Below are positions 1 through 64,000 of a DNA stretch of 64,000 nucleotides, piece after piece (positions within the stretch are counted from its first letter, which is position 1; each line of letters begins with the position of its first letter). The notes under the pieces are model-generated. The model worked only from the letters and a program-made list of their open reading frames with translations, had not been told where the DNA came from and made no database searches. This DNA is from Ferrimonas lipolytica (GTDB lineage: Bacteria > Pseudomonadota > Gammaproteobacteria > Enterobacterales > Shewanellaceae), in contig NZ_CP051180.1 of NCBI RefSeq assembly GCF_012295575.1, forward strand, positions 1,302,001 through 1,366,000, given 5' to 3'. The position numbers were made by a program, and so were the translations under genes.

Positions 1-351
1 CTCTTTACTGTGACCAAGCAGCGCAGCGATTTCGCTTGGCGCTACAATGGTGGCGTCGACAATTAACTGGTCGGCGCTAATGCCACGCTCTTGCAATGAC
101 TGCTGACAGACCAAAATAGTATCGACGTCGTACATCGGCAGAGCCTTGAAGGTAACAATGTGGTTTTTGCTGGCAACGGTTTCAGGTTGTTGGTTGGCCA
201 GCAGTTGGTAGACACCATCACCGACAAAGGCAGCGGCGCTAACCACGTCGTAACTGGCGTTTAATAGCAACAGATCCAGTCCTTCACGGCCACTGACACT
301 GCCATGGGGTGCGCGCTGAAATAACACCGTCAGTTGAGTTGAATTAGCCAA
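1..351 (-). CDS. tusC: TusC sulfur-relay subunit, 3' end cut by window edge
   Basis: Reverse-strand reading from a TTG codon at 349-351 gives 117 codons without a stop, running off the window. The product shows the DsrE/DsrF fold signature of TusC: an N-terminal APHGSVSGREGLD stretch, FVGDGVYQLL, and a TFKALPMYD segment followed by a Cys (V-C-Q-Q). TusC is about 119 residues in E. coli, so only the last few residues are missing. In the family, TusBCD passes persulfide sulfur from TusA to TusE for 2-thiouridine formation in tRNA wobble bases. The TTG start overlaps the tusD stop (TTGGCTAA), implying translational coupling. The start choice rests on frame and overlap, as no ATG is available. 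Confidence 0.85.
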   Translation of the reverse strand, partial: MANSTQLTVLFQRAPHGSVSGREGLDLLLLNASYDVVSAAAFVGDGVYQLLANQQPETVASKNHIVTFKALPMYDVDTILVCQQSLQERGISADQLIVDATIVAPSEIAALLGHSKE

Positions 352-733
352 ATTGCACCACCCGATCCGCGTCTGCAGCTGCGGTTACGTATTCACCTAA
401 ACCACCAAGGCTAAAAGGCGATGCCACATTACCGCCGCTGGCATCAATATCCGCTGCTGCTTGATCATCAACTACACCGCGCCGAAGCGCCGCAGACACA
501 CAGCAAACCAACTCAACCCCTTGCTGGTTAAGCTGCTGCCATGCACTACCCATGTTGAACTCATCGCTGGCGGGCGAGAGCAAGGCAGAAGCGTTGTGGA
601 TGCCGTCTTGATAAAAGAACACTTGCCGCAACTGGTGACCGGCAGCAATTGCTGCTTGGCAAAAACGCAGTGCCGAATAGGCATGCTGACTGCCATAGGC
701 TGGCCCGTTTACAAAAACTACAAATTGACTCAT
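344..733 (-). CDS. tusD: TusD sulfurtransferase subunit
   Basis: 129 residues, matching the usual TusD length. It starts with FVVFVNGPAYGSQHAYSALRF and carries the QVFFYQDGIHNA segment typical of DsrE-like TusD. The Cys pair in VELVCCVSAALRRGV contains the expected persulfide-carrying cysteine. It should form the TusBCD heterohexamer that relays sulfur to tRNA 2-thiouridine synthesis. It is first in a tusD-tusC(-tusB) operon reading left. yccA lies just upstream on the same strand, separated by a MITE; in E. coli yccA neighbours tusE, so the association is plausible. The ribosome site before the ATG is weak. Confidence 0.9.
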   Translation of the reverse strand: MSQFVVFVNGPAYGSQHAYSALRFCQAAIAAGHQLRQVFFYQDGIHNASALLSPASDEFNMGSAWQQLNQQGVELVCCVSAALRRGVVDDQAAADIDASGGNVASPFSLGGLGEYVTAAADADRVVQFG

Positions 734-911
734 TGAGATTCAAAACCGGTAAAACATAAATATGTTGTTGGTACCACATATGGCGGCCAACTCTACTGCC
801 ACAAATGTAGCTTAAGTGGCTATGTGGCCATGCCAACGGGGCCGCAATAAGGCTGGTAACAGTACTTATTACGCTCGTCTTCAACAACTAATGTTGGATA
901 GACATAAAAAG

Positions 912-1190
912 GGCTGTGTCGTAGTTAGCTGTTGAAATTTATCTTAAGCCTTCGGCTTCACCGATTTCGGTGCTTTTAGGGGAGGATGTCGCGGTGGCGA
1001 CGGCATCCCAAGGGGAGCTTCGCCCCCTTTGGAATCCCCCTTGCCTTAGGTCGCAGTCCAAAACGCTTCGCTGAACGGCTCTAATGCGGCAGAAGATCAA
1101 TAGCGGTAGTGCTTTACCCTTGGTATCGCGACTCGCCTAGCCAGTGCTTTAACAGCACTGGAAAGAACAACACTTAATTGGTACACAGCC
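912..1190 (-). mobile_element. MITE-like repeat, copy 1
   Basis: 279 bp with ends GGCTGTGT and ACACAGCC. Inside the ends lie a TAAGTGTTG-type inner repeat, AAGCCTTCGGCTT, and a GGGGGCGAAGCTCCCCC-like hairpin shared with nine other copies. Orientation is reversed relative to the copy at 46420. Flanks are ATAAAAAG on the left and TAAAAAAG on the right, an imperfect target duplication that lies in the T-tract of the yccA terminator. No coding capacity is conserved between copies. Confidence 0.85.
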
Positions 1191-1191
1191 T

Positions 1192-1215
1192 AAAAAAGGC
1201 CCCTAATGGGGCCTT
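1192..1215 (-). terminator. Intrinsic terminator of yccA
   Basis: AAGGCCCC-TAAT-GGGGCCTT stem-loop; on the minus strand it is followed by TTTTTT. It lies 22 bases past the yccA stop and directly abuts MITE copy 1. Confidence 0.85.
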
Positions 1216-1237
1216 ATTGTACCTGATTTTTCAGGTC

Positions 1238-1894
1238 TTAGTCGTCGCCACCCATGCCAAGAATGCTCAGCAAGCTAACGAAGATGTTGTAGATAGAAAC
1301 AAACAGGGTAACGGTTGCGTTGATGTAGTTACGCTCACCACCGTGAATGATGGCACTGGTTTGCATCAAAATGGCTCCAGAGGAGAACAGGATGAACATA
1401 CCGCTCATTGCCATGCTCAGTGCTGGAATGTTCAGGAACAGGTTAGCGATGAACATTGCGATGATCACCCAGAAACCAGCCTGCATCATGCCGCCCATGA
1501 ACGACATGTCTTTGCCGGTCATCAATACGTAACCAGATAAGCCAAAGAACACCAACGCGGTGCCGCCAAAGGCCATCATGATAACGTCGCCCATGCCGGC
1601 ACCTAAGTACATGCTCAGGATTGGACCTAAGGTGTAACCCATAAATCCAGTAAGAGCGAATACCGCTGGAATACCGGCCGCGCTGTCTTGAGTTTTAGCT
1701 ACTAAAAAGAGTAAACCGTAAAAACCAACCAGGGTGATGATCAAACCTGGGTGAGGTAGGTTTAATGCCATGGCGGTACCAGCAACAACAGCAGCAAACA
1801 GCAGTGTCATTGACAGCAGCATGTAGGTGTTACGCAATACACGGTTAATTTCGACCCCTTGGGTCTGAGCCGTTTCAAAACGACGGGTTTCCAT
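1238..1894 (-). CDS. yccA: YccA, Bax inhibitor-1 family membrane protein
   Basis: 218 residues with seven predicted transmembrane segments (TM1 about residues 25-45), matching the E. coli YccA/Bax inhibitor-1 family in length and layout. Recognisable are the LLSMTLLFAAVVAGTAMAL start, a Gly/Met-rich middle (LGAGMGDVIMMAFGGT) and the C-terminal NYINATVTLFVSIYNIFVSLL region. E. coli YccA is an inner-membrane substrate and modulator of the FtsH protease; a similar role here is inferred from homology. An AGGAG-type site lies upstream of the ATG. The gene has its own terminator. Confidence 0.92.
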   Translation of the reverse strand: METRRFETAQTQGVEINRVLRNTYMLLSMTLLFAAVVAGTAMALNLPHPGLIITLVGFYGLLFLVAKTQDSAAGIPAVFALTGFMGYTLGPILSMYLGAGMGDVIMMAFGGTALVFFGLSGYVLMTGKDMSFMGGMMQAGFWVIIAMFIANLFLNIPALSMAMSGMFILFSSGAILMQTSAIIHGGERNYINATVTLFVSIYNIFVSLLSILGMGGDD

Positions 1895-2102
1895 AAATAC
1901 TCGCTCCTAAGACGTTAGCGTAAAAATTTGATTCACTGCGTTAGACTATCGCAGTTTCGCTTAGTTTCATCAACATTGTGCTTGTAACAACGGATTTATC
2001 TTAGTTTAGCTGCTGGACTGGTTAAATCCGCAGCAAACGGCGCAAGAGTATTGAATTGCCTCTTTACAGTAGCGCAGTGGATCTCTATAGTTCGTTTCCG
2101 CC

Positions 2103-2193
2103 GGAGGGATGGCAGAGTGGTCGAATGCACCGGTCTTGAAAACCGGCAGGGGTTTATAGCTCCTCTAGGGTTCAAATCCCTATCCCTCCGCCA
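2103..2193 (+). tRNA. tRNA-Ser(TGA)
   Basis: 91 nt including an encoded CCA. The acceptor stem is GGAGGGA/TCCCTCC with discriminator G, the anticodon loop CTTGAAA has TGA at 2137-2139, and there is a long class II variable arm. It is identical to the copy at 25783 and differs at one variable-arm base from the copy at 26974. Confidence 0.97.
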
Positions 2194-2203
2194 TATTTAG
2201 GCG

Positions 2204-2239
2204 AACCCGCTAACTTAGCAATAAGTTAGCGGGTTTTGT
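2204..2239 (+). terminator. Terminator after tRNA-Ser
   Basis: AACCCGCTAACTTA-GCAA-TAAGTTAGCGGGTT hairpin followed by TTGTC. The same stem type follows the tRNA-Ser pair at 27167. Confidence 0.85.
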
Positions 2240-2274
2240 CGTTCTAGGGGTAATAGCCTTAAGCGATTTTAGTT

Positions 2275-2545
2275 AACTGTGTCGTAATTCGCTGTTTAGG
2301 TTTGCCATAGGCACGGCTAGTTAATCTGTTTTAGCTAAGCAAGATGGCGTGGCGACGGTATCCAAAGGGAAGCCTTGCCCCTTTTAAAAGTCCCCCTTTG
2401 CCTTAGGTTGCAGCCCCAAACGCTTCGCTGGACTGCTCCAATGCGGCAGAAGATCAATAGCGATAGTGCTTAACCCCTGTATCAGAACTGTCTAGCCGGT
2501 GCCTTGACCGAATTGATTAGCTAAACACTTAGTCGATACACAGCC
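2275..2545 (-). mobile_element. MITE-like repeat, copy 2 (degraded left end)
   Basis: 271 bp aligned along its length to the other copies in reverse orientation. The left end is altered to AACTGTGTCG while the right end ACACAGCC is intact. No clear target duplication remains, so this looks like an older copy. It occupies most of the gap between tRNA-Ser and the pst promoter. Confidence 0.75.
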
Positions 2546-2730
2546 TCAATTGGTCACGACATTAGCCGACAATATTGAGTTAGGTTCAACCAAAATGAAA
2601 CGGAAAACTTGGTTAAGTAACTAATTTTATTAATTTAAATTATATTATCCTATGTTTTTTCTCATTGTTCCCCAGCTGGGATAAATCGATTTCTGCTGTC
2701 AAAATGCGAACTGTTAGTGTTTGCTATTTA

Positions 2731-2748
2731 ACGTCATAAAACTGCAAT
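2731..2748 (+). promoter_or_regulatory. Pho box upstream of pstS
   Basis: The 18-mer ACGTCATAAAACTGCAAT contains GTCATAAAACTG, identical to the core of the E. coli PhoB box (CTGTCATAAAACTGTCAC). It ends 67 bases before the pstS GTG. A further CTGTCA and a CTGTTA half-site lie at 2696-2716. PhoB control of the operon is inferred. Confidence 0.7.
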
Positions 2749-2815
2749 TTTGCTGTGGTCTATTAGGTTCCGTGGTTCGGATTCTCTCTATAAACCCAGT
2801 CAACAGGAGGTTGAT

Positions 2816-3856
2816 GTGAACATTAAAGCGCTAATTGCTACGACAACCGTAGCGCTTTCGGTAGCTTCAAGTGGGCCTGCAAGTGCCGCATCTCGTGATT
2901 ACATTAGCATCGTCGGTTCTTCAACGGTGTTCCCATTCGCAACGGTGGTTGCTGAGAGATTCGGCCGAACAACCGCCTTTGCCGTTCCAAAGATTGAATC
3001 GACCGGATCTGGCGGCGGTTTAAAGCTTTTCTGTGCTGGCATCGGTGACAAAACACCAGATATTACTAATGCCTCACGCAAGATTAAGGCCTCTGAAGTT
3101 GAGCTTTGTGCCAAAAATGGGGTTAACGACATCGTTGAGATCAAGATTGGTTACGATGGTATCGTCTTGGCTAACTCTAAGAAGGCGCAGCAGTTTCAAC
3201 TTTCGTTGCGCGATGTCTATAACGGCGTTGCCAAGATGGTTCCTGATGCGAACGGCAACCTCATCGAAAACCCTTACCAAACATGGCAGCAAGTAAATCC
3301 AGCGCTACCTAACATCAAGATTGAAGTATTAGGTCCGCCACCCACCTCTGGCACCCGTGACGCATTTGCCGAATTGGCGTTAGAGGGCGGCTGTAAAACC
3401 TACCCAGAGATCAAAGCACTTAAGAAAACCGATAAGCAAAAGTACAAAGCCGTTTGCCGCTCTGTGCGTGAAGATGGTGGCTACATCGAAGCTGGCGAAA
3501 ACGATAACCTGATTGTGCAAAAGCTGGCTGCAAACCCCAATGCAGTCGGGGTATTTGGTTTCTCCTTCCTTGAAGAGAATGCCGACAAAGTACAGCCTTC
3601 AATCATCAAGGGGATAGCACCTACCTTTGACAGTATCGGTTCCGGAGAGTATCCGATCTCTCGTTCTTTATTCTTCTACGTTAAAGAAGACCACAAAGAT
3701 ACCGTTCCTGGGCTGCAAGAGTACGTCGATGCGTTCACTTCCAAGAAAGCGATTGGTGATGAGGGTTACCTAACCGACCGTGGGCTGATTCCACTGGCTG
3801 CAGATGAGTGGAAGCTGGTGCGTTCGGCTGGCAAAAGCTTGACCCCAAACCTGTAA
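2816..3856 (+). CDS. pstS: Phosphate ABC transporter periplasmic binding protein PstS
   Basis: 346 residues from a GTG at 2816, chosen because CAGGAGG lies 6-12 bases upstream and the product then begins with a clean signal peptide (MNIKALIATTTVALSVASSGPASA). The mature protein starts ISIVGSSTVFPFA, with the phosphate-binding SSTVFP and STGSGGG loops and a later PPPTSGTRDAF loop, all typical of PstS. It binds periplasmic phosphate and delivers it to PstCA. It is the first gene of pstSCAB, behind a Pho box. An upstream extension is open to 2750 but lacks a ribosome site. No phoU or phoBR genes are in the window. Confidence 0.93.
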   Translation: MNIKALIATTTVALSVASSGPASAASRDYISIVGSSTVFPFATVVAERFGRTTAFAVPKIESTGSGGGLKLFCAGIGDKTPDITNASRKIKASEVELCAKNGVNDIVEIKIGYDGIVLANSKKAQQFQLSLRDVYNGVAKMVPDANGNLIENPYQTWQQVNPALPNIKIEVLGPPPTSGTRDAFAELALEGGCKTYPEIKALKKTDKQKYKAVCRSVREDGGYIEAGENDNLIVQKLAANPNAVGVFGFSFLEENADKVQPSIIKGIAPTFDSIGSGEYPISRSLFFYVKEDHKDTVPGLQEYVDAFTSKKAIGDEGYLTDRGLIPLAADEWKLVRSAGKSLTPNL

Positions 3857-3891
3857 CGGCTGCTAGCTAAACCAGCAGTTGTTTAGGATAC

Positions 3892-3917
3892 GGGACGGCT
3901 ACTTCGGTAGTCGTCCC
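3892..3917 (+). promoter_or_regulatory. UUCG-capped hairpin between pstS and pstC
   Basis: GGGACGGCTAC-TTCG-GTAGTCGTCCC forms an 11-bp stem (one G-T pair) with the very stable UUCG loop and no T-tract. Such intercistronic hairpins commonly protect the upstream message from 3' decay, which would raise PstS over the permease. This role is inferred. Confidence 0.65.
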
Positions 3918-3936
3918 ATGACTAGTCTGAGGTTTT

Positions 3937-5316
3937 ATGAATTCATTGCTTCTAGTCATATTGGTATGTATTTCCGTATGTGCATACGTGATCGCCAGCA
4001 AGCGCGCCCAGCAACTAGCCAGCGCCAATGGCGGTCTTCGATACCTCCATTCCCGGCCTAGCTATTACGGCATGCTCGCGGCCATTGTCACAGCGCTCCC
4101 GGCGCTGCTCATACTGTTTGTCTGGAGCATCTCTTCAGCGAGTATTATTCAGTCACTGGTGATGGCGGGCGTTCCTGATTCGGTGCTCAGCGATGGAACC
4201 AACCACTCACTCATCTATAGCCAGATCCAACATGTTGCCAGTGGCATCAAGGTGACCGACCACGCTTGGCTAATCAACGCGTCGGCGCATTATCAACATC
4301 TGCTCGCTTTAGGTGACAACATCAAATTTGCCGCCTTAATTGCACTCGCCGTAGCGGGGCTCATTTTCGGCTGGAAGCTGGTGGGACCGAAGTTACGGGC
4401 TCGGCCCCACGTAGAAAGCGTTATGCGCGGGTTCCTACTGATCTGTTCAATTTTGGCGATCCTCACCACCTTCGGCATCGTTCTTTCGGTGTTATTTGAA
4501 GCGATCCGCTTTTTCAATATTATTCCGCTGACGGACTTTCTATTTGGCTTGCAGTGGTCGCCACAAGTGGCATTGCGAGCTGACCAACAGGGTGCCAGCG
4601 GCGCATTCGGCTTTATTCCACTATTGACCGGAACGCTGATGATTTCATTCATCGCGATGTCCATTGCGGCACCGATTGGGCTGATGAGTGCAATTTACCT
4701 AGCGGAATACGCGTCGCCCCGAGTGCGGAGCATCTGTAAACCGCTGCTAGAGGTGTTAGCTGGGATCCCAACCGTTGTTTACGGCTTTTTCGCTGCTTTG
4801 GTGGTTGCCCCGCTAATCCGCGATAGTGCCACCGCCATTGGCATCGAATCGGTGTCGTCAGAGAGTGCGTTGGCCGCCGGCTTGATTATGGGGGTAATGA
4901 TCATCCCGTTCGTTTCGTCACTATCTGATGACGTTATCACCGCTGTACCGCAGTCGCTGCGAGACGGGGCTCTGAGCTTAGGAGCAACACGCTCAGAAAC
5001 CATTAAGAGCGTGGTGCTACCGGCGGCGTTGCCCGGTGTTGTCGGTGGCTTGTTGCTCGCCGTGTCCCGTGCTATTGGCGAAACCATGATTGTGGTGATG
5101 GCTGCAGGCTTGTCGGCCAATCTTACTGCTAACCCATTTGAGTCGGTCACTACCATCACCGTGCAAATTGTCACCTTGCTAATTGGCGATCAGGAGTTTG
5201 ATAGCCCTAAAACTTTGGCGGCGTTTGCTCTGGGTTTATCGCTATTTGTGGTGACGTTGGCTCTGAATTTTGTGGCATTGCGCATCGTCAAAAAGTATCG
5301 AGAACAATATGACTGA
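3937..5316 (+). CDS. pstC: Phosphate ABC transporter permease PstC
   Basis: 459 residues, much longer than E. coli PstC (319). An N-terminal membrane anchor region of about 150 residues precedes the usual six-helix permease core. The core has the ABC-permease EAA loop (SLRDGALSLGATRSETIKSVVLPAALPG) and then SRAIGETMIVVMAAG, both diagnostic of PstC. With PstA it forms the inner-membrane phosphate channel. The start is the ATG at 3937 after the hairpin; its ribosome site is weak. The stop overlaps the pstA start by 8 bases (ATGACTGA). Confidence 0.92.
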   Translation: MNSLLLVILVCISVCAYVIASKRAQQLASANGGLRYLHSRPSYYGMLAAIVTALPALLILFVWSISSASIIQSLVMAGVPDSVLSDGTNHSLIYSQIQHVASGIKVTDHAWLINASAHYQHLLALGDNIKFAALIALAVAGLIFGWKLVGPKLRARPHVESVMRGFLLICSILAILTTFGIVLSVLFEAIRFFNIIPLTDFLFGLQWSPQVALRADQQGASGAFGFIPLLTGTLMISFIAMSIAAPIGLMSAIYLAEYASPRVRSICKPLLEVLAGIPTVVYGFFAALVVAPLIRDSATAIGIESVSSESALAAGLIMGVMIIPFVSSLSDDVITAVPQSLRDGALSLGATRSETIKSVVLPAALPGVVGGLLLAVSRAIGETMIVVMAAGLSANLTANPFESVTTITVQIVTLLIGDQEFDSPKTLAAFALGLSLFVVTLALNFVALRIVKKYREQYD

Positions 5317-6610
5317 TATTTTGAACCAAATAGCCAAGACCAAGCAGCAAAAGGTTCGTGCTTCACTGGCTAAGCGAAAAGCGCAAGAGAGTCGATTTCG
5401 TTACTACGGCATTATCTCTATCAGCGCCGCGATCCTGTTTCTAGTGGTGTTATTAAGCGCTATCGTTTCGCAGGGATACACTGCGTTCTACACCACCGAG
5501 ATAAAATTAGACATCTCGTTAGATAAAGAGACGCTGGATCTTGCTGAGGGAGAACTAACTCAACAGGCATTGTTCCAAGCTGATTACAGTAGGGTGTTAA
5601 GAGAGGCGATAAAACAGGAGATCGCAATCTCAGGCCGTAAAGAGCGCAAGGCACTGTATTCGTTTATCTCAACTGGGGCTGAATATGACTTGCGTGACAT
5701 GGTGGTTGCACAGCCTTCCTTGCTAGGCCAAAACCTCAGTTATTGGGCCCAAGCTGGCGATCTGTTTAACCAATATAACAAAGGTAATGTTGATGCCAGC
5801 GTCGAAGAGGGCTCTCGTTCATTCAAAAACCAACAGATTGGTTGGTACAAACAGTTGGCTAACGAGGGACGGGTGCGTACGGTCTTTAACCGTAACTTCT
5901 TCACTAATGGTGATAGTCGTGATGCTGAATTAGCTGGGATCTGGGGTGCCACTGTAGGCTCTTTCTACACTCTGTTGGTCTGTTTCTTAATAAGCTTTCC
6001 TATCGGCGTTGCTGCGGCAACTTATTTGGAAGAGTTTGCGCCGAAGAATAAGTGGACCGAAATGATCGAGATAAACATCAACAATCTTGCAGCAGTGCCC
6101 TCGATTGTCTTTGGTCTATTGGGGTTGGCAATCTTCCTGAACTTGGCTGATTTGCCACGCTCAGCCCCATTGGTTGGTGGATTGGTACTGTCGTTGATGA
6201 CCTTGCCAACGATTATCATCTCGTCACGGGCGGCAATTAAAGCGGTACCGCCATCAATCAAGGACGCCGCTTTAGGGGTTGGTGCGTCGAAGGTACAGTC
6301 GGTTACACACCATGTGTTACCGGTGGCGATGCCGGGCATGCTCACCGGTACTATTATCGGAATGGCACAGGCACTGGGTGAAACCGCACCGCTAATTATG
6401 ATCGGTATGGTGGCCTTTATCGTCGATGTACCGCAGGGGCCACTCGACGCTGCTACCGCATTGCCAGTGCAGATCTACCTATGGGCAGAAAACCCAGAAA
6501 AAGGATTTGCAGAGAATACGTCGGCGGCAATTATGGTATTGCTGGCGTTCCTTGCCTTTATGAATACTTGTGCGGTGCTGCTGCGCAAACGCTTAGAGCG
6601 TCGTTGGTAG
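5309..6610 (+). CDS. pstA: Phosphate ABC transporter permease PstA
   Basis: 433 residues from the ATG at 5309, which overlaps the pstC end; an upstream TTG is open but lies deep in pstC. One early transmembrane helix (about 30-55) is followed by a periplasmic insert of roughly 150 polar residues, then the permease core. The core has the EAA loop SIKDAALGVGASKVQSVTHHVLPVAMPG and ALGETAPLIMIG, the PstA signature. E. coli PstA is 296 residues, so the insert is a lineage extension. It pairs with PstC in the phosphate transporter. Confidence 0.92.
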   Translation: MTDILNQIAKTKQQKVRASLAKRKAQESRFRYYGIISISAAILFLVVLLSAIVSQGYTAFYTTEIKLDISLDKETLDLAEGELTQQALFQADYSRVLREAIKQEIAISGRKERKALYSFISTGAEYDLRDMVVAQPSLLGQNLSYWAQAGDLFNQYNKGNVDASVEEGSRSFKNQQIGWYKQLANEGRVRTVFNRNFFTNGDSRDAELAGIWGATVGSFYTLLVCFLISFPIGVAAATYLEEFAPKNKWTEMIEININNLAAVPSIVFGLLGLAIFLNLADLPRSAPLVGGLVLSLMTLPTIIISSRAAIKAVPPSIKDAALGVGASKVQSVTHHVLPVAMPGMLTGTIIGMAQALGETAPLIMIGMVAFIVDVPQGPLDAATALPVQIYLWAENPEKGFAENTSAAIMVLLAFLAFMNTCAVLLRKRLERRW

Positions 6611-6622
6611 GAGTTATTGTTT

Positions 6623-7501
6623 ATGAGTGAAATTATTCGAGCGATGCCGAGCCCAATAATGGCTAAGGTAAAGCCTAAGTCGTCAGTACACCATCGCACC
6701 GATGAGTCACGGTTGACCGTTGGTGTGCCGTTTATTGAAAACCCGCGAATGGCGGTGCGAGACGTCAATGTGTTTTACGACAATGGAGTAAAACAGGCGA
6801 TCAATCACGTCAGTCTGGATATCGGTGAGCGTGAAGTATTGGCAATGATTGGTCCGTCAGGCTGTGGTAAGTCAACCCTGTTGCGCTGTTTGAACCGGAT
6901 GAATGACACCGTTGACGGCTGTCGGGTCACAGGGTCAATTACTCTTGATGGCAAAGATATCTATAGCAAAGAGCAGGAGATTGTCGAGCTGCGCTCGCAA
7001 GTCGGCATGGTGTTCCAGCGCCCCAACCCATTTCCGAAGTCTATCCGCGACAACATCACCTACGGGCCTAAGCTGCACGGATTGGTGGAGGCGAGGGCAG
7101 ATCTTGATCTACTGGTGGAGCAGTCATTAACCAAAGCGGGATTGTGGAACGAGGTAAAAGATAGGTTAGATACACCGGCCACCGGCCTTTCAGGTGGTCA
7201 GCAGCAGCGTTTGTGTATCGCCCGTACCATCGCGATTAGCCCCGAGGTTATTCTTATGGATGAGCCCTGCTCGGCGTTGGATCCCATTGCAACTGAGGTT
7301 ATTGAAGAGTTGATTTACGACTTGAAACAGCAGTTCAGTATAGTGATGGTTACCCATTCGATGCAGCAAGCGCTGCGGGTGTCGGATCGAACCGCGTATT
7401 TCCATTTGGGTGATTTGATCGAGGTGAACTCAACCCAAGAGGTGTTCCACAACCCTAAACATCGTTTGACAACCGATTACATCAGCGGTCGTTTTGGCTA
7501 G
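6623..7501 (+). CDS. pstB: Phosphate ABC transporter ATPase PstB
   Basis: 292 residues from the ATG at 6623, with TAGGAG ten bases upstream; a TTG two codons earlier is less likely. Walker [10 protein letters not shown] is at 77-85, the signature LSGGQQQR at 189-196 and Walker [11 protein letters not shown] at 211-220, with a switch His in VTHSMQQA. The NRMND and [13 protein letters not shown] segments are PstB-specific. An N-terminal extension of about 40 residues precedes the usual start. It drives phosphate import by PstSCA. A terminator follows at 7536. Confidence 0.95.
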
Positions 7502-7535
7502 CGTTTATCTGCAACAAGGTGTTGATATTGATATC

Positions 7536-7565
7536 CAAGCCAATTGCAATGCAATTGGCTTTTTG
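7536..7565 (+). terminator. Terminator of the pst operon
   Basis: GCCAATTGC-AAT-GCAATTGGC stem (9 bp) followed by TTTTTG, 35 bases after the pstB stop. Confidence 0.85.
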
Positions 7566-7954
7566 ATCGCTATCATTGCCAACATTGCTGCACCAAACCG
7601 ATGGGGCTAACTCTGGTTACGGCTCATTACTGTGGGCAGTGCAGCTACTTGGTGCCTCTTGGGTGAAACGGTTTACTCAATCATTGCTGTAACTCTGAAC
7701 TTGGCTGGGAAACACCATGAAATAGCGCCATCAGAACTGGTAATAAATAAGTTGTTGGTGATTTAATTTATATTAATCAGTGTCTTGAGTTTTTTGTTTA
7801 AAATTTAACTCTATTTAAGAAAAGCAAAAAGCTTCGTTGTGGTAGAGCAAATATTGGAGCTACAGTTAAGTTTTGCTCACCTACTCCTTTGGGGGTATAT
7901 GGTGCTAAAGTCAGCCCGCTTAGTATGCCTCACATACTAACAACGGAGATGATC
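7566..7954 (+). promoter_or_regulatory. nrfA upstream region
   Basis: About 390 bases without a supported gene. The only structured element is an AT-rich imperfect palindrome at 7759-7779 (TGATTTAATTTATATTAATCA). I find no convincing FNR (TTGAT-N4-ATCAA) or CRP site, so which regulator acts here is unresolved. CAACGGAG at 7941-7948 is the ribosome site. Confidence 0.35.
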
Positions 7955-9319
7955 ATGAAGCGCCTTAACAAGCTTGCTTTATCATTAGCCATCGCAGCCA
8001 TTTGTGGTAGCGCGATAGCCAAAAATAGTCCTGCTGATTACAGCAACCCAACCTGGAAAGATAAATACCCAGAGCAGTACGCGTCGTGGGCGAGCACAGA
8101 AGAATCGACCGATAAGGGCGATATTCTGGCTGATAACCCGAATGCGGTAATTCTGTTTGGCGGCTATGGCTTCGCAAAAGACTACAACAAGCCTCGCGGT
8201 CACCAATACGCTGTTACCGATCTAACCCGCAGTTTGCGTACTGGTGGGCCAATGGATAGCAGCGAAGGACCGATGGCTGCAAGCTGCTGGGGTTGTAAAA
8301 CACCAGACATGATCCGTATGTATGACCAAGTGGGCGAAGCTGACTTCTCCGATAAAAAGTGGGGCGCTTGGGGCCACGAAATGAGCAACAGCATCGGTTG
8401 TGCCGATTGTCACGATGCTGAAACGGGCAAGCCAACACCGGCTCGTCCATTTGCGATGCGCGGTTTTGAAGCTGCGGGCGAAAAGTTTGAAGACCAAGAA
8501 GACAACATTAAAGCGGCAATGACCTGTGCCCAATGTCACGTCGAATATCACTTTGATGGCGCCGACCACAAGAAAGTGAAGTTCCCTTGGGATGGCGGTC
8601 AAAACCCTGATGCGATGTTGGCTTATTACGACGCCAAGAACTTTAAAGATTGGACCCACAAGATCTCTAAAGCTCCAATGCTGAAAGCCCAGCACCCAGA
8701 ATGGGAAACTTGGAAGGTTTCAGTACACGCCGAAATGGACGTTACCTGTATCGATTGTCATATGCCGAAACAGGAAAACGCAAAGGGTGTTGAGTTCAGC
8801 AACCACAACGTTGGTAATGCCATTGGTAACTTTGAAGCGGTTTGTGCCGATTGTCATGATACCAAGGCTGACATGGTTGAGCTGCTACGTGCTAACAAAG
8901 CTGAAGTTCACTCTGCTCAAGCTGCGGCTGAAGTGGTAATTACTAAGGCTCACTTCGATGCAGCTGCCGCTTGGGAAGCTGGTGCTGATGAAGCAGAGAT
9001 GAAGGCATCGTTGATGGATATTCGTCATGCTCAGTGGCGTTGGGATTACGCTATTGCTTCGCATGGCATCCACGCTCACAACCCAAGCTTAGCGCTGGAG
9101 CAGTTGGCTCAAGCGAAAGCGATTGGCGAGCAAGCCCGCGCTAAACTGAAGGCTATCTTGGCTAAGCACGGCGTTAATGAAGTGACCTACCCGGATTACT
9201 CCACTAAAGCCAAAGCGCAGGTATTGGTTGGTTTGGATAAAGCCAAATTAGACGCGCAAAAGAAGAAGTTCTTAGAAGAGCGTGTGCAGAAAGAGTGGCC
9301 AGTTAAGGTTCAGTACTGA
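7955..9319 (+). CDS. nrfA: Ammonia-forming cytochrome c nitrite reductase NrfA
   Basis: 454 residues from the ATG at 7955 (CGGAG eight bases upstream; an in-frame ATG at 7949 is too close). A signal peptide ends near residue 22 (AIA). The catalytic haem motif CWGCK (111-115) has the Lys ligand that defines NrfA; four CxxCH motifs follow at 149-153, 191-195, 265-269 and 297-301, making five haems. It reduces nitrite to ammonium in the periplasm. No nrfBCD lies alongside, as in Shewanella, where the quinol dehydrogenase CymA supplies electrons; that donor is inferred. The gene is monocistronic with its own terminator. Confidence 0.96.
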   Translation: MKRLNKLALSLAIAAICGSAIAKNSPADYSNPTWKDKYPEQYASWASTEESTDKGDILADNPNAVILFGGYGFAKDYNKPRGHQYAVTDLTRSLRTGGPMDSSEGPMAASCWGCKTPDMIRMYDQVGEADFSDKKWGAWGHEMSNSIGCADCHDAETGKPTPARPFAMRGFEAAGEKFEDQEDNIKAAMTCAQCHVEYHFDGADHKKVKFPWDGGQNPDAMLAYYDAKNFKDWTHKISKAPMLKAQHPEWETWKVSVHAEMDVTCIDCHMPKQENAKGVEFSNHNVGNAIGNFEAVCADCHDTKADMVELLRANKAEVHSAQAAAEVVITKAHFDAAAAWEAGADEAEMKASLMDIRHAQWRWDYAIASHGIHAHNPSLALEQLAQAKAIGEQARAKLKAILAKHGVNEVTYPDYSTKAKAQVLVGLDKAKLDAQKKKFLEERVQKEWPVKVQY

Positions 9320-9395
9320 TACCGACTAGCAACCTAAGGCGTATGGCTCGACTCTCATCATCCTCAGGCCGTTTGTCTTAGCGATAAGTCAGTTA

Positions 9396-9427
9396 ATGCC
9401 ACCGCAGTAATGCGGTGGCATTTTTTT
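9396..9427 (+). terminator. Terminator of nrfA
   Basis: ATGCCACCGCA-GTAA-TGCGGTGGCAT stem followed by seven T. MITE copy 3 begins two bases after the T-tract. Confidence 0.9.
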
Positions 9428-9428
9428 A

Positions 9429-9717
9429 GGCTGTGTAGCAACTAAGTGTTGTTCTTTCCTATGCTGTTAAGCACCGGCTAGGTGAGTGTTGATACAAGGG
9501 CAAAGCACGACCGTCGCCGATCTTTTGCCGCATTGGAGCAGTTCAGCGAAGCGTTCTGGACGGCGATTTAAGGCAAGGGAGATTCCAAAGGGGGCGAAGC
9601 TCCCCCCTAATGCATACAAGCATGTGCCGTCGCCACTGCGACATAACCCCTTAAGAGTACTGCAGCCGGCAGAGCCGAAGGCTTAAGATAAACTTCAACA
9701 GCTAACTACGACGCATT
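9429..9717 (+). mobile_element. MITE-like repeat, copy 3
   Basis: About 289 bp, forward orientation, left end GGCTGTGT intact. The right end reads ACGACGCATT instead of ACGACACAGCC, so the right inverted repeat has decayed. Left flank TTTTTTTA compares with CTTTTTTA at 9718-9725, a likely 8-bp target duplication. It is inserted at the T-tract of the nrfA terminator. A 66-codon reading frame inside is not conserved. Confidence 0.82.
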
Positions 9718-9745
9718 CTTTTTTATTGTGAATAAAAAGCTTTGT

Positions 9746-10942
9746 TTACTCGGCGGTGGGCTTACGTTTAGCCTTCGGGACGAAGTTAAGTACCGAAACT
9801 GGCACCACTTTGCGTGGTGCAAAACCTTCTATTTGGCGTCGTTCAATCAAATGATCCAGACGACTTTCGATCATGCACAGGTTCTTGAAGTCATCTTTAG
9901 ACACTAACGATACCGCCTCACCTTGGGCACCGGCACGGCCAGTTCGTCCTATACGGTGGACGTATTCATCGGCAGGAAAAGGCAGATCGTAGTTGACCAC
10001 TCGCTCTAGGTTATCAATGTCGATACCGCGCGCAGCAACCCCAGTAGCCACTAAATAGTTTATCTTGCCAGCTTTAAAGTCCGCCAAGATCTGCTCACGG
10101 ATCTCTTGGGTGCGGCCACTGTGGATACAGTCGGCAACAATCCCGCGTTTCTCTAACTGGCTTACTAATTTGGCGGCGCCGTGTTTGGTTTCGATAAAGA
10201 TCAGTGCCTGTTGCCAAGGCGTTGTTTGGATTAGGTGACTCAGTAGGGCAGATTTTTTGTCTTTATCAACGGTAGTAAGCCATTGTTCGATATTTGGCTT
10301 ACTGGCCTGCGCCGCGGCGATGCTGATCTCTACCGGGTGATCAACCGCATTCTTCGCCAATGCGCGGACTTTTTTGGATAATGTTGCGCTAAACAGCAAT
10401 GACTGACGTTCGCTTGGCAGCTTGGCAACAATATCGTCAATGTCGTCGATAAAGCCCATATCGAGCATCTTGTCGGCTTCGTCGAGTACCAATACTTCCA
10501 CTTCGTCGAAATGAACCGCGCGGCGGGTGTACATATCCAGTAGCCGACCAGGTGTGGCCACTAGGATATCAACACCGTCGACCAATGCCTGCCGTTGTTG
10601 TTTGGCATCAACGCCACCATACATTGCTAAAGCGGTTAGGTTGAGGTGCTTAGCGTAGGTGTTTACGCTGGCCGCAACTTGAACCACTAGCTCGCGGGTT
10701 GGGGCGATGATCAACGCTCTAATGCGTTTCTTTCGCTTGGTTTCAGCGCTTGATAGTTGCTGCAAGATTGGCAATACAAAGCTGGCTGTTTTACCGGTAC
10801 CGGTTTGTGCGGCAGCGATAAGGTTGTCACCCCGTAAAACGACTGGGATGGCTTTCTCTTGAATCGAAGTAGGTTTGTTATAGCCGGCATCGGTAACTGA
10901 TTGCACGAGCGGTTCGATAAGTCCAAGGCGGGAGAATGGCAT
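9746..10942 (-). CDS. rhlE: RhlE-type DEAD-box RNA helicase
   Basis: 398 residues with the full DEAD-box motif set: Q motif (GYNKPTSIQ), motif I AQTGTGKT (45-52), Ia PTREL, II DEAD (154-157), III SAT, and VI HRIGRTGRAG. The short, modestly basic tail (KRKPTAE) and the start (FSRLGLIEPLVQSVTDAGY) fit RhlE better than RhlB, SrmB or CsdA. It unwinds RNA duplexes, probably in ribosome assembly or cold response. It stands alone, converging on the MITE after nrfA. Helicase assignment is certain; the paralogue name is less so. Confidence 0.88.
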   Translation of the reverse strand: MPFSRLGLIEPLVQSVTDAGYNKPTSIQEKAIPVVLRGDNLIAAAQTGTGKTASFVLPILQQLSSAETKRKKRIRALIIAPTRELVVQVAASVNTYAKHLNLTALAMYGGVDAKQQRQALVDGVDILVATPGRLLDMYTRRAVHFDEVEVLVLDEADKMLDMGFIDDIDDIVAKLPSERQSLLFSATLSKKVRALAKNAVDHPVEISIAAAQASKPNIEQWLTTVDKDKKSALLSHLIQTTPWQQALIFIETKHGAAKLVSQLEKRGIVADCIHSGRTQEIREQILADFKAGKINYLVATGVAARGIDIDNLERVVNYDLPFPADEYVHRIGRTGRAGAQGEAVSLVSKDDFKNLCMIESRLDHLIERRQIEGFAPRKVVPVSVLNFVPKAKRKPTAE

Positions 10943-11149
10943 AAGGGTCTCAGCTAGCTAGGGGAGTACGATCCATAGGATCAGCGTTATGCACGGATTA
11001 TATCAGAGCACGTCCTGAATACATGTGGGTTAAATGGCCTAGTCGAGTGGTAACCAAGTAAAACCAACAGAGGCAACAATAGTACGACTTTTATATCAAA
11101 CCACGTAAATGGCGCAACGCTGGCTGGCTGGTTGGCTAGTTGAATAATG

Positions 11150-11294
11150 GTAAGGGGGATTCCAAAGGGGGCGGAGCTCCCCCCTAATGCATACAAGAAT
11201 GTGCCGTCGCCACTGCGACATCCTCGCCTAAAGCACCGTAATCGGTGAAGCCGAAGGCTTGAGATAAACTTCAATACTTAACTGTGACACAGCC
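11150..11294 (+). mobile_element. MITE-like repeat, copy 4 (left-truncated)
   Basis: Only the right half of the repeat (145 bp) remains. It begins at the AAGGGGGATTCCAAAGGGGG segment and ends with the intact CTTAACTGTGACACAGCC. It lies six bases past the end of the convergent diguanylate cyclase gene. Confidence 0.8.
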
Positions 11295-11299
11295 AATAA

Positions 11300-12373
11300 T
11301 TAGGCATTTTCAAAGTTATATTTGCTGGTGTTCTTGCCCATCGCCTTGGCTTTATATAGGTGCAGATCCGCTTGTTTAATGCTCTCAGTAATGCTGGCAT
11401 CGGCTTCCTCTACCAGTTGTACGCCTACACTTACCGTGACCGCCAGTTGCTGTTCATTGATAAAGTTATGGCTGTTAACTGCATGGTGCAACCGTTCGGT
11501 GAGTTGCACCGCACTGTATTTACTGGCATCGGTTAGTACTATCAGAAACTCTTCGCCCCCCCAGCGGCACACGATGTCACTTTTTCGAACGGCTTTTTGA
11601 AAGATGCTACTTAATTGTATAAGGACCTGATCACCGACGTCATGGCCAAAGCGGTCATTAATTGACTTGAAATTATCAACATCAATCAACAGCAATGCGA
11701 ACGAAGCCGTGGAGTCTTTCTCTTGTTGAAATAGCTCTTCGAGCCGTTTTAGGGTGAAACGCCTATTACTTAGGTTAGTTAATGGGTCAAGATTAGCGAG
11801 CGCTTCATTATACTTAACCAGCTGTGATAAGCGTGAACTGTATTTGTGCTTGAAATACTCATAGGTAGCGCTGAGTAGCGTAACAAGAATGAAACATAGC
11901 AATACTCGTAACGCTAGTTCCGGCGAGAGTATTTGGTTGGCTTGGCCAACATAACCGAAGAAGTAGGCAACGATAGCGCCAACTAGGAATAAGCTGATGT
12001 TAACTACGCCAAGGGTTAAGCCAGAGAGGAAAAAGGTGACCGGTGGCGCGATCAGCATCCAGATAGGGCCAGTACCGCCAAAACCGCCGGAGTATATTAA
12101 CGTAATTAATAACCCATAAAGGTTAAATAGTAGTATCGTTGAGGCGAGACGATAGTTCGAACGAAATTTCAATACCAGCAGAAAAATGGTTCCGGCAATT
12201 AAATCAAAGAACACTAATTGATAGTTGCCTAAATAAGCACATAGCGTTCCCATTAATGCCACCGCCACGATGCCAATAACTGCGAATGTGACAATTATCT
12301 GTTCAATTTCATGTTCGACAAAGTCGGCGCCTTGAGTATTATCGCTCTGGCTATAGTTGAGTAGAGGATTCAT
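11300..12373 (-). CDS. Membrane-anchored GGDEF diguanylate cyclase
   Basis: 357 residues. The N-terminal half (about 23-170) has five to six hydrophobic helices of no recognised sensor family. The C-terminal GGDEF domain has the active-site GGEEF at 272-276 and an intact inhibitory I-site RKSD (263-266) five residues before it. It should make cyclic di-GMP from two GTP at the inner membrane, with product feedback. No EAL domain is present. The ATG at 12371-12373 starts MNPLLNYSQ. It is a single gene; its signal is unknown. Confidence 0.9.
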   Translation of the reverse strand: MNPLLNYSQSDNTQGADFVEHEIEQIIVTFAVIGIVAVALMGTLCAYLGNYQLVFFDLIAGTIFLLVLKFRSNYRLASTILLFNLYGLLITLIYSGGFGGTGPIWMLIAPPVTFFLSGLTLGVVNISLFLVGAIVAYFFGYVGQANQILSPELALRVLLCFILVTLLSATYEYFKHKYSSRLSQLVKYNEALANLDPLTNLSNRRFTLKRLEELFQQEKDSTASFALLLIDVDNFKSINDRFGHDVGDQVLIQLSSIFQKAVRKSDIVCRWGGEEFLIVLTDASKYSAVQLTERLHHAVNSHNFINEQQLAVTVSVGVQLVEEADASITESIKQADLHLYKAKAMGKNTSKYNFENA

Positions 12374-12600
12374 TCCATTCCAAACGTTTATCTGATGGTT
12401 CTAAGGTAGCTTGCTACCTTGTGTTATTGGCGATCCGTGCCAATAGTCATCCTAAATTATATTAGAAAACGGCCGTGACTGCAGTAATAGTGACTGGTTT
12501 GGAAGATACTTCACTTACAGTTGTAGTCGACTTCATCTTTTCCTGAGGAACAAACGAAATTTTGTCGTAGAAGTTTGCTTCGGCGTTGGCATTCAGCCAC

Positions 12601-12628
12601 TAAAAAGCCCGCGATAGCGGGCTTATTG
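12601..12628 (-). terminator. Terminator of the small gene at 12645
   Basis: AAGCCCGC-GATA-GCGGGCTT stem; on the minus strand it is followed by TTTTTA. It sits 17 bases past the stop. Confidence 0.8.
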
Positions 12629-12644
12629 AGCAGCCTTATGAGGC

Positions 12645-12944
12645 TTAACTACAAACTGCCCAGAGCTGCAAAATTGTGCCAATGGCTACGAAGGTGATGT
12701 CACCGAGTTCGGCGCGCTGTTCGCTATTGAGGTTGTCGTTAAGCCAAGCTTCCAACTGTTCTGCTTTGACGATTTCGTCACTAATCGGGCAGGTAACCGT
12801 ATCACCTTCAGGCTGGAAGATTTGTTCAAATTGCTCCGACACATCTTGACGATAGAGTGTTTGAGCGTTGATCAGGTGCTGCGCGTGCAGGATCAGGCAG
12901 ATAAGTTCATCTTTAGCTTTCGGGGTAAAAGTTTGCTCAATCAT
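12645..12944 (-). CDS. Small acidic protein of unknown function
   Basis: 99 residues, acidic and mostly helical by composition, with no signal peptide or membrane segment. I do not recognise the family. A coherent coding pattern, a dedicated terminator, and isolation between the cyclase and the btu leader support it as a real gene. Visible features are KAKDELICLILHAQHLINAQTLYR at the start (helical) and a Cys near the C-terminus. The start is the ATG at 12942-12944; the ribosome site is poor. Confidence 0.6.
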   Translation of the reverse strand: MIEQTFTPKAKDELICLILHAQHLINAQTLYRQDVSEQFEQIFQPEGDTVTCPISDEIVKAEQLEAWLNDNLNSEQRAELGDITFVAIGTILQLWAVCS

Positions 12945-13199
12945 CGTTTTCGTTCATTGGGTAAAGTAGCTTAATGCTAGCAATAGACTGCGCCAATTAC
13001 TGTTATTAGTTAGTAATTTCGTGAGCGACTGCTGAGTTATTGGCCGTTAGTACTGCAGCACTAATGTCATGCCATTAGCGGAGCTGGCTGCGCCGATGCG
13101 AATTAACCGGTTTGCAGAACCCTGCTGAAATCCTATGAGTTTCTGCTTGAGTTGATGGCCAACTCTGTCACACTTAGCACTAAGTGTTAACAAACGCTT

Positions 13200-13350
13200 C
13201 GAATTTTGGTGCCCAATGGGACTAATAGGGAACGCGGTTAAATTCCGCGGCTGTACTCGCAACTGTGATCAGAGCGGGGTGTCGTTACCACTGGCTTACG
13301 CTGGGAAGGGGCGCCCCTAGACGCTGAAAGCCAGGATACCTGCCTAAATT
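13200..13350 (+). promoter_or_regulatory. Cobalamin (AdoCbl) riboswitch
   Basis: Shows the conserved B12-box architecture: GGGAACGCGGTTAAATTCCG, CGGCTGTACTCGCAACTGTGA, CCACTGG, CTGGGAAGG and the 3' GACGCTGAAAGCCAGGATAC box. It is followed by a CTCAAG/CTTGAG hairpin at 13361-13379 and lies 165 bases before the btuB ATG. It should repress the btu operon when adenosylcobalamin is abundant. Confidence 0.95.
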
Positions 13351-13514
13351 TGCCGATTTGACTCAAGCGGGTTACTTGAGCAGGTGGTTGAATTTTGCTG
13401 TACGCACTGTTGTGCTTAAACAATAAAGACGACGCTATTCTGTTGCTGTCACCATGATGTGATTGCTACCTCAAACCATTTCCCGCGCTTTTAACTCAAT
13501 TAATAGGGAACATC

Positions 13515-15344
13515 ATGAGTTTAAAAACGCGCTTTGCAGCTGTTGCTATTACCACAGCTGCCTCATCTGCGGCGTTCGCTGCTGATATAGAAACCATTAC
13601 TGTGACAGGCTCTCGTTTCGACACTGCCGCTGAGTATCAGCTGGCGGTGGTAAATACGGTCGAACGAGCTGAAATCGAAATTCTGCAGCCCAAATCAGTG
13701 GTGGATCTACTTGAACGTTTACCGGGTTTAAGTGTTACTCGAAGTGGCGGCAGTGCACAAACCGCTTCGGTGAGTGTTCGTGGTGCCAATTCTGATCATG
13801 TGTTAGTGCTAATTGATGGCATTCGAGTGAGTTCCGCCACATTAGGCAGCACCGATTTCTCAGCGGTATCACCGGAACAGATTGAGCGGATTGAGGTGGT
13901 TAAAGGCCCACGGGCATCAGTGTGGGGCAGTGATGCCATCGGTGGTGTGATTCAGATTTTCACTCGACAGCTGCAAAGTGGTCAGTACTTTACTGCCGCT
14001 GAACTTGGCAGTGACAATTATGGCCGTTTGGCTGCTGGTGCAGGGGTTAGCCATGGTGAAGGGCAAACTAGCGTGACTGTTGCCGCTGAAGCAAGTGATG
14101 GTTTTGATGTGTATCGGGATACCGATGAAGCAGATGATGATGGTTACGATCGGATTACTGTTGGTTTGAACGGTGAACAGCCATTAAATCAAAGCTGGAG
14201 CATAGCGTGGCAGGGCCAATACAATAGTGGCAACAGCGAATACGACGACATATTTGCTGCGACGGGTCCAGACCAATCGGATTTTGATAACTTCTTTTGG
14301 AATATAGCCAGTCGCTATCAGCGACAGCAGTTTGAATCACAATTTAGCGTGGGTCAGTCCCGTGATCGGAATGACCAGTTTCGAGATGGCGTCGCCGCTA
14401 AATCGCGTTTTCAAACCGATCGTGACCAACTCAATTTTACCAACCAATATCATTTTAACGACACTGTTACGGCGATAGGCGGAGTTGACTATAACAATGA
14501 GTCGGTCAATGGTGATTATGCCACTAGCGACCGTGATCTTATTGGTGTGTATGGGTTGGCGCGTGCTCGCTTTGGTGGATGGTTACTGGAAGCGGCAGTC
14601 CGCTTTGATGACGTCGAAGATGTTGATAGCGAAACTTCATACAATCTAAGTAGTGCCTATCACCTCAGCTCTCATTGGCGGATCAGTGCCAGTTACGGCA
14701 CCGGCTTTAAGGCGCCGACCTTCAATGACCTATTCTGGCCTGAGCTTGGCAATCCGGATCTGTTGTCGGAAACCTCGAAAAATACCGAAATTACCCTTAA
14801 TTACAGTCGAATCGGCGCTAGCGCGTACCTGAGCGTGTTCAAAAACGAGATTGAAAATCTTATTGATTGGGCTGGTAGCGGTGAGTTTGATCAGTTTGGT
14901 TGGGAGATCTACCGGCCGAGTAATGTTGCTGATGCGCAAATGCGTGGGGTTGAGTTTGGCAGCCAATTTCAGTTTTGGGGTTTAACTCATGAGTTGGCAT
15001 ACACCTACTTAGACACTGAGGATAAATCGTCTGGAGAGCAATTGGTTAGCCGCTCTGAGCATGAAGCTGATTACGCCGTTTCGTATCAATGGCAGCAACT
15101 CGATGGGCGTCTTGATTACCATTATCAAGGCAAGCGTTTTGCTGGTGACAGTAACTATGATGGCAGCGGTGACTTCTTATCAGCGTACCACAAAGTGGAT
15201 CTAAGCTTTGGCTACCAACTAACAGACGAACTGATCGTTCGTGCCAAACTCAACAATGTATTTGATCAAGAGACAACCAGCGTCGAGGGCTACCATGCCC
15301 CCGGGCGAGAATGGTATCTCAGTCTTAGCTATTACGTAATGTAA
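13515..15344 (+). CDS. btuB: BtuB, TonB-dependent vitamin B12 receptor
   Basis: 609 residues, close to E. coli BtuB (614). A signal peptide ends at AFA (about residue 22), then a TonB box (IETITVTG) and the plug domain with LLERLPGLSVTRSGG and the VLIDGIRV/IERIEVVKGPRA motifs. The barrel follows, ending in the outer-membrane YYVM aromatic tail. It takes cobalamin across the outer membrane using TonB energy. The riboswitch upstream and btuDCF downstream fix the substrate. The AATAGGGAACATC leader before the ATG gives an acceptable ribosome site. Confidence 0.95.
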   Translation: MSLKTRFAAVAITTAASSAAFAADIETITVTGSRFDTAAEYQLAVVNTVERAEIEILQPKSVVDLLERLPGLSVTRSGGSAQTASVSVRGANSDHVLVLIDGIRVSSATLGSTDFSAVSPEQIERIEVVKGPRASVWGSDAIGGVIQIFTRQLQSGQYFTAAELGSDNYGRLAAGAGVSHGEGQTSVTVAAEASDGFDVYRDTDEADDDGYDRITVGLNGEQPLNQSWSIAWQGQYNSGNSEYDDIFAATGPDQSDFDNFFWNIASRYQRQQFESQFSVGQSRDRNDQFRDGVAAKSRFQTDRDQLNFTNQYHFNDTVTAIGGVDYNNESVNGDYATSDRDLIGVYGLARARFGGWLLEAAVRFDDVEDVDSETSYNLSSAYHLSSHWRISASYGTGFKAPTFNDLFWPELGNPDLLSETSKNTEITLNYSRIGASAYLSVFKNEIENLIDWAGSGEFDQFGWEIYRPSNVADAQMRGVEFGSQFQFWGLTHELAYTYLDTEDKSSGEQLVSRSEHEADYAVSYQWQQLDGRLDYHYQGKRFAGDSNYDGSGDFLSAYHKVDLSFGYQLTDELIVRAKLNNVFDQETTSVEGYHAPGREWYLSLSYYVM

Positions 15345-15354
15345 CGGTAAGCTT

Positions 15355-16188
15355 ATGCTGCACGCGGTAAGAACCGAATCGACTCAAGATCTACCAGTTA
15401 TCGAGGTTGAGCAACTAAGCTGGGCTTGTCCGCAAAAGTTGGTGCTGGCGGATGTGAGCTTCAGTGTGCAAGCTGGCCAATTTGTGGGCTTACTTGGTCC
15501 TAATGGTGCCGGCAAATCCACGTTGTTACGCTGCCTTTACCGGTACCTCCAGCCAACCACCGGGGGGATACGGCTCAATGGTCAGCCGTTGTCGCAGCTA
15601 TCGCAGCAACAATTGGCACAGCGGGTTGCGGTGGTGACTCAACATACACCGTTGGGGTTTTCGATGTCGGTGCGCCAATTTATGGCGACCGGATTGCTGG
15701 CCCAACAGCGTTTTTGGCACCGTCGTAATGAACGGGCGGAACGAATTCAGATTGATGCCACTCTTGTTCGTGTGGGCTTATTAGAGTTGGCGGAGCAGAG
15801 ATATGAACACCTCTCTGGCGGCGAACAGCAACGATTACTTATCGCTCGGGCATTGCTGCAGCGACCGCAGATCCTGATCCTCGATGAACCAACTAATCAC
15901 CTTGATGTTTACTATCAGATCGAGATCTTGCAGTTAGTTCGCTCATTAGGGATCACCGTGATCGCTTCGATTCATGATCTAAATCTTGCGGCGGGCTATT
16001 GTGATCGACTGCTGTTGCTGCAACAGGGGAGGTTGGTTGCTAAAGGTACACCGCAGCAAGTGTTGACCAGCGATAACCTGCAACGGATCTATCATGTTGA
16101 TGCCATTGTCGATCAGCACCCTACTCAAAGGTATCAACGAGTTACTTTTCAATACCACCCTAAGCCAAATCGTGACGCCAATGGTTAA
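15355..16188 (+). CDS. btuD: BtuD-type cobalamin ABC transporter ATPase
   Basis: 277 residues. Walker A GPNGAGKST at 48-56, signature LSGGEQQR and Walker B ILILDEPTNHLD follow the FecE/BtuD class importer pattern, ending with the SIHDLNLAAGYCDR switch region. It powers B12 uptake through BtuC. It starts 10 bases after btuB and its last 8 bases overlap the btuC start, so the operon is tightly coupled. By sequence alone a haem or siderophore ATPase would look similar; context decides for B12. Confidence 0.92.
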   Translation: MLHAVRTESTQDLPVIEVEQLSWACPQKLVLADVSFSVQAGQFVGLLGPNGAGKSTLLRCLYRYLQPTTGGIRLNGQPLSQLSQQQLAQRVAVVTQHTPLGFSMSVRQFMATGLLAQQRFWHRRNERAERIQIDATLVRVGLLELAEQRYEHLSGGEQQRLLIARALLQRPQILILDEPTNHLDVYYQIEILQLVRSLGITVIASIHDLNLAAGYCDRLLLLQQGRLVAKGTPQQVLTSDNLQRIYHVDAIVDQHPTQRYQRVTFQYHPKPNRDANG

Positions 16189-17167
16189 TCCTCGTTGGCT
16201 ATTACTGTTGTTACTTACTGCCCTAGTCGTATCTCCGTTGGTGGCAATATCGATTGGCAGTGCTGAACTAACATTGACTCAGGTGGCAATGGCGCTCTGG
16301 CGTGGCTTGAGCGATCCTGCCGCTATGGCTATTTCAGATAGAATTGTCATTGAGTTGCGGTTACCACGGGTGTTGCTCGCGCTCATCTGTGGTGCCGGTT
16401 TAGCGTTGTCAGGTTCGGTGCTACAAAGTGTCACTCGCAACCCGTTGGCGGACCCTTATTTGTTTGGTATCTCTGCTGGAGCCTCATTGGGGGCTGTTGT
16501 CGCCATCAGTTTTGGTTTTGCCGGCTTTAGTTTGCCATTGTGTGCTTTTCTCGGTTCACTGGTAGCGGTTGCAGTGGTGATGGTGATGGCTCGTGATGGC
16601 GAAATCGAAGGGTTAATCCTAGCCGGTGTAGCGATCTCATTCTTGCTCTCTTCGTTAGCCAGTTTAGTGCTCTATTTTGGTGACAGCCAAGCAACCCAAG
16701 CGGTTCTATTTTGGAGCCTTGGTAGCTTTGCCCGAGCCAGTTGGGAGATTCTTCCGTACCCATTTATTGCGGTGGCCGTAGCGTTAGCGCTGGTGTCGAT
16801 GTTTCAACGTCACTTGCTCGCTTTACTGGCCGGTGATGAAAGCGCCCATACCCAAGGGGTTGCGGTGGTACCACTGCGGCTCGGGATGTTGTTGATTACG
16901 GCGTTAGTTACCGCATCACTTGTTGCGTACTGCGGTGGCATCGGCTTTGTTGGTTTAATGGTGCCCCATATTGTCCGCATGCTTATTGGTGGTGCCAGTC
17001 GTGTATCTCTGCTAGTGACCGCGTTGTTCGGAGCGGTGATGATGGTTTGGGTAGATCTGTTGGCACGGCAACTGTTACCGGCGCAGGAGTTACCCGTTGG
17101 TGTGGTTACCGCGATTATGGGCAGCCTGTTTTTTATTGTGTTGCTGGCTAAACGACGAAGGCCCTAA
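16181..17167 (+). CDS. btuC: BtuC-type cobalamin ABC transporter permease
   Basis: 328 residues from the ATG at 16181, which overlaps the btuD stop (ATGGTTAA); an upstream start at 16094 lies deep in btuD. E. coli BtuC is 326. It has about ten hydrophobic helices and FecCD-family motifs: RLPRVLLALICGAGLALSG, NPLADPYLFGISAGASLGA, and GIGFVGLMVPHIVRMLIG, the coupling region. It forms the inner-membrane channel with BtuD. The stop overlaps the btuF ATG as TAATG. Confidence 0.94.
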   Translation: MVNPRWLLLLLLTALVVSPLVAISIGSAELTLTQVAMALWRGLSDPAAMAISDRIVIELRLPRVLLALICGAGLALSGSVLQSVTRNPLADPYLFGISAGASLGAVVAISFGFAGFSLPLCAFLGSLVAVAVVMVMARDGEIEGLILAGVAISFLLSSLASLVLYFGDSQATQAVLFWSLGSFARASWEILPYPFIAVAVALALVSMFQRHLLALLAGDESAHTQGVAVVPLRLGMLLITALVTASLVAYCGGIGFVGLMVPHIVRMLIGGASRVSLLVTALFGAVMMVWVDLLARQLLPAQELPVGVVTAIMGSLFFIVLLAKRRRP

Positions 17168-18009
17168 TGAGACGAGCTAATTTTGTATTCATTGTCGTGA
17201 TGCTGTTAAGCCAATCGGTACTGGCGGCGCCGATTAAGATTGCGGCGTTGACGCCAAGTTCGGTTGAGTTGCTGTTTGCTGTTGGCGCTGGTGACAACAT
17301 CATTGCTACCGTCGAGTACGCCGATTACCCCGAACAAGCACAGCAGATCGAACGCGTTGGCAGTTATGATCATTTTAATATGGAGCGGTTACTGTTATTG
17401 CAGCCTGATGCAGTGGTAGTTGCGTTTGCTGACACCAATCAACAGTTGTTGGGGCAGTTACAAATGCTGCGGGTTCCTATTATTGATTCGAGCGTAACCG
17501 AGTTAAACCAGTTACCGCAGCGCTTAGTTGAGTTGGCTCAGCTTACGGACATGCCACAACATGGTGAGCAACTGGCACAGCAATTTAAGCGAAGATTGCA
17601 ACATATCACCGAAAAATATCAGCATAAGCCATCAGTGTCGGTGTTTTATCAGGTATGGCCAGAGCCACTGACAACGGTATCCTCTGGTTGGATCGATAAT
17701 ATGATCAATCGATGTGGTGGCCGTAATGTCTTTGCTCAAAGCATTGCCGATTATCCCCAGGTCAGTTTAGAGCAGGTGATAGTGCGATCGCCGCAACTGA
17801 TTTTACTGCCGGTAGCAGCGAGCCAGTATCGAAGTGAGGTTGATCTATGGAGTGATTGGCCGGAACTGCCTGCAGTAAAGAATGAGATGATGATTGAGAT
17901 CAATGCCGATTGGGTACATCGCAGCGGGCCACGTTCTCTCGATGGGCTAGAACAGATCTGTGTTGCTGTCGATCATGCCCGCTCAGTTGCCAAAAACGAG
18001 TCTCCTTGA
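17167..18009 (+). CDS. btuF: BtuF-type periplasmic cobalamin-binding protein
   Basis: 280 residues, with a signal peptide ending at LAA (about 21). Two class III binding-protein lobes are visible: IAALTPSSVELLFAVGAGDNIIATVEYADYP and YDHFNMERLLLLQPDAVVV in the first, GGRNVFAQSIADYPQVSLEQVIVRSPQLIL in the second. E. coli BtuF is 266. It delivers B12 to BtuCD. Overlap with btuC (TAATG) shows coupling. It is last in the operon. Confidence 0.92.
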   Translation: MRRANFVFIVVMLLSQSVLAAPIKIAALTPSSVELLFAVGAGDNIIATVEYADYPEQAQQIERVGSYDHFNMERLLLLQPDAVVVAFADTNQQLLGQLQMLRVPIIDSSVTELNQLPQRLVELAQLTDMPQHGEQLAQQFKRRLQHITEKYQHKPSVSVFYQVWPEPLTTVSSGWIDNMINRCGGRNVFAQSIADYPQVSLEQVIVRSPQLILLPVAASQYRSEVDLWSDWPELPAVKNEMMIEINADWVHRSGPRSLDGLEQICVAVDHARSVAKNESP

Positions 18010-18023
18010 CCGCTTATGTTGCA

Positions 18024-18043
18024 TGGCGCCGATGCGGGCGCCA
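18024..18043 (+). terminator. GC-rich hairpin after btuF
   Basis: TGGCGCC-GATGCG-GGCGCCA gives a perfect 7-bp stem 15 bases past btuF, with no T-tract. It may be a 3' stabiliser or weak terminator of the btu operon. Confidence 0.5.
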
Positions 18044-18091
18044 CGGTTGGTGTGATAACGTGGTGCTATAAGCAGTAGAAAGGGATTTACC

Positions 18092-19882
18092 ATGCGCGGA
18101 AGCGGTACTTATGTTCACTATTCTGAGGTGAACTGGCGCACATTGGGCAGTTTGTTGCCTTATTTGATGGAGTTTCGTGGCCGAGTGCTGTTGGCGCTGT
18201 TATGTCTGGTAGCAGCTAAGGTCGCCAGTGTGGGCTTACCGTTTATCCTCAAAGAGGTTATCGACAACCTTGATGGCCAGCGCACATTGGAAGTGGTGGC
18301 GATGCCACTGGCACTGTTAGTGGCATACGGCGTAGTTCGCTTTGCTAATGTCCTTTTTGGTGAATTGCGCGACACGCTGTTTGGTCGGGTAACTGAACGA
18401 GCCATGCGCCGAGTCGGCCTCAAGGTCTTTAGTCATCTTCATAACCTTGATCTTGCCTTTCACCTTAATCGACAAACCGGTGGTTTATCTCGAGAGATCG
18501 AACGCGGGGTTAATGGCATCAGCTTCTTGATGCGATTTATGGTGTTCAACATCGGCCCAACGTTACTAGAGGTTGGCTTAGTTATAGGCTTGCTGTGGAA
18601 GAACTATCAAGGCGGCTATGCCTTAATCGTTTTTATCGCGGTGGTGCTTTATATCAGTTTCTCAGTAGTGGCGACTGAATGGCGTACCAGTTTTGTGCGG
18701 CAGATGAATGCAGCAGAGTCCGCATCCAGTACCCGGGCCATCGATAGTTTGATTAACTTCGAAACGGTAAAGTATTTTGCAAATGAGCAAAATGAAGCCG
18801 ACGCCTATGACGAGGGTCTAGCTAAGTGGGAACAAGCGCGTCGTAAAAACCGCCTCAGTTTGTTTGCGCTTAATGGCGGCCAATCACTGATCATCGCTAT
18901 TGCCATGACCAGCGCCATGGTGCTGGCAGCTAGTGATGTCCTTAATGGGGCGATGACCCTTGGTGATTTTGCGCTGATTAACGCCTTTATGATGCAAGTG
19001 TTTATGCCGTTAGGCTTCTTAGGGTTTGTGTACCGTGAGATGAAAGGCAGCATGGCCAATATTGAAAAGATGTTTGGTTTACTTGCGGTTGCTCCTACGG
19101 TGCAAGATAAACCCAAGGCTAGCCAGCTTAACGCTCATGATGGTAGCGTCACTTTCAACAATGTCTCTTTTCGTTACCAAGCCCAACGGCCAATCCTTAC
19201 TGGGTTGAGTTTTACCGCTAAACCGATGCAAAAGGTTGCCCTAGTCGGTGCCAGTGGCGCCGGTAAGTCAACCATATCGAAATTGCTACTGCGCTTTTAC
19301 GATGTGGATAGTGGCAGTGTTGAGATTGATGGCCAAGATATCCGCGATGTTAGTCAGTATTCGTTACGCAAGGCGATCGGTGTGGTGCCACAAGATACGG
19401 TGCTATTTAATAACACGATTCTTGAAAACGTTCGCTACGGTCGCCTCGATGCAACTGACGCAGAGGTAATGGCGGCGCTTAAAATTGCCCATCTTGAGGA
19501 GTTTGTTAAAACCTTACCGGATGGTTTAGCAACCAAGGTTGGCGAACGGGGCTTGAAGCTTTCCGGTGGTGAGAAGCAGCGTGTTGCTATTGCCCGCGCT
19601 GTATTGAAACGCCCCAAGATCATGGTATTTGATGAAGCAACCTCGTCACTTGACAGTCGTTCCGAGCAAAGCATTCTTGCGGCGCTGGCGGATGTATCGC
19701 AACGGCAAACTACCCTAGTGATAGCGCACCGATTATCAACCATTGTTGATGCGGATCAGATCTTAGTGATTGGTGAGGGCCAGATAATAGAGCAGGGCGA
19801 TCATCACAGCCTGCTTGAACGCGATGGGGCGTACACTAAGTTATGGCGGTTTCAACAAAACCACTCAGTTGATCCGATATAA
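18092..19882 (+). CDS. Atm1/ABCB7-type ABC exporter (fused permease-ATPase)
   Basis: 596 residues. Six membrane helices (about 30-320) precede an ATPase domain with Walker A GASGAGKST (386-394), LSGGEKQR (490-497) and DEATSSLD (514-521). The NFETVKYFANE stretch at 222-232 matches the glutathione-binding region of the Atm1/HMT family. Bacterial members export glutathione-linked metals or persulfides at the inner membrane. AGAAAGGG before the ATG is a good ribosome site. Its 3' end overlaps the convergent tus gene by 18 bases. The substrate is inferred, not seen. Confidence 0.9.
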   Translation: MRGSGTYVHYSEVNWRTLGSLLPYLMEFRGRVLLALLCLVAAKVASVGLPFILKEVIDNLDGQRTLEVVAMPLALLVAYGVVRFANVLFGELRDTLFGRVTERAMRRVGLKVFSHLHNLDLAFHLNRQTGGLSREIERGVNGISFLMRFMVFNIGPTLLEVGLVIGLLWKNYQGGYALIVFIAVVLYISFSVVATEWRTSFVRQMNAAESASSTRAIDSLINFETVKYFANEQNEADAYDEGLAKWEQARRKNRLSLFALNGGQSLIIAIAMTSAMVLAASDVLNGAMTLGDFALINAFMMQVFMPLGFLGFVYREMKGSMANIEKMFGLLAVAPTVQDKPKASQLNAHDGSVTFNNVSFRYQAQRPILTGLSFTAKPMQKVALVGASGAGKSTISKLLLRFYDVDSGSVEIDGQDIRDVSQYSLRKAIGVVPQDTVLFNNTILENVRYGRLDATDAEVMAALKIAHLEEFVKTLPDGLATKVGERGLKLSGGEKQRVAIARAVLKRPKIMVFDEATSSLDSRSEQSILAALADVSQRQTTLVIAHRLSTIVDADQILVIGEGQIIEQGDHHSLLERDGAYTKLWRFQQNHSVDPI

Positions 19883-20779
19883 ATGTAGCCGTGGAATAAG
19901 CAGTTCGCCTTTAGCAGGTGGGTAGTCGCTTTGCTGCCAATCCGGTAACGGCACAACCTCGATCGGTTCTGCTTGTTCAATAAGCAGCGGCAGATTGGCA
20001 GGGGTTTGGGTTCGCCCCCCTTGGCTAAACTGGATAAACGCGGTTGGTCGCAGTCCACCTTCTCTGTCGATTCGAAGTTCAACGTTCGCGGGCAACGAAT
20101 CTACAGCACGATACTCCTGCTCAATGTTTTGCCGCCAGGCCGGCATATCGGCGATAACTTTGCCTGGACTGCTAAGGCTGTTGTGCAGTCGGGTAAGGAT
20201 TTCATGCTTACTGGTTTTGGCGACAATTCGCTTTGCGACCCAACCAAACCTTACTCGTTTGATCCCTTGGCCGATCATCATTGGACTACGGTAGTAGTGC
20301 ATGGTGATTAGGTTTGGGGCGATATCGTGAAGAATTTCGAAACGCAGATCCTGCTTGTTTGGTGCCGCAGCGGTAATGCGGTGTAGCGAGGCTTTAAAGG
20401 TATCAATGCTTTGATCTAGTTGCTGACAAAGCTCAGCTAGCTTGCTGTTTGGGGATGGGTTAAAACGAATTAATCCGGGGTAACGTCTTACACGTTGACT
20501 TTGCACATCATCGCCGTTGCGATACAGATCCTTAATGGCATCGGTGATAAGCCCGTGAGCAGAGCTGTTGTTTATTGCAGCGACGTTGATCTGTTCAAAC
20601 CGATGCAGTGGTTGCGTTTGCAAACTGCCAGGGAGTTTACACAACAGTTGCTGCAATGGCGCTCGTTGGGCCAATGTCTCGACCAGTCGCTGTCGCAGTT
20701 GTTGGCTGGCAGCAAACTTATCATGCAATTGCTGCGAGTCGATGGCAGTGAGTATGGGGGAGTTGATTGTCGTTATCAT
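19865..20779 (-). CDS. tus: Tus, replication terminus (Ter) binding protein
   Basis: 304 residues (E. coli Tus 309). Identity is clearest in the second half: RFEILHDIAPNLITMHYYR, VRFGWVAKRI (176-185), EILTRLHNSLSSPGKV, QEYRAVDSLPANVELRI, and the C-terminal LIPRLHLY (294-301), which matches the E. coli ending. In E. coli, Phe140 and His144 help form the pocket that captures the flipped Ter cytosine; the equivalent Phe147 and His151 are present here. Tus bound to Ter halts replication forks from one direction. It is convergent with and overlaps the exporter gene. I recognised it from family memory; the N-terminal third is divergent. Confidence 0.92.
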   Translation of the reverse strand: MITTINSPILTAIDSQQLHDKFAASQQLRQRLVETLAQRAPLQQLLCKLPGSLQTQPLHRFEQINVAAINNSSAHGLITDAIKDLYRNGDDVQSQRVRRYPGLIRFNPSPNSKLAELCQQLDQSIDTFKASLHRITAAAPNKQDLRFEILHDIAPNLITMHYYRSPMMIGQGIKRVRFGWVAKRIVAKTSKHEILTRLHNSLSSPGKVIADMPAWRQNIEQEYRAVDSLPANVELRIDREGGLRPTAFIQFSQGGRTQTPANLPLLIEQAEPIEVVPLPDWQQSDYPPAKGELLIPRLHLYRIN

Positions 20780-20810
20780 TAATATTACTTCAAGCAGCAG
20801 ATTAGAGTGA

Positions 20811-20833
20811 CGTAGATGCCTACATACTTAGAT
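20811..20833 (-). other. Possible degenerate Ter site upstream of tus
   Basis: On the minus strand this reads TAAGTATGT, identical to the left part of E. coli TerB, followed by AGGCATCTACG instead of TGTAACTAAAG. It lies about 32 bases upstream of the tus ATG, the position of the autoregulatory TerB in E. coli. The critical GTTGTAAC core is not conserved, so this is only a candidate. Confidence 0.25.
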
Positions 20834-20904
20834 TTAGTTTAGCATCGAATTGGGCTGTAACCAGGTGGAATTCGGTATTGAATGGCTAATACGGCCGCCA
20901 AGAT

Positions 20905-20938
20905 CAAAAAACGCACAAACCATAACGGAGTGTGCGTT
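20905..20938 (-). terminator. Terminator of ppaC
   Basis: AACGCACA/TGTGCGTT stem around a 12-base loop; on the minus strand it is followed by a run of T. It lies about 63 bases past the ppaC stop. Confidence 0.8.
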
Positions 20939-21001
20939 GTTATTACTGTGACTCATTAACGGTTGCTAGCTGCTGGGCTAACTAAGAATCAAAGTGAGTG
21001 G

Positions 21002-21904
21002 TTAGCCAGTAAATACGCCGTTTAGCCACGGTAACATCTGTTTTTTACGGCTCAGGCAGTTGTCAAAGGTCAACTCTGGGTTCGCATCGATTAGCATCTG
21101 CGCTGCTGGGCCGGCAACTAGTAGGCGCGTTTGCTCGCTACGGATATTTGTCAGCATCAGTACTGCAACGTCTTTGCCGTTAGCAGCGACACGCTGTTCC
21201 AGTGCCGCTTGCAGATCTGCTTCCATCGCCGCAGTTTGTGCGAAATCAGCCAGTTCTAATTGACCAACGGTCAATGTTTTACCACCAAACTCAAAACTCT
21301 TAACGTCTTTATCGAGTAACTCGTTGGCGTTCATGCCGTTTAGATCAGTTTTGGCAACCAACAGATCAGCAGTGAACTGCTCAACGTCAACTTGTGCGAT
21401 TGGCGCGATCAGGTCAACTAACTCAACGTCACGAGCGGTGGTGGTAGGCGACTTCAAACCAACGGTGTCGGATAGCAATGCCGCAAGCATCAACACTGCC
21501 AACGGTTGAGTTAGCTGTGCGCCGTGGATCTGGTACAACTCGTGCAGTACAGAAGCGGTAGAGCCAAGTGGCATCATCCATGCTTCCAATGGGCCATGGC
21601 TTTGCAGCGTACCCATGCGGTGGTGATCGACCAGACCAACGATATGCGCCTGGGGCAAATCGCTAGGGCCCTGTTCCTGTTCACAGAAATCGACCAAGTA
21701 TACCTTTTCACCGGCCAATGGTTTATCAAGAACCGGCGGCAGTTCTAGGCCAGCAGCTTCGAAGATAAATTGGGTCTCACGGCTCGCTTCGCCTGGACGA
21801 AACGCGGTTGCGTCCATACCGCGGTGGTTTAACCAATGTGCGGCGATTACTGCGCTGCAAATACTGTCGCTGTCTGGGCTTAAGTGGCCGAATACGTGGA
21901 TCAT
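21002..21904 (-). CDS. ppaC: Manganese-dependent (family II) inorganic pyrophosphatase
   Basis: 300 residues, usual length about 305-310. DHH-family motifs are visible: GHLSPDSDS (6-14), VDFCE, VDHHRMG and the C-terminal SRKKQMLPWL, which contains the phosphate-binding SRKKQ of family II enzymes. It hydrolyses pyrophosphate to two phosphates in the cytoplasm, using Mn2+. It is a single gene with a terminator at 20905. Confidence 0.95.
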   Translation of the reverse strand: MIHVFGHLSPDSDSICSAVIAAHWLNHRGMDATAFRPGEASRETQFIFEAAGLELPPVLDKPLAGEKVYLVDFCEQEQGPSDLPQAHIVGLVDHHRMGTLQSHGPLEAWMMPLGSTASVLHELYQIHGAQLTQPLAVLMLAALLSDTVGLKSPTTTARDVELVDLIAPIAQVDVEQFTADLLVAKTDLNGMNANELLDKDVKSFEFGGKTLTVGQLELADFAQTAAMEADLQAALEQRVAANGKDVAVLMLTNIRSEQTRLLVAGPAAQMLIDANPELTFDNCLSRKKQMLPWLNGVFTG

Positions 21905-22148
21905 GGGAGCTACCTCTGTGTCGAACCGTTCTCTGCGAAGAACTGCGTTCCGAATAATAGATTAACCGGCGAAATGTAATGGCCTTCAAACGTGATGTCC
22001 ATCACCTTAATGGCATATTGCAGCAGAGATCGCACATTATAAATCCGCTTGGGCAACCTATGACCAGTTAAATCCACTTAAAAATAGTACTTTACATTAC
22101 CGATAATGTTGCCAAGATGTTAACTTAATCAAGTGACAAGGAATGTTC

Positions 22149-22703
22149 ATGATTAACTTATCATCAGTGGAAGACTCCCAACTCGGTCTAGCGTCGCAAA
22201 CAACTAACGGCGACGATGGTCAACAAATGGCTGTATTGCTGTACCAGCAACTGCGGCTGCGAGCGCGTTCAGTTAAAAGTCGGCTGCCACAATGTGCCAC
22301 ACTCGATTCGCGGGCGCTCATTCATGAGGCGTACGCTAAGTTTGCGGTCAATGGTCGCCGTTATAACGATGAAAACCACTTTCTTGCGGTCGCCAGCACG
22401 GCGATGAGACATGTACTTATTGATTACCTTCGTCAAAAACAAGCGAGTAAACGTGATAGTGAAGGGGTCGATCTCAGCCAGTTCATTGGCGAGAGCCAAT
22501 TAGATCAAATTGCTGAAATCGACGATGCCCTTAAACGTTTTGAACACCATTACAAGCGTGAGCACGATGTTGCGGTTTACCGTATCTTCGGTGGATTGAC
22601 CGTGGCTGAGGTTGCTAATGTTGTAGGGGTATCAATCGCAACGGTAAAACGCGATTGGGCGTTTGCGCAAAGTTGGCTTTATAAGAATATCACTCGCTGT
22701 TGA
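22149..22703 (+). CDS. ECF-type RNA polymerase sigma factor, kinase-linked class
   Basis: 184 residues from the ATG at 22149, which has AAGGA six bases upstream; the in-frame ATG at 22143 would sit on top of it. Region 2 includes LDSRALIHEAYAKF and FLAVASTAMRHVLIDYLRQKQASKR; region 4 is the helix-turn-helix GLTVAEVANVVGVSIATVKRDWAFAQSWL. The pattern matches ECF-like factors paired with Ser/Thr kinases (ECF43/EcfP type), which are activated by phosphorylation rather than by anti-sigma release. Its stop overlaps the start of the kinase gene, a strong functional link. No anti-sigma gene is present. Confidence 0.88.
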   Translation: MINLSSVEDSQLGLASQTTNGDDGQQMAVLLYQQLRLRARSVKSRLPQCATLDSRALIHEAYAKFAVNGRRYNDENHFLAVASTAMRHVLIDYLRQKQASKRDSEGVDLSQFIGESQLDQIAEIDDALKRFEHHYKREHDVAVYRIFGGLTVAEVANVVGVSIATVKRDWAFAQSWLYKNITRC

Positions 22704-24799
22704 AGCCCAACGCCGTGGATATTGAGTCACAGCCGGCACTGATAAAGAAATACTTCCAGCAAGTGGCTGCGCTTACCGCTGAGCAGCAAGCTCCTTTTTT
22801 GGATGCACTACCAGTGGATATCCGTGATGAGGTGCAACAGCTGGTCGATCAAAGTGCCTGCTCCCGGGCGTATTTTCAGTCTGTTTCGGAATCTATTTTT
22901 GGAGCCGAAGAGGTGATCAAGGCCGATCCTTTTGATCTATGTGGATCGAGCATCGGCGATTATCGCGTAACTGAAGTGATAGCCAGCGGCGGTATGGGGG
23001 TTGTATATCGCGGCTTGGATATGCAGTTGCAGCGCCCCGTGGCACTAAAGCTACTTATCAGCACCGATGGCCATAACGCAGTCGGCCGGCAACAATTACT
23101 ACGAGAAGCCCGTGCTGTTAGCCGTTTAAGTCATCCAAATATTGGTATCACTTACGGCATAACATCATCTGAGCGTCAGCAAGACGTTATGGTGATGGAG
23201 TATTACCGTGGCGAGACTATTCAACAAAAACTCGATAACAACAGTATTGAACCAGCGAAGATTCACGCTTGGGTACTGCAGCTGTTGTCTGGCCTCAAAC
23301 ATGCGCACCAGCATGGGCTCATTCATCGCGATATTAAGCCAAGCAATCTTATGGTTACCGAAGATGGCAGCATTAGGATCCTAGATTTTGGATTAGCGAT
23401 AAATGGCAATGATGGGGCCGTGCGACAAGGCGAAGGCACCACCGCCTATATGAGTCCCGAGCAGATCCGCCTGCAGCCAATAACCCACGCGACTGATTTG
23501 TGGTCTGCGGGTGTGGTGTTACTGGAATTAGCAGTGTCGGTGGGGTGGCTTGATAGGGTTAACGCGTATACCTGGGCGCAGAATCCGGCGATTAGTAGCA
23601 ATCGTGGGCCGCAATGGCTTCAGCAGCTATTAAACCAACTGTTGATTTTAGATGCTGAGCTAAGAGTTGCGACACCCGCGGCGATTAGTAAACCTAGCGC
23701 TAGTGTGTTGTTGGCACTGTTCGCTAATATACGACCTTGGTATTCAGCCGCTGTTGCTGCCGTGGTTATATCGATTAGCGCGCTAGCGCTGGAACCAGTT
23801 GAAACGCCGATCCCAAGCCACAAAGTGGTTAGCCTTTATGTTGAAGCTAAGCCGACTAAAGCTGAGCAAGCGTTCATATTCGAACTCAACCAATGGCTCA
23901 AATTTGTTGACGGCAATAGCCCTAAGCTCAGTTATCTTGGTATCGAATCTAATCAGCAACCACTGGAGGGTGAGAATGTTCGGCTTACTCTATCGGTGCA
24001 GCACCTAGAAGCGGGTTTCACTGCTAAGTTGACTGCGACTAACGACCAGCAGCAGCCCTATCGCCGTTGGTTACGACACACTGCATCGGTTCATCCAAAT
24101 CTAGTGCTGCAAGATCTTCGTAGTGAATTAGCCTTGTTTCTCGAGATACCACTAGAACAGGCGGTCGCTCTTACACCGAGCGCTTCTTTTGCTAGCCTCG
24201 AAGCCTTTAAGCTTATGACCCAAGTTAATGGTGAGCTGGCGGCTATTCAGCAGCAACTTATTACCGATTTGGACCAGCTTACGCACCTTGAGTCAATATT
24301 GATTAAAGCGAATGAGATGGAGAGTAATGCCGCGATAGATACTGGATTAGCCACTATCTACCGACTTAGATATGAGCATGATGGCGCTATTGAAAATCTG
24401 CAAATGGCACAGTTTTTTATAACTAGTGGCTTCACTAAAGACAGAAAATTACTGCCAGCATACATTGAGATGACGCGGATTTTATTGTTAAAAGGGGAGG
24501 TGGCCACCGCCATCACGACATTATCGTTGGCGCTCGATCTGTATCCAAATCATTGCGATCTTCATTTTGCTTTAGCAGAAACCTATTTAGCCATTGAGGA
24601 TATAACAGCGCTAGATAAGGCATTGCAGGTTTACCAGAAGGTTGCCCCCTTTGATTGGCGGGTGTACAACCTGTTAGGCAAGGCTGCAATTGCGCGTGAT
24701 GATCATAATGAAGCGTTAAAGCAATTTAAGCACGCGCTTGAGATCCGTCCCAATCAACCATTTATTCGCAATCAAATAGCGCAAATTCCATCGGTATAG
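22700..24799 (+). CDS. Membrane Ser/Thr protein kinase with TPR periplasmic domain
   Basis: 699 residues from TTG at 22700 (overlap TTGA with the sigma stop); a GTG at 22715 is an alternative. The kinase domain (about 88-345) has GGMGVVYRG (97-105), catalytic Lys117, HRDIKPSN (209-216), DFG (229-231) and MSPEQ, so it should be active. A single transmembrane helix lies at 347-364, then about 330 residues outside the membrane ending in TPR-like repeats (LDLYPNHCDLHFALAETYL; VYNLLGKAAIARDDHNEAL). Likely it senses an envelope signal and phosphorylates the coupled sigma factor, as PknT does for EcfP; here this is inference from gene coupling. Confidence 0.88.
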   Translation: MKPNAVDIESQPALIKKYFQQVAALTAEQQAPFLDALPVDIRDEVQQLVDQSACSRAYFQSVSESIFGAEEVIKADPFDLCGSSIGDYRVTEVIASGGMGVVYRGLDMQLQRPVALKLLISTDGHNAVGRQQLLREARAVSRLSHPNIGITYGITSSERQQDVMVMEYYRGETIQQKLDNNSIEPAKIHAWVLQLLSGLKHAHQHGLIHRDIKPSNLMVTEDGSIRILDFGLAINGNDGAVRQGEGTTAYMSPEQIRLQPITHATDLWSAGVVLLELAVSVGWLDRVNAYTWAQNPAISSNRGPQWLQQLLNQLLILDAELRVATPAAISKPSASVLLALFANIRPWYSAAVAAVVISISALALEPVETPIPSHKVVSLYVEAKPTKAEQAFIFELNQWLKFVDGNSPKLSYLGIESNQQPLEGENVRLTLSVQHLEAGFTAKLTATNDQQQPYRRWLRHTASVHPNLVLQDLRSELALFLEIPLEQAVALTPSASFASLEAFKLMTQVNGELAAIQQQLITDLDQLTHLESILIKANEMESNAAIDTGLATIYRLRYEHDGAIENLQMAQFFITSGFTKDRKLLPAYIEMTRILLLKGEVATAITTLSLALDLYPNHCDLHFALAETYLAIEDITALDKALQVYQKVAPFDWRVYNLLGKAAIARDDHNEALKQFKHALEIRPNQPFIRNQIAQIPSV

Positions 24800-24959
24800 A
24801 TCGGTCAACGACTCGGCTTGTTACTGCGCTGATTTATCGTTGTCGTTTTTGTTATCGGTAATATTTGGCAAATAACCACATAATCTCTGAGCTGGTTAGC
24901 TTGCGGCTGTCGTTGTTATCTACATACCGACTGATTTTGCGTATCAAGTGGAGATGATT

Positions 24960-25682
24960 ATGGCGCGGGCACGAGTATGTTCTTCGGCGGCACTGGGGTT
25001 GATCCCTGTGTTTGCATTGGTTCCTGAACTTCGGCGCCATTCGTTACAACATATTGGTGAGGATTCGGAGCTTAGGGTTCGCTTCTTGAAATCAAATCTG
25101 GCTTTATTGCAAACGTTATCAACCGAATCTCCTTGCATCTATCTTATTGAAGCCGGTGAAGACACACCGTCGACGGCAAGCCAGTGTAAGCTTATTACTA
25201 AAACCAATTGTGTAGTTATTACCATTATTAGCTCGATAGAGCTTAGCGCCAATAGGGTTAGTTGTTGGCAAGCGGGGGCTGATTTGGTTTTAGCCGGCAA
25301 TTGCCAAAGCGAAGAGATCCTGTGGGCGTGTCGTAACCTCTATAAACGGCTTAACCCTGCTCATTCAGCTGTTGGTTATAAATCAGTTCCAAAGTGGAAG
25401 TTTGAACGGCAGACCTTACGCATTGTCCGTGCCGATGGTGCATCGGTACGATTGTCGAGGAATGAAGGGAAGGTTATGGTTGCACTGAATGGCGCTACTA
25501 ATCAGTTAGTTCGTCGTGAAACCTTATGGCGACTGCTTGATAGGTCCGACTGGCAATACAGCGACCGCACTCTCGATGTGCTGGTTGCGAGGATTCGGAC
25601 AAAGCTACGTTCGATAGAGATCGATTCCGCGGTTATTCTTACTCATTACGGTGCTGGCTATGAACTTCGGATTAATAGTTAA
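24960..25682 (+). CDS. OmpR-type winged-helix regulator with degenerate receiver
   Basis: 240 residues from the ATG at 24960, with GGAG seven bases upstream. The C-terminal third (about 150-238) is a winged-helix domain of the OmpR/PhoB type (LSRNEGKVMVALNGATNQLVRRETLW; DRTLDVLVARIRTKL; ILTHYGAGYEL). The N-terminal part has receiver-like alternation, but the position expected to hold the phospho-acceptor Asp reads YLIEAG, with Glu64. It may be phosphorylation-independent. No histidine kinase is adjacent; the nearest signalling genes are the sigma/kinase pair 160 bases upstream on the same strand. Targets are unknown. Confidence 0.8.
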   Translation: MARARVCSSAALGLIPVFALVPELRRHSLQHIGEDSELRVRFLKSNLALLQTLSTESPCIYLIEAGEDTPSTASQCKLITKTNCVVITIISSIELSANRVSCWQAGADLVLAGNCQSEEILWACRNLYKRLNPAHSAVGYKSVPKWKFERQTLRIVRADGASVRLSRNEGKVMVALNGATNQLVRRETLWRLLDRSDWQYSDRTLDVLVARIRTKLRSIEIDSAVILTHYGAGYELRINS

Positions 25683-25782
25683 CCGCAAACTGGCGGATTG
25701 TTAGACTGAGGTTTTAAATCATAGAATTTATTAAGAAAAAGGCTTTACAGTAGCGGCTGAGGCCACTAATATTCGCGGCGTC

Positions 25783-25873
25783 GGAGGGATGGCAGAGTGG
25801 TCGAATGCACCGGTCTTGAAAACCGGCAGGGGTTTATAGCTCCTCTAGGGTTCAAATCCCTATCCCTCCGCCA
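25783..25873 (+). tRNA. tRNA-Ser(TGA), second copy
   Basis: 91 nt with CCA, identical to the copy at 2103 over the whole gene. Flanks differ apart from a similar upstream GTCG shared with the copy at 26974. Confidence 0.97.
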
Positions 25874-25885
25874 TATCAAAAGATT

Positions 25886-25912
25886 AAGCCGCTGTTTTTA
25901 CAGCGGCTTTTT
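25886..25912 (+). terminator. Terminator after tRNA-Ser copy 2
   Basis: AAGCCGCTG-TTTTTA-CAGCGGCTT followed by TTT, 12 bases past the tRNA. Confidence 0.85.
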
Positions 25913-26170
25913 CGTATCTAGAGTTTCGAAAATCATCTTGCACATAATAGGTGGCACAGGTGTTTGTATTGAGACTGCCAAATAGGGTTTATTACACGCG
26001 TATCGCAACCCCGCTTCAACTACGTGAAAGCGGCTACCCTAAATCAAATTCTCCCTTGTGACCCGCAAGACCGCCTAGCTGAGAACGATAAAGCAGGGTC
26101 GGTAGTCCCCGATTAACTAACTGATGTCAAAGTAGAATTTTCTCGTAGGTTAAACACAGGAGATTCGAAA

Positions 26171-26634
26171 ATGAAAAAATCGCGATACACAGACAGCTAT
26201 ATCATGGCCATGACATCATTATTTGCTTTGCTTGCCGAGTGTTTTCGCTAAGTGAAATCTTCTATCGATATCAGCCCAAGTTAACCAATGAAAACACTGA
26301 AATTGAATCTTGGCTTATCATGCTAACCGAAGCCGAGAACGATTTGGGCTTTGGCCTCTGCTGTGATTACTTACGCAATGTGAAGGTAAATCAATGGAAC
26401 CACAAACATGTTTACCCCATCTACTGTGAACTGGCACTGAACCTAGGCATTTACCCTAAGGCCAAACTGAAACGTAATGTTCCAGAGCCACTAAAAGAGC
26501 CAGTACGCGCTAACCAATTATGGTCTGTGGGCTGCATACATGACCAACTAGCTAATGGTTGCAGTTACCGCTTGTTTTACATTATTGATGATTTTCGGCG
26601 TGAAGGACTGGCGAGCGAAGCTTGGTTTTAATTG
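26171..26634 (+). pseudogene. Decayed IS3-family transposase remnant
   Basis: The ATG at 26171 opens MKKSRYTDSYIMAM, the typical start of IS3-family (IS407-like) OrfA, then breaks after about 24 codons. In another frame, 26239-26631 encodes 130 residues homologous to the start of OrfB: FYRYQPKLTNENTEIESWL, GLCCDYLRNVKVNQWNHKHVYPIY, then LWSVGCIHDQLANG and IIDDFRREGL, stopping abruptly. Most of OrfA and the OrfB catalytic region are missing. An AAAGTAGAATTTTCTC segment at about 26129-26144 may be part of the left IS end. It is non-functional. MITE copy 5 starts right at its stop codon. Confidence 0.85.
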
Positions 26635-26804
26635 GCTGTGTAGCAACTAAGTGTTCTTCTTCTTCCTAATACAGTTAAAGCACTGGCTAGGCGAGTCGCG
26701 ATACCAAGGGCAAAGCACTACTGCTATTGATCTTCTGCGACCTAAGGCAAAGGGGGGCGAAGCTCCCCCCTTAATGCATATAAGAATGTGCCGTCGCGAC
26801 CGCG
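26634..26804 (+). mobile_element. MITE-like repeat, copy 5 (right-truncated)
   Basis: The left end GGCTGTGT is intact and the repeat can be followed for about 171 bp to GCCGTCGCGACCGCG, then lost. Left flank is TTTTAATT. It is nested in or beside the IS3 remnant, adding to an insertion scar between two tRNA-Ser genes. Confidence 0.78.
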
Positions 26805-26973
26805 CCTATAAAATTGGCGAGATAACTTAGCTGGCTTTTTAACCGGTTAATTTAAGTTGGCAGGCAATAATGGCTAAAGATAAATCAGTTGAACCCAACT
26901 TAGTTTGTCCTTTAGCCAATTGAATCATAAAGCCTTTATTTCCCCGCAGCGCTAGACTACTATGCATTTCGTC

Positions 26974-27064
26974 GGAGGGATGGCAGAGTGGTCGAATGCA
27001 CCGGTCTTGAAAACCGGCAGGGGTTAATAGCTCCTCTAGGGTTCAAATCCCTATCCCTCCGCCA
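26974..27064 (+). tRNA. tRNA-Ser(TGA), third copy
   Basis: 91 nt with CCA. It is the same as the copies at 2103 and 25783 except for one A for T in the variable arm (GGGGTTAATAG against GGGGTTTATAG). It is followed after five bases by tRNA-Ser(GCT). Confidence 0.97.
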
Positions 27065-27069
27065 ATTTA

Positions 27070-27157
27070 GGTGAGCTGGCCGAGTGGCTGAAGGCGCGCC
27101 CCTGCTAAGGGCGTATATCGTAAGGTATCCAGGGTTCGAATCCCTGGCTCACCGCCA
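27070..27157 (+). tRNA. tRNA-Ser(GCT)
   Basis: 88 nt with CCA; acceptor stem GGTGAGC/GCTCACC, anticodon GCT at 27104-27106, long variable arm. It is co-transcribed with the preceding tRNA-Ser(TGA). Confidence 0.97.
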
Positions 27158-27166
27158 TATATAAAC

Positions 27167-27203
27167 AAAACCCGCTAACTCAGAAATGAGCTAGCGGGTT
27201 TTG
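27167..27203 (+). terminator. Terminator of the tRNA-Ser pair
   Basis: AAAACCCGCTAACTC / GAGCTAGCGGGTTTT imperfect stem followed by GTCG. It is closely similar to the hairpin after the tRNA-Ser at 2103. Confidence 0.82.
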
Positions 27204-27317
27204 TCGTTATGGGGCCAGGCTGATTGCGCAACAACAGTGTGGATGTGACCTTAATTAGATAGCGGTTGTCTCTTGGGTTATTGCTGGGGCGAATATAGGT
27301 TGCAACGGCGGCGGTAG

Positions 27318-28244
27318 TTAAGCGCTCGAGTAGGTATTTCGACCGTTGCGTTTCGAACGGTACAACGCTTCATCAGCACGTTTATAGATGTCATCGATGT
27401 TACGGTCGTCAGCTTTGAAATGACTGATACCAATGCTGATCGACAACGACAGTTCGGGGTAGGTCTCGTTAGTAGCAGCACAGACAATCCGATTTAAACG
27501 CCTTGCTAGGGCGATTGCAGACTGGGTGTCATCACTTTTATGGATAATACCAAACTCATCACCTCCGAAGCGGCCCAGGATGTCGGTTTGACGTAGCTCG
27601 GACTGACACAACTCAGCCACTTTACGGATAGAGTTATCACCACATTGGTGGCCAAAGGTATCGTTTACTCGCTTGAAGTTATCAATATCTAACAGCAAAA
27701 AGCTGGAGTTTTGCTCATAACGCCCAAAGGTGTAGAAAGCGTCCTTAAGATGACTGAAAAGCTTGCGCCGATTCAACGAGCCAGAGAGGTGATCAATTTC
27801 CGATTGGTACTTGAGTTTCTGCTCAAGTTCGTAGCGCTCTGTAATGTTGCGAGCGACCCATACAACCGCAGGTTCGCCATAGCGAGCTGAATGGATTGGC
27901 GCGATGCGACCTTCAAAACGTTGCCGTGCTGAAGGTTGGGATGAGGTTAGTCGATCATAATTGAGGTCGTCATCCCCAAGCGAGTATTCGAAGACCGTCA
28001 GTTTATCATTTTCCAAGGTCTGTTGAATGATCTCGAGGAAGTGCTGGCAGATTTGTGCAGGTAAGACGCTAGCCAGAGTCTTACCCTTCAAAGATTTAGC
28101 CTCAAGATAGATGCTGGAATCCGGTTGCCCCAGTACTTCGACATACCGTCCAGACATGGTTAATACGAATAATAGATCGGGCAAAGCTGATATAATGGCA
28201 GCATATTCTTCGTACTTCTCGATACTTGAGCCTTTGATTTCCAT
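27318..28244 (-). CDS. PAS-GGDEF diguanylate cyclase, cytoplasmic
   Basis: 308 residues from the ATG at 28244; a GTG six codons upstream (28262) is possible, and neither has a good ribosome site. A PAS-like domain (about 10-135: IISALPDLLFVLTMSGRYVEV to AVVWVARNITER) leads to a GGDEF domain with active GGDEF (227-231) and an I-site RQTD (218-221). It should make cyclic di-GMP in response to a cytosolic or redox signal sensed by PAS. It has no membrane helices. It is a single gene reading toward the tRNA cluster. Confidence 0.9.
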   Translation of the reverse strand: MEIKGSSIEKYEEYAAIISALPDLLFVLTMSGRYVEVLGQPDSSIYLEAKSLKGKTLASVLPAQICQHFLEIIQQTLENDKLTVFEYSLGDDDLNYDRLTSSQPSARQRFEGRIAPIHSARYGEPAVVWVARNITERYELEQKLKYQSEIDHLSGSLNRRKLFSHLKDAFYTFGRYEQNSSFLLLDIDNFKRVNDTFGHQCGDNSIRKVAELCQSELRQTDILGRFGGDEFGIIHKSDDTQSAIALARRLNRIVCAATNETYPELSLSISIGISHFKADDRNIDDIYKRADEALYRSKRNGRNTYSSA

Positions 28245-28405
28245 AATGTTTGTAACGTCCACAGTTGCGTAAACGCATTATTGCATAGGTCGAGAATAAT
28301 TAATCATGTAGCCTGTGGATTATTGTGAGTTAAATCACACCAATCAGTGTCAAATATAAGTTGAATCGACTATTAGGATCGCAATACTGCGGCAACAACA
28401 TTTCG

Positions 28406-28453
28406 CCCCAAACACAAAAAACCCGCATTTAAGCGGGTTTGTTGTGTTTGGGG
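28406..28453 (-). terminator. Terminator of the DUF2750 gene
   Basis: A long symmetric element: CCCCAAACACAA flanks pair around the inner ACCCGC-ATTTAA-GCGGGT stem. On the minus strand TTTTTTGTG follows the stem. It lies 17 bases past the DUF2750 stop. Confidence 0.82.
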
Positions 28454-28470
28454 AGCTAATAAGGCTCAGA

Positions 28471-28821
28471 TTAGGCTTCTTTGTCAGCCAGTAGCTTAGC
28501 TAAGGTGAATGGGTCGGTTTCCTCACCGGTTAGGTCGGCATTCCAATCAATACCTACCAACACACCATCTTCGTCTAAGCTTGGCAGCCATTCGTCAAAG
28601 AAGTCGTCGATTGCAACCGCGACAGCCTTGTACTCAGACCAATCTTCAACACACAGTGCCTGTGCATTAGCTTGTGCGGAGAATAATGGCATTACGTCGG
28701 TGTTTTCAAATTCGATGGAATCCACGACAACGTACTCGTCACCAGCACTTAACACCCATAGCTGGCGCGCTTCAATTACGGCGGCGGTAAAGTTGGCTAA
28801 ATTGGTTTCTGATGCGGACAT
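28471..28821 (-). CDS. DUF2750-family protein
   Basis: 116 residues, acidic. The layout matches DUF2750: an N-terminal helix (NLANFTAAVIEARQLWVLSAG), DVMPLFSAQANAQALCVEDWSEY, and the FFDEWLPSLDEDGVLVGIDWN core. The family's function is not known. It lies divergent from the integrase-like gene by 147 bases and has its own terminator. Confidence 0.78.
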   Translation of the reverse strand: MSASETNLANFTAAVIEARQLWVLSAGDEYVVVDSIEFENTDVMPLFSAQANAQALCVEDWSEYKAVAVAIDDFFDEWLPSLDEDGVLVGIDWNADLTGEETDPFTLAKLLADKEA

Positions 28822-28968
28822 GTTTGGCTCCTATGTTTGTGTGAGCGGATCCTCCCCCATGTTTGCCCTTGGCGCAAGCTAAACCCGCTGATTATGTGTG
28901 AGTTAGTGCTTTGCATTAGCGCTGGGATCTGAAAGGATCAACCTTCAAGGATTGAATAGGGCGTTTCT

Positions 28969-30246
28969 ATGGATAAACTTCCCCCAAAACAACAAGTTCT
29001 CCTGTTGTTGGAGCAATGCTTACAAACTGGGATCCGCGGCCGTTTAGCGGAAGTTGTTAAGCACGCGCGCAATGAAATTGAACGCAAAGACGAGTTTACT
29101 GACGCCTTTTATCGCCAGGCGAGCATAGACGTGTCTGATCCGGCCTACCCGGGCTTAGTTTTTAAGGTGGCAAAGCACAAACGGCGGTGGGTCTTTCGCT
29201 ATACCCCAGTCGGGGCTAAATCGACCAAACAACAGACACTAGGCTATTTCCCCGAGATGTCGGTAGCACAAGCTAGGGCGGCGTGGCACGAAGTCAAATA
29301 CCCACACAGCGACGTGCTGCAAGAGCCTATTACAACTTTTTCGGTTAACCAACTGATTGAGCATTACCTGATATATGCCCAACAATACCGAAAAGAGTGG
29401 CGGGCGGAGCGACGTTTGCTGGAACGTTTTCTGGGTGATCGTTATGGCCATCATGACGTCAGTGAGGTTGACACCAAGGTTATAGGTAGGATTTTAGCAG
29501 CGGTAGAGCAACGCGCGCTTGATGCTGGGCATCAAGGTCAACGAGCGAAGGAGAGTGCGCTAACGCTGTTACGGCATTTATTCGATGTTGCTCGTGGTAA
29601 AAGCGAATATTTGGCGCAGGGAGCGCCGTGGATCGATGCTGATCTGGCTAACCCCTGTGAAGGGCTCAGTGTAGAACGACAAAGCCAATCAGCGGCGCCA
29701 TTATTTGCCGGTGATGTTGGACGCTACCTAAAGGCGTTAGTTGGCCTGCCGATCAATGAAGACGTGAAGGGTCTATTGATGCTCCAACTAAATTTACTGT
29801 GTCCATTTTCGTGGCTATGCAAACTTGAGTGGCAACATATTGATTGGCGCCGCCAGTGTATCGCCTTACCTAACGAACAAGGCCGTCTGAACTGGTTGCC
29901 ACTATCGAGCAGTGCGCTGCAGTTTTTAGAGAATAGAAAGCGACAGCAGCGGGGAACTCAACCGTGGGTATTTAGTGCCCTTAAGCATCACCATAAACCG
30001 ATGCCAGCACGTTACCCAAGCGAACTACTTGCTTCTCTTAAACAACATCTTCAGTTGCCTGACCAATTTACCGCAACCCAAATTTGTCAGTTCGGTCACT
30101 CTTGGCTCGAGCAGCAGGGTAGTGTATTGGCCAAAACTGGCTTGCCCATCTCGGATGCGCACTTTCAGTTGCTTGATCAACGACAGTTGGTCGCAGCGGC
30201 GGAGCAATGGCATCAGTATCTCACTAATTTACGTCAATCCAGCTAA
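28969..30246 (+). CDS. P4-type tyrosine-recombinase-like protein lacking catalytic residues
   Basis: 425 residues. An Arm-type DNA-binding region (about 60-110: PGLVFKVAKHKRRWVFRYTP, TLGYFPEMSVAQARAA) and a core-binding domain (122-215) are clear. In the catalytic half the key positions are changed: the box I Arg of the usual RPGE motif aligns with Cys278 (LLCPFSWLCKLEW), the HxLRR motif aligns with TQICQ (370-374), and no Tyr stands at the expected place near 398-400. So it probably binds DNA but cannot recombine. The reading frame is intact over its full length, which argues for a retained role. Alignment is by eye. Confidence 0.75.
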   Translation: MDKLPPKQQVLLLLEQCLQTGIRGRLAEVVKHARNEIERKDEFTDAFYRQASIDVSDPAYPGLVFKVAKHKRRWVFRYTPVGAKSTKQQTLGYFPEMSVAQARAAWHEVKYPHSDVLQEPITTFSVNQLIEHYLIYAQQYRKEWRAERRLLERFLGDRYGHHDVSEVDTKVIGRILAAVEQRALDAGHQGQRAKESALTLLRHLFDVARGKSEYLAQGAPWIDADLANPCEGLSVERQSQSAAPLFAGDVGRYLKALVGLPINEDVKGLLMLQLNLLCPFSWLCKLEWQHIDWRRQCIALPNEQGRLNWLPLSSSALQFLENRKRQQRGTQPWVFSALKHHHKPMPARYPSELLASLKQHLQLPDQFTATQICQFGHSWLEQQGSVLAKTGLPISDAHFQLLDQRQLVAAAEQWHQYLTNLRQSS

Positions 30247-30279
30247 GTTACACAATGTAACCATTGTTGTAACTAATGT
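30246..30279 (+). terminator. Hairpin after the integrase-like gene, overlapping a Ter-like motif
   Basis: AGTTACA-CAATG pairs with CATTG-T-TGTAACT (12 bp, one bulge, loop TAAC), beginning at the stop codon, with TTTTT 7 bases beyond at 30282. Its right arm contains TGTTGTAACTAA-like sequence (12-base match to the E. coli Ter core at 30265-30275 plus the preceding T). It could be a weak terminator, a Ter site, or both. Confidence 0.45.
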
Positions 30280-30518
30280 AGTTTTTATAGGCGTTAAGCA
30301 AAAGTAATCCGACAGTCGATCGCGTTAAGTGCCGGTTAGGGCGAAAGCATTCGAGTTGGGGTAATGGCATTTAAAATGCCTGTGACAACGTTTGGCGTGA
30401 TATGGAATAGCAAATTACCCCGGCGGCTTATTGACCTTAGGATGGGGTTGGCGGCGTCTGTTGAGGGGTTAGTAAGGTGGCTATCTAATTTACTCAGTGT
30501 GCTTTACTGGGTAAGACC

Positions 30519-30547
30519 AAATGACCAAGCTGGTGCTTGGTCATTTT
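30519..30547 (-). terminator. Symmetric terminator before the gene at 30569
   Basis: AATGACCAAGC-TGGT-GCTTGGTCATT, 11-bp stem with T-rich and A-rich flanks, usable on both strands. It lies 22 bases past the stop of the minus-strand gene. Confidence 0.75.
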
Positions 30548-30568
30548 ATTCGTAGGCGCTGGATCAGA

Positions 30569-30967
30569 TTACGCTTTGAAAGGGGCAATCAGTTCGTTGC
30601 GAAGTGGGATGTCACGACGAGCGGCCTTTAGATCTTTAATCATCATTTTGATGCCTTGAGAAAACAGCTGTTGCATCATTGCGTCAGCTTGTTGCTCATC
30701 GGCTTCTGCATCGCCTTCGTTGGTTTTCTCAATCATCTGCAGCAACTCTGCACACGGGCCAACTAAGGTGTACGACACAACCGCTTGAAACTGTTCGAAC
30801 GACTCTACAACCTTTTGCGCGCTGCCTGGCAGTTTGTCCCATTCGGCACGAAGTGGTGCTTCAACTGCATTGTAGATGGTTGCTACACCTTCATACTGCT
30901 CAGGTACGGCTTGCATGAACTCTAGAACTTGTTTGAGTTCTGCTGGGATTTTAATGGCGTCTGTCAT
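30569..30967 (-). CDS. Conserved-looking hypothetical protein
   Basis: 132 residues, soluble and helical, acidic in the middle (KTNEGDAEADEQQADAMMQQLF) and basic at the end. No signal peptide or membrane segment; I do not recognise the family. The ATG is preceded by a GAGTTTTACC-type leader, and the gene has a strong terminator, supporting it as real. Nothing around it suggests a role. Confidence 0.6.
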   Translation of the reverse strand: MTDAIKIPAELKQVLEFMQAVPEQYEGVATIYNAVEAPLRAEWDKLPGSAQKVVESFEQFQAVVSYTLVGPCAELLQMIEKTNEGDAEADEQQADAMMQQLFSQGIKMMIKDLKAARRDIPLRNELIAPFKA

Positions 30968-31100
30968 GGTAAAACTCTGTCAAATTTGAAAGCGCGTATG
31001 ATAGCCGATTTCAGCTAAAAGTCAGAGTAGAAGCAGGCTAAGGGGACAAATCGTTTGGTAATATCACTGTTGCCTACATACATTGGTGGTCATTAGTGGC

Positions 31101-32234
31101 TTAAGCATCATCCAACCAGCGCATTAGAATGCCCTTTAAGCTGTGAATTTGATTAAGCGATATAACACTAATGCCTAAGTCTTTGGCGCGGTCAATACTG
31201 CTTGCGGAGAGGGGTTGGTAGCTAATCAACATGCCTTTAGCCCGCCTTCCACCAAGGCTTTTTACTAGGGTATCGAGTTTGTAAATGGCCTCTTGAGACG
31301 ACTCGCTGCCCATACGTTTAGTTTTGCACTCAATTAGGTGTAGCCGGTTGTTGGCGAGCAACATTACGTCGATCTCATTACGAATAGCTTGTTGCTTGTA
31401 CTGACGCTCGACTTCGACACTTTGGCCGTGGTCCTGAATGGTCGAATAGGAAGCCGTTAGTGCCTTCACTTCAGCGTAAACCCATTGTTCGAGCCAAACC
31501 CCCATCGCAAATTGGCGAGCTTTTAAATTGGTAAATTGTACTGATGAGGAGGTGAGCGTCGATATTAATCCAAGCTCTTTCATATCCTTAAGTAAGCGAA
31601 ACAGGTTCGGATCGTTAAAGTTTTTGTTGATGTCATTGGCGTGGCTTTTATTAGCATAAGTAGCAATGCTGTTTAGTTTTCCCAGCCCAGTAGCCAACTC
31701 TTTCGCGTGGGCAGCCCAGTCATTACCCAATTGTTGGATCTTTTTTTCAGCACGGAGCTGCTGATGGCGCCCAATAAGAGTAGAGCCATGCAGCAATAAG
31801 AATTCTGGGATCGTCATTTTGTCTGCTATTGGGTGGCTGCTTCTCGTCGTAGGAGCAAGCCAGTGTAGCTGGTCGCGTTGATTATCAATTACGTAGCTTT
31901 GGATCTTGAGCGATTGCGCGACCTGATAAGCGCAGAGGGTGATGAGACGATCGCCGGTAGTGGTGTTAAAATAGATTTCCGTTGTCTGGCTAATCAGAGC
32001 GGTTAGTTCGTCGGAAAAATAGCGTTGGATGGTATCTATATTTTCAAACTGGCCGTAGGGCTTAACTTTTACGTTGATACCGCGCTGTTCAAGCACTTGC
32101 TTTACCAATAGCGCCGATTGCTGTTGTGCGTTGGCACAGAACAGTACCAACTGGTCGACATCGATTGAATCATCTAATAACGGTGTGACGATGTGTACCG
32201 GATCGCGACCATAAACGCAGCAGTGCGTTGCCAT
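31101..32234 (-). CDS. Card1/DUF1887-like CARF-domain nuclease
   Basis: 377 residues. The N-terminal domain (1-125) is Rossmann-like with a CARF-type ligand loop NTTTGDR (90-96). A middle winged-helix-like segment (about 155-235) is followed by a PD-(D/E)xK nuclease core: GVWLEQWVYAEV (245-256), EID (287-289) and ECK (302-304). This matches DUF1887, the family of Vibrio VC1899 and of Card1, which cuts nucleic acid when cyclic tetra-adenylate binds the CARF domain. All nuclease residues look intact. No CRISPR array, Cas10 or other cas gene is in the window, so its activator is unknown. Confidence 0.85.
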   Translation of the reverse strand: MATHCCVYGRDPVHIVTPLLDDSIDVDQLVLFCANAQQQSALLVKQVLEQRGINVKVKPYGQFENIDTIQRYFSDELTALISQTTEIYFNTTTGDRLITLCAYQVAQSLKIQSYVIDNQRDQLHWLAPTTRSSHPIADKMTIPEFLLLHGSTLIGRHQQLRAEKKIQQLGNDWAAHAKELATGLGKLNSIATYANKSHANDINKNFNDPNLFRLLKDMKELGLISTLTSSSVQFTNLKARQFAMGVWLEQWVYAEVKALTASYSTIQDHGQSVEVERQYKQQAIRNEIDVMLLANNRLHLIECKTKRMGSESSQEAIYKLDTLVKSLGGRRAKGMLISYQPLSASSIDRAKDLGISVISLNQIHSLKGILMRWLDDA

Positions 32235-32272
32235 AATTTGGGTGCTCAGTAACCTCTACAATGACCTAAATA

Positions 32273-32299
32273 TTGGTCGATTCAATTGGATACGACCAA
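32273..32299. promoter_or_regulatory. Inverted repeat upstream of the CARF nuclease
   Basis: TTGGTCG and CGACCAA separated by 13 bases, about 39 bases before the start codon. A possible operator; no cognate regulator is adjacent. The remaining 32300-32593 shows nothing else I can name. Confidence 0.35.
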
Positions 32300-32593
32300 C
32301 TTATTGATCACATCTTTGATGTTGTAATGGTTGCTGCGTTTGTTAACTTGAGTTAATTCGCTACTTTTCAAAGAGTTAAGTTGTTGTTGGGTTGGCTGAA
32401 GCAGTTTATTAGCCACAAGCGAACTATTAGCTGTTAGCCAAACCTGCAAATCTACCTATCTAGAAAACAGTTCCAAAGCAGCGGGCTACCCAATGCACGC
32501 ACCAAACTACAGTGTTTACGTCGTTTGTTTCATTGCTGCGATGACATGTGCGGGCTTTATGGTTTTTTTGGGGGGCAGTAACTTAAAAAAGTT

Positions 32594-32885
32594 GGCTGTG
32601 TTGTAGTTAGTTGCTGAAGTTTATATCAAACCTTCGGCCGACCGATTGTGGTGTTTGCGAGAGACTATGTCGGGGTGGCGACGGCACATGGTTGTATGCA
32701 TTAGGGGTGAGGTTCGCTCCCCTTTGGAATTCCCCTTACCTTAGGTCGCAGTCCAAAAGGCTTTAATGGACTGCTCCAATGCGGCAGAAGATTAATGGCG
32801 ATTATGCTTTATCGCTGGTATTGGGACGCACCTAGCCAGTGCTTCAACACTATTGGTTGGTACAACACTTAGTTGGAACACAGCC
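32594..32885 (-). mobile_element. MITE-like repeat, copy 6
   Basis: 292 bp, reversed, both ends intact (GGCTGTGT and ACACAGCC). Flanks are AAAAAGTT and AAAAATTG, a poor but AT-rich duplication. It stands 15 bases past the end of the DUF2798-like gene. Confidence 0.85.
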
Positions 32886-32900
32886 AAAAATTGAGGCTAA

Positions 32901-33374
32901 TTAAGTTATTGCTACGGCTACGGCTGGTGGGAATAGCTTGAAGAATATCGCCCGGGCGATAGGGCCGACGATAAGGAACTGTAATGGAAACGCCATAACA
33001 AGGTTGAGTAAAAACGTTTTACCATACGCCAATAGCAATGGGTCTTGATAACCTTGAATAAGTGTCGCGACCAGTGACATTGAAGCACACATGAATAGCA
33101 CCATTAGAGCAGAGATAAGCATGACGCGTTTGATAAAGGGTGTGTGTTCATTGGTTAATCTACTGACGATCTTTTTTACTACCGGCGCAACCAATACACA
33201 TTCAATAACAAGCGCTGTAAGCAATATCATGATGAATTGGTTCGATGATAGCGCGTTCATTACCCCTGCAATCCCCGGCGAAAGTAACCACGAATTATAT
33301 ATCGTCATTCCTACAACCATAAGGAAACAAACCATGACTGAGAAAACCAAGTTTTCATATATATTTTTGCCCAT
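32901..33374 (-). CDS. DUF2798-like four-helix membrane protein
   Basis: 157 residues from the ATG at 33374, chosen because AGAGGG lies five bases upstream; the longer TTG start has no such site. Four hydrophobic helices form two similar halves, each ending near a conserved Pro/Lys (VLVAPVVKKIVSRL and FLIVGPIARAIFFKL), as in the duplicated DUF2798 family. Function is unknown. It is divergent from a marR gene with two operator-like repeats between them, so it is probably the target of that repressor. Confidence 0.72.
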   Translation of the reverse strand: MGKNIYENLVFSVMVCFLMVVGMTIYNSWLLSPGIAGVMNALSSNQFIMILLTALVIECVLVAPVVKKIVSRLTNEHTPFIKRVMLISALMVLFMCASMSLVATLIQGYQDPLLLAYGKTFLLNLVMAFPLQFLIVGPIARAIFFKLFPPAVAVAIT

Positions 33375-33392
33375 AAGCCCTCTAAACTTTAG

Positions 33393-33409
33393 TGTCAATT
33401 AAGTTGACA
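33393..33409. promoter_or_regulatory. Operator-like palindrome 1 (MarR-type)
   Basis: TGTCAA-TTAAG-TTGACA, a perfect 6-bp inverted repeat with 5-base spacer. It lies 19 bases upstream of the membrane-protein start. Confidence 0.7.
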
Positions 33410-33431
33410 ATAATAGAGGCGCCACGATTAA

Positions 33432-33448
33432 TGTCAACTTGGTTGACG
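33432..33448. promoter_or_regulatory. Operator-like palindrome 2 (MarR-type)
   Basis: TGTCAA-CTTGG-TTGACG, the same repeat with one mismatch, centred 39 bases from palindrome 1 and 60 bases before the marR ATG. Confidence 0.68.
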
Positions 33449-33507
33449 GTATTGATCGAGCTTCGATGGAGGCATCGACTCCGGGTTACCACAACAAAGA
33501 GTAAGAT

Positions 33508-33936
33508 ATGGATAATGAAGGTTTTTTGAATTCCTTGGGGCTGGTTGATCTCATTAGTGAAAAACACAAACAGCTAAGAGCTAGAATGATGAAACGGGTA
33601 GAGCTGCAGTTTGGCAACGTTTTTTCGCAAATGGATATTTATCTAATCAGTCTTGTTGAGTATGAAGCCATGAGTGTCAGTGAATCGGCGCGATACATGA
33701 ATATCAGCCGACAGGCGGCACACAAACACGTTAAACATCTGGTCAGTCTTAACTTTGTAGATCTAACCATTTCTGAATCCAATCGGCGTGAAAAAATCGT
33801 TAGCCTCACCTCATCGGGTAAAGAACTGAGCCAGCAAATCAATCAGATAAAAAGTGAGCTCGATGCTGAACTGAAGGACAGCTTGGGCGATGCGAGCTTT
33901 GACAAACTTAAGTTACTTCTCAAAGGCGACTGGTAA
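33508..33936 (+). CDS. MarR-family transcriptional regulator
   Basis: 142 residues, the normal MarR size. The winged helix-turn-helix is seen in MSVSESARYMNISRQAAHKHVKHLVSLNFVDLTISESNRREKIVSLTSSGKEL (about 52-105, with wing residues NRREK). It probably represses itself and the divergent DUF2798-like gene through the two TGTCAA-N5-TTGACA repeats in the intergenic region. AAGAGTAAG precedes the ATG. The ligand is unknown. Confidence 0.88.
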   Translation: MDNEGFLNSLGLVDLISEKHKQLRARMMKRVELQFGNVFSQMDIYLISLVEYEAMSVSESARYMNISRQAAHKHVKHLVSLNFVDLTISESNRREKIVSLTSSGKELSQQINQIKSELDAELKDSLGDASFDKLKLLLKGDW

Positions 33937-34021
33937 TGGATAGCCAGCACCTTGGCGTAAAGGGCAAATTGATAGCATACCAACAACCTTAACGGTTTTA
34001 CTGCTGTTAGTTATTACAGAG

Positions 34022-34915
34022 TCAAGTTGCGGCAAACTCTGCTACCAGAAAATCGAGCAGTTTGTGGGCTCGCTTGGCAAGATGCTGGCGTGACTGATAG
34101 ACAATATTTATGGCGATATCACCTATTACATATTCTTCCAGTAGGGGAGTCAGTTGATGGTTATCGATATAAGGCTGGACAATTATGGAGGGTAAGCAAG
34201 TGATTCCCTCTCCAGCGATTGCGGCTTCTAAAAGCACCATTACGTCATTGGATTTGAATTGACCCGACACTGAAACCTGGATGGACTGATCCGCTGCTGT
34301 GGATTTATTGTGTAGATATAAACTACCGCCTAGATTGGTGTGCAACAGGCAGTTATGGCTGACTAAGTGGCTCGGGTTGGTTGGTGTGTTGTGTTGCTCC
34401 AAATAACTCGGCGCCGCACAGATTGTAGAGTCACAAGTGGTTAACTGGCGACAGACCATGCGCGGATCGAGCTCTCGACCAACTTGGATAACCATATCAA
34501 AAGGCTCTTTTGCTAAGTCAATGTTGCGCTCAGTAAGTGTCAGTTCTACTTGGATCTTAGGGTAAAGAGTAACAAATTGGCGTACTAGTTTTGCAATATG
34601 CGATTGCCCCAAAGAGACACTGCAAGCCACTCTAATTAAGCCTTGCGGCTCAGAATCGTCGCTATTGGTAATATGGGTTACATCATCATTTAACGATAAG
34701 ATTTGCTGGTAGTATGGCAATACGTCTTCGCCCGCACTGGTTATCTGTAACTTGCGAGCATTGCGACTAAGCAGCTTCACTCCTAATGACTTTTCAAGTG
34801 AGGCAAGGTGTCTTGTCGCCATGGATCTAGACATCTCAAGTTTACCGGCGGCTGCGGTTAAACTTCCTAAATTTACGACTGCGACAAACACCCGCATACC
34901 GGTTAGTTTATCCAT
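34022..34915 (-). CDS. LysR-family transcriptional regulator
   Basis: 297 residues from the ATG at 34915 (GAGGT upstream), the usual LysR length; the open frame extends 84 codons further but runs into the divergent gene. The helix-turn-helix is at about 8-60 (MRVFVAVVNLGSLTAAAGKLEMSRSMATRHLASLEKSLGVKLLSRNARKLQITSAG), followed by a substrate-binding domain (IRVACSVSLGQSHIAKLVRQF onward). Divergent by 112 bases from the metallo-beta-lactamase-fold gene, which it likely controls. The inducer is unknown. Confidence 0.9.
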   Translation of the reverse strand: MDKLTGMRVFVAVVNLGSLTAAAGKLEMSRSMATRHLASLEKSLGVKLLSRNARKLQITSAGEDVLPYYQQILSLNDDVTHITNSDDSEPQGLIRVACSVSLGQSHIAKLVRQFVTLYPKIQVELTLTERNIDLAKEPFDMVIQVGRELDPRMVCRQLTTCDSTICAAPSYLEQHNTPTNPSHLVSHNCLLHTNLGGSLYLHNKSTAADQSIQVSVSGQFKSNDVMVLLEAAIAGEGITCLPSIIVQPYIDNHQLTPLLEEYVIGDIAINIVYQSRQHLAKRAHKLLDFLVAEFAAT

Positions 34916-35027
34916 GGTTACCTCATTAGCGTTCGATTTATGCAACCGATTGTGCCACATAATGCGGTTTATCCGTGCATATAAAGCAACTATCATCGTT
35001 TTCATTGACGATGATAGGTATTGACTA

Positions 35028-35987
35028 ATGTTTAAGCTTTTAACAAATTTAGCCGCCACTTGCTGCATTTTGAGTTCAAGTGTATTCGCCCAACCTTTAA
35101 CACCTGCGGATCTTGAGGGCTGCCCATCGGCAACTATCAATGCTGCATTCTCCGAATTTGGCCGCACCGGTAAGATGGATCGAGAGCTTCACCGTTGGCT
35201 CAATGATGCACAAGCACAACATATCGAGCCTTATGAAGCGTTCGATAATGTCTACTATGTCGGTGTTTGTTGGGTGTCATCTTGGCTAATAAAAACCGAT
35301 GAAGGTGCAGTCTTGATTGATACGCTTACCGGGCCGTTTTCCGATCAGCTTATCCGCAATATTGAGAGCGTCGGGGTACAACCAGAGGACATTAAATTGG
35401 TGTTGATGACCCACGGGCACTTTGATCACACTGGTGGTGCCAGCAAGTTAAAGGCGTTATCGAACGCTCAATTTGTTATGACCGAAGAGGGATGGAATGA
35501 AGCGTTTGAAGACGCAAACAAAAGACCAAAGGCATATTGGGACAATCGCTTTTTAGCTGAAGCGGATATCGTCGCTAAAGACGGCGACTCGTTCACTGTT
35601 GGCGGCAGAGAGTTTACCTTGCTAAGTACTCCTGGCCATACGTGGGGCACAGCATCTTATGTGTTTGATGTTGCAGACGGTGCCAATAGTTATCGAGCCA
35701 TCTCGATTGGTGGTTTAGGGCTTAATGCGATAGGTGGGCCAGAGCAGGTTGAAGCCTATATTGAAAGTATCGAGCGAATTGAAGGTTTGGTTGAAGATAA
35801 TCAACAGCCAATTTCGGTTCACCTAACGGCACACCCTTTTAGCAACGGTATGACCGAAGCCAGCAAACTGATTGAATTAGGAAAGGCTAGCCAAAAGCAC
35901 CCCCTTGATGACAAACAAGGCTTAATCGAACAGCTGCACCAGCTTAAGAAAGGCGCACAACAGCGCTTGATTGTCGAGCAACAGTAA
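35028..35987 (+). CDS. Secreted B3-like metallo-beta-lactamase-fold hydrolase
   Basis: 319 residues, signal peptide ending at VFA (about 21). The metal-binding set is complete: HGHFDH (129-134), H204 in PGHTWGT, and H269 in LTAHP, the spacing seen in subclass B3 and related enzymes. It should be a periplasmic two-zinc hydrolase. Whether the substrate is a beta-lactam, a lactone or something else cannot be told from sequence; the GHTWGTASY and AHPF contexts are found in B3-like proteins with and without lactamase activity. It is divergent from a LysR gene, a classic regulated-hydrolase arrangement. Confidence 0.85.
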   Translation: MFKLLTNLAATCCILSSSVFAQPLTPADLEGCPSATINAAFSEFGRTGKMDRELHRWLNDAQAQHIEPYEAFDNVYYVGVCWVSSWLIKTDEGAVLIDTLTGPFSDQLIRNIESVGVQPEDIKLVLMTHGHFDHTGGASKLKALSNAQFVMTEEGWNEAFEDANKRPKAYWDNRFLAEADIVAKDGDSFTVGGREFTLLSTPGHTWGTASYVFDVADGANSYRAISIGGLGLNAIGGPEQVEAYIESIERIEGLVEDNQQPISVHLTAHPFSNGMTEASKLIELGKASQKHPLDDKQGLIEQLHQLKKGAQQRLIVEQQ

Positions 35988-36107
35988 CTGCTAGTGGCGC
36001 CCAATCGCCCATTTAGGCCGTAATAGTTAAATGATGTGCACTTCCAGTTAATCGAGCGATTATAACTAGAAGTGCACATGCTTATTTGAATCTCTATTTA
36101 GCGCTAT

Positions 36108-37592
36108 TTATAAATAACGCGCCGCTAGGTGAGCCTTAAAGTGGTTGGCGTTGAGTGTTTCGCCAGTGGCTTGTTTAACCAGTTGGTCGGTGGTTAATAG
36201 ACTGCCTTTACTCCAAATATGTTGCTCTAACCAGACAAAGATTGGCGTCAAATCACCACTGCGTACTGCCGCGTCAACGTCGATTGTTTGTTGCATTGCT
36301 GCCATAAATTGTGCCGCGTACATGGCGCCAAGTGTGTAGCTTGGGAAGTAGCCAAAGGCCCCGTCAGTCCAGTGGATATCTTGCATACAGCCGTCTTTAA
36401 AGTTGCCTGCGGTTGATAGCCCAAGGTATTGCTGCATCTTACTATCCCATAGCTCTGGGATATCTTTGTGATCCACTGCGCCATTGATAAGATCTCGTTC
36501 AATCTCGTAACGGAGGATCACGTGGGCAGGGTAGGTTAGTTCATCGGCATCAACACGAATAAAACCACGCTCAACCTTGGTATAAAGTGCTTGGAAATTG
36601 TCGGCACTGAGCAGCTTGCTGTCTTGCCCGCTGAAATGCTGATGCGCATTGTTAGCTAGATGTTCGATAAAGGGGGCGCTGCGACCTAACTGCATCTCAA
36701 AGAATAGTGATTGCGACTCGTGGATCCCCATAGAACGGGCTTCGCCGGCAGGTTGGCCTGCGAGTAATTTCGGTAACCCTTGTTCATAGCGAGCATGGCC
36801 AGTCTCATGAACAATGCCCATCAGCGATTGCACAAATTCAGACTCAGAATATCTGGTGGTGATGCGAACATCTTGCGGCACGCCGCCGCAAAAAGGGTGG
36901 ACACTTTCATCAAGGCGACCGTGGTTAAAATCAAATTGCAGTAGCTGCATTATTGATTGCCCTAAGGCTTTTTGTTGCGCCGCAGGGAACACACCACTTG
37001 GTTCAATACAGCGCTGCTGTTGCTGTTTTTCCAAGGCGCTGTTGATCATCTGTGGTAACCACTGTTTTACGTCACCAAACAGGGTATCTAAGCTTGTACT
37101 GGTGACCCCTGGTTCATAGATATCTAGCATCGCATCGTAACAAGACAAGCCGGTTGCTTCGGCGCGGATCTGCGCTTCCTCGCGGGATAGCTTTACCACT
37201 TCAGCCCAATTCTTTTCATAGCCGTGCCAATCATTGCTGCCACGTTGAGTCCGCCAAGCGTGCTCACACTTTGAACCAGCTAAGGACTTCGCCTGCACTA
37301 GAGCCTCAGGCAGAATTGTTGCCTGTTGCCATTGGCGTTTCATCTCCCGCAGTGCTGCACTGTCGGTATCGGTTAAGGTTTCGGTTTCTGCTTGGGCGTA
37401 CCACTCGGTTAACTGTGGCTGAGTCTGCAGTTGATGAATATGAACCGATAATGCCGCCATTGCTTCGGATCGAGCTTGGTTACCGCCAGCTGGCATCATA
37501 GCGGCTTGGTCCCAGCCACAAATGGCAGCCAAGTGGTTAAAGTGGGAGATTTGTTTCGCGTGTTGTTGTAATTGTTTGAATGCGGTCATCAC
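36108..37592 (-). CDS. M32 (Taq-type) metallocarboxypeptidase
   Basis: 494 residues, the standard M32 length. The zinc motif HETGH is at 262-266 in GIVHETGHARYEQGLP, and the family regions DVRITTRYSE and IHESQSLFFEMQLGRS (with the third metal ligand Glu) are present. It removes C-terminal residues (not Pro) from peptides in the cytoplasm. It is a single gene; the 176 bases downstream of its start toward tRNA-Val hold no other gene. Confidence 0.94.
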   Translation of the reverse strand: MMTAFKQLQQHAKQISHFNHLAAICGWDQAAMMPAGGNQARSEAMAALSVHIHQLQTQPQLTEWYAQAETETLTDTDSAALREMKRQWQQATILPEALVQAKSLAGSKCEHAWRTQRGSNDWHGYEKNWAEVVKLSREEAQIRAEATGLSCYDAMLDIYEPGVTSTSLDTLFGDVKQWLPQMINSALEKQQQQRCIEPSGVFPAAQQKALGQSIMQLLQFDFNHGRLDESVHPFCGGVPQDVRITTRYSESEFVQSLMGIVHETGHARYEQGLPKLLAGQPAGEARSMGIHESQSLFFEMQLGRSAPFIEHLANNAHQHFSGQDSKLLSADNFQALYTKVERGFIRVDADELTYPAHVILRYEIERDLINGAVDHKDIPELWDSKMQQYLGLSTAGNFKDGCMQDIHWTDGAFGYFPSYTLGAMYAAQFMAAMQQTIDVDAAVRSGDLTPIFVWLEQHIWSKGSLLTTDQLVKQATGETLNANHFKAHLAARYL

Positions 37593-37733
37593 TACTCTAT
37601 CTATGCCAAAAAGGTACCTAAGTACCTAAAACAAATGAGATGTCATAGTAACGGCATTTAGCGCTGATGCTAGCGGCAAAATGTTACCAACTGCCTCAAA
37701 TATTGCTGGGCAGAGCTACTGTATTGTAGATGC

Positions 37734-37763
37734 AAAAAGCCCGCTCAGTTGAGCGGGCTTTTT
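37734..37763 (-). terminator. Terminator of the tRNA-Val operon
   Basis: AAAAAGCCCGCTC-AGTT-GAGCGGGCTTTTT, symmetric, directly after the tRNA-Val gene on the minus strand. Confidence 0.9.
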
Positions 37764-37768
37764 GTGGA

Positions 37769-37844
37769 TGGTGCGTCCTACTGGGCTTGAACCAGTGACA
37801 TCCGCCATGTCATGACGGCGCTCTACCAACTGAGCTAAGGACGC
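37769..37844 (-). tRNA. tRNA-Val(GAC)
   Basis: 76 nt with CCA; acceptor GCGTCCT/AGGACGC, anticodon stem CCGTC/GGCGG with loop ATGACAT giving anticodon GAC. It is the second gene of a tandem pair. Confidence 0.96.
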
Positions 37845-37887
37845 TTTGTTCTTGCATCGACAAGCGAAAGCACATCGATTGATAATT

Positions 37888-37963
37888 TGGTGCGTCCTAC
37901 TGGGCTTGAACCAGTGACATCCGCCATGTCATGACGGCGCTCTACCAACTGAGCTAAGGACGC
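37888..37963 (-). tRNA. tRNA-Val(GAC), tandem copy
   Basis: 76 nt, identical to the neighbouring copy at 37769, 43 bases upstream in the same transcript. Confidence 0.96.
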
Positions 37964-38051
37964 GATTGCTTAACAGCGGAGCTATACTAAAACGCCTTGC
38001 AGCTAGGCTGCAAGGCTTTCTTACGGTTAGCGTGATCGATTGCTGTTAGTT

Positions 38052-39068
38052 TCACCAACTTGATGACATTGCGTAGTTTTGTCCGTTTGGTAGGGCGCCG
38101 CATTGACCCAATAGCTGCTGCCATGATTGGCTGTGGCGGTCGATAGCAAGCTGGAACTGGCCACGCAAACTGGTTGGCTCGTTGCTGAGGTAAAAGTGAA
38201 AGTAGGGCAGATCTGGCCACGGTGACAGCAATCGTTGCAATGCTTCATTCACTTGACGATCAGCACGTTGGATCTCAACCAGTTTCGGTTGTATCCGTTT
38301 GGCGTAGATTTGGTGCAACACGTTATTGAGAATGGTGAACTCTGGTTTGCCGCACAGCGTCGGTTTTGCCGCTGCGAGCATCTGAGTTGCTTGGTTTAAG
38401 CCGTCGATAGCGTTAACCATTGCTCGGTGTAGTTTTCTTGGTTGGCGTTGGTGATGCAAGGTTGCTAGCGCTTGTTCAAGGTGACGACTGGGTACCGACA
38501 TCGACCGTTCCGGATCGGAAAATATCGCTTTCAGTTCAACCAGCCCATACAGGGTTTGGATAAACTCACTACTGATGGAGTGAGCTGGGTAACTGCTGGC
38601 GTCGAGGTTATGCCATATCTCATCACTTAGGAGCATTAATCTAGCGCTGTAGGTTGGGAGTGACCGACGCTTATCGGATAACACTTGTTGCCGTAGTTTA
38701 ATGCCGGCATCGTCCAATTGTTTTAGGTCGCACAACTGCAGTAAGTGGCCTAGTTGATGGTGATAGATAAGCTGCTGTGAGGGGGGAGCGGTTTTACCAA
38801 GCTGGGCGTTATGTTCGCCAATCAGGGTCATGACTCCGCAAGGTTTTAAAGCAAAGCTCTCGTACAAGCCGTAGTGCGTTGGTGTGGGTAATTCAAATTG
38901 GTGGCGCTGCGGTTTGCTGGGCAATTGCAACTGTACGTCATTTCGTTCGGATTGCAGTACCCGTTCGAGCCGCTCGAGGTAATCGTCGTAGTCGACATTA
39001 TTACGCTGACACGCTGTCAGCGTAATAATCAACACAGCAAGGAAACTAGTTCGCGTTAGCCACCGCAT
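38052..39068 (-). CDS. DUF3080-family lipoprotein
   Basis: 338 residues. A lipoprotein signal (LAVLIITLTAC, lipobox LTAC near residue 20) is followed by the DUF3080 region with DYLERLERVL and SFALKPCGVMTLIGEHNAQLGK. Members are found next to norM in Shewanella-type genomes; their function is not known. It overlaps the end of norM by 23 bases, so the two are co-transcribed. The likely place is the periplasmic face of a membrane. Confidence 0.82.
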   Translation of the reverse strand: MRWLTRTSFLAVLIITLTACQRNNVDYDDYLERLERVLQSERNDVQLQLPSKPQRHQFELPTPTHYGLYESFALKPCGVMTLIGEHNAQLGKTAPPSQQLIYHHQLGHLLQLCDLKQLDDAGIKLRQQVLSDKRRSLPTYSARLMLLSDEIWHNLDASSYPAHSISSEFIQTLYGLVELKAIFSDPERSMSVPSRHLEQALATLHHQRQPRKLHRAMVNAIDGLNQATQMLAAAKPTLCGKPEFTILNNVLHQIYAKRIQPKLVEIQRADRQVNEALQRLLSPWPDLPYFHFYLSNEPTSLRGQFQLAIDRHSQSWQQLLGQCGALPNGQNYAMSSSW

Positions 39069-40404
39069 GTCGTTTCTGCACCACCTTTAGTCGGACGATC
39101 AGCATTATTGCTGCGCTGCTTAGTCCGGCAATAAAGCCAATCCAAAAACCATGGGCGCCCATTGCCGGTACGATCCAGTCGGTAAGACCCAATACGTAGC
39201 CAACGGACATGCCGATCAGCCAGTAGGCGATAAAGGAGATCCACAACAACGGTAATGTGTCTTTATAGCCACGTAGACAAGCACTCGAAACTACCTGTAT
39301 TGCGTCGGAGATCTGATAGATCGCACATAGCAACATTAGCTCGACCGCTAAGGTGATTACCAATACATCGCCGGTATACAACTCAGCGATAAACTGAGCA
39401 CCTATTAGCGTAATGGCGGCAGTAATTGCAGCGAGGATGACTCCAAGAATGATGCCGATCTTCGCAACCATGGCGGCAATTTCAGGCTTACCCTGTCCTA
39501 AGTAATAGCCGATCCGAATGGTTACTGCGATGCCAACGGACAATGGAATGATGAAAATAAGGGTCGAGAAGTTCGCTGCCACCTGATGGCCCGCGACCTC
39601 AATGGCGCCAAGTGGGGCGATCATCACCGCCACAAACGCAAACAGTGTCACTTCGAAAAATATCGCCAGTGCCACCGGCAGGCCGAGTTTCCACAGCATT
39701 TTTTGAGCCGCGCCATCAAAACGAGAAAACTCATGGAATAACTGGTAGTGGCCAAAGCGCTTGCCCCAACTGACGTAACCTGCCATTGCTAGCGCCATGA
39801 CCCAAAACACGATGGCGGTAGCGACACCACAGCCAGCTCCACCCATCGCTGGCATGCCTAGATGCCCATTGATGAAGATATAGTTGGCTGGAATGTTGAT
39901 AAGCAAACCGGCGAAGCCGATCACCATTGAAGGTTTGGTGGTCGATAGTCCTTCAGTAAAGCTTCGGATAACGATAAACAACAAGAAACCAGGCACGCCC
40001 CATAACACCGCATCAATGTAACCGACGGACAGATCGTATAGCCGTGGCTCGAGATCCATCTGAGCTAAAATCAAAGCAGCGTTTTTCAGTAGCAGCATCG
40101 CCACAACGGAGCTAATCGCGGTGAGATAGAGCATCTGGTGGATAAGCGGCCGCAATTTGTGTTCTTGTTTCGCCCCGTGGTATTGGGCTATAACGGCGGG
40201 TGTAGCCATAAGAACACCACCAAACAGCAGTACCGTCGGTAGCCATAGACTGGTACCAACCGCTACGGCTGCCATATCGACTGCACTAACACGGCCAGCC
40301 ATTACTGTATCGATGAATCCCATCATCGTTTGGGCGATTTGCGCAATGAGCACTGGAACTGCTAGTTGCACCAGTTTTTTGACTTGGTAGCCAGAGTTAT
40401 GCAT
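39046..40404 (-). CDS. norM: NorM-type MATE multidrug efflux protein
   Basis: 452 residues with twelve hydrophobic helices. MATE features include QTMMGFIDTVMAGRVSAVDMAAVAVG in helix 1-2, QYHGAKQEHKL, and IRIGYYLGQGKPEIA in the second half. E. coli MdtK/NorM is 457. It exports cationic drugs using Na+ or H+. It is divergent from ribE by only 45 bases, the same arrangement as mdtK and the riboflavin synthase gene in E. coli. Confidence 0.93.
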   Translation of the reverse strand: MHNSGYQVKKLVQLAVPVLIAQIAQTMMGFIDTVMAGRVSAVDMAAVAVGTSLWLPTVLLFGGVLMATPAVIAQYHGAKQEHKLRPLIHQMLYLTAISSVVAMLLLKNAALILAQMDLEPRLYDLSVGYIDAVLWGVPGFLLFIVIRSFTEGLSTTKPSMVIGFAGLLINIPANYIFINGHLGMPAMGGAGCGVATAIVFWVMALAMAGYVSWGKRFGHYQLFHEFSRFDGAAQKMLWKLGLPVALAIFFEVTLFAFVAVMIAPLGAIEVAGHQVAANFSTLIFIIPLSVGIAVTIRIGYYLGQGKPEIAAMVAKIGIILGVILAAITAAITLIGAQFIAELYTGDVLVITLAVELMLLCAIYQISDAIQVVSSACLRGYKDTLPLLWISFIAYWLIGMSVGYVLGLTDWIVPAMGAHGFWIGFIAGLSSAAIMLIVRLKVVQKRHAVANAN

Positions 40405-40449
40405 TTTGTACTGCCATCATTCTTGTATTAAGTAGTTCGAGATAATTTT

Positions 40450-41064
40450 ATGTTTACAGGCATCGTACAAACCTGCGCTCCCGTGGTCGATATCATCGAA
40501 AAGCCACAGTTACGTACCCTGGTTGTGTCGTTACCAGAAGGATTAAGGGATAACCTAGAGATCGGAGCAAGTGTCGCCAACAACGGAGTGTGTTTGACGG
40601 TGACCGAGCAGCGGCATGATAAGGTGTTTTTTGATGTGATGGAAGAAACGCTTAGCAAGACCAATTTGGCGGCGTTGCAAGTCGGAGATTCGGTTAATAT
40701 TGAGCGCTCTTTAGTCTTTGGCAAAGAGATTGGCGGCCATTTGGTTTCTGGCCATGTGCATACCATGGCCACCCTCGCTGAGATTGAACAAAGTGACACC
40801 AATTGCCGCATGCGTTTGCAGGTTGAACCACAATGGATGAAATACATTTTGCACAAAGGTTTTGTGGGAATAGACGGGTGCAGTTTAACCGTTGGTAACG
40901 TTGATGCACACGGCTTTGATATCCATTTGATCCCAGAAACACTGCGGTTAACTAACCTGTCCGAGCGTCAAGTTGGCGACGCCATCAATATTGAGATCGA
41001 CAGCCAAACCCAGACCATTGTTGATACCGTTGAACGGGTACTAGCAGCAAAAAAGCTTAGCTAG
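40450..41064 (+). CDS. ribE: Riboflavin synthase alpha subunit
   Basis: 204 residues in two similar halves, as the family requires: MFTGIVQTCAPV...GASVANNGVCLTV and VSGHVHTMA...GFVGIDGCSLTVGNV. It joins two 6,7-dimethyl-8-ribityllumazines to make riboflavin. There is no FMN riboswitch in the short gap shared with norM. It is a single gene, convergent with the CPXCG gene. Confidence 0.95.
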   Translation: MFTGIVQTCAPVVDIIEKPQLRTLVVSLPEGLRDNLEIGASVANNGVCLTVTEQRHDKVFFDVMEETLSKTNLAALQVGDSVNIERSLVFGKEIGGHLVSGHVHTMATLAEIEQSDTNCRMRLQVEPQWMKYILHKGFVGIDGCSLTVGNVDAHGFDIHLIPETLRLTNLSERQVGDAINIEIDSQTQTIVDTVERVLAAKKLS

Positions 41065-41071
41065 ACCTAAG

Positions 41072-41278
41072 TTAATAATACTGCTCATCTCCAGCATCGA
41101 CGAACAACCTCATCTGCTGATGTTGTTCGTCGATATCAACGCGCAAATTGATGGCGTTACAACAAACCACACAATCGTCGATAAAACTCTCCTCACCACC
41201 ACTGGTATCGAAAGCAACACGTGTCGTAGCGCCGCAATGCGGGCAGTTAATGTCGTGGATTTGATTACCAAGTTTCAT
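41072..41278 (-). CDS. CPXCG-motif small zinc-ribbon protein
   Basis: 68 residues. CPHCG at 12-16 and a second CVVC pair near 36-40 form a probable zinc ribbon, the hallmark of the small CPXCG cysteine-rich family. The rest is acidic. Function is unknown. It ends eight bases from ribE (convergent) and starts three bases after the SDR gene stop, so it belongs to the operon reading left. Confidence 0.82.
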   Translation of the reverse strand: MKLGNQIHDINCPHCGATTRVAFDTSGGEESFIDDCVVCCNAINLRVDIDEQHQQMRLFVDAGDEQYY

Positions 41279-41280
41279 GC

Positions 41281-42030
41281 TTATGCTCCGGTTAATGCCC
41301 CAAGCGAACGGCCACCATCGACAGCAAGGACCTGTCCGGTAATGTACGGCGCATCCTTAGCTAAAAACAGGGTTGTAGCAGCGATGTCCTCAACCCGTCC
41401 TAATTGACCCAATGGCACCTGTTTAAGCAGCGCCTCTTGAGCGCTCTGATCTGGTGTTTGGTTAGGCCACAAAATGGCGCCGGGTGCGACACCATTTACG
41501 CGGACGTTGGGTGCCAGCTCGAGCGCTAACGATTTGGTCATCATCAATAGCGCCGCCTTAGCCATGCAGTATAGCGTGTGTTGTTGCAAAGGCGTGTTGG
41601 CATGGACATCAATGAGGTTGATTATCGCGCCATGGTGTTGAGTCAGTGTTGGCGCCAATGCTTGGCTTAAAAACAGCGGCGCATGCATATTGCTGCCAAC
41701 CAAATCGGTCCAGCTTTGGTCGGTTATTTCACCAACTGGGGTAGGGTAAAAACTGGAGGCGTTGTTGATCAACACATCAATTCGGCCATAAAGGGCAAGC
41801 GCTTGACGGGCAAGTAGGACGGCACCACCGCTGGCGGTTAAGTCTTGTACCAGTACTGCCGCACTATCTGGCCGCTGGTGGTTAAGCTCTGTTGCAAGTT
41901 GGTTGGCGTCGTCAACCGAATCTCGGCAGTGGATGATGGTACGGTATCCAGCGCTATGGAAGGCCCTGATAATGGCAGCACCAACACGCTTAGCGCTGCC
42001 GGTAACCAGAATGACTTTAGTGTTGCTCAC
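41281..42030 (-). CDS. Pteridine reductase-like short-chain dehydrogenase
   Basis: 249 residues. The cofactor motif TGSAKRVG fits the TGxxxRxG variant of pteridine reductases (PTR1/FolM type) rather than the usual TGxxxGxG. NNASSFYPT, the catalytic YCMAK and PNVRVNGVAPGAILWP also match. It probably reduces dihydrobiopterin or dihydrofolate with NADPH. It overlaps the fructosamine-kinase gene by 14 bases, so it is coupled to it. Confidence 0.86.
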   Translation of the reverse strand: MSNTKVILVTGSAKRVGAAIIRAFHSAGYRTIIHCRDSVDDANQLATELNHQRPDSAAVLVQDLTASGGAVLLARQALALYGRIDVLINNASSFYPTPVGEITDQSWTDLVGSNMHAPLFLSQALAPTLTQHHGAIINLIDVHANTPLQQHTLYCMAKAALLMMTKSLALELAPNVRVNGVAPGAILWPNQTPDQSAQEALLKQVPLGQLGRVEDIAATTLFLAKDAPYITGQVLAVDGGRSLGALTGA

Positions 42031-42886
42031 AAAGCTGTTCCTGAATCAATGATTGGCACTGTTGTAGGTAGCTGCCGCCAAAAAGATTAAGATGATTGAG
42101 CAAGTGGTAAAGCTGATAGATCGGCTTACGTGCTTGATAATCGTCTGGTAGCGGCCATTCGGCGTTATAGCCGTGGTAAAAATCAGTTGGTAATGGCGAG
42201 AACAGCTCGGTCATGGCGATATCGGTTTCACGGTCGCCATAGTAGCTAGCTGGGTCGAATAGGGCACCAACCCCATCCACAAAGGCGATGTTGCCACGCC
42301 ACAGATCGCCGTGAAGCAGTGACGCTACTGGTTTATGTTTGCGTAACTTCTCTGCACATCTACGGACAATGCTATCGCAGCCGCCAAAGTTGTAGCCCTT
42401 GTCTTGCGCCAATTTTAGTTGCCAGCCAATTCGTTGTTCAGCAAAAAATTCAGCCCAATTGTTTTGCCATCGGTTGGGTTGAACGGTGGTGCCAATATAG
42501 TTGTCTTCGTCAAAGCCAAATTGCGGCTGAGTTTGGGTGCGGTGCAACTGGGCTAACTCTTGGCCAAAACGGTACCAATCGGCTTTGCTGCCATTACCAA
42601 GGTTTAGGTGTTCTAGTGCGATAAATGAGTTGTGCGAGGTTGTGCCTGTGGTTACAACTTCTGGCACTACTAGCCCGGTTTGCTTACGCAATAGCCGCAG
42701 AGCATGGGCTTCAGACTCAAACATCTCAACATTGTGCTTGTCGCTCAGCTTTACGAACAGGGCACAATGGTGGTCGTTAATTTTAAAGGCTTGATGAATA
42801 TCTCCACCAACAATGCTGTGTTTCTCATTGATGGCAAAATCTCGACCAAGTGCATCTGAAATCTGCAAGCCTATTGCATTCCACAT
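42017..42886 (-). CDS. Fructosamine kinase family protein (YniA-like)
   Basis: 289 residues, matching E. coli YniA. An APH-like kinase fold is visible: FVKLSDKH, SFIALEHLNLGN, LLHGDLWRGNIAF with the catalytic HGDLW, and LFDPASYYGDRETDIAMTELF with the metal-binding DPA. It phosphorylates sugar amines on glycated compounds to trigger their release. It is the first gene of a three-gene leftward operon with the SDR and CPXCG genes; in E. coli yniA is near thrS, as here. Confidence 0.9.
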   Translation of the reverse strand: MWNAIGLQISDALGRDFAINEKHSIVGGDIHQAFKINDHHCALFVKLSDKHNVEMFESEAHALRLLRKQTGLVVPEVVTTGTTSHNSFIALEHLNLGNGSKADWYRFGQELAQLHRTQTQPQFGFDEDNYIGTTVQPNRWQNNWAEFFAEQRIGWQLKLAQDKGYNFGGCDSIVRRCAEKLRKHKPVASLLHGDLWRGNIAFVDGVGALFDPASYYGDRETDIAMTELFSPLPTDFYHGYNAEWPLPDDYQARKPIYQLYHLLNHLNLFGGSYLQQCQSLIQEQLCEQH

Positions 42887-43193
42887 AGTGGCAACCTCCG
42901 AACATCAACCTACTGTCTTGGTTGTATCATAATCGCTGCAAAAACAAAGTCGACAAGGACAATATTTGCTTAATAATTGCACCAGTTACTTCAATAGTAG
43001 TCGTTAACCCTTCGCCGATTACTGCAATCGCCAGCGTTATCCTTGTTCCACTGTGTTTATCTAAGTAAACTCTCTGAGTTCGAGGTGGTTAGCTGGCTTT
43101 GGTAAGGTTCAGGGCTGCTTCGAGTAATTTAACCAAATTCAAATATTATACTCATGTGGCCCTTGGTGTGGGTCACCACTGATGGAGAAAGTC
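42887..43193 (+). promoter_or_regulatory. thrS leader and divergent promoter region
   Basis: 307 bases without a gene. E. coli thrS is repressed by its own product binding a tRNA-like leader, so regulation could lie here, but I can only see a small GGTG-TGGGT-CACC stem (43165-43177) just before the GGAG ribosome site at 43184. No T-box is expected or seen. Confidence 0.4.
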
Positions 43194-45128
43194 ATGCCGA
43201 TTATTACCCTTCCTGACGGTAGCCAACGTCAATTCGATCAAGCCGTATCTGTAATGGATGTTGCCCGCGACATCGGCCCTGGCCTAGCAAAATCATGCTT
43301 GGCAGGTCGCGTTAACGGTGAGCTGGTCGATGCTTGTGAGCTCATTGAGAACGATGCTGAACTTGCCATCATTACCAGTCGTGATGAAGAAGGCTTAGAG
43401 TTCATCCGCCACTCTTGTGCTCACCTTATTGGTCATGCAGTTAAACAGCTATGGCCAGACGCCAAGATGGCGATTGGTCCTACCATCGACAACGGTTTCT
43501 ACTACGATATCGATCTTGAGCACCGTCTAACCGACGAAGACTTAGTAACGCTTGAAAAGCGTATGCTTGAGTTGGCCAAGAAAAACTACGATGTGGTAAA
43601 GAAAACCGTAAGTTGGCAGGAAGCACGCGATGCATTCGAAGCTCGCGGCGAAACCTACAAAATCGAAATCCTTGATGAGAACATCTCCAAGGACGATCGC
43701 CCAGGTTTGTACCACCACGAAGAATACATCGATATGTGTCGTGGCCCACACGTACCAAACATGCGCCACTGCCATCACTTTAAGTTGATGAGTGTTGCTG
43801 GTGCGTACTGGCGTGGCAACTCTGACAACAAGCAGTTACAACGTATCTACGGTACCGCTTGGGCTGATAAAAAGCAGCTTAAGGCTCACTTGAACCGTTT
43901 GGCGGAAGCAGCTAAACGCGACCACCGTAAAATTGGTAAGGCTCAAGACCTGTTCCATTGGCAAGAAGAAGCGCCGGGGATGGTGTTTTGGCATGCAGAT
44001 GGTTGGACAATCTACCAAGAACTTGAGAACTACATGCGTAAGCAGTTACGCAAGTTCAGCTACGAAGAGATCCGCACGCCATTAATTATGGATCGTGTAA
44101 TGTGGGAACGTTCTGGTCACTGGGACAAGTACTCCGAGATGATCTTCGCCACTGAATCTGAAAAGCGTACTTACGCCGTTAAGCCGATGAACTGTCCGGG
44201 CCACTTACAGATCTTTAAGCAAGGCTTAAAATCTTACCGTGACCTGCCGTACCGTATGGCTGAGTTTGGTCTGGTTCACCGTAATGAGCCTTCAGGCTCA
44301 CTGCACGGTTTGATGCGTGTTCGTTCGTTTACTCAGGATGATGCCCATATCTTCTGTACAGAAGAGCAGATCCTTGATGAAGTGACTTCGTGCATCAAGA
44401 TGGTATTCGATACGTACAAAACCTTTGGCTTTGAACAGATCGATATCAAACTGTCTACCCGCCCAGAACACCGTATTGGTGCAGACGAGCTGTGGGACAA
44501 GTCTGAAAAGTCGTTGGCTGATGCACTTGAAGCCAATGGTTTGGATTACGAACTGCAGCCAGGAGAGGGTGCGTTCTACGGTCCTAAGATCGAATTTACA
44601 CTGCACGATTGTTTAGACCGTGCATGGCAGATGGGTACCATTCAGTTGGACTTCTCTATGCCGCAAGCAGATCGCTTGGATGTGAGCTACGTTGCAGAAG
44701 ACAACACTCGTAAAGTGCCTGTAATGATTCACCGTGCTATCCTAGGGTCTCTTGAACGCTTTATTGGCGTATTGATTGAAGAGTTTGCCGGTAAGTTACC
44801 TACTTGGCTGTGTCCAACACAGGTTCAAGTAATGAACATTACTGACAAACAAGCGGATTATGTTCGAGAAGTTGTAGAAATTCTCAATAATCGTGACATT
44901 AGAGCAAAAGCCGACTTGAGAAATGAGAAGATTGGCTTTAAAATCCGCGAACACACTTTGAAGCGAGTACCGTATCTTTTGGTCTGTGGAGATCAAGAGA
45001 TGGAAAACGGTGAAATCGCAATTCGTACTAGAAATGGTGTTGACCTGGGTAAGATGACAATCGAGCAATTTGCCGATGCGCTTACCAAAGAGGTTAACAA
45101 CCGTAGTCTTAATATGCTGGAGGAATAA
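43194..45128 (+). CDS. thrS: Threonyl-tRNA synthetase
   Basis: 644 residues from the ATG at 43194 (GGAG seven bases upstream; an ATG at 43182 overlaps that site). E. coli ThrRS is 642. The domains are in order: TGS (3-62), editing domain with HxxxH ([10 protein letters not shown]) and the CRGPH motif, catalytic core ([44 protein letters not shown]), and the anticodon-binding domain. It charges tRNA-Thr and edits Ser. It is the first gene of thrS-infC-rpmI-rplT. Confidence 0.97.
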
Positions 45129-45131
45129 GCG

Positions 45132-45677
45132 ATTAAAGGCGGAAGAAAACAAGGTCCTGTAAGTAAAGACCGTAATGCTATCAACGGTGAAATCCGTGCT
45201 CGTGAAGTACGTTTGATTGACGCCGCTGGTGAACAAGCTGGTATTCAGAGCTTAGATGTAGCTATGCGTATGGCTGCAGCAGCTGAGCTGGATTTGGTAG
45301 AGATCTCTCCAAATGCTGAACCGCCGGTAGCCCGCATCATGGACTACGGAAAGTTCTTGTACGAAAAGAGTAAAGCTGCGAACGAGCAGCGTAAAAAGAC
45401 CAAACAGATCCAGGTTAAGGAAGTTAAATTCCGCCCTGGAACTGATGTAGGCGACTATCAGGTAAAACTACGCAACCTGACTCGCTTCTTGGAAGACGGT
45501 GACAAAGTGAAATGTACACTTCGTTTCCGTGGTCGCGAAATGGCGCACCAACAATTGGGTTTTGACCTGCTAAATCGTATTAAAGACGATGTAGCAGAGA
45601 TTGCCCAAGTTGAAGCTTTCCCGAAAATGGAAGGCCGCCAAGCCATTATGGTTATCGCACCTAAAAAGAAACAGTAA
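45132..45677 (+). CDS. infC: Translation initiation factor IF-3 with AUU start
   Basis: 181 residues when read from ATT at 45132, giving (M)[22 protein letters not shown], matching the E. coli IF3 N-terminus. GGAGG at 45119-45123 is correctly spaced before it. An ATG at 45213 would delete the first 27 residues. AUU starts are known in infC, where IF3 discriminates against its own non-canonical codon, giving autoregulation. [21 protein letters not shown] and the C-terminal IAPKKKQ are classic. It starts three bases after thrS. Confidence 0.96.
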
Positions 45678-45698
45678 GAGCCTACAAGTAATAAAGCC

Positions 45699-45727
45699 AG
45701 CCGAGGCTTAGGTCTCGGCTGCTTTTA
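45699..45727 (+). terminator. Attenuator-like hairpin in the infC-rpmI leader
   Basis: AGCCGAG-GCTTAGGT-CTCGGCT stem followed by GCTTTTATT. In E. coli this interval holds an internal terminator and the L20 translational operator; a partial terminator that tunes rpmI-rplT output is likely. Confidence 0.7.
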
Positions 45728-45769
45728 TTCGCCTTACGTTCATTAACTTAACAATGCGGAGTATTCTTC

Positions 45770-45967
45770 ATGCCGAAGATGAAATCCAATAAAGGCGCTG
45801 CAAAGCGTTTTAAGAAGACTGCCTCTGGCGGCTTCAAGCGCAAGCAATCACACCTGCGCCACATCCTTACCAAGAAATCCACTAAGCGTAAGCGCCATCT
45901 GCGTGCTGGCGCAATGGTTGCTAAAACCGACGTGGCTTCTGTGCAGCGCATGCTGCCGTACGCATAA
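45770..45967 (+). CDS. rpmI: Ribosomal protein bL35
   Basis: 65 residues, strongly basic, beginning [25 protein letters not shown] as expected for bL35. It is a large-subunit protein. It is followed after 20 bases by rplT. In E. coli its translation is repressed by L20 binding the leader; that control may exist here. AATGCGGAG precedes the ATG. Confidence 0.97.
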
Positions 45968-45978
45968 TTGACTGGTAG

Positions 45979-46347
<369 letters not shown>

Positions 46348-46384
46348 GTAATTGCCCTTGTGGCGTCTACTTAATTAACCTGTG

Positions 46385-46416
46385 AAAAAGGGAAGCTCAT
46401 TGAGCTTCCCTTTTTT
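46385..46416 (+). terminator. Terminator of thrS-infC-rpmI-rplT
   Basis: AAGGGAAGCTCA-T-TGAGCTTCCCTTTTTT, 37 bases past rplT. MITE copy 7 inserts in its T-tract. Confidence 0.92.
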
Positions 46417-46419
46417 ATT

Positions 46420-46706
46420 GGCTGTGTACCAATTAGTGTTGTTCTTTCCAATGCTGTTAAAGCACCGCTAGGCGAGTGTTGATACAAGGCGAAAGCACTA
46501 CCGCCGTTGATCTTCTGCCGCATTGGAGTAGTCCAGTGAACCGTTTTGGAATGCGACCTAAGGCAAGGGGGATTCCAAAGAGGCGAATCTCAACCCTAAT
46601 GCATACAAAAATGTGCCGTCACCACCGCGACATAGCCCGTTCAAACGCCACAATCGGCAGAGCCGAAGGCTTGATATAAACCTCAACACTTAACTGTGAC
46701 ACAGCC
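46420..46706 (+). mobile_element. MITE-like repeat, copy 7 (reference copy)
   Basis: 287 bp with both ends intact. GGCTGTGT...TTAGTGTTG pairs with CAACACTTA...ACACAGCC as a terminal inverted repeat of about 23 bp. It is flanked by a perfect 8-bp direct repeat TTTTTATT (46412-46419 and 46707-46714), the clearest sign of transposition. It sits in the T-tract of the rplT terminator. A 67-codon reading frame inside is not kept in other copies. Confidence 0.93.
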
Positions 46707-46723
46707 TTTTTATTCGCTACTGT

Positions 46724-47533
46724 TTACCAATTATTTGGCACCACGAACGCATGTTGATTAGCATCGGGACAATAGATGTGCCGTGGCCAATCCATGCTGC
46801 TGTCAGCTACAAATCGTGGTAGCACTTGCCAGCGCCTGCCCGCCAACCAGTCTGGTTTGGTTAATACTCGCCAATTTCGTTGTGGCAACTGGTTGACCCG
46901 ATACCAACGTCCCTGCAACGCTGCCGGGTTTAACCGTGGCGGTAATGGGAACTGTTGTTGTGGTAGATAGATCCGCCCCTGCATTACGATTCGCTGCGTA
47001 TCTACACGCCAGCCCAATTGCTGCAACTGCGTTTTAGCTTCGGTGGTTTTACTTAAGGGCAGTTGCTTGGTTAGTAGATGTTCGAGCTTATTCCCTAAGC
47101 AGTCATGCTTGCCTGGTCCTAGCCATTGATATGGGTCAAGACCATCATCTACCCCAAGGTAAAATTTAATCGCTAGTTCCCAATGCTCGATGGTTGCGCT
47201 CGGTAGATGCTTAACGACGATGTCCAATGCGCCCTTGGTTCGCTGCCCTTGCCAAATAACTTTATCGGTTGCCAATAATTGATAGTCGGGGTGCCAGCGA
47301 AGCAAGGTATACCAAAGTTGTTCGTAGTAACTGCCGAGACGACGATGACCCAGCTTAAACTGAGGGCAGGGGTTAGCTGCGATGGTATTGAGCTGCGGCC
47401 ACAGGGGCGCCGCGAACTGCTCGATAAAATTCGAATCGATGAACGGGCCTTGTTGGTATAACGGAGGGGCCGTTAATACCCACGTGAGGTCACGAGCCAG
47501 TGGATGGGTTAGCTGCATAGAATTGATAGGCAT
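46724..47533 (-). CDS. DUF1853-family protein
   Basis: 269 residues from an ATG at 47533; an ATG at 47518 is equally possible. Family features include HPLARDLTWVLTAPPLY, RLGSYYEQLWYTLLRWHPDYQLLATD, GALDIVVKH and WELAIKFYLG; the last two resemble a PD-(D/E)xK-like fold, inferred only. Function is unknown. The gene is bracketed by MITE copies 7 and 8. The bases before the start are the MITE end and its target duplication, and no ribosome site is visible, so the original leader was displaced. Confidence 0.82.
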   Translation of the reverse strand: MPINSMQLTHPLARDLTWVLTAPPLYQQGPFIDSNFIEQFAAPLWPQLNTIAANPCPQFKLGHRRLGSYYEQLWYTLLRWHPDYQLLATDKVIWQGQRTKGALDIVVKHLPSATIEHWELAIKFYLGVDDGLDPYQWLGPGKHDCLGNKLEHLLTKQLPLSKTTEAKTQLQQLGWRVDTQRIVMQGRIYLPQQQFPLPPRLNPAALQGRWYRVNQLPQRNWRVLTKPDWLAGRRWQVLPRFVADSSMDWPRHIYCPDANQHAFVVPNNW

Positions 47534-47538
47534 AAAAA

Positions 47539-47844
47539 GGCTGTGTACCAACTAAGTGTTGTTCTTTCCAATGCTGTTAAAGCACCGACTAGGCGAACTT
47601 TGATACAAGGATAAAGCACTACCGCCGTTGCTCTTCTGCAGCATTGGAGCAGTCCCGCGAAGCGTTTTGGACTGCGACCTAAGTCAAGGAGCGGTCAAAG
47701 GGGGCGAAGCTCCCTCCCCCTATTGCATACAAGAATTGCATACAAGAATGTGCTGTCGCCACCGCGACATTACCCCTTAAGAGTAGTGTAATCGGCACAG
47801 CCGAAGGTTTGATATAAACCTCAACACTTCACTGTGACACAGCC
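47539..47844 (+). mobile_element. MITE-like repeat, copy 8
   Basis: 306 bp, intact ends, flanked by ATAAAAA (47532-47538 and 47845-47851). The longest copy, because AGAATTGCATACA is repeated internally near 47730. The left target duplication overlaps the DUF1853 start codon; the right abuts the terminator of the gene at 47886. Confidence 0.9.
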
Positions 47845-47875
47845 ATAAAAAAGCCGACCATATAGGTCGGCGATT
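47845..47875 (-). terminator. Terminator of the gene at 47886
   Basis: GCCGACC-ATATA-GGTCGGC stem; the minus strand then reads TTTTTTAT. MITE copy 8 is inserted in this T-tract. Confidence 0.85.
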
Positions 47876-47885
47876 TGTGTAACTG

Positions 47886-48203
47886 TTAAAGGCCGCGGGG
47901 CAGTTTACCGCCCGTACCGACTTTTTGTGCCCATAGTTGGGCAGGGGTTAGGCCGCCGTTATTAGAGGACTTTACTTTAGCTGGTTTGGTTGCTTTTGGT
48001 TTAGGTGCTGCAACCACAACCTCAGGTGCTTGTGCGCTAGCAAGTTCGGTTGCCATCTGGGCCAAATCACCTAGGCGAACGGATTTTCCGTCGTCTACTT
48101 TAAACCAACTGCCTTTTTGTTCGATGGTAGGCTTTTTACCATGTTGGGCAAGGTACGCTGCAGTGAACTGCGCGATCACCTCTTCCTTAATAAGTTTTGA
48201 CAT
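47886..48203 (-). CDS. Hypothetical protein with basic Pro/Ala linker
   Basis: 105 residues. An N-terminal module of about 50 residues (KEEVIAQFTAAYLAQHGKKP, then GSWFKVDDGKSVRLGDLAQM) is followed by a low-complexity KPKATKPAKVKSS linker and a short GLTPAQLWAQKVG tail. I do not recognise the family; a basic tail could bind nucleic acid, but this is a guess. The ATG is preceded by a suitable AAGACTTATCCC leader, and a terminator follows. Confidence 0.6.
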   Translation of the reverse strand: MSKLIKEEVIAQFTAAYLAQHGKKPTIEQKGSWFKVDDGKSVRLGDLAQMATELASAQAPEVVVAAPKPKATKPAKVKSSNNGGLTPAQLWAQKVGTGGKLPRGL

Positions 48204-48448
48204 GGGATAAGTCTATATTAGCTTCAAATTCAGCGCGCAATAATACAGCCCAAGTGTTAACTGTTCAACTTTCGCTGTATTAATACTGACCAAGGGGGTT
48301 GTATCAGTGCAGCTGATCATAACTATCAAGCAATTGGCTTTACATCGGATACGCTTTTAGGGCGAAATTAGTGATGTAGGCGTAAGCTATTGGTGTAAAA
48401 ATCCCAATTTAGCTATAACGGTAACAATCGCAAAAAGGAGAAAAGCGT

Positions 48449-49444
48449 ATGCAAATTAAGAAGGTGGCTGTTTTTTCAACAAAGCCATACGATCAACGCT
48501 TTTTGGAAGCTGCCAACCATGATGGCCGCGTGGAACTGAACTTCTTCGAGACTCGTCTACGACAACACACGGTTAAACTGTGTGATGGTTACGATGCGGT
48601 TTCCTGTTTCGTTAACGACATTGTTGACCGCTCAGTGATCGAACAATTAGCAGCGTTTGGGGTAAAGATGATTGCCCTGCGTTGTGCTGGTTTCAATAAC
48701 GTCGATATGGAAGCGGCAAATGAGTTTGGCATTCGCGTATGTAATGTGCCGAGCTACTCTCCGGAGTCGGTGGCAGAACATGCCTTGGCGATGATGTTCG
48801 CACTTAACCGTAAAATTACCCGCGCTAACGTTCGAGTGAAGGAGCATAACTTTGACCTAGAGGGGCTGTTAGGCTTTAACTTCGCTAAGGCAACCATTGG
48901 CATTATCGGTACCGGTAAGATTGGTGTTGCCACCCTAAGGGCGCTTAAAGGCCTTGGTTGTGAGCTGCTTTGCTACGACCCGTATCCATCGAAAGAAGCC
49001 GCTGAATTGGCAGAATACACCGACTTAGACACCATTTACGCTCGCTCAGATGTAATCAGTTTGCATTGCCCATTAACTGACGACACCTACCACCTGATTG
49101 ATAAAACCAGCATCGGCAAAATGAAAGACAATGTCATGCTTATTAACACCTCCCGTGGTGGTTTGGTTAATGCCCAAGATGCGCTTGATGGGATGAAGTC
49201 TGGCAAGGTAGGTTACCTCGGCCTTGATGTTTATGAGCTGGAAGGCGATCTGTTCTTCCGCGATCTGTCTGGCCGAGTTCCTAATGATGATGTGTTTGCG
49301 TTGTTGTTGAGCTACCCCAATGTACTGGTTACCGGCCACCAAGGGTACTTTACCAAAGAAGCACTAGAACAGATTGCATCAACAACGCTGCACAACTTGG
49401 AGTCATACTTCCAAGGTAAGAGCAGCGGCAACGAACTTAAGTAG
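48449..49444 (+). CDS. ldhA: D-lactate dehydrogenase-like 2-hydroxyacid dehydrogenase
   Basis: 331 residues, as in E. coli LdhA (329). Features: FFETRLRQHTVKLCDGYDAVSCFVND, the NAD motif GIIGTGKIG, catalytic Arg in NTSRGGLVN, Glu in VYELE and His in TGHQGYFT. It reduces pyruvate to D-lactate with NADH in fermentation; a close 2-hydroxyacid substrate is possible. AAAAGGAG lies upstream of the ATG. The NIF3 gene follows after four bases. Confidence 0.9.
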   Translation: MQIKKVAVFSTKPYDQRFLEAANHDGRVELNFFETRLRQHTVKLCDGYDAVSCFVNDIVDRSVIEQLAAFGVKMIALRCAGFNNVDMEAANEFGIRVCNVPSYSPESVAEHALAMMFALNRKITRANVRVKEHNFDLEGLLGFNFAKATIGIIGTGKIGVATLRALKGLGCELLCYDPYPSKEAAELAEYTDLDTIYARSDVISLHCPLTDDTYHLIDKTSIGKMKDNVMLINTSRGGLVNAQDALDGMKSGKVGYLGLDVYELEGDLFFRDLSGRVPNDDVFALLLSYPNVLVTGHQGYFTKEALEQIASTTLHNLESYFQGKSSGNELK

Positions 49445-49448
49445 CCCT

Positions 49449-50204
49449 ATGCAAACAAACGAATTGATCAGCTATCTTGATGGACTGCTAAAACCGTGGT
49501 TAGTGAAAGACTATGCCCCTAATGGTTTGCAGGTTGAAGGCAAAAGCGATATTCGCACCATTGTTACCGCCGTAACTGCCGATCAATATGCGGTTGACCG
49601 CGCGGTTGAGTTGGGTGCGGATTGCCTGTTAGTTCACCACGGTTATTTCTGGAAGAGTGAGCCGGCGGTTATTACTGGTATGAAACAACGCCGATTAAAG
49701 GCGTTGCTCAGCAACGACATCAACCTAATTGGCTACCACCTGCCGCTGGATATCCACCCCAAGCTTGGCAACAATGCCCAGTTAGGCCAAATGTTGGGCA
49801 TCAACAATATTCGCCCACTTGAAGCGGGTAACGATACCTGTTTGGTGCTTCGTGGTGAACTCGAGCCAAGCTTAAGTGGTGACGCTTTGACCAAGCTGCT
49901 TGAGCAGCAATTAGGACGCAGCCCACTGCATATTGCCGCCCATTCACGGCCAATCAAAACCGTGGCATGGTGTACCGGTGGCGCGCAAGATTACCTCGAC
50001 CAAGTTGCCGCCATGGGGATCGATGCCTTTATCTCCGGAGAGGTATCAGAACGCACCTATCACAGTGCGGTAGAGCAGGGTACTGATTACTTTAGTGCTG
50101 GCCACCATGCGACCGAGCGCGGTGGTATTAAGGCGTTAGGTGAACATCTTGCAAGTCAGTTTGACGTTAGTGTTACTTTTGTTGATACGCCCAACCCAGT
50201 TTAA
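49449..50204 (+). CDS. NIF3/YbgI-family dinuclear metal-binding protein
   Basis: 251 residues from the ATG at 49449 (E. coli YbgI 247); a longer open frame runs into ldhA. Metal-site regions are visible: CLLVHHGYFWK, GYHLPLDIHPKLGNNAQ, and the C-terminal SAGHHATERGGIKALGEHL. The family is linked to GTP cyclohydrolase I-like activity or general metal hydrolase roles; its true function is unsettled. It is four bases after ldhA, hence co-transcribed. Confidence 0.9.
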   Translation: MQTNELISYLDGLLKPWLVKDYAPNGLQVEGKSDIRTIVTAVTADQYAVDRAVELGADCLLVHHGYFWKSEPAVITGMKQRRLKALLSNDINLIGYHLPLDIHPKLGNNAQLGQMLGINNIRPLEAGNDTCLVLRGELEPSLSGDALTKLLEQQLGRSPLHIAAHSRPIKTVAWCTGGAQDYLDQVAAMGIDAFISGEVSERTYHSAVEQGTDYFSAGHHATERGGIKALGEHLASQFDVSVTFVDTPNPV

Positions 50205-50241
50205 ACAACACCCACAATAATAATAGAAAGAGAAGTAAGCA

Positions 50242-51462
50242 GTGACCGATACCACAAACCGTTCCCAGCCTTGGGCAGCTCCGATGCCGCAAGCGCAGTT
50301 TGATTTCATGGCTAAAGTATTAGCATCACCATCTCCAATTGGTTTTGAAGCGGCAATGAGCTACGGCGTTATTAAGCCTGAGTTTGAGTCTTTTATGCCA
50401 GCAACTTGGGGCGTGACGCAGTTTAAGAGCAACGCCAGCTTGGTGTTTGATTCTCATCCGGGCCGTGATGATCTCACTAGTGTGATGATCGTGGGTCATG
50501 CCGACAAGATCCGCATGCAGGTGCGTAAAATAGATAAAGACGGCAAGGTGTGGATCAATACCGATTCGTTCCTACCAACCACCTTGATTGGCCATGAGGT
50601 TAAGGTTTTTTGCCAGAACCCAGCTAAGCCAGGTGCATACAAGGTGATTGAGGGTTGTACCGTTGAGTCTTTAGGCGCTATTCATTTTTCTAGCCCAGCC
50701 CAACGCAGCGGCGAACAGGGAATCAAGCCTGAGTCCATCTACCTAGAACTGCACATGCACGGTGACGATCGCAAAGCTCAGGTTGAGGCCCTTGGCCTTC
50801 GCCCGGGTGACCCAATCTTGCTGGACCGTCCAATTAAACGCGGTGTGGCTGCAGACACCTTCTACGGCGCATACCTAGATAATGGCTTGGGCTGTTTCTC
50901 CGTTGCAGAGATCGCACGCACACTAGCTAACGAAGGTTTAGACAACATTCGGGTGCTGTATACCATTGCCACTCACGAAGAGATTGGCCGTTTTGGTTCG
51001 ACCCAAGTGGTTGGCGAGCTTAAGCCAGATATTCTTATCGCAACCGACGTAAATCACGATTACGAAGCCGCGCCGGGCATAGGTAGCCGTAACATGAATC
51101 CATTAAAAATGGGTGAAGGCTTCACCATTGGTCGAGGCTCTGTTGCGTCTGAGTTTTTGGTGCAAACCTTAGTCGAACTGTGTGGCGTTAACGATATTCC
51201 ATATCAGTTGGACTTTTCCGGCCGCGACATGGGCACCGATGGCATGGCCGCTGCTTTGGCTGCGGTAGACAGCGCCGCGATGACAATTGGCTACCCGATC
51301 CGCAACATGCACACCTCGTCGGAGTCGGCTCATACCAGTGATTTATTGGCATCGATTGAAGCTATTACCGAGCTATTACGTCATTTCAACGGCATGAATA
51401 ATGGCACTGGCATCAGCCGTGATGATCTGATGAATAGCCATATTCGTCTTGATAACCTGTAA
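50242..51462 (+). CDS. M42-family metalloaminopeptidase
   Basis: 406 residues from GTG at 50242 (AGAGAAG upstream). Two-metal motifs of clan MH: VGHADKIRMQV (first ligand His-x-Asp), FYGAYLDNGLGC (bridging Asp), ATHEEIGRFG (catalytic Glu pair), TDVNHDYEA, and a late HTSSESAHTSD with the final His. It is longer than typical M42 enzymes (about 350). It trims N-terminal residues from peptides in the cytoplasm. It is in line with ldhA-nif3 after 37 bases; a terminator is at 51581. Confidence 0.88.
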   Translation: MTDTTNRSQPWAAPMPQAQFDFMAKVLASPSPIGFEAAMSYGVIKPEFESFMPATWGVTQFKSNASLVFDSHPGRDDLTSVMIVGHADKIRMQVRKIDKDGKVWINTDSFLPTTLIGHEVKVFCQNPAKPGAYKVIEGCTVESLGAIHFSSPAQRSGEQGIKPESIYLELHMHGDDRKAQVEALGLRPGDPILLDRPIKRGVAADTFYGAYLDNGLGCFSVAEIARTLANEGLDNIRVLYTIATHEEIGRFGSTQVVGELKPDILIATDVNHDYEAAPGIGSRNMNPLKMGEGFTIGRGSVASEFLVQTLVELCGVNDIPYQLDFSGRDMGTDGMAAALAAVDSAAMTIGYPIRNMHTSSESAHTSDLLASIEAITELLRHFNGMNNGTGISRDDLMNSHIRLDNL

Positions 51463-51580
51463 TACATAACGGGTGTGTTTATGGCAGTAGTTACATTAAC
51501 TGCCATTACAGCTGTTCTTACGCCTGTGCTTGTTCGCTATTGCACCGTAAAGGATTTATTGTAGGCGTATAAAATATACG

Positions 51581-51606
51581 AGAGCACCGCAAGGTGCTCT
51601 TTTTGT
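51581..51606 (+). terminator. Terminator after the M42 peptidase
   Basis: AGAGCACC-GCAA-GGTGCTCT stem followed by TTTTTGTT. MITE copy 9 begins at the end of the T-tract. Confidence 0.9.
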
Positions 51607-51607
51607 T

Positions 51608-51871
51608 GGCTGTGTACCAATTAAGTGTTGTTCTTTCCAATGTTGTTAAAAGGGGAACTACCAAAGCACCGGCTAGGCGAGTGTTGATAAAAAGGGAAGC
51701 ACTACCGCTGATCTTATGCTGCATTGGAGGGGAGTCCAGCGAAGCGTTTTGGACTGCGACCTAATGCATACAAGAATGTGCCGTCGCCACCGCGACATTG
51801 TTCCCTAAAAGCACCGAAGTCGGTGAACCGAAGGCTTAAGATAAACTTCAACAGCTAACTACGACACAGCC
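51608..51871 (+). mobile_element. MITE-like repeat, copy 9
   Basis: 264 bp, both ends intact, internally shortened around the GGGGGCGAAGCTCCCCC segment and with a small insert near 51650. Flanks TTTTTGTT and GTTGCTTG share only GTT, so the duplication has been lost. Positioned in a terminator T-tract. Confidence 0.85.
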
Positions 51872-51892
51872 GTTGCTTGGCATCCAGATACG

Positions 51893-51926
51893 GAAACGCC
51901 CAAAGTTATTAGCTTTGGGCGTTTCT
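51893..51926 (-). terminator. Terminator of the GNAT gene
   Basis: AACGCCCAAAG / CTTTGGGCGTT stem with an AG-TTATT-type loop and a T-rich run on the right side. It lies between MITE copy 9 and the GNAT stop and can work on either strand. Confidence 0.75.
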
Positions 51927-51957
51927 TCTAACAAACTTGGTTACGACAAACCGAGCG

Positions 51958-52389
51958 TTAAAGTGTCATATGCAGAATCGGAAAAGGGTTTCCCATTTCA
52001 TCCAGCGGAGAACGTGAAATGACCTTGAATCCCATATGCTGATAGAAACCTATAGCTTGTGGATTCTGTTCGTTTACGTCGACTTTAGTAGCGCCTAGCT
52101 GCTCTATTGCATATTGCAGCAGTACTTTACCTATACCTTGCCCTCGTGCTTCATTTAAGATGAACAGCATTTCAACCTTAAGTTCGTATGTACCGACGAA
52201 GCCTAGGATTGAACCACTTTCATCTTTTACACATCTTAATGTGACCGCTGGGAAGGCCTGCTCAATGATAATTGGTTTAAAAAACTCAATATCTTCTTCT
52301 GTAATGAAATTATGAGTTGCTCGGACTGAATTTTCCCAAACATTAAGCATTTCTGCATAATTGTCTGGAAGCACATTTTCTACAATCAT
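51958..52389 (-). CDS. GNAT-family N-acetyltransferase
   Basis: 143 residues. The acetyl-CoA binding motif A is seen as EMLFILNEARGQGIGKVLLQYAI, and the C-terminal VDVNEQNPQAIGFYQHMGFKVISRSPLDE matches YjaB-like enzymes. It acetylates an unknown amine. It lies at the end of a run of minus-strand integron-type cassettes, and GNAT genes are frequent cassette cargo, but no attC is clear next to it. Confidence 0.85.
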   Translation of the reverse strand: MIVENVLPDNYAEMLNVWENSVRATHNFITEEDIEFFKPIIIEQAFPAVTLRCVKDESGSILGFVGTYELKVEMLFILNEARGQGIGKVLLQYAIEQLGATKVDVNEQNPQAIGFYQHMGFKVISRSPLDEMGNPFPILHMTL

Positions 52390-52577
52390 TGTGTTTGCTC
52401 TAAAGTTGACTGAAATTCATGTGCAGCCGCGAGCCCGCATTTTAGCGAAAAGGGGTACGAATTGTCCACAAATTACATAACGTTTAGCGAACCTGCGCGT
52501 GCAGGTTGGTATTGTTGTTCACAATCAACATGACCAACAAATGTGCCAAATTCTGCGCCTAGCTATTTGCCGGCACG

Positions 52578-52868
52578 CTAGTACAGCCTCTTATCTTCAA
52601 CATTAGTTGCAGCTTTGAGATTCTTTATGTCTTGCTCTAGCAAATCAATCTTCCCTAAAAGTGGAAGTATGTAGTAATACAAAGCAAACGCATGAACAAA
52701 GGAGAACGAAAATAATAACATTAATAACATATCGTCAGCAGAACCTGCCCAAGCAAAACCTAATGCAATGAGTCCGCAAAATAACAACGATAAAAAGAGA
52801 AAATCCTTTTTATGTTTTCGAATGGAATTGAGCTTGCTCTCGATTTCTTCTACTTCCACTTTATACAT
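52578..52868 (-). CDS. Small two-helix membrane protein, likely cassette gene
   Basis: 96 residues: a charged N-terminal helix (EVEEIESKLNSIRKHKKD), two hydrophobic helices (about 23-41 and 45-70) and a charged tail (KIDLLEQDIKNLKAATN), giving a coiled-coil look at both ends. No family recognised. A clear attC follows at its upstream side (52885-52979), belonging to the neighbouring cassette; downstream (52440-52577) an attC-like GCTAAACGTTATG is too degraded to be sure. The region is more AT-rich than the flanking core genes. Confidence 0.65.
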   Translation of the reverse strand: MYKVEVEEIESKLNSIRKHKKDFLFLSLLFCGLIALGFAWAGSADDMLLMLLFSFSFVHAFALYYYILPLLGKIDLLEQDIKNLKAATNVEDKRLY

Positions 52869-52884
52869 TCATCCACCTTCCGTG

Positions 52885-52979
52885 CTCTTAGCCTCGCTAA
52901 GAGGCAAATAATTGTTGGCTAAAATTGTGAACGGAGTGAAACAGCCAACTGTTTTTGTCCGTTTGAACGCCTTGTTAGC
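52885..52979 (-). repeat. Integron attC recombination site A
   Basis: On the minus strand it begins GCTAACAAGGCGTTCAAACG, passes CAGTTGGCT and AGCCAAC arms and ends GCCTCTTAGCGAGGCTAAG, the layout of Shewanella/Vibrio attC sites. The long imperfect palindrome can fold into the extruded hairpin used by IntI. The stop codon of the gene at 52981 lies beside the R'' box. Confidence 0.85.
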
Positions 52980-52980
52980 T

Positions 52981-53430
52981 TTATTTACCACTGTTTCGCC
53001 AAACTAAAGTTGCTTTGGGTATAGGGTTGCATGACGAAACTTTTATTGTGCTGAATTCTATATCCGTTGGTAATGGATTAAATGTATGAAATGTATGAAA
53101 TATGACGTAGCTATTATCTTTACCTACAGTTCCAACTGCTTCATTTAAAAGCACAACTGTACCATCAGCAGTAATCTATTGTCCCTTTATGCAGCCTTTA
53201 GGGTAAACCTCAGAAATTTTATCTAATCCTGCAACTACATTTTCATATTCCCCCACAATATGAGTTACATCTACTTGAATGTTAGCCCCTGAGTTAATGG
53301 CAGATATAGGGTTATCTAACTTTATGGTAGTTATAGATTGGTTGATATTTATAGGGGTTGGGTTGATCACTGTTTGACTACTAAAAAGTAACATTTTTAA
53401 TAAAGTCCAAATTCCCTCTAATGTATCCAT
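52981..53430 (-). pseudogene. Cassette gene split by an in-frame amber codon
   Basis: From ATG at 53428-53430 an 84-residue reading frame stops at TAG (53176-53178). The same frame continues without a shift for 64 more codons (ITADGTVVLLNEAVGTVGK ... LVWRNSGK) to TAA at 52981, immediately before attC A. The whole 150-codon frame thus fits one cassette gene with a single nonsense change. The product begins MDTLEGIWTLLKMLLFSSQ (possible signal or anchor) and continues hydrophilic. Family unknown. It could be a dead gene, a sequencing error, or a readthrough case. Confidence 0.75.
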
Positions 53431-53451
53431 TTACACCAAACTCCTGATAAA

Positions 53452-53549
53452 GCTAACGCCCTGTTAACAGGCAAAAAATAGTTGGTTAAAATTAGCGACG
53501 AAGGAGCAAAAGCCAACTGTATTTTGTCCTTGTTAAACAGCTTGTTAAC
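53452..53549 (-). repeat. Integron attC recombination site B
   Basis: Minus strand: TTAACAAGCTG at the start, CAGTTGGCTTTTGC and TTTTAACCAAC arms, and TTAACAGGGCGTTAGC at the end. The arms pair with attC A-like symmetry. The stop TAA of the gene at 53545 lies inside its first box, typical of cassettes. Confidence 0.88.
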
Positions 53550-54057
53550 TCTCGTTTATCTTCTCAACCTTAGCGACAAATTCCATCAATTCTTCAAAGC
53601 CTTGAAGCATATTAGAACACCAAATCTTTCCTATACCATCAACCACAATATAGTCAGCTTGTAGTAACCAAGAATAACCAACTTTGTCTAATTTCTTCCA
53701 ACTCGCAGTTTTTTCTCCAGCTATAGGGCTTTTAAAATAAACATTTTCATCGTCGTAGGCAAATTCAACGAAAAAAGCTTGATATGGAAAAAAGATAGCT
53801 CCCAAGAAAAACCCCAAGCCAACAAGGCCTGCTGCGATTTCTTGTCCTTCATAGGACTGTGAGATTGCGTACAAAATAAAAAAAGTAAAAGGAACCAATA
53901 GAAAAGAGAATGCTTTAAAGAAGATTCCAAATGTTAGTTGTCGAACATCACCGACTCGCTCGCTTTTACTTTTAGTGAATACCACCATTAAAGTGGCAAT
54001 AAGGCCTCCAATCAAACCGCTAATAATTGGACTAATAGAACTTCCAGCTTCTTCCAT
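53545..54057 (-). CDS. Two- to four-helix membrane protein, cassette gene
   Basis: 170 residues. Hydrophobic helices are at about 8-27, 44-66 and 74-98; the C-terminal 70 residues form a cytoplasmic-looking domain (AYDDENVYFKSPIAGEKTASWKKLDKVGYSWLLQADYIVVDGIGKIW) resembling PH-like membrane-protein tails. Function unknown. The stop codon is embedded in attC B, so this is an integron cassette. The ATG follows a GAGGAAGTC-type ribosome site. Confidence 0.75.
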   Translation of the reverse strand: MEEAGSSISPIISGLIGGLIATLMVVFTKSKSERVGDVRQLTFGIFFKAFSFLLVPFTFFILYAISQSYEGQEIAAGLVGLGFFLGAIFFPYQAFFVEFAYDDENVYFKSPIAGEKTASWKKLDKVGYSWLLQADYIVVDGIGKIWCSNMLQGFEELMEFVAKVEKINES

Positions 54058-54083
54058 GACTTCCTCAGAGAGTTAACAGCTTA

Positions 54084-54416
54084 TTATGATGCCCGAGGCT
54101 TTGTAACACACAATGCCTCGGGCATCGTATGTCCTTTTAACCTAAAGCCATCTTCGTTAATTTTTGCTTTTATTTTAAATGGCTTATACCTAAAACCGCG
54201 CCATCGAAAACCGTTTTTGGTGGGCGATACAGCGCCTACGCCTGTAGAAAACATGCCAAGCAGTCTTCTGCTCAAACTTCTGCGATTAATCGAATAATCA
54301 CTCACATTAAATTTACCTTCAATTGCGCCTTGAGTGACTCCAACTCGCATTGGCAACCGATATGGTTGGGTAAGTAATACCGTATCGCTACACGCTTTAG
54401 TTCTGTACGCAAGCAT
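54084..54416 (-). CDS. Doubtful open reading frame at the cassette boundary
   Basis: 110 residues, basic (RWRGFRYKPFKIKAKINEDGF), no family recognised. Its last 14 codons run through a perfect 12-bp inverted repeat (54088-54126), and its composition is unusual. It could be a real cassette gene or an open frame over non-coding structured DNA. Confidence 0.3.
   Translation of the reverse strand: MLAYRTKACSDTVLLTQPYRLPMRVGVTQGAIEGKFNVSDYSINRRSLSRRLLGMFSTGVGAVSPTKNGFRWRGFRYKPFKIKAKINEDGFRLKGHTMPEALCVTKPRAS
54088..54126. repeat. Strong inverted repeat
   Basis: GATGCCCGAGGC and GCCTCGGGCATC, a perfect 12-bp stem with a 15-base loop (TTTGTAACACACAAT). No T-tract. It could be a terminator-like or recombination-site structure at the edge of the cassette run. 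Confidence 0.7.
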
Positions 54417-54732
54417 GCTTTATATTTGTTAGCGGTTGAAGTAATTCATGCCGCTTTTGTTAAAAAAATCGGCATGTTTTAATCTAGATCAAAGTCGAAG
54501 GTAGCCAATCTAATTATGCCTAGACGCTACACGTCGGCGCTGGGGTTTAAGGCAAAACACCAAGCCAACGATAGGGGTTGTAGGCAGGTGAAGCGTAGAT
54601 TCCCAAATAGATAGCATCTACGTTTACCGTTATCGCAGTGAAGCCTTGTATACCTAGCGATTCATATGGCGCAACCAGATAACATGCAGTCGATAAGGCC
54701 ATTGCACGAGTTTGTTGCTGTACTAACCAATC
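54417..54732. other. Gene-free interval
   Basis: 316 bases. It opens with a CGCTAACAAATA segment resembling an attC R'' box on the minus strand (54417-54435), and a short GCCG-N-CGGC-type pairing at 54450-54476; nothing else recognisable. It marks the border between cassettes and core genes. Confidence 0.4.
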
Positions 54733-56517
54733 CTAATTGGCATCCCCATCCGCCTCAGGGTGCAAGGCGATAACCTCCCAATCTTGTTCCGGTACTTTGG
54801 CTAGTTCACCGGTGACTACAGTGACTTTACCTTTGTTGGTTACCAAAAATAGCGGCAGGGCGGTTGGGTGCTGTTGCTGGTAATGCTCCCACGTAAAACT
54901 GTCAGACAATTTGGTGGTACGGATCTGGGCGCCTTCACGCATTTGCTGCTCTAGCTTGGCGTAGCTGTAATCACCAAATAAGCGCTGATGTTTATCTCGG
55001 CTCTGTTTACGCGGGCTATCATCGCGTTGGCTTTCAGGTAAGCGATAGACCTCTTCATTGCCAAGCAGATCTTGGTAATGAAAAGCGACTTCGGTGTTGG
55101 CACGCCGATAGGGTGACAGCACCAGTAAGCGTCGAATAAGCGACAAGTCTAGTTGTGCTTCTGCATGCTCGGAAACCGGATTACCCCAATATACCGACAA
55201 GCCTTTCATTCGAGCGGCACTAATGTTGTCCCAGTTGGTATCGGTAAGCACTACCGGAATATCTCGCTTAGTTAGGGTGTCGGCAATGGCTTGAGCCAGC
55301 AAGCTGCTGCCGTAGATAAGGTAACCATTTTTATCTGGCGCTTGCAGACCGAGCCATTTTACCAGCAGCGGGGTAACAACACTTTGTAGAACCACGGTGC
55401 TGATGATCACCATAAACACCACTGCCACCAATCTATCGGCACCGGCAATGCCAAGAAACTCCAGCTTCAGTGCAAACAGCGCAGAGATTGCGGCGGCAAC
55501 AATACCCCGCGGCGCAATCCAACCAATAAGTAGCTGTTCTTTAATTGATAGATCGGTACCAAGACCACAAACAAACACCGCAATTGGCCGAGCTATCAGC
55601 AAGAGCACCAGCAACCACACCACGGTGGAGAGGTCGATAACCGCAAAGGCTGATTGATCAAGCCGCGCCGCCAGTAAGATAAACAGTGCTGAGATAAGTA
55701 AGATGGTTAGTGTTTCTTTAAACTCTAAGATCTCCTCGAGTTCAACGTCTTTAGCATTGGCTAGCCAGATCCCCATAACCGTTACCGTCAATAAGCCTGA
55801 TTCATGCATCAGCTCATTGCTGACGCCAAATGCCGCCAGCATTAACGTTAATACCGCCACGGTTTGTAGGTAATGGGGAAATACACGGTGTTTTAACGCC
55901 TGAGCCAATAGGTAACCAGCGACGATGCCTGCCACTAGCCCCAATGCTACCGTTAAGCCAAAGGTGGTTAAAGCGTGTGATAGCGCCGCTCCCTGGCTGG
56001 CATTAAGAAACTCATACACCAAAACCGCCAGCAGCGCACCGATAGGATCAATGAGGATCCCTTCCCAGTGCAGTATGGTCGCTACCTTCGGCGTGGCCCG
56101 TATGCTACGCAGCAGCGGTGCGATTACTGTTGGTCCGGTTACCACCACCAAAGCCCCGAGCAGGGCGGCAACCGGTAGGGTCAGTTCCAGTAGCCAATGA
56201 GCGCTCAAGGTGGCGATAGCAAAGGTAATTAGCATGCCATGTATAACCAAGTTGCGCACCATCGCGCTTTGCCCTTGCAGCGAACTGAACTTTAGGGTGA
56301 GACTGCCTTCGAAAAGGATAATCGCCACAGCGACGGAGACTAACGGGAATAGAATATCCCCTAACAACAGATCTGGGTTGAGTATGCCGGTTGCTGGCCC
56401 TAGCAGTAACCCGGTGAGCAACAATGGCAAGATTGCAGGGATCTTTAAGCGAAAGGCGCCCCATTGACACAAAATACTGGCCAGTCCGATAAGGCATAAC
56501 ATCATTAGTGGTGACAT
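54733..56517 (-). CDS. CPA1-type Na+(K+)/H+ antiporter with RCK-like tail
   Basis: 594 residues. Twelve or so helices span 5-400 with the transport motif GPTVIAPLLRSIRATPKVATILHWEGILIDPIGAL (the paired acidic residues of NhaP-type carriers) and GWIAPRGIVAAAISALFAL. The C-terminal 190 residues begin with a Rossmann-like NGYLIYGSSLLAQAIADTLTKRDIPVVLTD (RCK_N type), then a regulatory region. It exchanges cations for protons at the inner membrane; the RCK-like part suggests nucleotide control. It is a single gene. Confidence 0.88.
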   Translation of the reverse strand: MSPLMMLCLIGLASILCQWGAFRLKIPAILPLLLTGLLLGPATGILNPDLLLGDILFPLVSVAVAIILFEGSLTLKFSSLQGQSAMVRNLVIHGMLITFAIATLSAHWLLELTLPVAALLGALVVVTGPTVIAPLLRSIRATPKVATILHWEGILIDPIGALLAVLVYEFLNASQGAALSHALTTFGLTVALGLVAGIVAGYLLAQALKHRVFPHYLQTVAVLTLMLAAFGVSNELMHESGLLTVTVMGIWLANAKDVELEEILEFKETLTILLISALFILLAARLDQSAFAVIDLSTVVWLLVLLLIARPIAVFVCGLGTDLSIKEQLLIGWIAPRGIVAAAISALFALKLEFLGIAGADRLVAVVFMVIISTVVLQSVVTPLLVKWLGLQAPDKNGYLIYGSSLLAQAIADTLTKRDIPVVLTDTNWDNISAARMKGLSVYWGNPVSEHAEAQLDLSLIRRLLVLSPYRRANTEVAFHYQDLLGNEEVYRLPESQRDDSPRKQSRDKHQRLFGDYSYAKLEQQMREGAQIRTTKLSDSFTWEHYQQQHPTALPLFLVTNKGKVTVVTGELAKVPEQDWEVIALHPEADGDAN

Positions 56518-56784
56518 TCGGTTCCTTGAATCTCAAACGTATTGGCGACAGTGACGTTTAACCGGTGGTGAAACCGCTAGTAACGCAGCTAGGCGTTGCA
56601 GTGAGGTTGCCGAGTCCAAGTTACTGCACCTACACTGTAATTATCGGCATTGGGCTAAACATGCGTGCGGATTAAAGGCCGCACATCACGTTAATATCGA
56701 TGCCGGCACCGATCCAAACTCGATCATTCTTAACTGGTTTATTTTATAGTAGCTTATCTAACCCCGTCTTAGGTTTACCGTGCA

Positions 56785-57366
56785 ATGCAGCCAACTCCAC
56801 CCTTAAGCAGCATCGTGTTAACTGAACTCAATGGCTTTCCATTGATCACCATTGCAGCAAATAACAACGGTCACCGCCGCTATGTTACTGCGGCCTTTTT
56901 AAGCTTGTGGTTTATCGGTTGGGGAATGGGCGCATACAGTGCAGCTTCAACGCTATTGGCTGGCGAAGGTAATATTGGTTTGGCGATATGGTTACTGCTG
57001 TGGCTTGGCGGCGGCGTGGTGTTAGCTCGAAAGCTCTATCAGAATGTCATCTATCCTCGGCCCGAGCGATTACTGCTTAATCGGCCACAACTTTCCTATA
57101 AACCCGGAGTGCAAAGTGCCAAGTTTGCTCGCACAGCTATGAGGGCAGTCAAGGGCAGCGATAAGCGCTCCCGTAGGCAGCGAAAAGATGCGATCCGACG
57201 AATCGACTTTAGTGCCGAAGAGGTTGCCACATTGCATCTGTCTGAGGTGCCACAACGGTTATTGATTCGCACCGATGAACGCCAGGTTGAGCTTGGTAAA
57301 GGGCTAAATAATAACGACATTCGTTGGCTCTACAACGCCCTACAGGAGCACTACCACCTAAAATAG
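56785..57366 (+). CDS. Hypothetical two-helix membrane protein
   Basis: 193 residues. Two hydrophobic helices (about 32-52 and 60-80) are followed by a basic stretch (KGSDKRSRRQRKDAIRRIDF) and a soluble C-terminal domain with VATLHLSEVPQRLLIRTDERQVELGKGL, resembling PH-like domains of small membrane proteins. Family not recognised. It converges on batD with about 20 bases between stops. Confidence 0.65.
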   Translation: MQPTPPLSSIVLTELNGFPLITIAANNNGHRRYVTAAFLSLWFIGWGMGAYSAASTLLAGEGNIGLAIWLLLWLGGGVVLARKLYQNVIYPRPERLLLNRPQLSYKPGVQSAKFARTAMRAVKGSDKRSRRQRKDAIRRIDFSAEEVATLHLSEVPQRLLIRTDERQVELGKGLNNNDIRWLYNALQEHYHLK

Positions 57367-57387
57367 TGCGCTGTAGTTCAATTGAGG

Positions 57388-58644
57388 CTAATGATTCAAG
57401 TTTAACGAAAACTCTGCCTTGGCCTGTCGAGGCTTGGAGCTGACTTGAGTTAATAGTGCTTGAGCTTCGGTGCTAGTAAGTGTGCCGTTGCCGTTATTAA
57501 AGGCCAATTGCAACAAGGTTGTTGCGGCGCTGGTTTTGCCAAGCTGTTGCCTCAAACTTAGCTTGGATGAATCGCTTTGCTGTAACAGCCTTTCCAGTTG
57601 ATACCACAGCGCTTGCCAGTCCGAACGTTGGTAGGCTAGCCAAAATTGACGCTCTAGTGCTTTGCGCTCAGTACGGTTAAGCCGATGGAATAGCTTGATG
57701 CCGATGCGTCGCTGTCGCCATAGGTAAGCAGTAATGGCAACCACACCGAGTAATGCTATCAATTTAAAGCCGTTATCCCATGACCACAGTGGCACAGGTG
57801 CTGCGGCGACGGTCCAGCTAATTGCAGCAACACTGCTCAGTTGCAATTGGTTATTGACGCTGTCCCACCACTCTATCTGTTGTTGTGGAAATTCAAACTC
57901 GCCACCGGTCTCAAAGATATAAACTACCTTTTGGCTGCGAATGGCAACGGGATCGCCTTGGTAACTGCGGGCGTCTTTGGTTACCGCCGGTTTGAGGTAA
58001 CGACTGGTGCCTTCAATGTGGGGAAAGTCGAACTGTGGCAATAACATTGAGTGGCTCTGCTTTGCGTAGATGGAATAGCTAAGCTCTACGCTGTCGCCAA
58101 CTTCAAACGCCGTTGCTTGTGTGGGAATGCTTGAGCTGCCCAACTGAACCTCTGAGCTCACTAGCGCATTCACGTCTGCGGCGAGTCCCGGCAGCGGCGA
58201 TATCGTTAGCGTTAATGGCGCGGTTTGAATGTTCGCTTGTTTATACTCATCGTCTCGCTGATCAAAATAAACAATACCCATCTCGATCGGAGCAATTTCA
58301 ATATCACCAGCGCGGCGGGGGAATAGCTCGAAATCTTTAGTGATAATCTGCTTGGGTTGGTCTGTTTGTCGCTCCAGCTCTTTGAGAAACTTCACCTTGG
58401 GATCGTACAACACCACTGCGCCGTCAATGTTGGGTTGCTGCAAATCAATGTCGCCATAGATATGGCCAACTACCTCAAGCCGTAACTGAACCGTGGTTCT
58501 GACGTTAGGCAGTAATGGGCTTTCATCACTCACGCTGACGGTGGTGGTTATTCCAGCTACCGGTTCATTGCTGCTACTCAATGCTGTTGCATGACTGGCA
58601 AAGAAGCAGAGTAGCCAGCCGCACAATTTAGTTGTTGGCGTCAC
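57388..58644 (-). CDS. batD: BatD-type BatA-E operon protein
   Basis: 418 residues, signal peptide ending near ATA (about 21). The BatD pattern is an N-terminal beta-sandwich (SDESPLLPNVRTTVQLRLEV, FELFPRRAGDIEIAPIEMGI), a second one (FEVGDSVELSYSIYAKQ), one transmembrane helix (about 295-310) and a cytoplasmic tail. It is last in the operon and overlaps the TPR gene by 17 bases. Bat proteins are associated with stress or oxygen tolerance; the mechanism is unknown. Confidence 0.85.
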   Translation of the reverse strand: MTPTTKLCGWLLCFFASHATALSSSNEPVAGITTTVSVSDESPLLPNVRTTVQLRLEVVGHIYGDIDLQQPNIDGAVVLYDPKVKFLKELERQTDQPKQIITKDFELFPRRAGDIEIAPIEMGIVYFDQRDDEYKQANIQTAPLTLTISPLPGLAADVNALVSSEVQLGSSSIPTQATAFEVGDSVELSYSIYAKQSHSMLLPQFDFPHIEGTSRYLKPAVTKDARSYQGDPVAIRSQKVVYIFETGGEFEFPQQQIEWWDSVNNQLQLSSVAAISWTVAAAPVPLWSWDNGFKLIALLGVVAITAYLWRQRRIGIKLFHRLNRTERKALERQFWLAYQRSDWQALWYQLERLLQQSDSSKLSLRQQLGKTSAATTLLQLAFNNGNGTLTSTEAQALLTQVSSKPRQAKAEFSLNLNH

Positions 58645-59335
58645 TTGGGTGCTCCTGCTGTTGTCTTTGTTTCAGTTCCATAGCGAACTTGCGTTGTAAA
58701 AAATCGAGCGGTTGTGGGTCAAGTTGCTTCAACCAGGCTTGTTTGGGAATACCAGCTTGGCGCATCTCATTGCTGTCGCTAGGGTCGCCGTTGCCTTGTT
58801 GCTGCTTTTGCCCTTGGCGTCGCTTCTGCTCTTTGCTTGCTTCCGGTTTGATTGACGCAGTGCGTTTGCCAGACTTGCTGCCAGAGCTTTGCTTCTCCAT
58901 TGCGGCGATTAGCACATTAACCATTTCGAGGTTGACAAATGCCGGGTTAAAACCGGGCTGGTTGGTTAGGATCTGCCGGTATAGAGCCTGTGCTTGGTAA
59001 TACTCTTTGCTGTGAGCTAAAGCATTGGCGCGGGCGAATTGATCCTCAAAGTCGGCTTGATCCGCAAGGATTGCAGCGGTTTGCTTGAATTGACCAGCGC
59101 CATAGAAGCTGTATGCGCGCCATTGGAGCTGATCAAAGTACTGAGCGGCGATGTCATAACGGCCAAGCTCGAACCAAATTCGCGCTTGTTGGTCGCGGCT
59201 AAAAAAGGCATCTGCCATCGGCTGTGGGTGCGAGCTCGATAATGCCGCCAGCAGCGCAATTAGCGCTAGGCTCATTTTGCCGTTATGCCAACCAATCGCC
59301 GCAATCCGTGTGCGGAATAACTGGGCTAGTTCCAT
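58628..59335 (-). CDS. TPR protein of the bat operon (BatC-like)
   Basis: 235 residues from ATG at 59335, with GGAGG six bases upstream; a longer frame to 59362 is inside batB. A signal/anchor helix (about 20-35), TPR-like helices (QQARIWFELGRYDIAAQYFDQLQWRAYSFYGAGQFKQTAAIL; ARANALAHSKEYYQAQALYRQIL), then a low-complexity Lys/Gln region (KEQKRRQGQKQQQGNGD) as in many BatC proteins. It overlaps batB by 10 bases. Likely a periplasmic scaffold for BatA/BatB. Confidence 0.82.
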   Translation of the reverse strand: MELAQLFRTRIAAIGWHNGKMSLALIALLAALSSSHPQPMADAFFSRDQQARIWFELGRYDIAAQYFDQLQWRAYSFYGAGQFKQTAAILADQADFEDQFARANALAHSKEYYQAQALYRQILTNQPGFNPAFVNLEMVNVLIAAMEKQSSGSKSGKRTASIKPEASKEQKRRQGQKQQQGNGDPSDSNEMRQAGIPKQAWLKQLDPQPLDFLQRKFAMELKQRQQQEHPSDANN

Positions 59336-60276
59336 GCAAACCTCCACCCACGGCGAAACCATATTAGTGCCAGTGGGGCTGCGAGCCAGAACAGCAGGTA
59401 GCCGCTGTCGTAAAAGGGTTGATTGCTATTATTAATGGTTTGCATATGGCTATTGATGCGACTGAGAAGATTAGTGATGTCTTGGTCGTCGATTGCGATT
59501 GGCTCGATGATGGCTCCGGCATCAGCAAGCGCAGTAAAACGTTGTTGCGCCGCACGGTTTATTCCATCAACCCGAGTAGTAGAGCCGATCTGCCAAATAA
59601 TTAATTGTTGCTGACTTTGCGCTAGGTGTTGCCGCAGTGGCTTGATCGAAACTGCGGGAATGTCGTCGGTAAGCAACAACACTGTGCCGCCAGTATGGGT
59701 TGCTGTTAGCAGTTGCTCTAGCAAAGGCAACACGGTTTCCGGCGCATTGCCAGCCAGCGGCATCATTTGCGGTTTTAACGAATCGAGAAAATGGTGAATC
59801 ATATTGCGGTCATTGGTTATCGGCATGGCAACATGGGCGCTACCGGCATAGGCCAGCAAGGCGGTGTTGCCGTCACCACGGGCAGCAATAAGATCAGTGA
59901 TCTTTTGCTTAGCCCGCACTAACCGATTGGGACTAATGTCTGCTTGTTCCATTGTTTGCGACAAATTTAAGCCGATCACCAGTGCCGACTGATCAGTAAA
60001 CAATGGTGATTCACCGCGATACCAGCTTGGGCCACTCAGAGCGATGACGATTAAGGCCGCCAACGGCACCAGCAGCGTTTGTGGCCGAAACCGTGTTGGT
60101 TTGTGTTCTGAGACGGTAAGCGCCTCGAGCATCTCGGTTGAAAGGTACTTGCGCCAATGTTGCAGCTGCTGCGGGGCGTCGTTGGTTCGGGTTAGTAGCA
60201 ACAGCAATGGCACCAACGCCAATAACCACCAAGGACGAAGAAAATGAAATTCTGACAGGGAAAGCAATGGATTCAT
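59326..60276 (-). CDS. batB: BatB-type von Willebrand A membrane protein
   Basis: 316 residues. Membrane helices near 15-28 and 68-82 and a C-terminal one (292-308) enclose a vWA domain. The MIDAS motif, normally DxSxS, reads GLNLSQT (Asn104, Ser106, Thr108), so metal binding may be altered. ISPNRLVRAKQKI, TALLAYAGSAHVAMPIT and GTVLLLTDDIPA match BatB. It overlaps batA by 4 bases. Confidence 0.86.
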   Translation of the reverse strand: MNPLLSLSEFHFLRPWWLLALVPLLLLLTRTNDAPQQLQHWRKYLSTEMLEALTVSEHKPTRFRPQTLLVPLAALIVIALSGPSWYRGESPLFTDQSALVIGLNLSQTMEQADISPNRLVRAKQKITDLIAARGDGNTALLAYAGSAHVAMPITNDRNMIHHFLDSLKPQMMPLAGNAPETVLPLLEQLLTATHTGGTVLLLTDDIPAVSIKPLRQHLAQSQQQLIIWQIGSTTRVDGINRAAQQRFTALADAGAIIEPIAIDDQDITNLLSRINSHMQTINNSNQPFYDSGYLLFWLAAPLALIWFRRGWRFAWN

Positions 60277-61259
60277 TGTGATTGGCCCAGCAAGCGTCCG
60301 TAACTATGGCGGATAAATACAGCCGTTAACCAGCAACCAAGCCAGATTGACAGCGGCCAGTGATGTAGCGTTTGCCGTGGTCGGTATGACTGGGTGTCAT
60401 AAGCGGTTTTTTCAAGCCGGTTAAGTTGATTGTTGATCGCCAGTAACTGGTTACGATCTGCCGCGCGGAAGTCGGCGCCGCCGGTTCGTGTGGCAATTGC
60501 GGTTAGCTGTTCGAAATCGGGCAGGCTGTGGCGCGGCCCTTTGGGGTTACCAATAGCGATGGTGTGGATCTTAATGCCGTAGCTTGCTGCGACTTGGGCA
60601 GCTTCTACCGGCGGCATGGTTGAGGCGTTGTCTTTGCCATCGGTGATTAAGATCAGCACCCGTTGTTTGGTTTCCCCCTGTTCGAATACCTTTACTGCTA
60701 AGCCGATGGTGTCGCCTATGGCAGTCATTGAACCGGCCATGCCCAATTGGCTGTCTTGTAATAGGGTTAACCAGGTGTCGATGTTGTCGGTAAAGGGAGC
60801 TTGCAGATAAGGTTTGTCAGCAAATAAGATCAGGCCGAGGCGGTCATGCTGACGGTTGGCTGCAAATTCAGCCATCATCTGCTTAACACCTTCGAGTCGA
60901 TTAATGGTGTCGTTATTGCTATCAACAAAATCCTCTTCATACATTGAACGGGACAGATCTACCGCCACCAGAATTTCCCGGGCAGGCTGGCGCTGTTCAA
61001 TAGGCTCGCCCACCAGCATCGGTTTGGCTAAGGTTAGGCACAGCGCTAGCCAGCCAAGGATAAGCCACACCCATTCAAAGCCTGATTTGGCGATGATGGC
61101 CGCACCGGTTGTTGGTTGTTGCCCGCTGATCTGGGCTAGTTGATTGAAAAACGGCACAAACACCGCGTCACGTCGTTGCTTAAAAGGCGTTGCATAACGA
61201 TAAACAAGGTAAGGCAGCGGCAGTAACAACAGCGCCCAAGGGTGGCTAAGTTCAATCAT
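60273..61259 (-). CDS. batA: BatA-type von Willebrand A membrane protein
   Basis: 328 residues from ATG at 61259 (GGA upstream); the open frame extends into the DUF4381 gene. MIELSHPWALLLLPLPYLVYRY is the usual BatA start. The vWA MIDAS is intact: DLSRS (101-105) in VAVDLSRSMYEEDF, then GLILFADKPYLQAPFTDN and LILITDGKDNAS. Membrane helices lie at both ends. It probably pairs with BatB. It is coupled to both neighbours by overlap. Confidence 0.92.
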   Translation of the reverse strand: MIELSHPWALLLLPLPYLVYRYATPFKQRRDAVFVPFFNQLAQISGQQPTTGAAIIAKSGFEWVWLILGWLALCLTLAKPMLVGEPIEQRQPAREILVAVDLSRSMYEEDFVDSNNDTINRLEGVKQMMAEFAANRQHDRLGLILFADKPYLQAPFTDNIDTWLTLLQDSQLGMAGSMTAIGDTIGLAVKVFEQGETKQRVLILITDGKDNASTMPPVEAAQVAASYGIKIHTIAIGNPKGPRHSLPDFEQLTAIATRTGGADFRAADRNQLLAINNQLNRLEKTAYDTQSYRPRQTLHHWPLSIWLGCWLTAVFIRHSYGRLLGQSQ

Positions 61260-61752
61260 GATCATTCCGGTGCTTTTGGATCCACAGCTGCACCTGTAGT
61301 AACAGTTGTTGCAATTGCGAGGATGTAAGTTGGTTGGGGCCATAGGCTAGTTGGTGAAGTAGGCCACTCATATCACCGCTAAATGTGCAATCGGGGCAAC
61401 GCTGATCTAACCATTGCTCCCACGCACGCCCATGCAAGCCAATAACCTCATTACGGCAGCTGGCGGCGATGGCGGTCTTACGGAGCAGTGTCGGCACTTC
61501 AACCAAACGCTGGTTACTATTATCATTTACGGATAACAGCGGCTGGAGCCACGTTAATGCGTCGCGTCGATAGCGATTACGTTGATATCGGCGATAGGCG
61601 TTAACGCTGCTATTGCAGAGGCAGACAATCACAAAAGCACTGATAACTAACCAACCATCGCCTTGCGGCCACCAACTGATCTCTGTCGGTATTGCGGTCT
61701 CAATGAAGTAAGTAAGCTTACTGTTGCCCCATTCGGGCCCGAAGTCGTACAT
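61252..61752 (-). CDS. DUF4381-family membrane protein
   Basis: 166 residues. One transmembrane helix (about 33-48), then a basic cytoplasmic domain with RRDALTWLQP and VEVPTLLRKTAIAA, and HGRAWEQWLDQR, typical of DUF4381 proteins that lie between DUF58 and batA genes. It overlaps batA by 8 bases and the DUF58 gene by one. Function is unknown but operon-linked. Confidence 0.85.
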   Translation of the reverse strand: MYDFGPEWGNSKLTYFIETAIPTEISWWPQGDGWLVISAFVIVCLCNSSVNAYRRYQRNRYRRDALTWLQPLLSVNDNSNQRLVEVPTLLRKTAIAASCRNEVIGLHGRAWEQWLDQRCPDCTFSGDMSGLLHQLAYGPNQLTSSQLQQLLLQVQLWIQKHRNDHD

Positions 61753-62663
61753 CAGCGACTCTCCAACCAGGTGCGTAACTGCGCCGTTATTGGCTTTATG
61801 GTGCTGACCATGAAACGTTGAAATGGATAACGCTGCTCAAGGGCTTCGAAGCGTTGTTCAGCGTGGTGCTGATGTTGGGCCATCTTGGTGGTTAGCGCGC
61901 TATCGTTACCGTCGACTTGGATCTGCTCCAGCCCGTTACTAAGGATAAGGTTTGCGTCTGCTGGCAGTTGCTGCTCCAGTGGATCGGCAACATGGCAAAG
62001 CACCACTTGATGCTGCTGCAGCAATAGCTTTAAGGCAGCAAAAGTATCGTCATCCCAGTCATTGGGATCGCAGATCAACAGCACTAGGCTAGCTCCGTTA
62101 CATTGCGCCAGAACTTGATGCAGATGAGAGGCAGTAGGCGCCGCTTGATGCGTGAGCGGCGCAACCGATAACGATTGGTTGTACGCGGTTATCTGTTGCA
62201 GCAGTTGCGTTTGGTGCCGTTGGTTACGTTTGGGTTGCAATTGGCGACTGCTGCTATCGGAAAATACCAATAACCCAGTGCGATCCCCTTGCTGGGTGGC
62301 AATCCACATCGATAATGCCGCCAGCTCTGCAGCGATCACCGACTTGGTTTTGCCGGTGCTGCCAAAAAACATCGCTTGGCGTTGATCTAGCACAATCAAT
62401 AAGTCGCGATCGCGCTCTTCACTGAAAACGCGCACATGAGGCTTACTGGTGCGTAGAGTTGCCTTCCAGTCCATGGTACGAATGTCATCGCCATGCTGGT
62501 ACTGCCGCAGTTCTTCGAAATTCAAGCCGCGGCCATGCAAAGAGGAGCGATGTTGGCCAAGTGGTTGTCGCTTAATTTTTCGTTTGGAGACAAACGAGAG
62601 CCCTTGCGCCTGAAACTTAAGCTGTTGCAGTTGCGGCATATCAACATGAATGGAACTGCTCAT
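61752..62663 (-). CDS. DUF58-family protein
   Basis: 303 residues with the DUF58 core: HGRGLNFEELRQYQHGDDIRTMDWKATLRTSKPHVRVFSEERDRDLLIVLDQR, including a vWA-like DQR-x-M segment. It is a cytoplasmic partner of MoxR ATPases in this operon type. It starts nine bases after moxR. No membrane helix. Biochemical activity is unknown. Confidence 0.9.
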   Translation of the reverse strand: MSSSIHVDMPQLQQLKFQAQGLSFVSKRKIKRQPLGQHRSSLHGRGLNFEELRQYQHGDDIRTMDWKATLRTSKPHVRVFSEERDRDLLIVLDQRQAMFFGSTGKTKSVIAAELAALSMWIATQQGDRTGLLVFSDSSSRQLQPKRNQRHQTQLLQQITAYNQSLSVAPLTHQAAPTASHLHQVLAQCNGASLVLLICDPNDWDDDTFAALKLLLQQHQVVLCHVADPLEQQLPADANLILSNGLEQIQVDGNDSALTTKMAQHQHHAEQRFEALEQRYPFQRFMVSTIKPITAQLRTWLESR

Positions 62664-62672
62664 AGCAAGCCC

Positions 62673-63638
62673 TTATGCCAATGCGGTGTTGCGGATAATT
62701 TCATCAATCACATCGTCGGCGCTGATGCCGTTTGCCTGTGCTTCGTAGCTTAGAATGAGCCGATGGCGCAGTACTCGATGGACAACTGCTTTAACGTCAT
62801 CGGGATCGACAAAGCTGCGCCCTTGGAGATAGGCCATCGCTCGGGCCGATTTATCAATAGCTAAGCTAGCGCGTGGACTTGCCCCAGCAACAATCCAACG
62901 GGATAGCTCGCTATCTGCCGCCCGTTCAGGTTTACGAGTGAGCATGACTAAAGCAACGATGTAATCGACAATTGCTTTACTGACGTGAATCGATTGCACC
63001 TGCTGGCGGGCCACGTTAAGCCAGTTTGAATCGAAATGCAGCGGCGCTTGTTCTGTTTGCGCTTCTTCGGCTCGTACTAGTTCGATGATTTGCGCTTCGG
63101 TTTCATCGTTTGGGTAATCAACGATTACCTTCATTAAGAATCGGTCCATCTGCGCTTCGGGTAGCGGATAGGTTCCTTCCTGTTCAATTGGGTTTTGTGT
63201 TGCCAGTACCATAAACAGTGCGGGTAGGGCGTGGCTATGGCCGGCAATGGTTACCTGCCGCTCCTCCATCGCTTCAAGCAACGCCGCCTGCACTTTGGCT
63301 GGGGCGCGATTGATCTCGTCGGCGAGAATAAGATTGTTAAATATTGGCCCCGGTTGGAACTGCAGTTTAGGTACGCCGTCTAGCTGCGAATACACCTCGG
63401 TGCCGGTGACGTCGGAAGGGAGTAAATCAGGGGTAAACTGAATGCGGCCGAAATCGACCTTCATCGCATCGGCTAAGGATTTAATGGCGCGGGTCTTGGC
63501 GGTGCCCGGCATCCCTTCGAGTAGCAGGTTACCGTTGGAAAGTAACGCGATAAGAAGTGCTTCGGACAGATGCTGTTGTCCAATCACAGCGTGATCAAGC
63601 TGGCTTTTAAGCTGTTGTAGTGGTGAATCGACGGTCAT
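62673..63638 (-). CDS. MoxR-family AAA+ ATPase
   Basis: 321 residues. Walker A GMPGTAKT (42-49), Walker B LILADEIN (103-110), sensor 1 ATQNP (in VLATQNPIEQEG) and the arginine region EAQMDRFLM are all present. MoxR proteins are chaperone-like ATPases that assemble or activate vWA-domain partners, here presumably BatA and BatB. First gene of moxR-DUF58-DUF4381-batA-batB-TPR-batD, all coupled or closely spaced. The 216 bases upstream hold the promoter. Confidence 0.94.
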   Translation of the reverse strand: MTVDSPLQQLKSQLDHAVIGQQHLSEALLIALLSNGNLLLEGMPGTAKTRAIKSLADAMKVDFGRIQFTPDLLPSDVTGTEVYSQLDGVPKLQFQPGPIFNNLILADEINRAPAKVQAALLEAMEERQVTIAGHSHALPALFMVLATQNPIEQEGTYPLPEAQMDRFLMKVIVDYPNDETEAQIIELVRAEEAQTEQAPLHFDSNWLNVARQQVQSIHVSKAIVDYIVALVMLTRKPERAADSELSRWIVAGASPRASLAIDKSARAMAYLQGRSFVDPDDVKAVVHRVLRHRLILSYEAQANGISADDVIDEIIRNTALA

Positions 63639-63854
63639 GACCGATCAGTTGGTTGTTCGAATTGTGTTTGAACAGTACCAACCGTCTAAACCATTGACTG
63701 TGAGTTGAGTCAATCGTTTGCTTTGCGGGGATTTGTTCTAATTTGTTTGTGATAGCAGGTAGATACTTAGTGCTTTTGGCGGAACATTGTTTCCAAAACT
63801 GGCGATGTTGTAGGCGCGGCGCGGTTATGTAGCGCTGTTTCTTAGCAATAAAAA

Positions 63855-64000
63855 GGTTGTGTACCAATTAAGTGGTTCTCTTTTCAATGCTGTTAAAGCA
63901 AAGGCTAGGCGAGTTTTGATGCAAAGGGTAAAGCACTACCGCCGTTGCTCTTGCGCCGCATTGGAGCAGGTCAGCGAAGCGTTTTGGAGTGCGACCTAAG
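63855..64000 (+). mobile_element. MITE-like repeat, copy 10 (cut by window end)
   Basis: Begins GGTTGTGTACCAATTAAGTGG, with one change from the consensus GGCTGTGT, and continues colinear with other copies to the window edge at the GCGACCTAAG segment. Left flank AATAAAAA is AT-rich like the other target sites. Confidence 0.85.

Follow-up and report, generated by a model that had tools for sequence, protein, structure and literature searches.

Insertion sequences of the IS1595 family are among the closest described systems to the repeat analysed here. As far as the accessible parts of the articles go, members of this family usually generate target duplications of 8 bp (PMC8101967), ISApl4 has AT-rich duplications (PMC12561309), and IS1595 elements are over-represented between codirectional genes (PMC9208149). 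Two MITEs come close by description: MITEAba12 of Acinetobacter, which is linked to ISAba12, is non-coding and combines IS-like ends with AT-rich duplications (PMC6382973, accessible part), and QMITE2 of Coxiella has ends of 23-29 bp, duplications of 7-9 bp, truncated copies and a very stable predicted transcript fold (PMC10969869, a review whose accessible part does not use the term IS1595). The repeat described here resembles these two MITEs in the features named. It is very probably a MITE of the IS1595 kind, which was mobilised in trans, tends to land in terminators, has now probably stopped moving and carries a structured core that was probably constrained when the family was active.

Copies, target duplications and empty sites

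A search profile made from 30 copies of the genome yielded ten matches (weakest E value 4.2e-36) in the window, the stretch of 64,000 nucleotides of Ferrimonas lipolytica that was analysed; all differ by no more than a few bases from the places at which an earlier note, made from the letters alone, had put ten copies (Table 1). The note's description of the repeat also held: the outer ends GGCTGTGT/ACACAGCC and the inner block TAAGTGTTG/CAACACTTA are real, the consensus ends match at 19 of 23 positions of a terminal inverted repeat of about 23 bp, full window copies measure 264-306 bp, and there is no conserved reading frame. The longest stop-free stretches are scattered over all six frames in 87 full copies (the 62 described below plus 25 of 30 loci chosen for their likeness to copy 7), with a median of 75 codons versus 68 in shuffles and a maximum of 101 codons in copies and shuffles alike. 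The left-end pattern has 11 matches in the window, both ends counted, versus 0.19 expected in shuffles. An internal tandem duplication of the short unit TTGCATACAAGAA is found in copy 8 (window 47700-47750) and likewise in copies in L128 and L085, and at L084 8218-8755 three partial MITE copies form a compound tandem array. The window also holds a cobalamin riboswitch at 13190-13361 (Rfam RF00174, 91.7 bits).

Table 1. Coordinates of the MITE copies, their parts and related elements (window positions unless a locus is named).
Feature	Position	Strand	Remark
MITE copy 1	912..1190	-	profile search
MITE copy 2	2277..2545	-	profile search; diverged
MITE copy 3	9429..9714	+	profile search and end comparison; right end decayed
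MITE copy 4	11146..11294	+	profile search; truncated, right half only
MITE copy 5	26634..26806	+	profile search; truncated, left part only
MITE copy 6	32594..32885	-	profile search
MITE copy 7	46420..46706	+	profile search; the copy under study
MITE copy 8	47539..47844	+	profile search; in terminator A/T tract; sister-species site empty
MITE copy 9	51608..51871	+	profile search
MITE copy 10	63855..64000	+	profile search; cut by window end
Intrinsic terminator behind rplT	46390..46419	+	GGGAAGCTCA/TTGAGCTTCCC hairpin and T-tract holding the copy 7 insertion
Target duplication of copy 7, left	46412..46419		TTTTTATT; single TTTTTATT in sister species
Target duplication of copy 7, right	46707..46714		TTTTTATT
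Terminal inverted repeat of copy 7, left	46420..46442	+	one base deleted in copy 7
Terminal inverted repeat of copy 7, right	46684..46706	-
Structured core of copy 7	46506..46641	+	hairpins P1, P2, P4; L001 1590-1725, 125.3 bits
Structured core of copy 8	47627..47778	+	L001 2711-2862, 100.2 bits
Core-less derivatives (second-order MITE)	L128 6946-7050; L111 19489-19593; L105 4184-4288; L098 9976-10079; L087 2297-2401; L081 3178-3282
GGCTGTGT-ended family of the sister species	L150, L152, L154-L156, L158, L159, L162-L167, L169, L170, L172

In a sample of 1.254 Mb, consisting of the window and 60 evenly spaced 20-kb stretches (30% of the genome; one stretch was shortened to 10 kb owing to overlap with the window), the profile search gave 132 hits (+ strand 68, - strand 64), and 68 of the hits are full-length. 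These scale to 435, a figure lowered to an estimate of roughly 350-430 elements genome-wide, since short or broken elements yield two or more hits each. A first genome search for the repeat had returned 324 candidates, and genome-wide counts of the end pattern, with at most two mismatches, are 209 on one strand and 183 on the other, versus 1 and 1 for the reversed control. Among 144 genomes searched, its own included, the repeat was found elsewhere only in a sister species (G010), with 74-82% identity in the best matches, and was absent from 12 other genomes of the genus. The long left-end pattern had no match in a genome contig collection, which may omit records near this genome.

Copy 7 is flanked by a perfect 8-bp duplication of TTTTTATT and copy 8 by ATAAAAA (7 bp), as the earlier note had reported; the latter duplication was probably 8 bp originally and lost one A from its A-run. 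Scoring of the window flanks by eye, which left out copy 3 and the truncated copies, gave a match of 6/8 for copies 1 and 6 and chance-level matches of 4/8 and 3/8 for copies 2 and 9. Among the 132 hits, 62 have both ends together with 25 or more flanking bases, and in these flank identity was maximal at exactly 8 bp (0.80 versus 0.40 with shuffled partners), with 0.60 at 7 bp and 0.50 at 9 bp. Exact 8-bp duplications surround 23 of these 62 full copies, and 36 have duplications matching at 7 or more of 8 positions.

Behind rplT, the sequence reads CTTCCCTTTTTTATT-element-TTTTTATT, and the sister species has CTTCCCTTTTTTATTGCC there, with the same terminator, a single TTTTTATT and no element. 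Within the 150 bases inspected behind rplT, the element is missing from all 13 other genomes of the genus, the sister species included. A second empty site was found at the position matching copy 8, where the sister species carries GGGCATAAAAAAGCCGACC uninterrupted. These two were the readable orthologous sites; the flanks of seven other window copies gave no orthologous site in the examined stretches of the sister species and of G009. The 62 scored copies and the two empty sites support the non-autonomous transposon with 8-bp target duplication that the earlier note had proposed. It had also named two observations that would speak against a transposon, a repeat always present in relatives and a repeat forming part of a longer conserved RNA gene: both readable sites are empty in the sister species, and the duplications bound the repeat, which is therefore not a piece of a longer gene, though the structured module that forms its core also occurs elsewhere. 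As it is short and non-coding and shows inverted terminal repeats, target duplications and empty sites, the repeat family is a MITE.

Landing in terminators and the candidate transposase

Once the flanks were joined, many insertion sites turned out to fall within an intrinsic terminator's T-tract. Next to 42 of the 62 sites there is a hairpin with a folding energy of -9 kcal/mol or lower, versus 25.3% of 1240 controls (p 3e-12), and at -12 kcal/mol 33 of 62 sites compare with 19.7% of control draws; the controls were non-ORF draws matched in A/T content and homogeneity. When 6 of 9 T were required in addition to the hairpin, 34 of 62 sites remained versus 15.2% of 620 controls at -6 and 31 of 62 versus 8.1% of 620 controls at -9. 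Frames of at least 100 codons account for 86.7% of the sample when all six frames are counted, and only three of the 62 sites lie within them with both flanks; this scarcity will partly reflect the loss of harmful insertions. By eye, IS relatives in a genome of the same genus (G008), at L059 and on an Aeromonas plasmid (L210) also adjoin terminators, and no obvious terminator was seen beside L056, L058, L207 or the 1029-bp relic described below. A literature search, with subscription journals mostly outside its coverage, found no earlier report joining IS1595 with terminator targeting.

The earlier note had considered IS256- and IS1595-type transposases and had stated that none matching lies in the window. 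The last point is correct, as IS1595 searches of the genome match none there, and of the two families IS1595 is favoured by ends, relics and an intact relative, while IS256 fails on its different ends and the lack of a match. The only traces of IS1595 transposases in the genome are two dead elements with ends GGCTGTGT...TGTTG, both of which start and finish with GGCTGTGTNNNANTTANNTGTTG. The larger is a decayed 1029-bp element containing stop codons, and its 8-bp flanks TATTAAAA/TATTAAAG match at 7 of 8 positions. Two 87-residue pieces of it are 82% and 59% identical to the transposase of G008, which harbours an intact IS1595 element of 1023 bp (L062; copy number uncertain, as the repeats sit at contig ends) with similar ends and a 315-aa transposase matching NCBIfam NF033547 (IS1595 transposase) with 185 bits. 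The smaller relic (L243 1266-1704, 439 bp) kept both ends and lost the middle of the transposase; its left end agrees with the right end of the MITE at 21/23 positions, counted by eye, and no target duplication is visible around it. In form, this relic is intermediate between IS and MITE.

The MITE ends agree with those of the 1029-bp relic and of the G008 element at 16-19 of 23 positions, and the figure of 16-17 for the left MITE end counts against the assignment. The same or closely similar ends occur in ISAchd1-type, Azotobacter and Aeromonas plasmid elements; of the five plasmid hits read, three, on Pseudomonas, Azotobacter and Aeromonas plasmids, have ends of this kind, and a Marinobacter and an Octadecabacter element showed no such end pair. 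Of 29 loci from other relatives, only L062 carries the end pair with 1 mismatch, followed by L059 (4), L056 (5) and L058 (6), and the rest were worse or gave nothing; judging from these sequences, such ends therefore mark one subgroup of the IS1595 family and not all of it. The length of the MITE duplication also agrees with IS1595, and the genome holds decayed copies of the transposase, none intact. An extinct MITE family would be expected to show this absence, and a MITE need not have an intact transposase beside it; mobilisation is thus deduced from the ends, the duplication length and the target. The interior of the MITE is not derived from IS sequence, and the element is therefore not a simple deletion derivative.

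Duplication lengths of IS256 and ISL3 would fit 8 bp as well, and two identical IS256-family copies are present in the genome, so that one of these transposases might have moved the MITE instead. The IS256-family copies end in GGGTGTTCAT... and GTGTTCAGATT..., are unrelated to the repeat in ends and sequence and have no BLAST match to 30 repeat copies, and PF01610 has 0 matches in the genome, which thus lacks an ISL3 domain. A mover from either family is regarded as highly improbable.

Under the preferred IS1595 reading, a transposase recognising GGCTGTGTNNNANTTANNTGTTG ends would have acted in trans on the 23-bp ends of the MITE, and the element of about 290 bp was inserted with an 8-bp stagger, to which ends, duplications and empty sites attest. 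Among target sites, AT-rich 8-mers were favoured, most strongly those in T-tracts of intrinsic terminators, a preference borne out by the control comparisons. Since the T-tract is duplicated on insertion, the hairpin retains a T-tract; insertion should thus be nearly harmless, and hundreds of elements could accumulate. The hairpin-rich core, which is common to other repeats of the genus, would probably have been constrained during the active phase.

The structured core and its distribution

The core of copy 7 was left out of the covariance model that matched this copy. Columns with variants common to at least four copies number 22 of 72 in P1-P2 and P4 taken together, against 97 of 173 in the rest (Fisher p 0.0004) and 13 of 46 in the two ends; the regions were picked after the alignment was seen, and the columns are not independent. 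The 20-column block poorest in shared variants (181-200) falls between the tested hairpins. Since shared variants come mostly from source lineages, constraint probably acted on the core as long as the element lineages kept jumping.

P2 reads GCAGTCCA/TGGACTGC in this genome and GGTGCCCA/TGGGCACC in the sister species, which corresponds to three compensatory changes. In an alignment of 11 of 26 own cores and 7 from the sister species, with the structure drawn from one of them, double-change cells (23 versus 9.9 in shuffles) and the covariation score (0.220 versus 0.144) were matched by 0 of 500 shuffles each; the numbers of changed pairs (5 versus 4.7) and of pair types (15 versus 15.0) showed no excess, so that two of five measures failed to exceed shuffles. 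G-U outnumbers A-C by 67 to 10 in P2, with 35 of the 67 from one mostly G-U pair and 17 from another; the hint of a + strand RNA is therefore weak. P4 is invariant in the two-species alignment and appears in four other genomes as GTCGC/GCGAC, GCCGC/GCGGC, GTCGG/CCGAC or GCCGG/CCGGC, at 15 distinct sites retrieved by a regular expression in which one of the five pairs is fixed (none in G013). When 45 copies out of the 60 best full ones were folded freely as a consensus, the structure was weak (-14.5 kcal/mol, covariation term -0.57), and three whole copies or strands, inverted ends included, fold strongly (z -5.2 to -6.6).

This folding, the covariation of the core and the core-like repeats in several genomes could also be explained by a host-selected family of structured RNA genes or regulatory repeats that is no transposon at all. 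Exact 8-bp duplications and empty sites argue against such an origin. Rare variants, found in at most two copies, are as frequent in the core (0.0171 per site in P1-P2, 0.0201 in P4) as in the rest (0.0157), with 0.0126 in the left and 0.0198 in the right end, and Rfam gave only sub-threshold matches, none at gathering level, for the repeat, either within the window or at seven related loci. Host selection is therefore considered very unlikely. Since the rare variants are evenly spread, purifying selection is not evident in the resident copies, which decay neutrally. The closest pair among the 87 full copies differs by 4.8%, the mean distance to the consensus is 9.1%, and copy divergence correlates weakly with duplication mismatch (Spearman 0.20, p 0.13). 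With the traces of transposase dead and the closest pair at 4.8%, the MITE family has probably stopped moving.

The covariance model of the core, with 17 candidates scored per genome, matches 7 of 194 genomes: this one, G010, G005, G002, G013 and G003 of the same genus, and G090, which belongs to a different family of the order; the matches in G003, G013 and G090 are weak (E values of 3e-5 to 8e-4 with a roughly calibrated model). Alteromonas indica was matched by the sequence pattern of the core and, weakly, by the model. There, core-like hairpin units of about 90-110 bp are repeated in both orientations over several kb (L193-L195; 14 model matches, E 3e-6 to 1e-3). In G005, a 376-bp element (L192) has other ends, GGCTTATCGCGG...CGAAAACC, with only GGCT in common with the MITE ends, and lies within a perfect 8-bp duplication of ATAAAAAA, adjoining a terminator. 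Three of its 48 matches in G005 span 360 bp or more, and many others end near positions 104-110 and 312-317, which delimits a unit some 210 bp long. With the ends GGCTTATCGCGGAT...AAATATGCGAAAACC, this element (L192 1445-1820) represents a second MITE-like type that carries the same core; the type was also noted at L182 and L187 (G005) and at L179, L184 and L189 (G013), which look similar by eye. The sister species carries the core's 3' part inside GGCTGTGT-ended elements, three of which were fully read (524, 602 and 617 bp). These belong to a repeat family of about 350-620 bp with only the right part of the core in common.

Three of six core-less forms of 104-105 bp have duplications matching at 7 or 8 of 8 positions, and the movement of these forms speaks against a need for the core. 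That the core is a structured-RNA or hairpin-DNA cargo passed between MITEs with different ends, and selected for success in the jumping phase and not for the host, is a tentative proposal with perhaps a minor chance of being right. If it is true, the core would serve the parasite itself as a functional non-coding component, carried by elements that also escape harm via terminators.

Comparison with known elements

IS1595 insertion sequences (L062; ISAchd1-type, CP075839.1) share with the MITE the GG-starting ends GGCT(G/A/C)TGTNNNANTTANNTGTTG, AT-rich duplications of 8 bp and, by eye in three relatives, insertion beside terminators, and decayed family members reside in the same genome; the MITE differs from them in the missing transposase gene and in its interior. 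ERIC and Correia elements also form tens to hundreds of non-coding copies by description, and Photorhabdus luminescens has 711 ERIC copies (as cited in the accessible part of PMC10969869), so that the MITE family is high in number and not the densest known. Intergenic location and density would also suit a REP-, ERIC- or Correia-like repeat of other origin, a reading that we consider exceedingly improbable, because ends, duplication length and target agree with IS1595 elements; the repeat also had no sequence match in phage or plasmid collections. To our knowledge, the ends of ERIC and Correia are unrelated to those of the MITE.

The analysis suggests a testable answer to the question of how a genome comes to hold several hundred transposon copies, namely that the element's own 8-bp duplication restores the landing site. 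With this approach, constraint acting on the mobile lineage can be told apart from selection that acts on resident copies, and the analysis also points to a hairpin module common to MITEs with different ends. MITEAba12 differs from the present family in its 9-bp duplications and its length of 111-114 bp, and the accessible part of its report describes no terminator preference or common core (PMC6382973); QMITE2, compared by description and not by sequence, differs in its 78 copies (PMC10969869, accessible part). Among such elements, the combination of a terminator preference with a shared structured core is a variant worth following.
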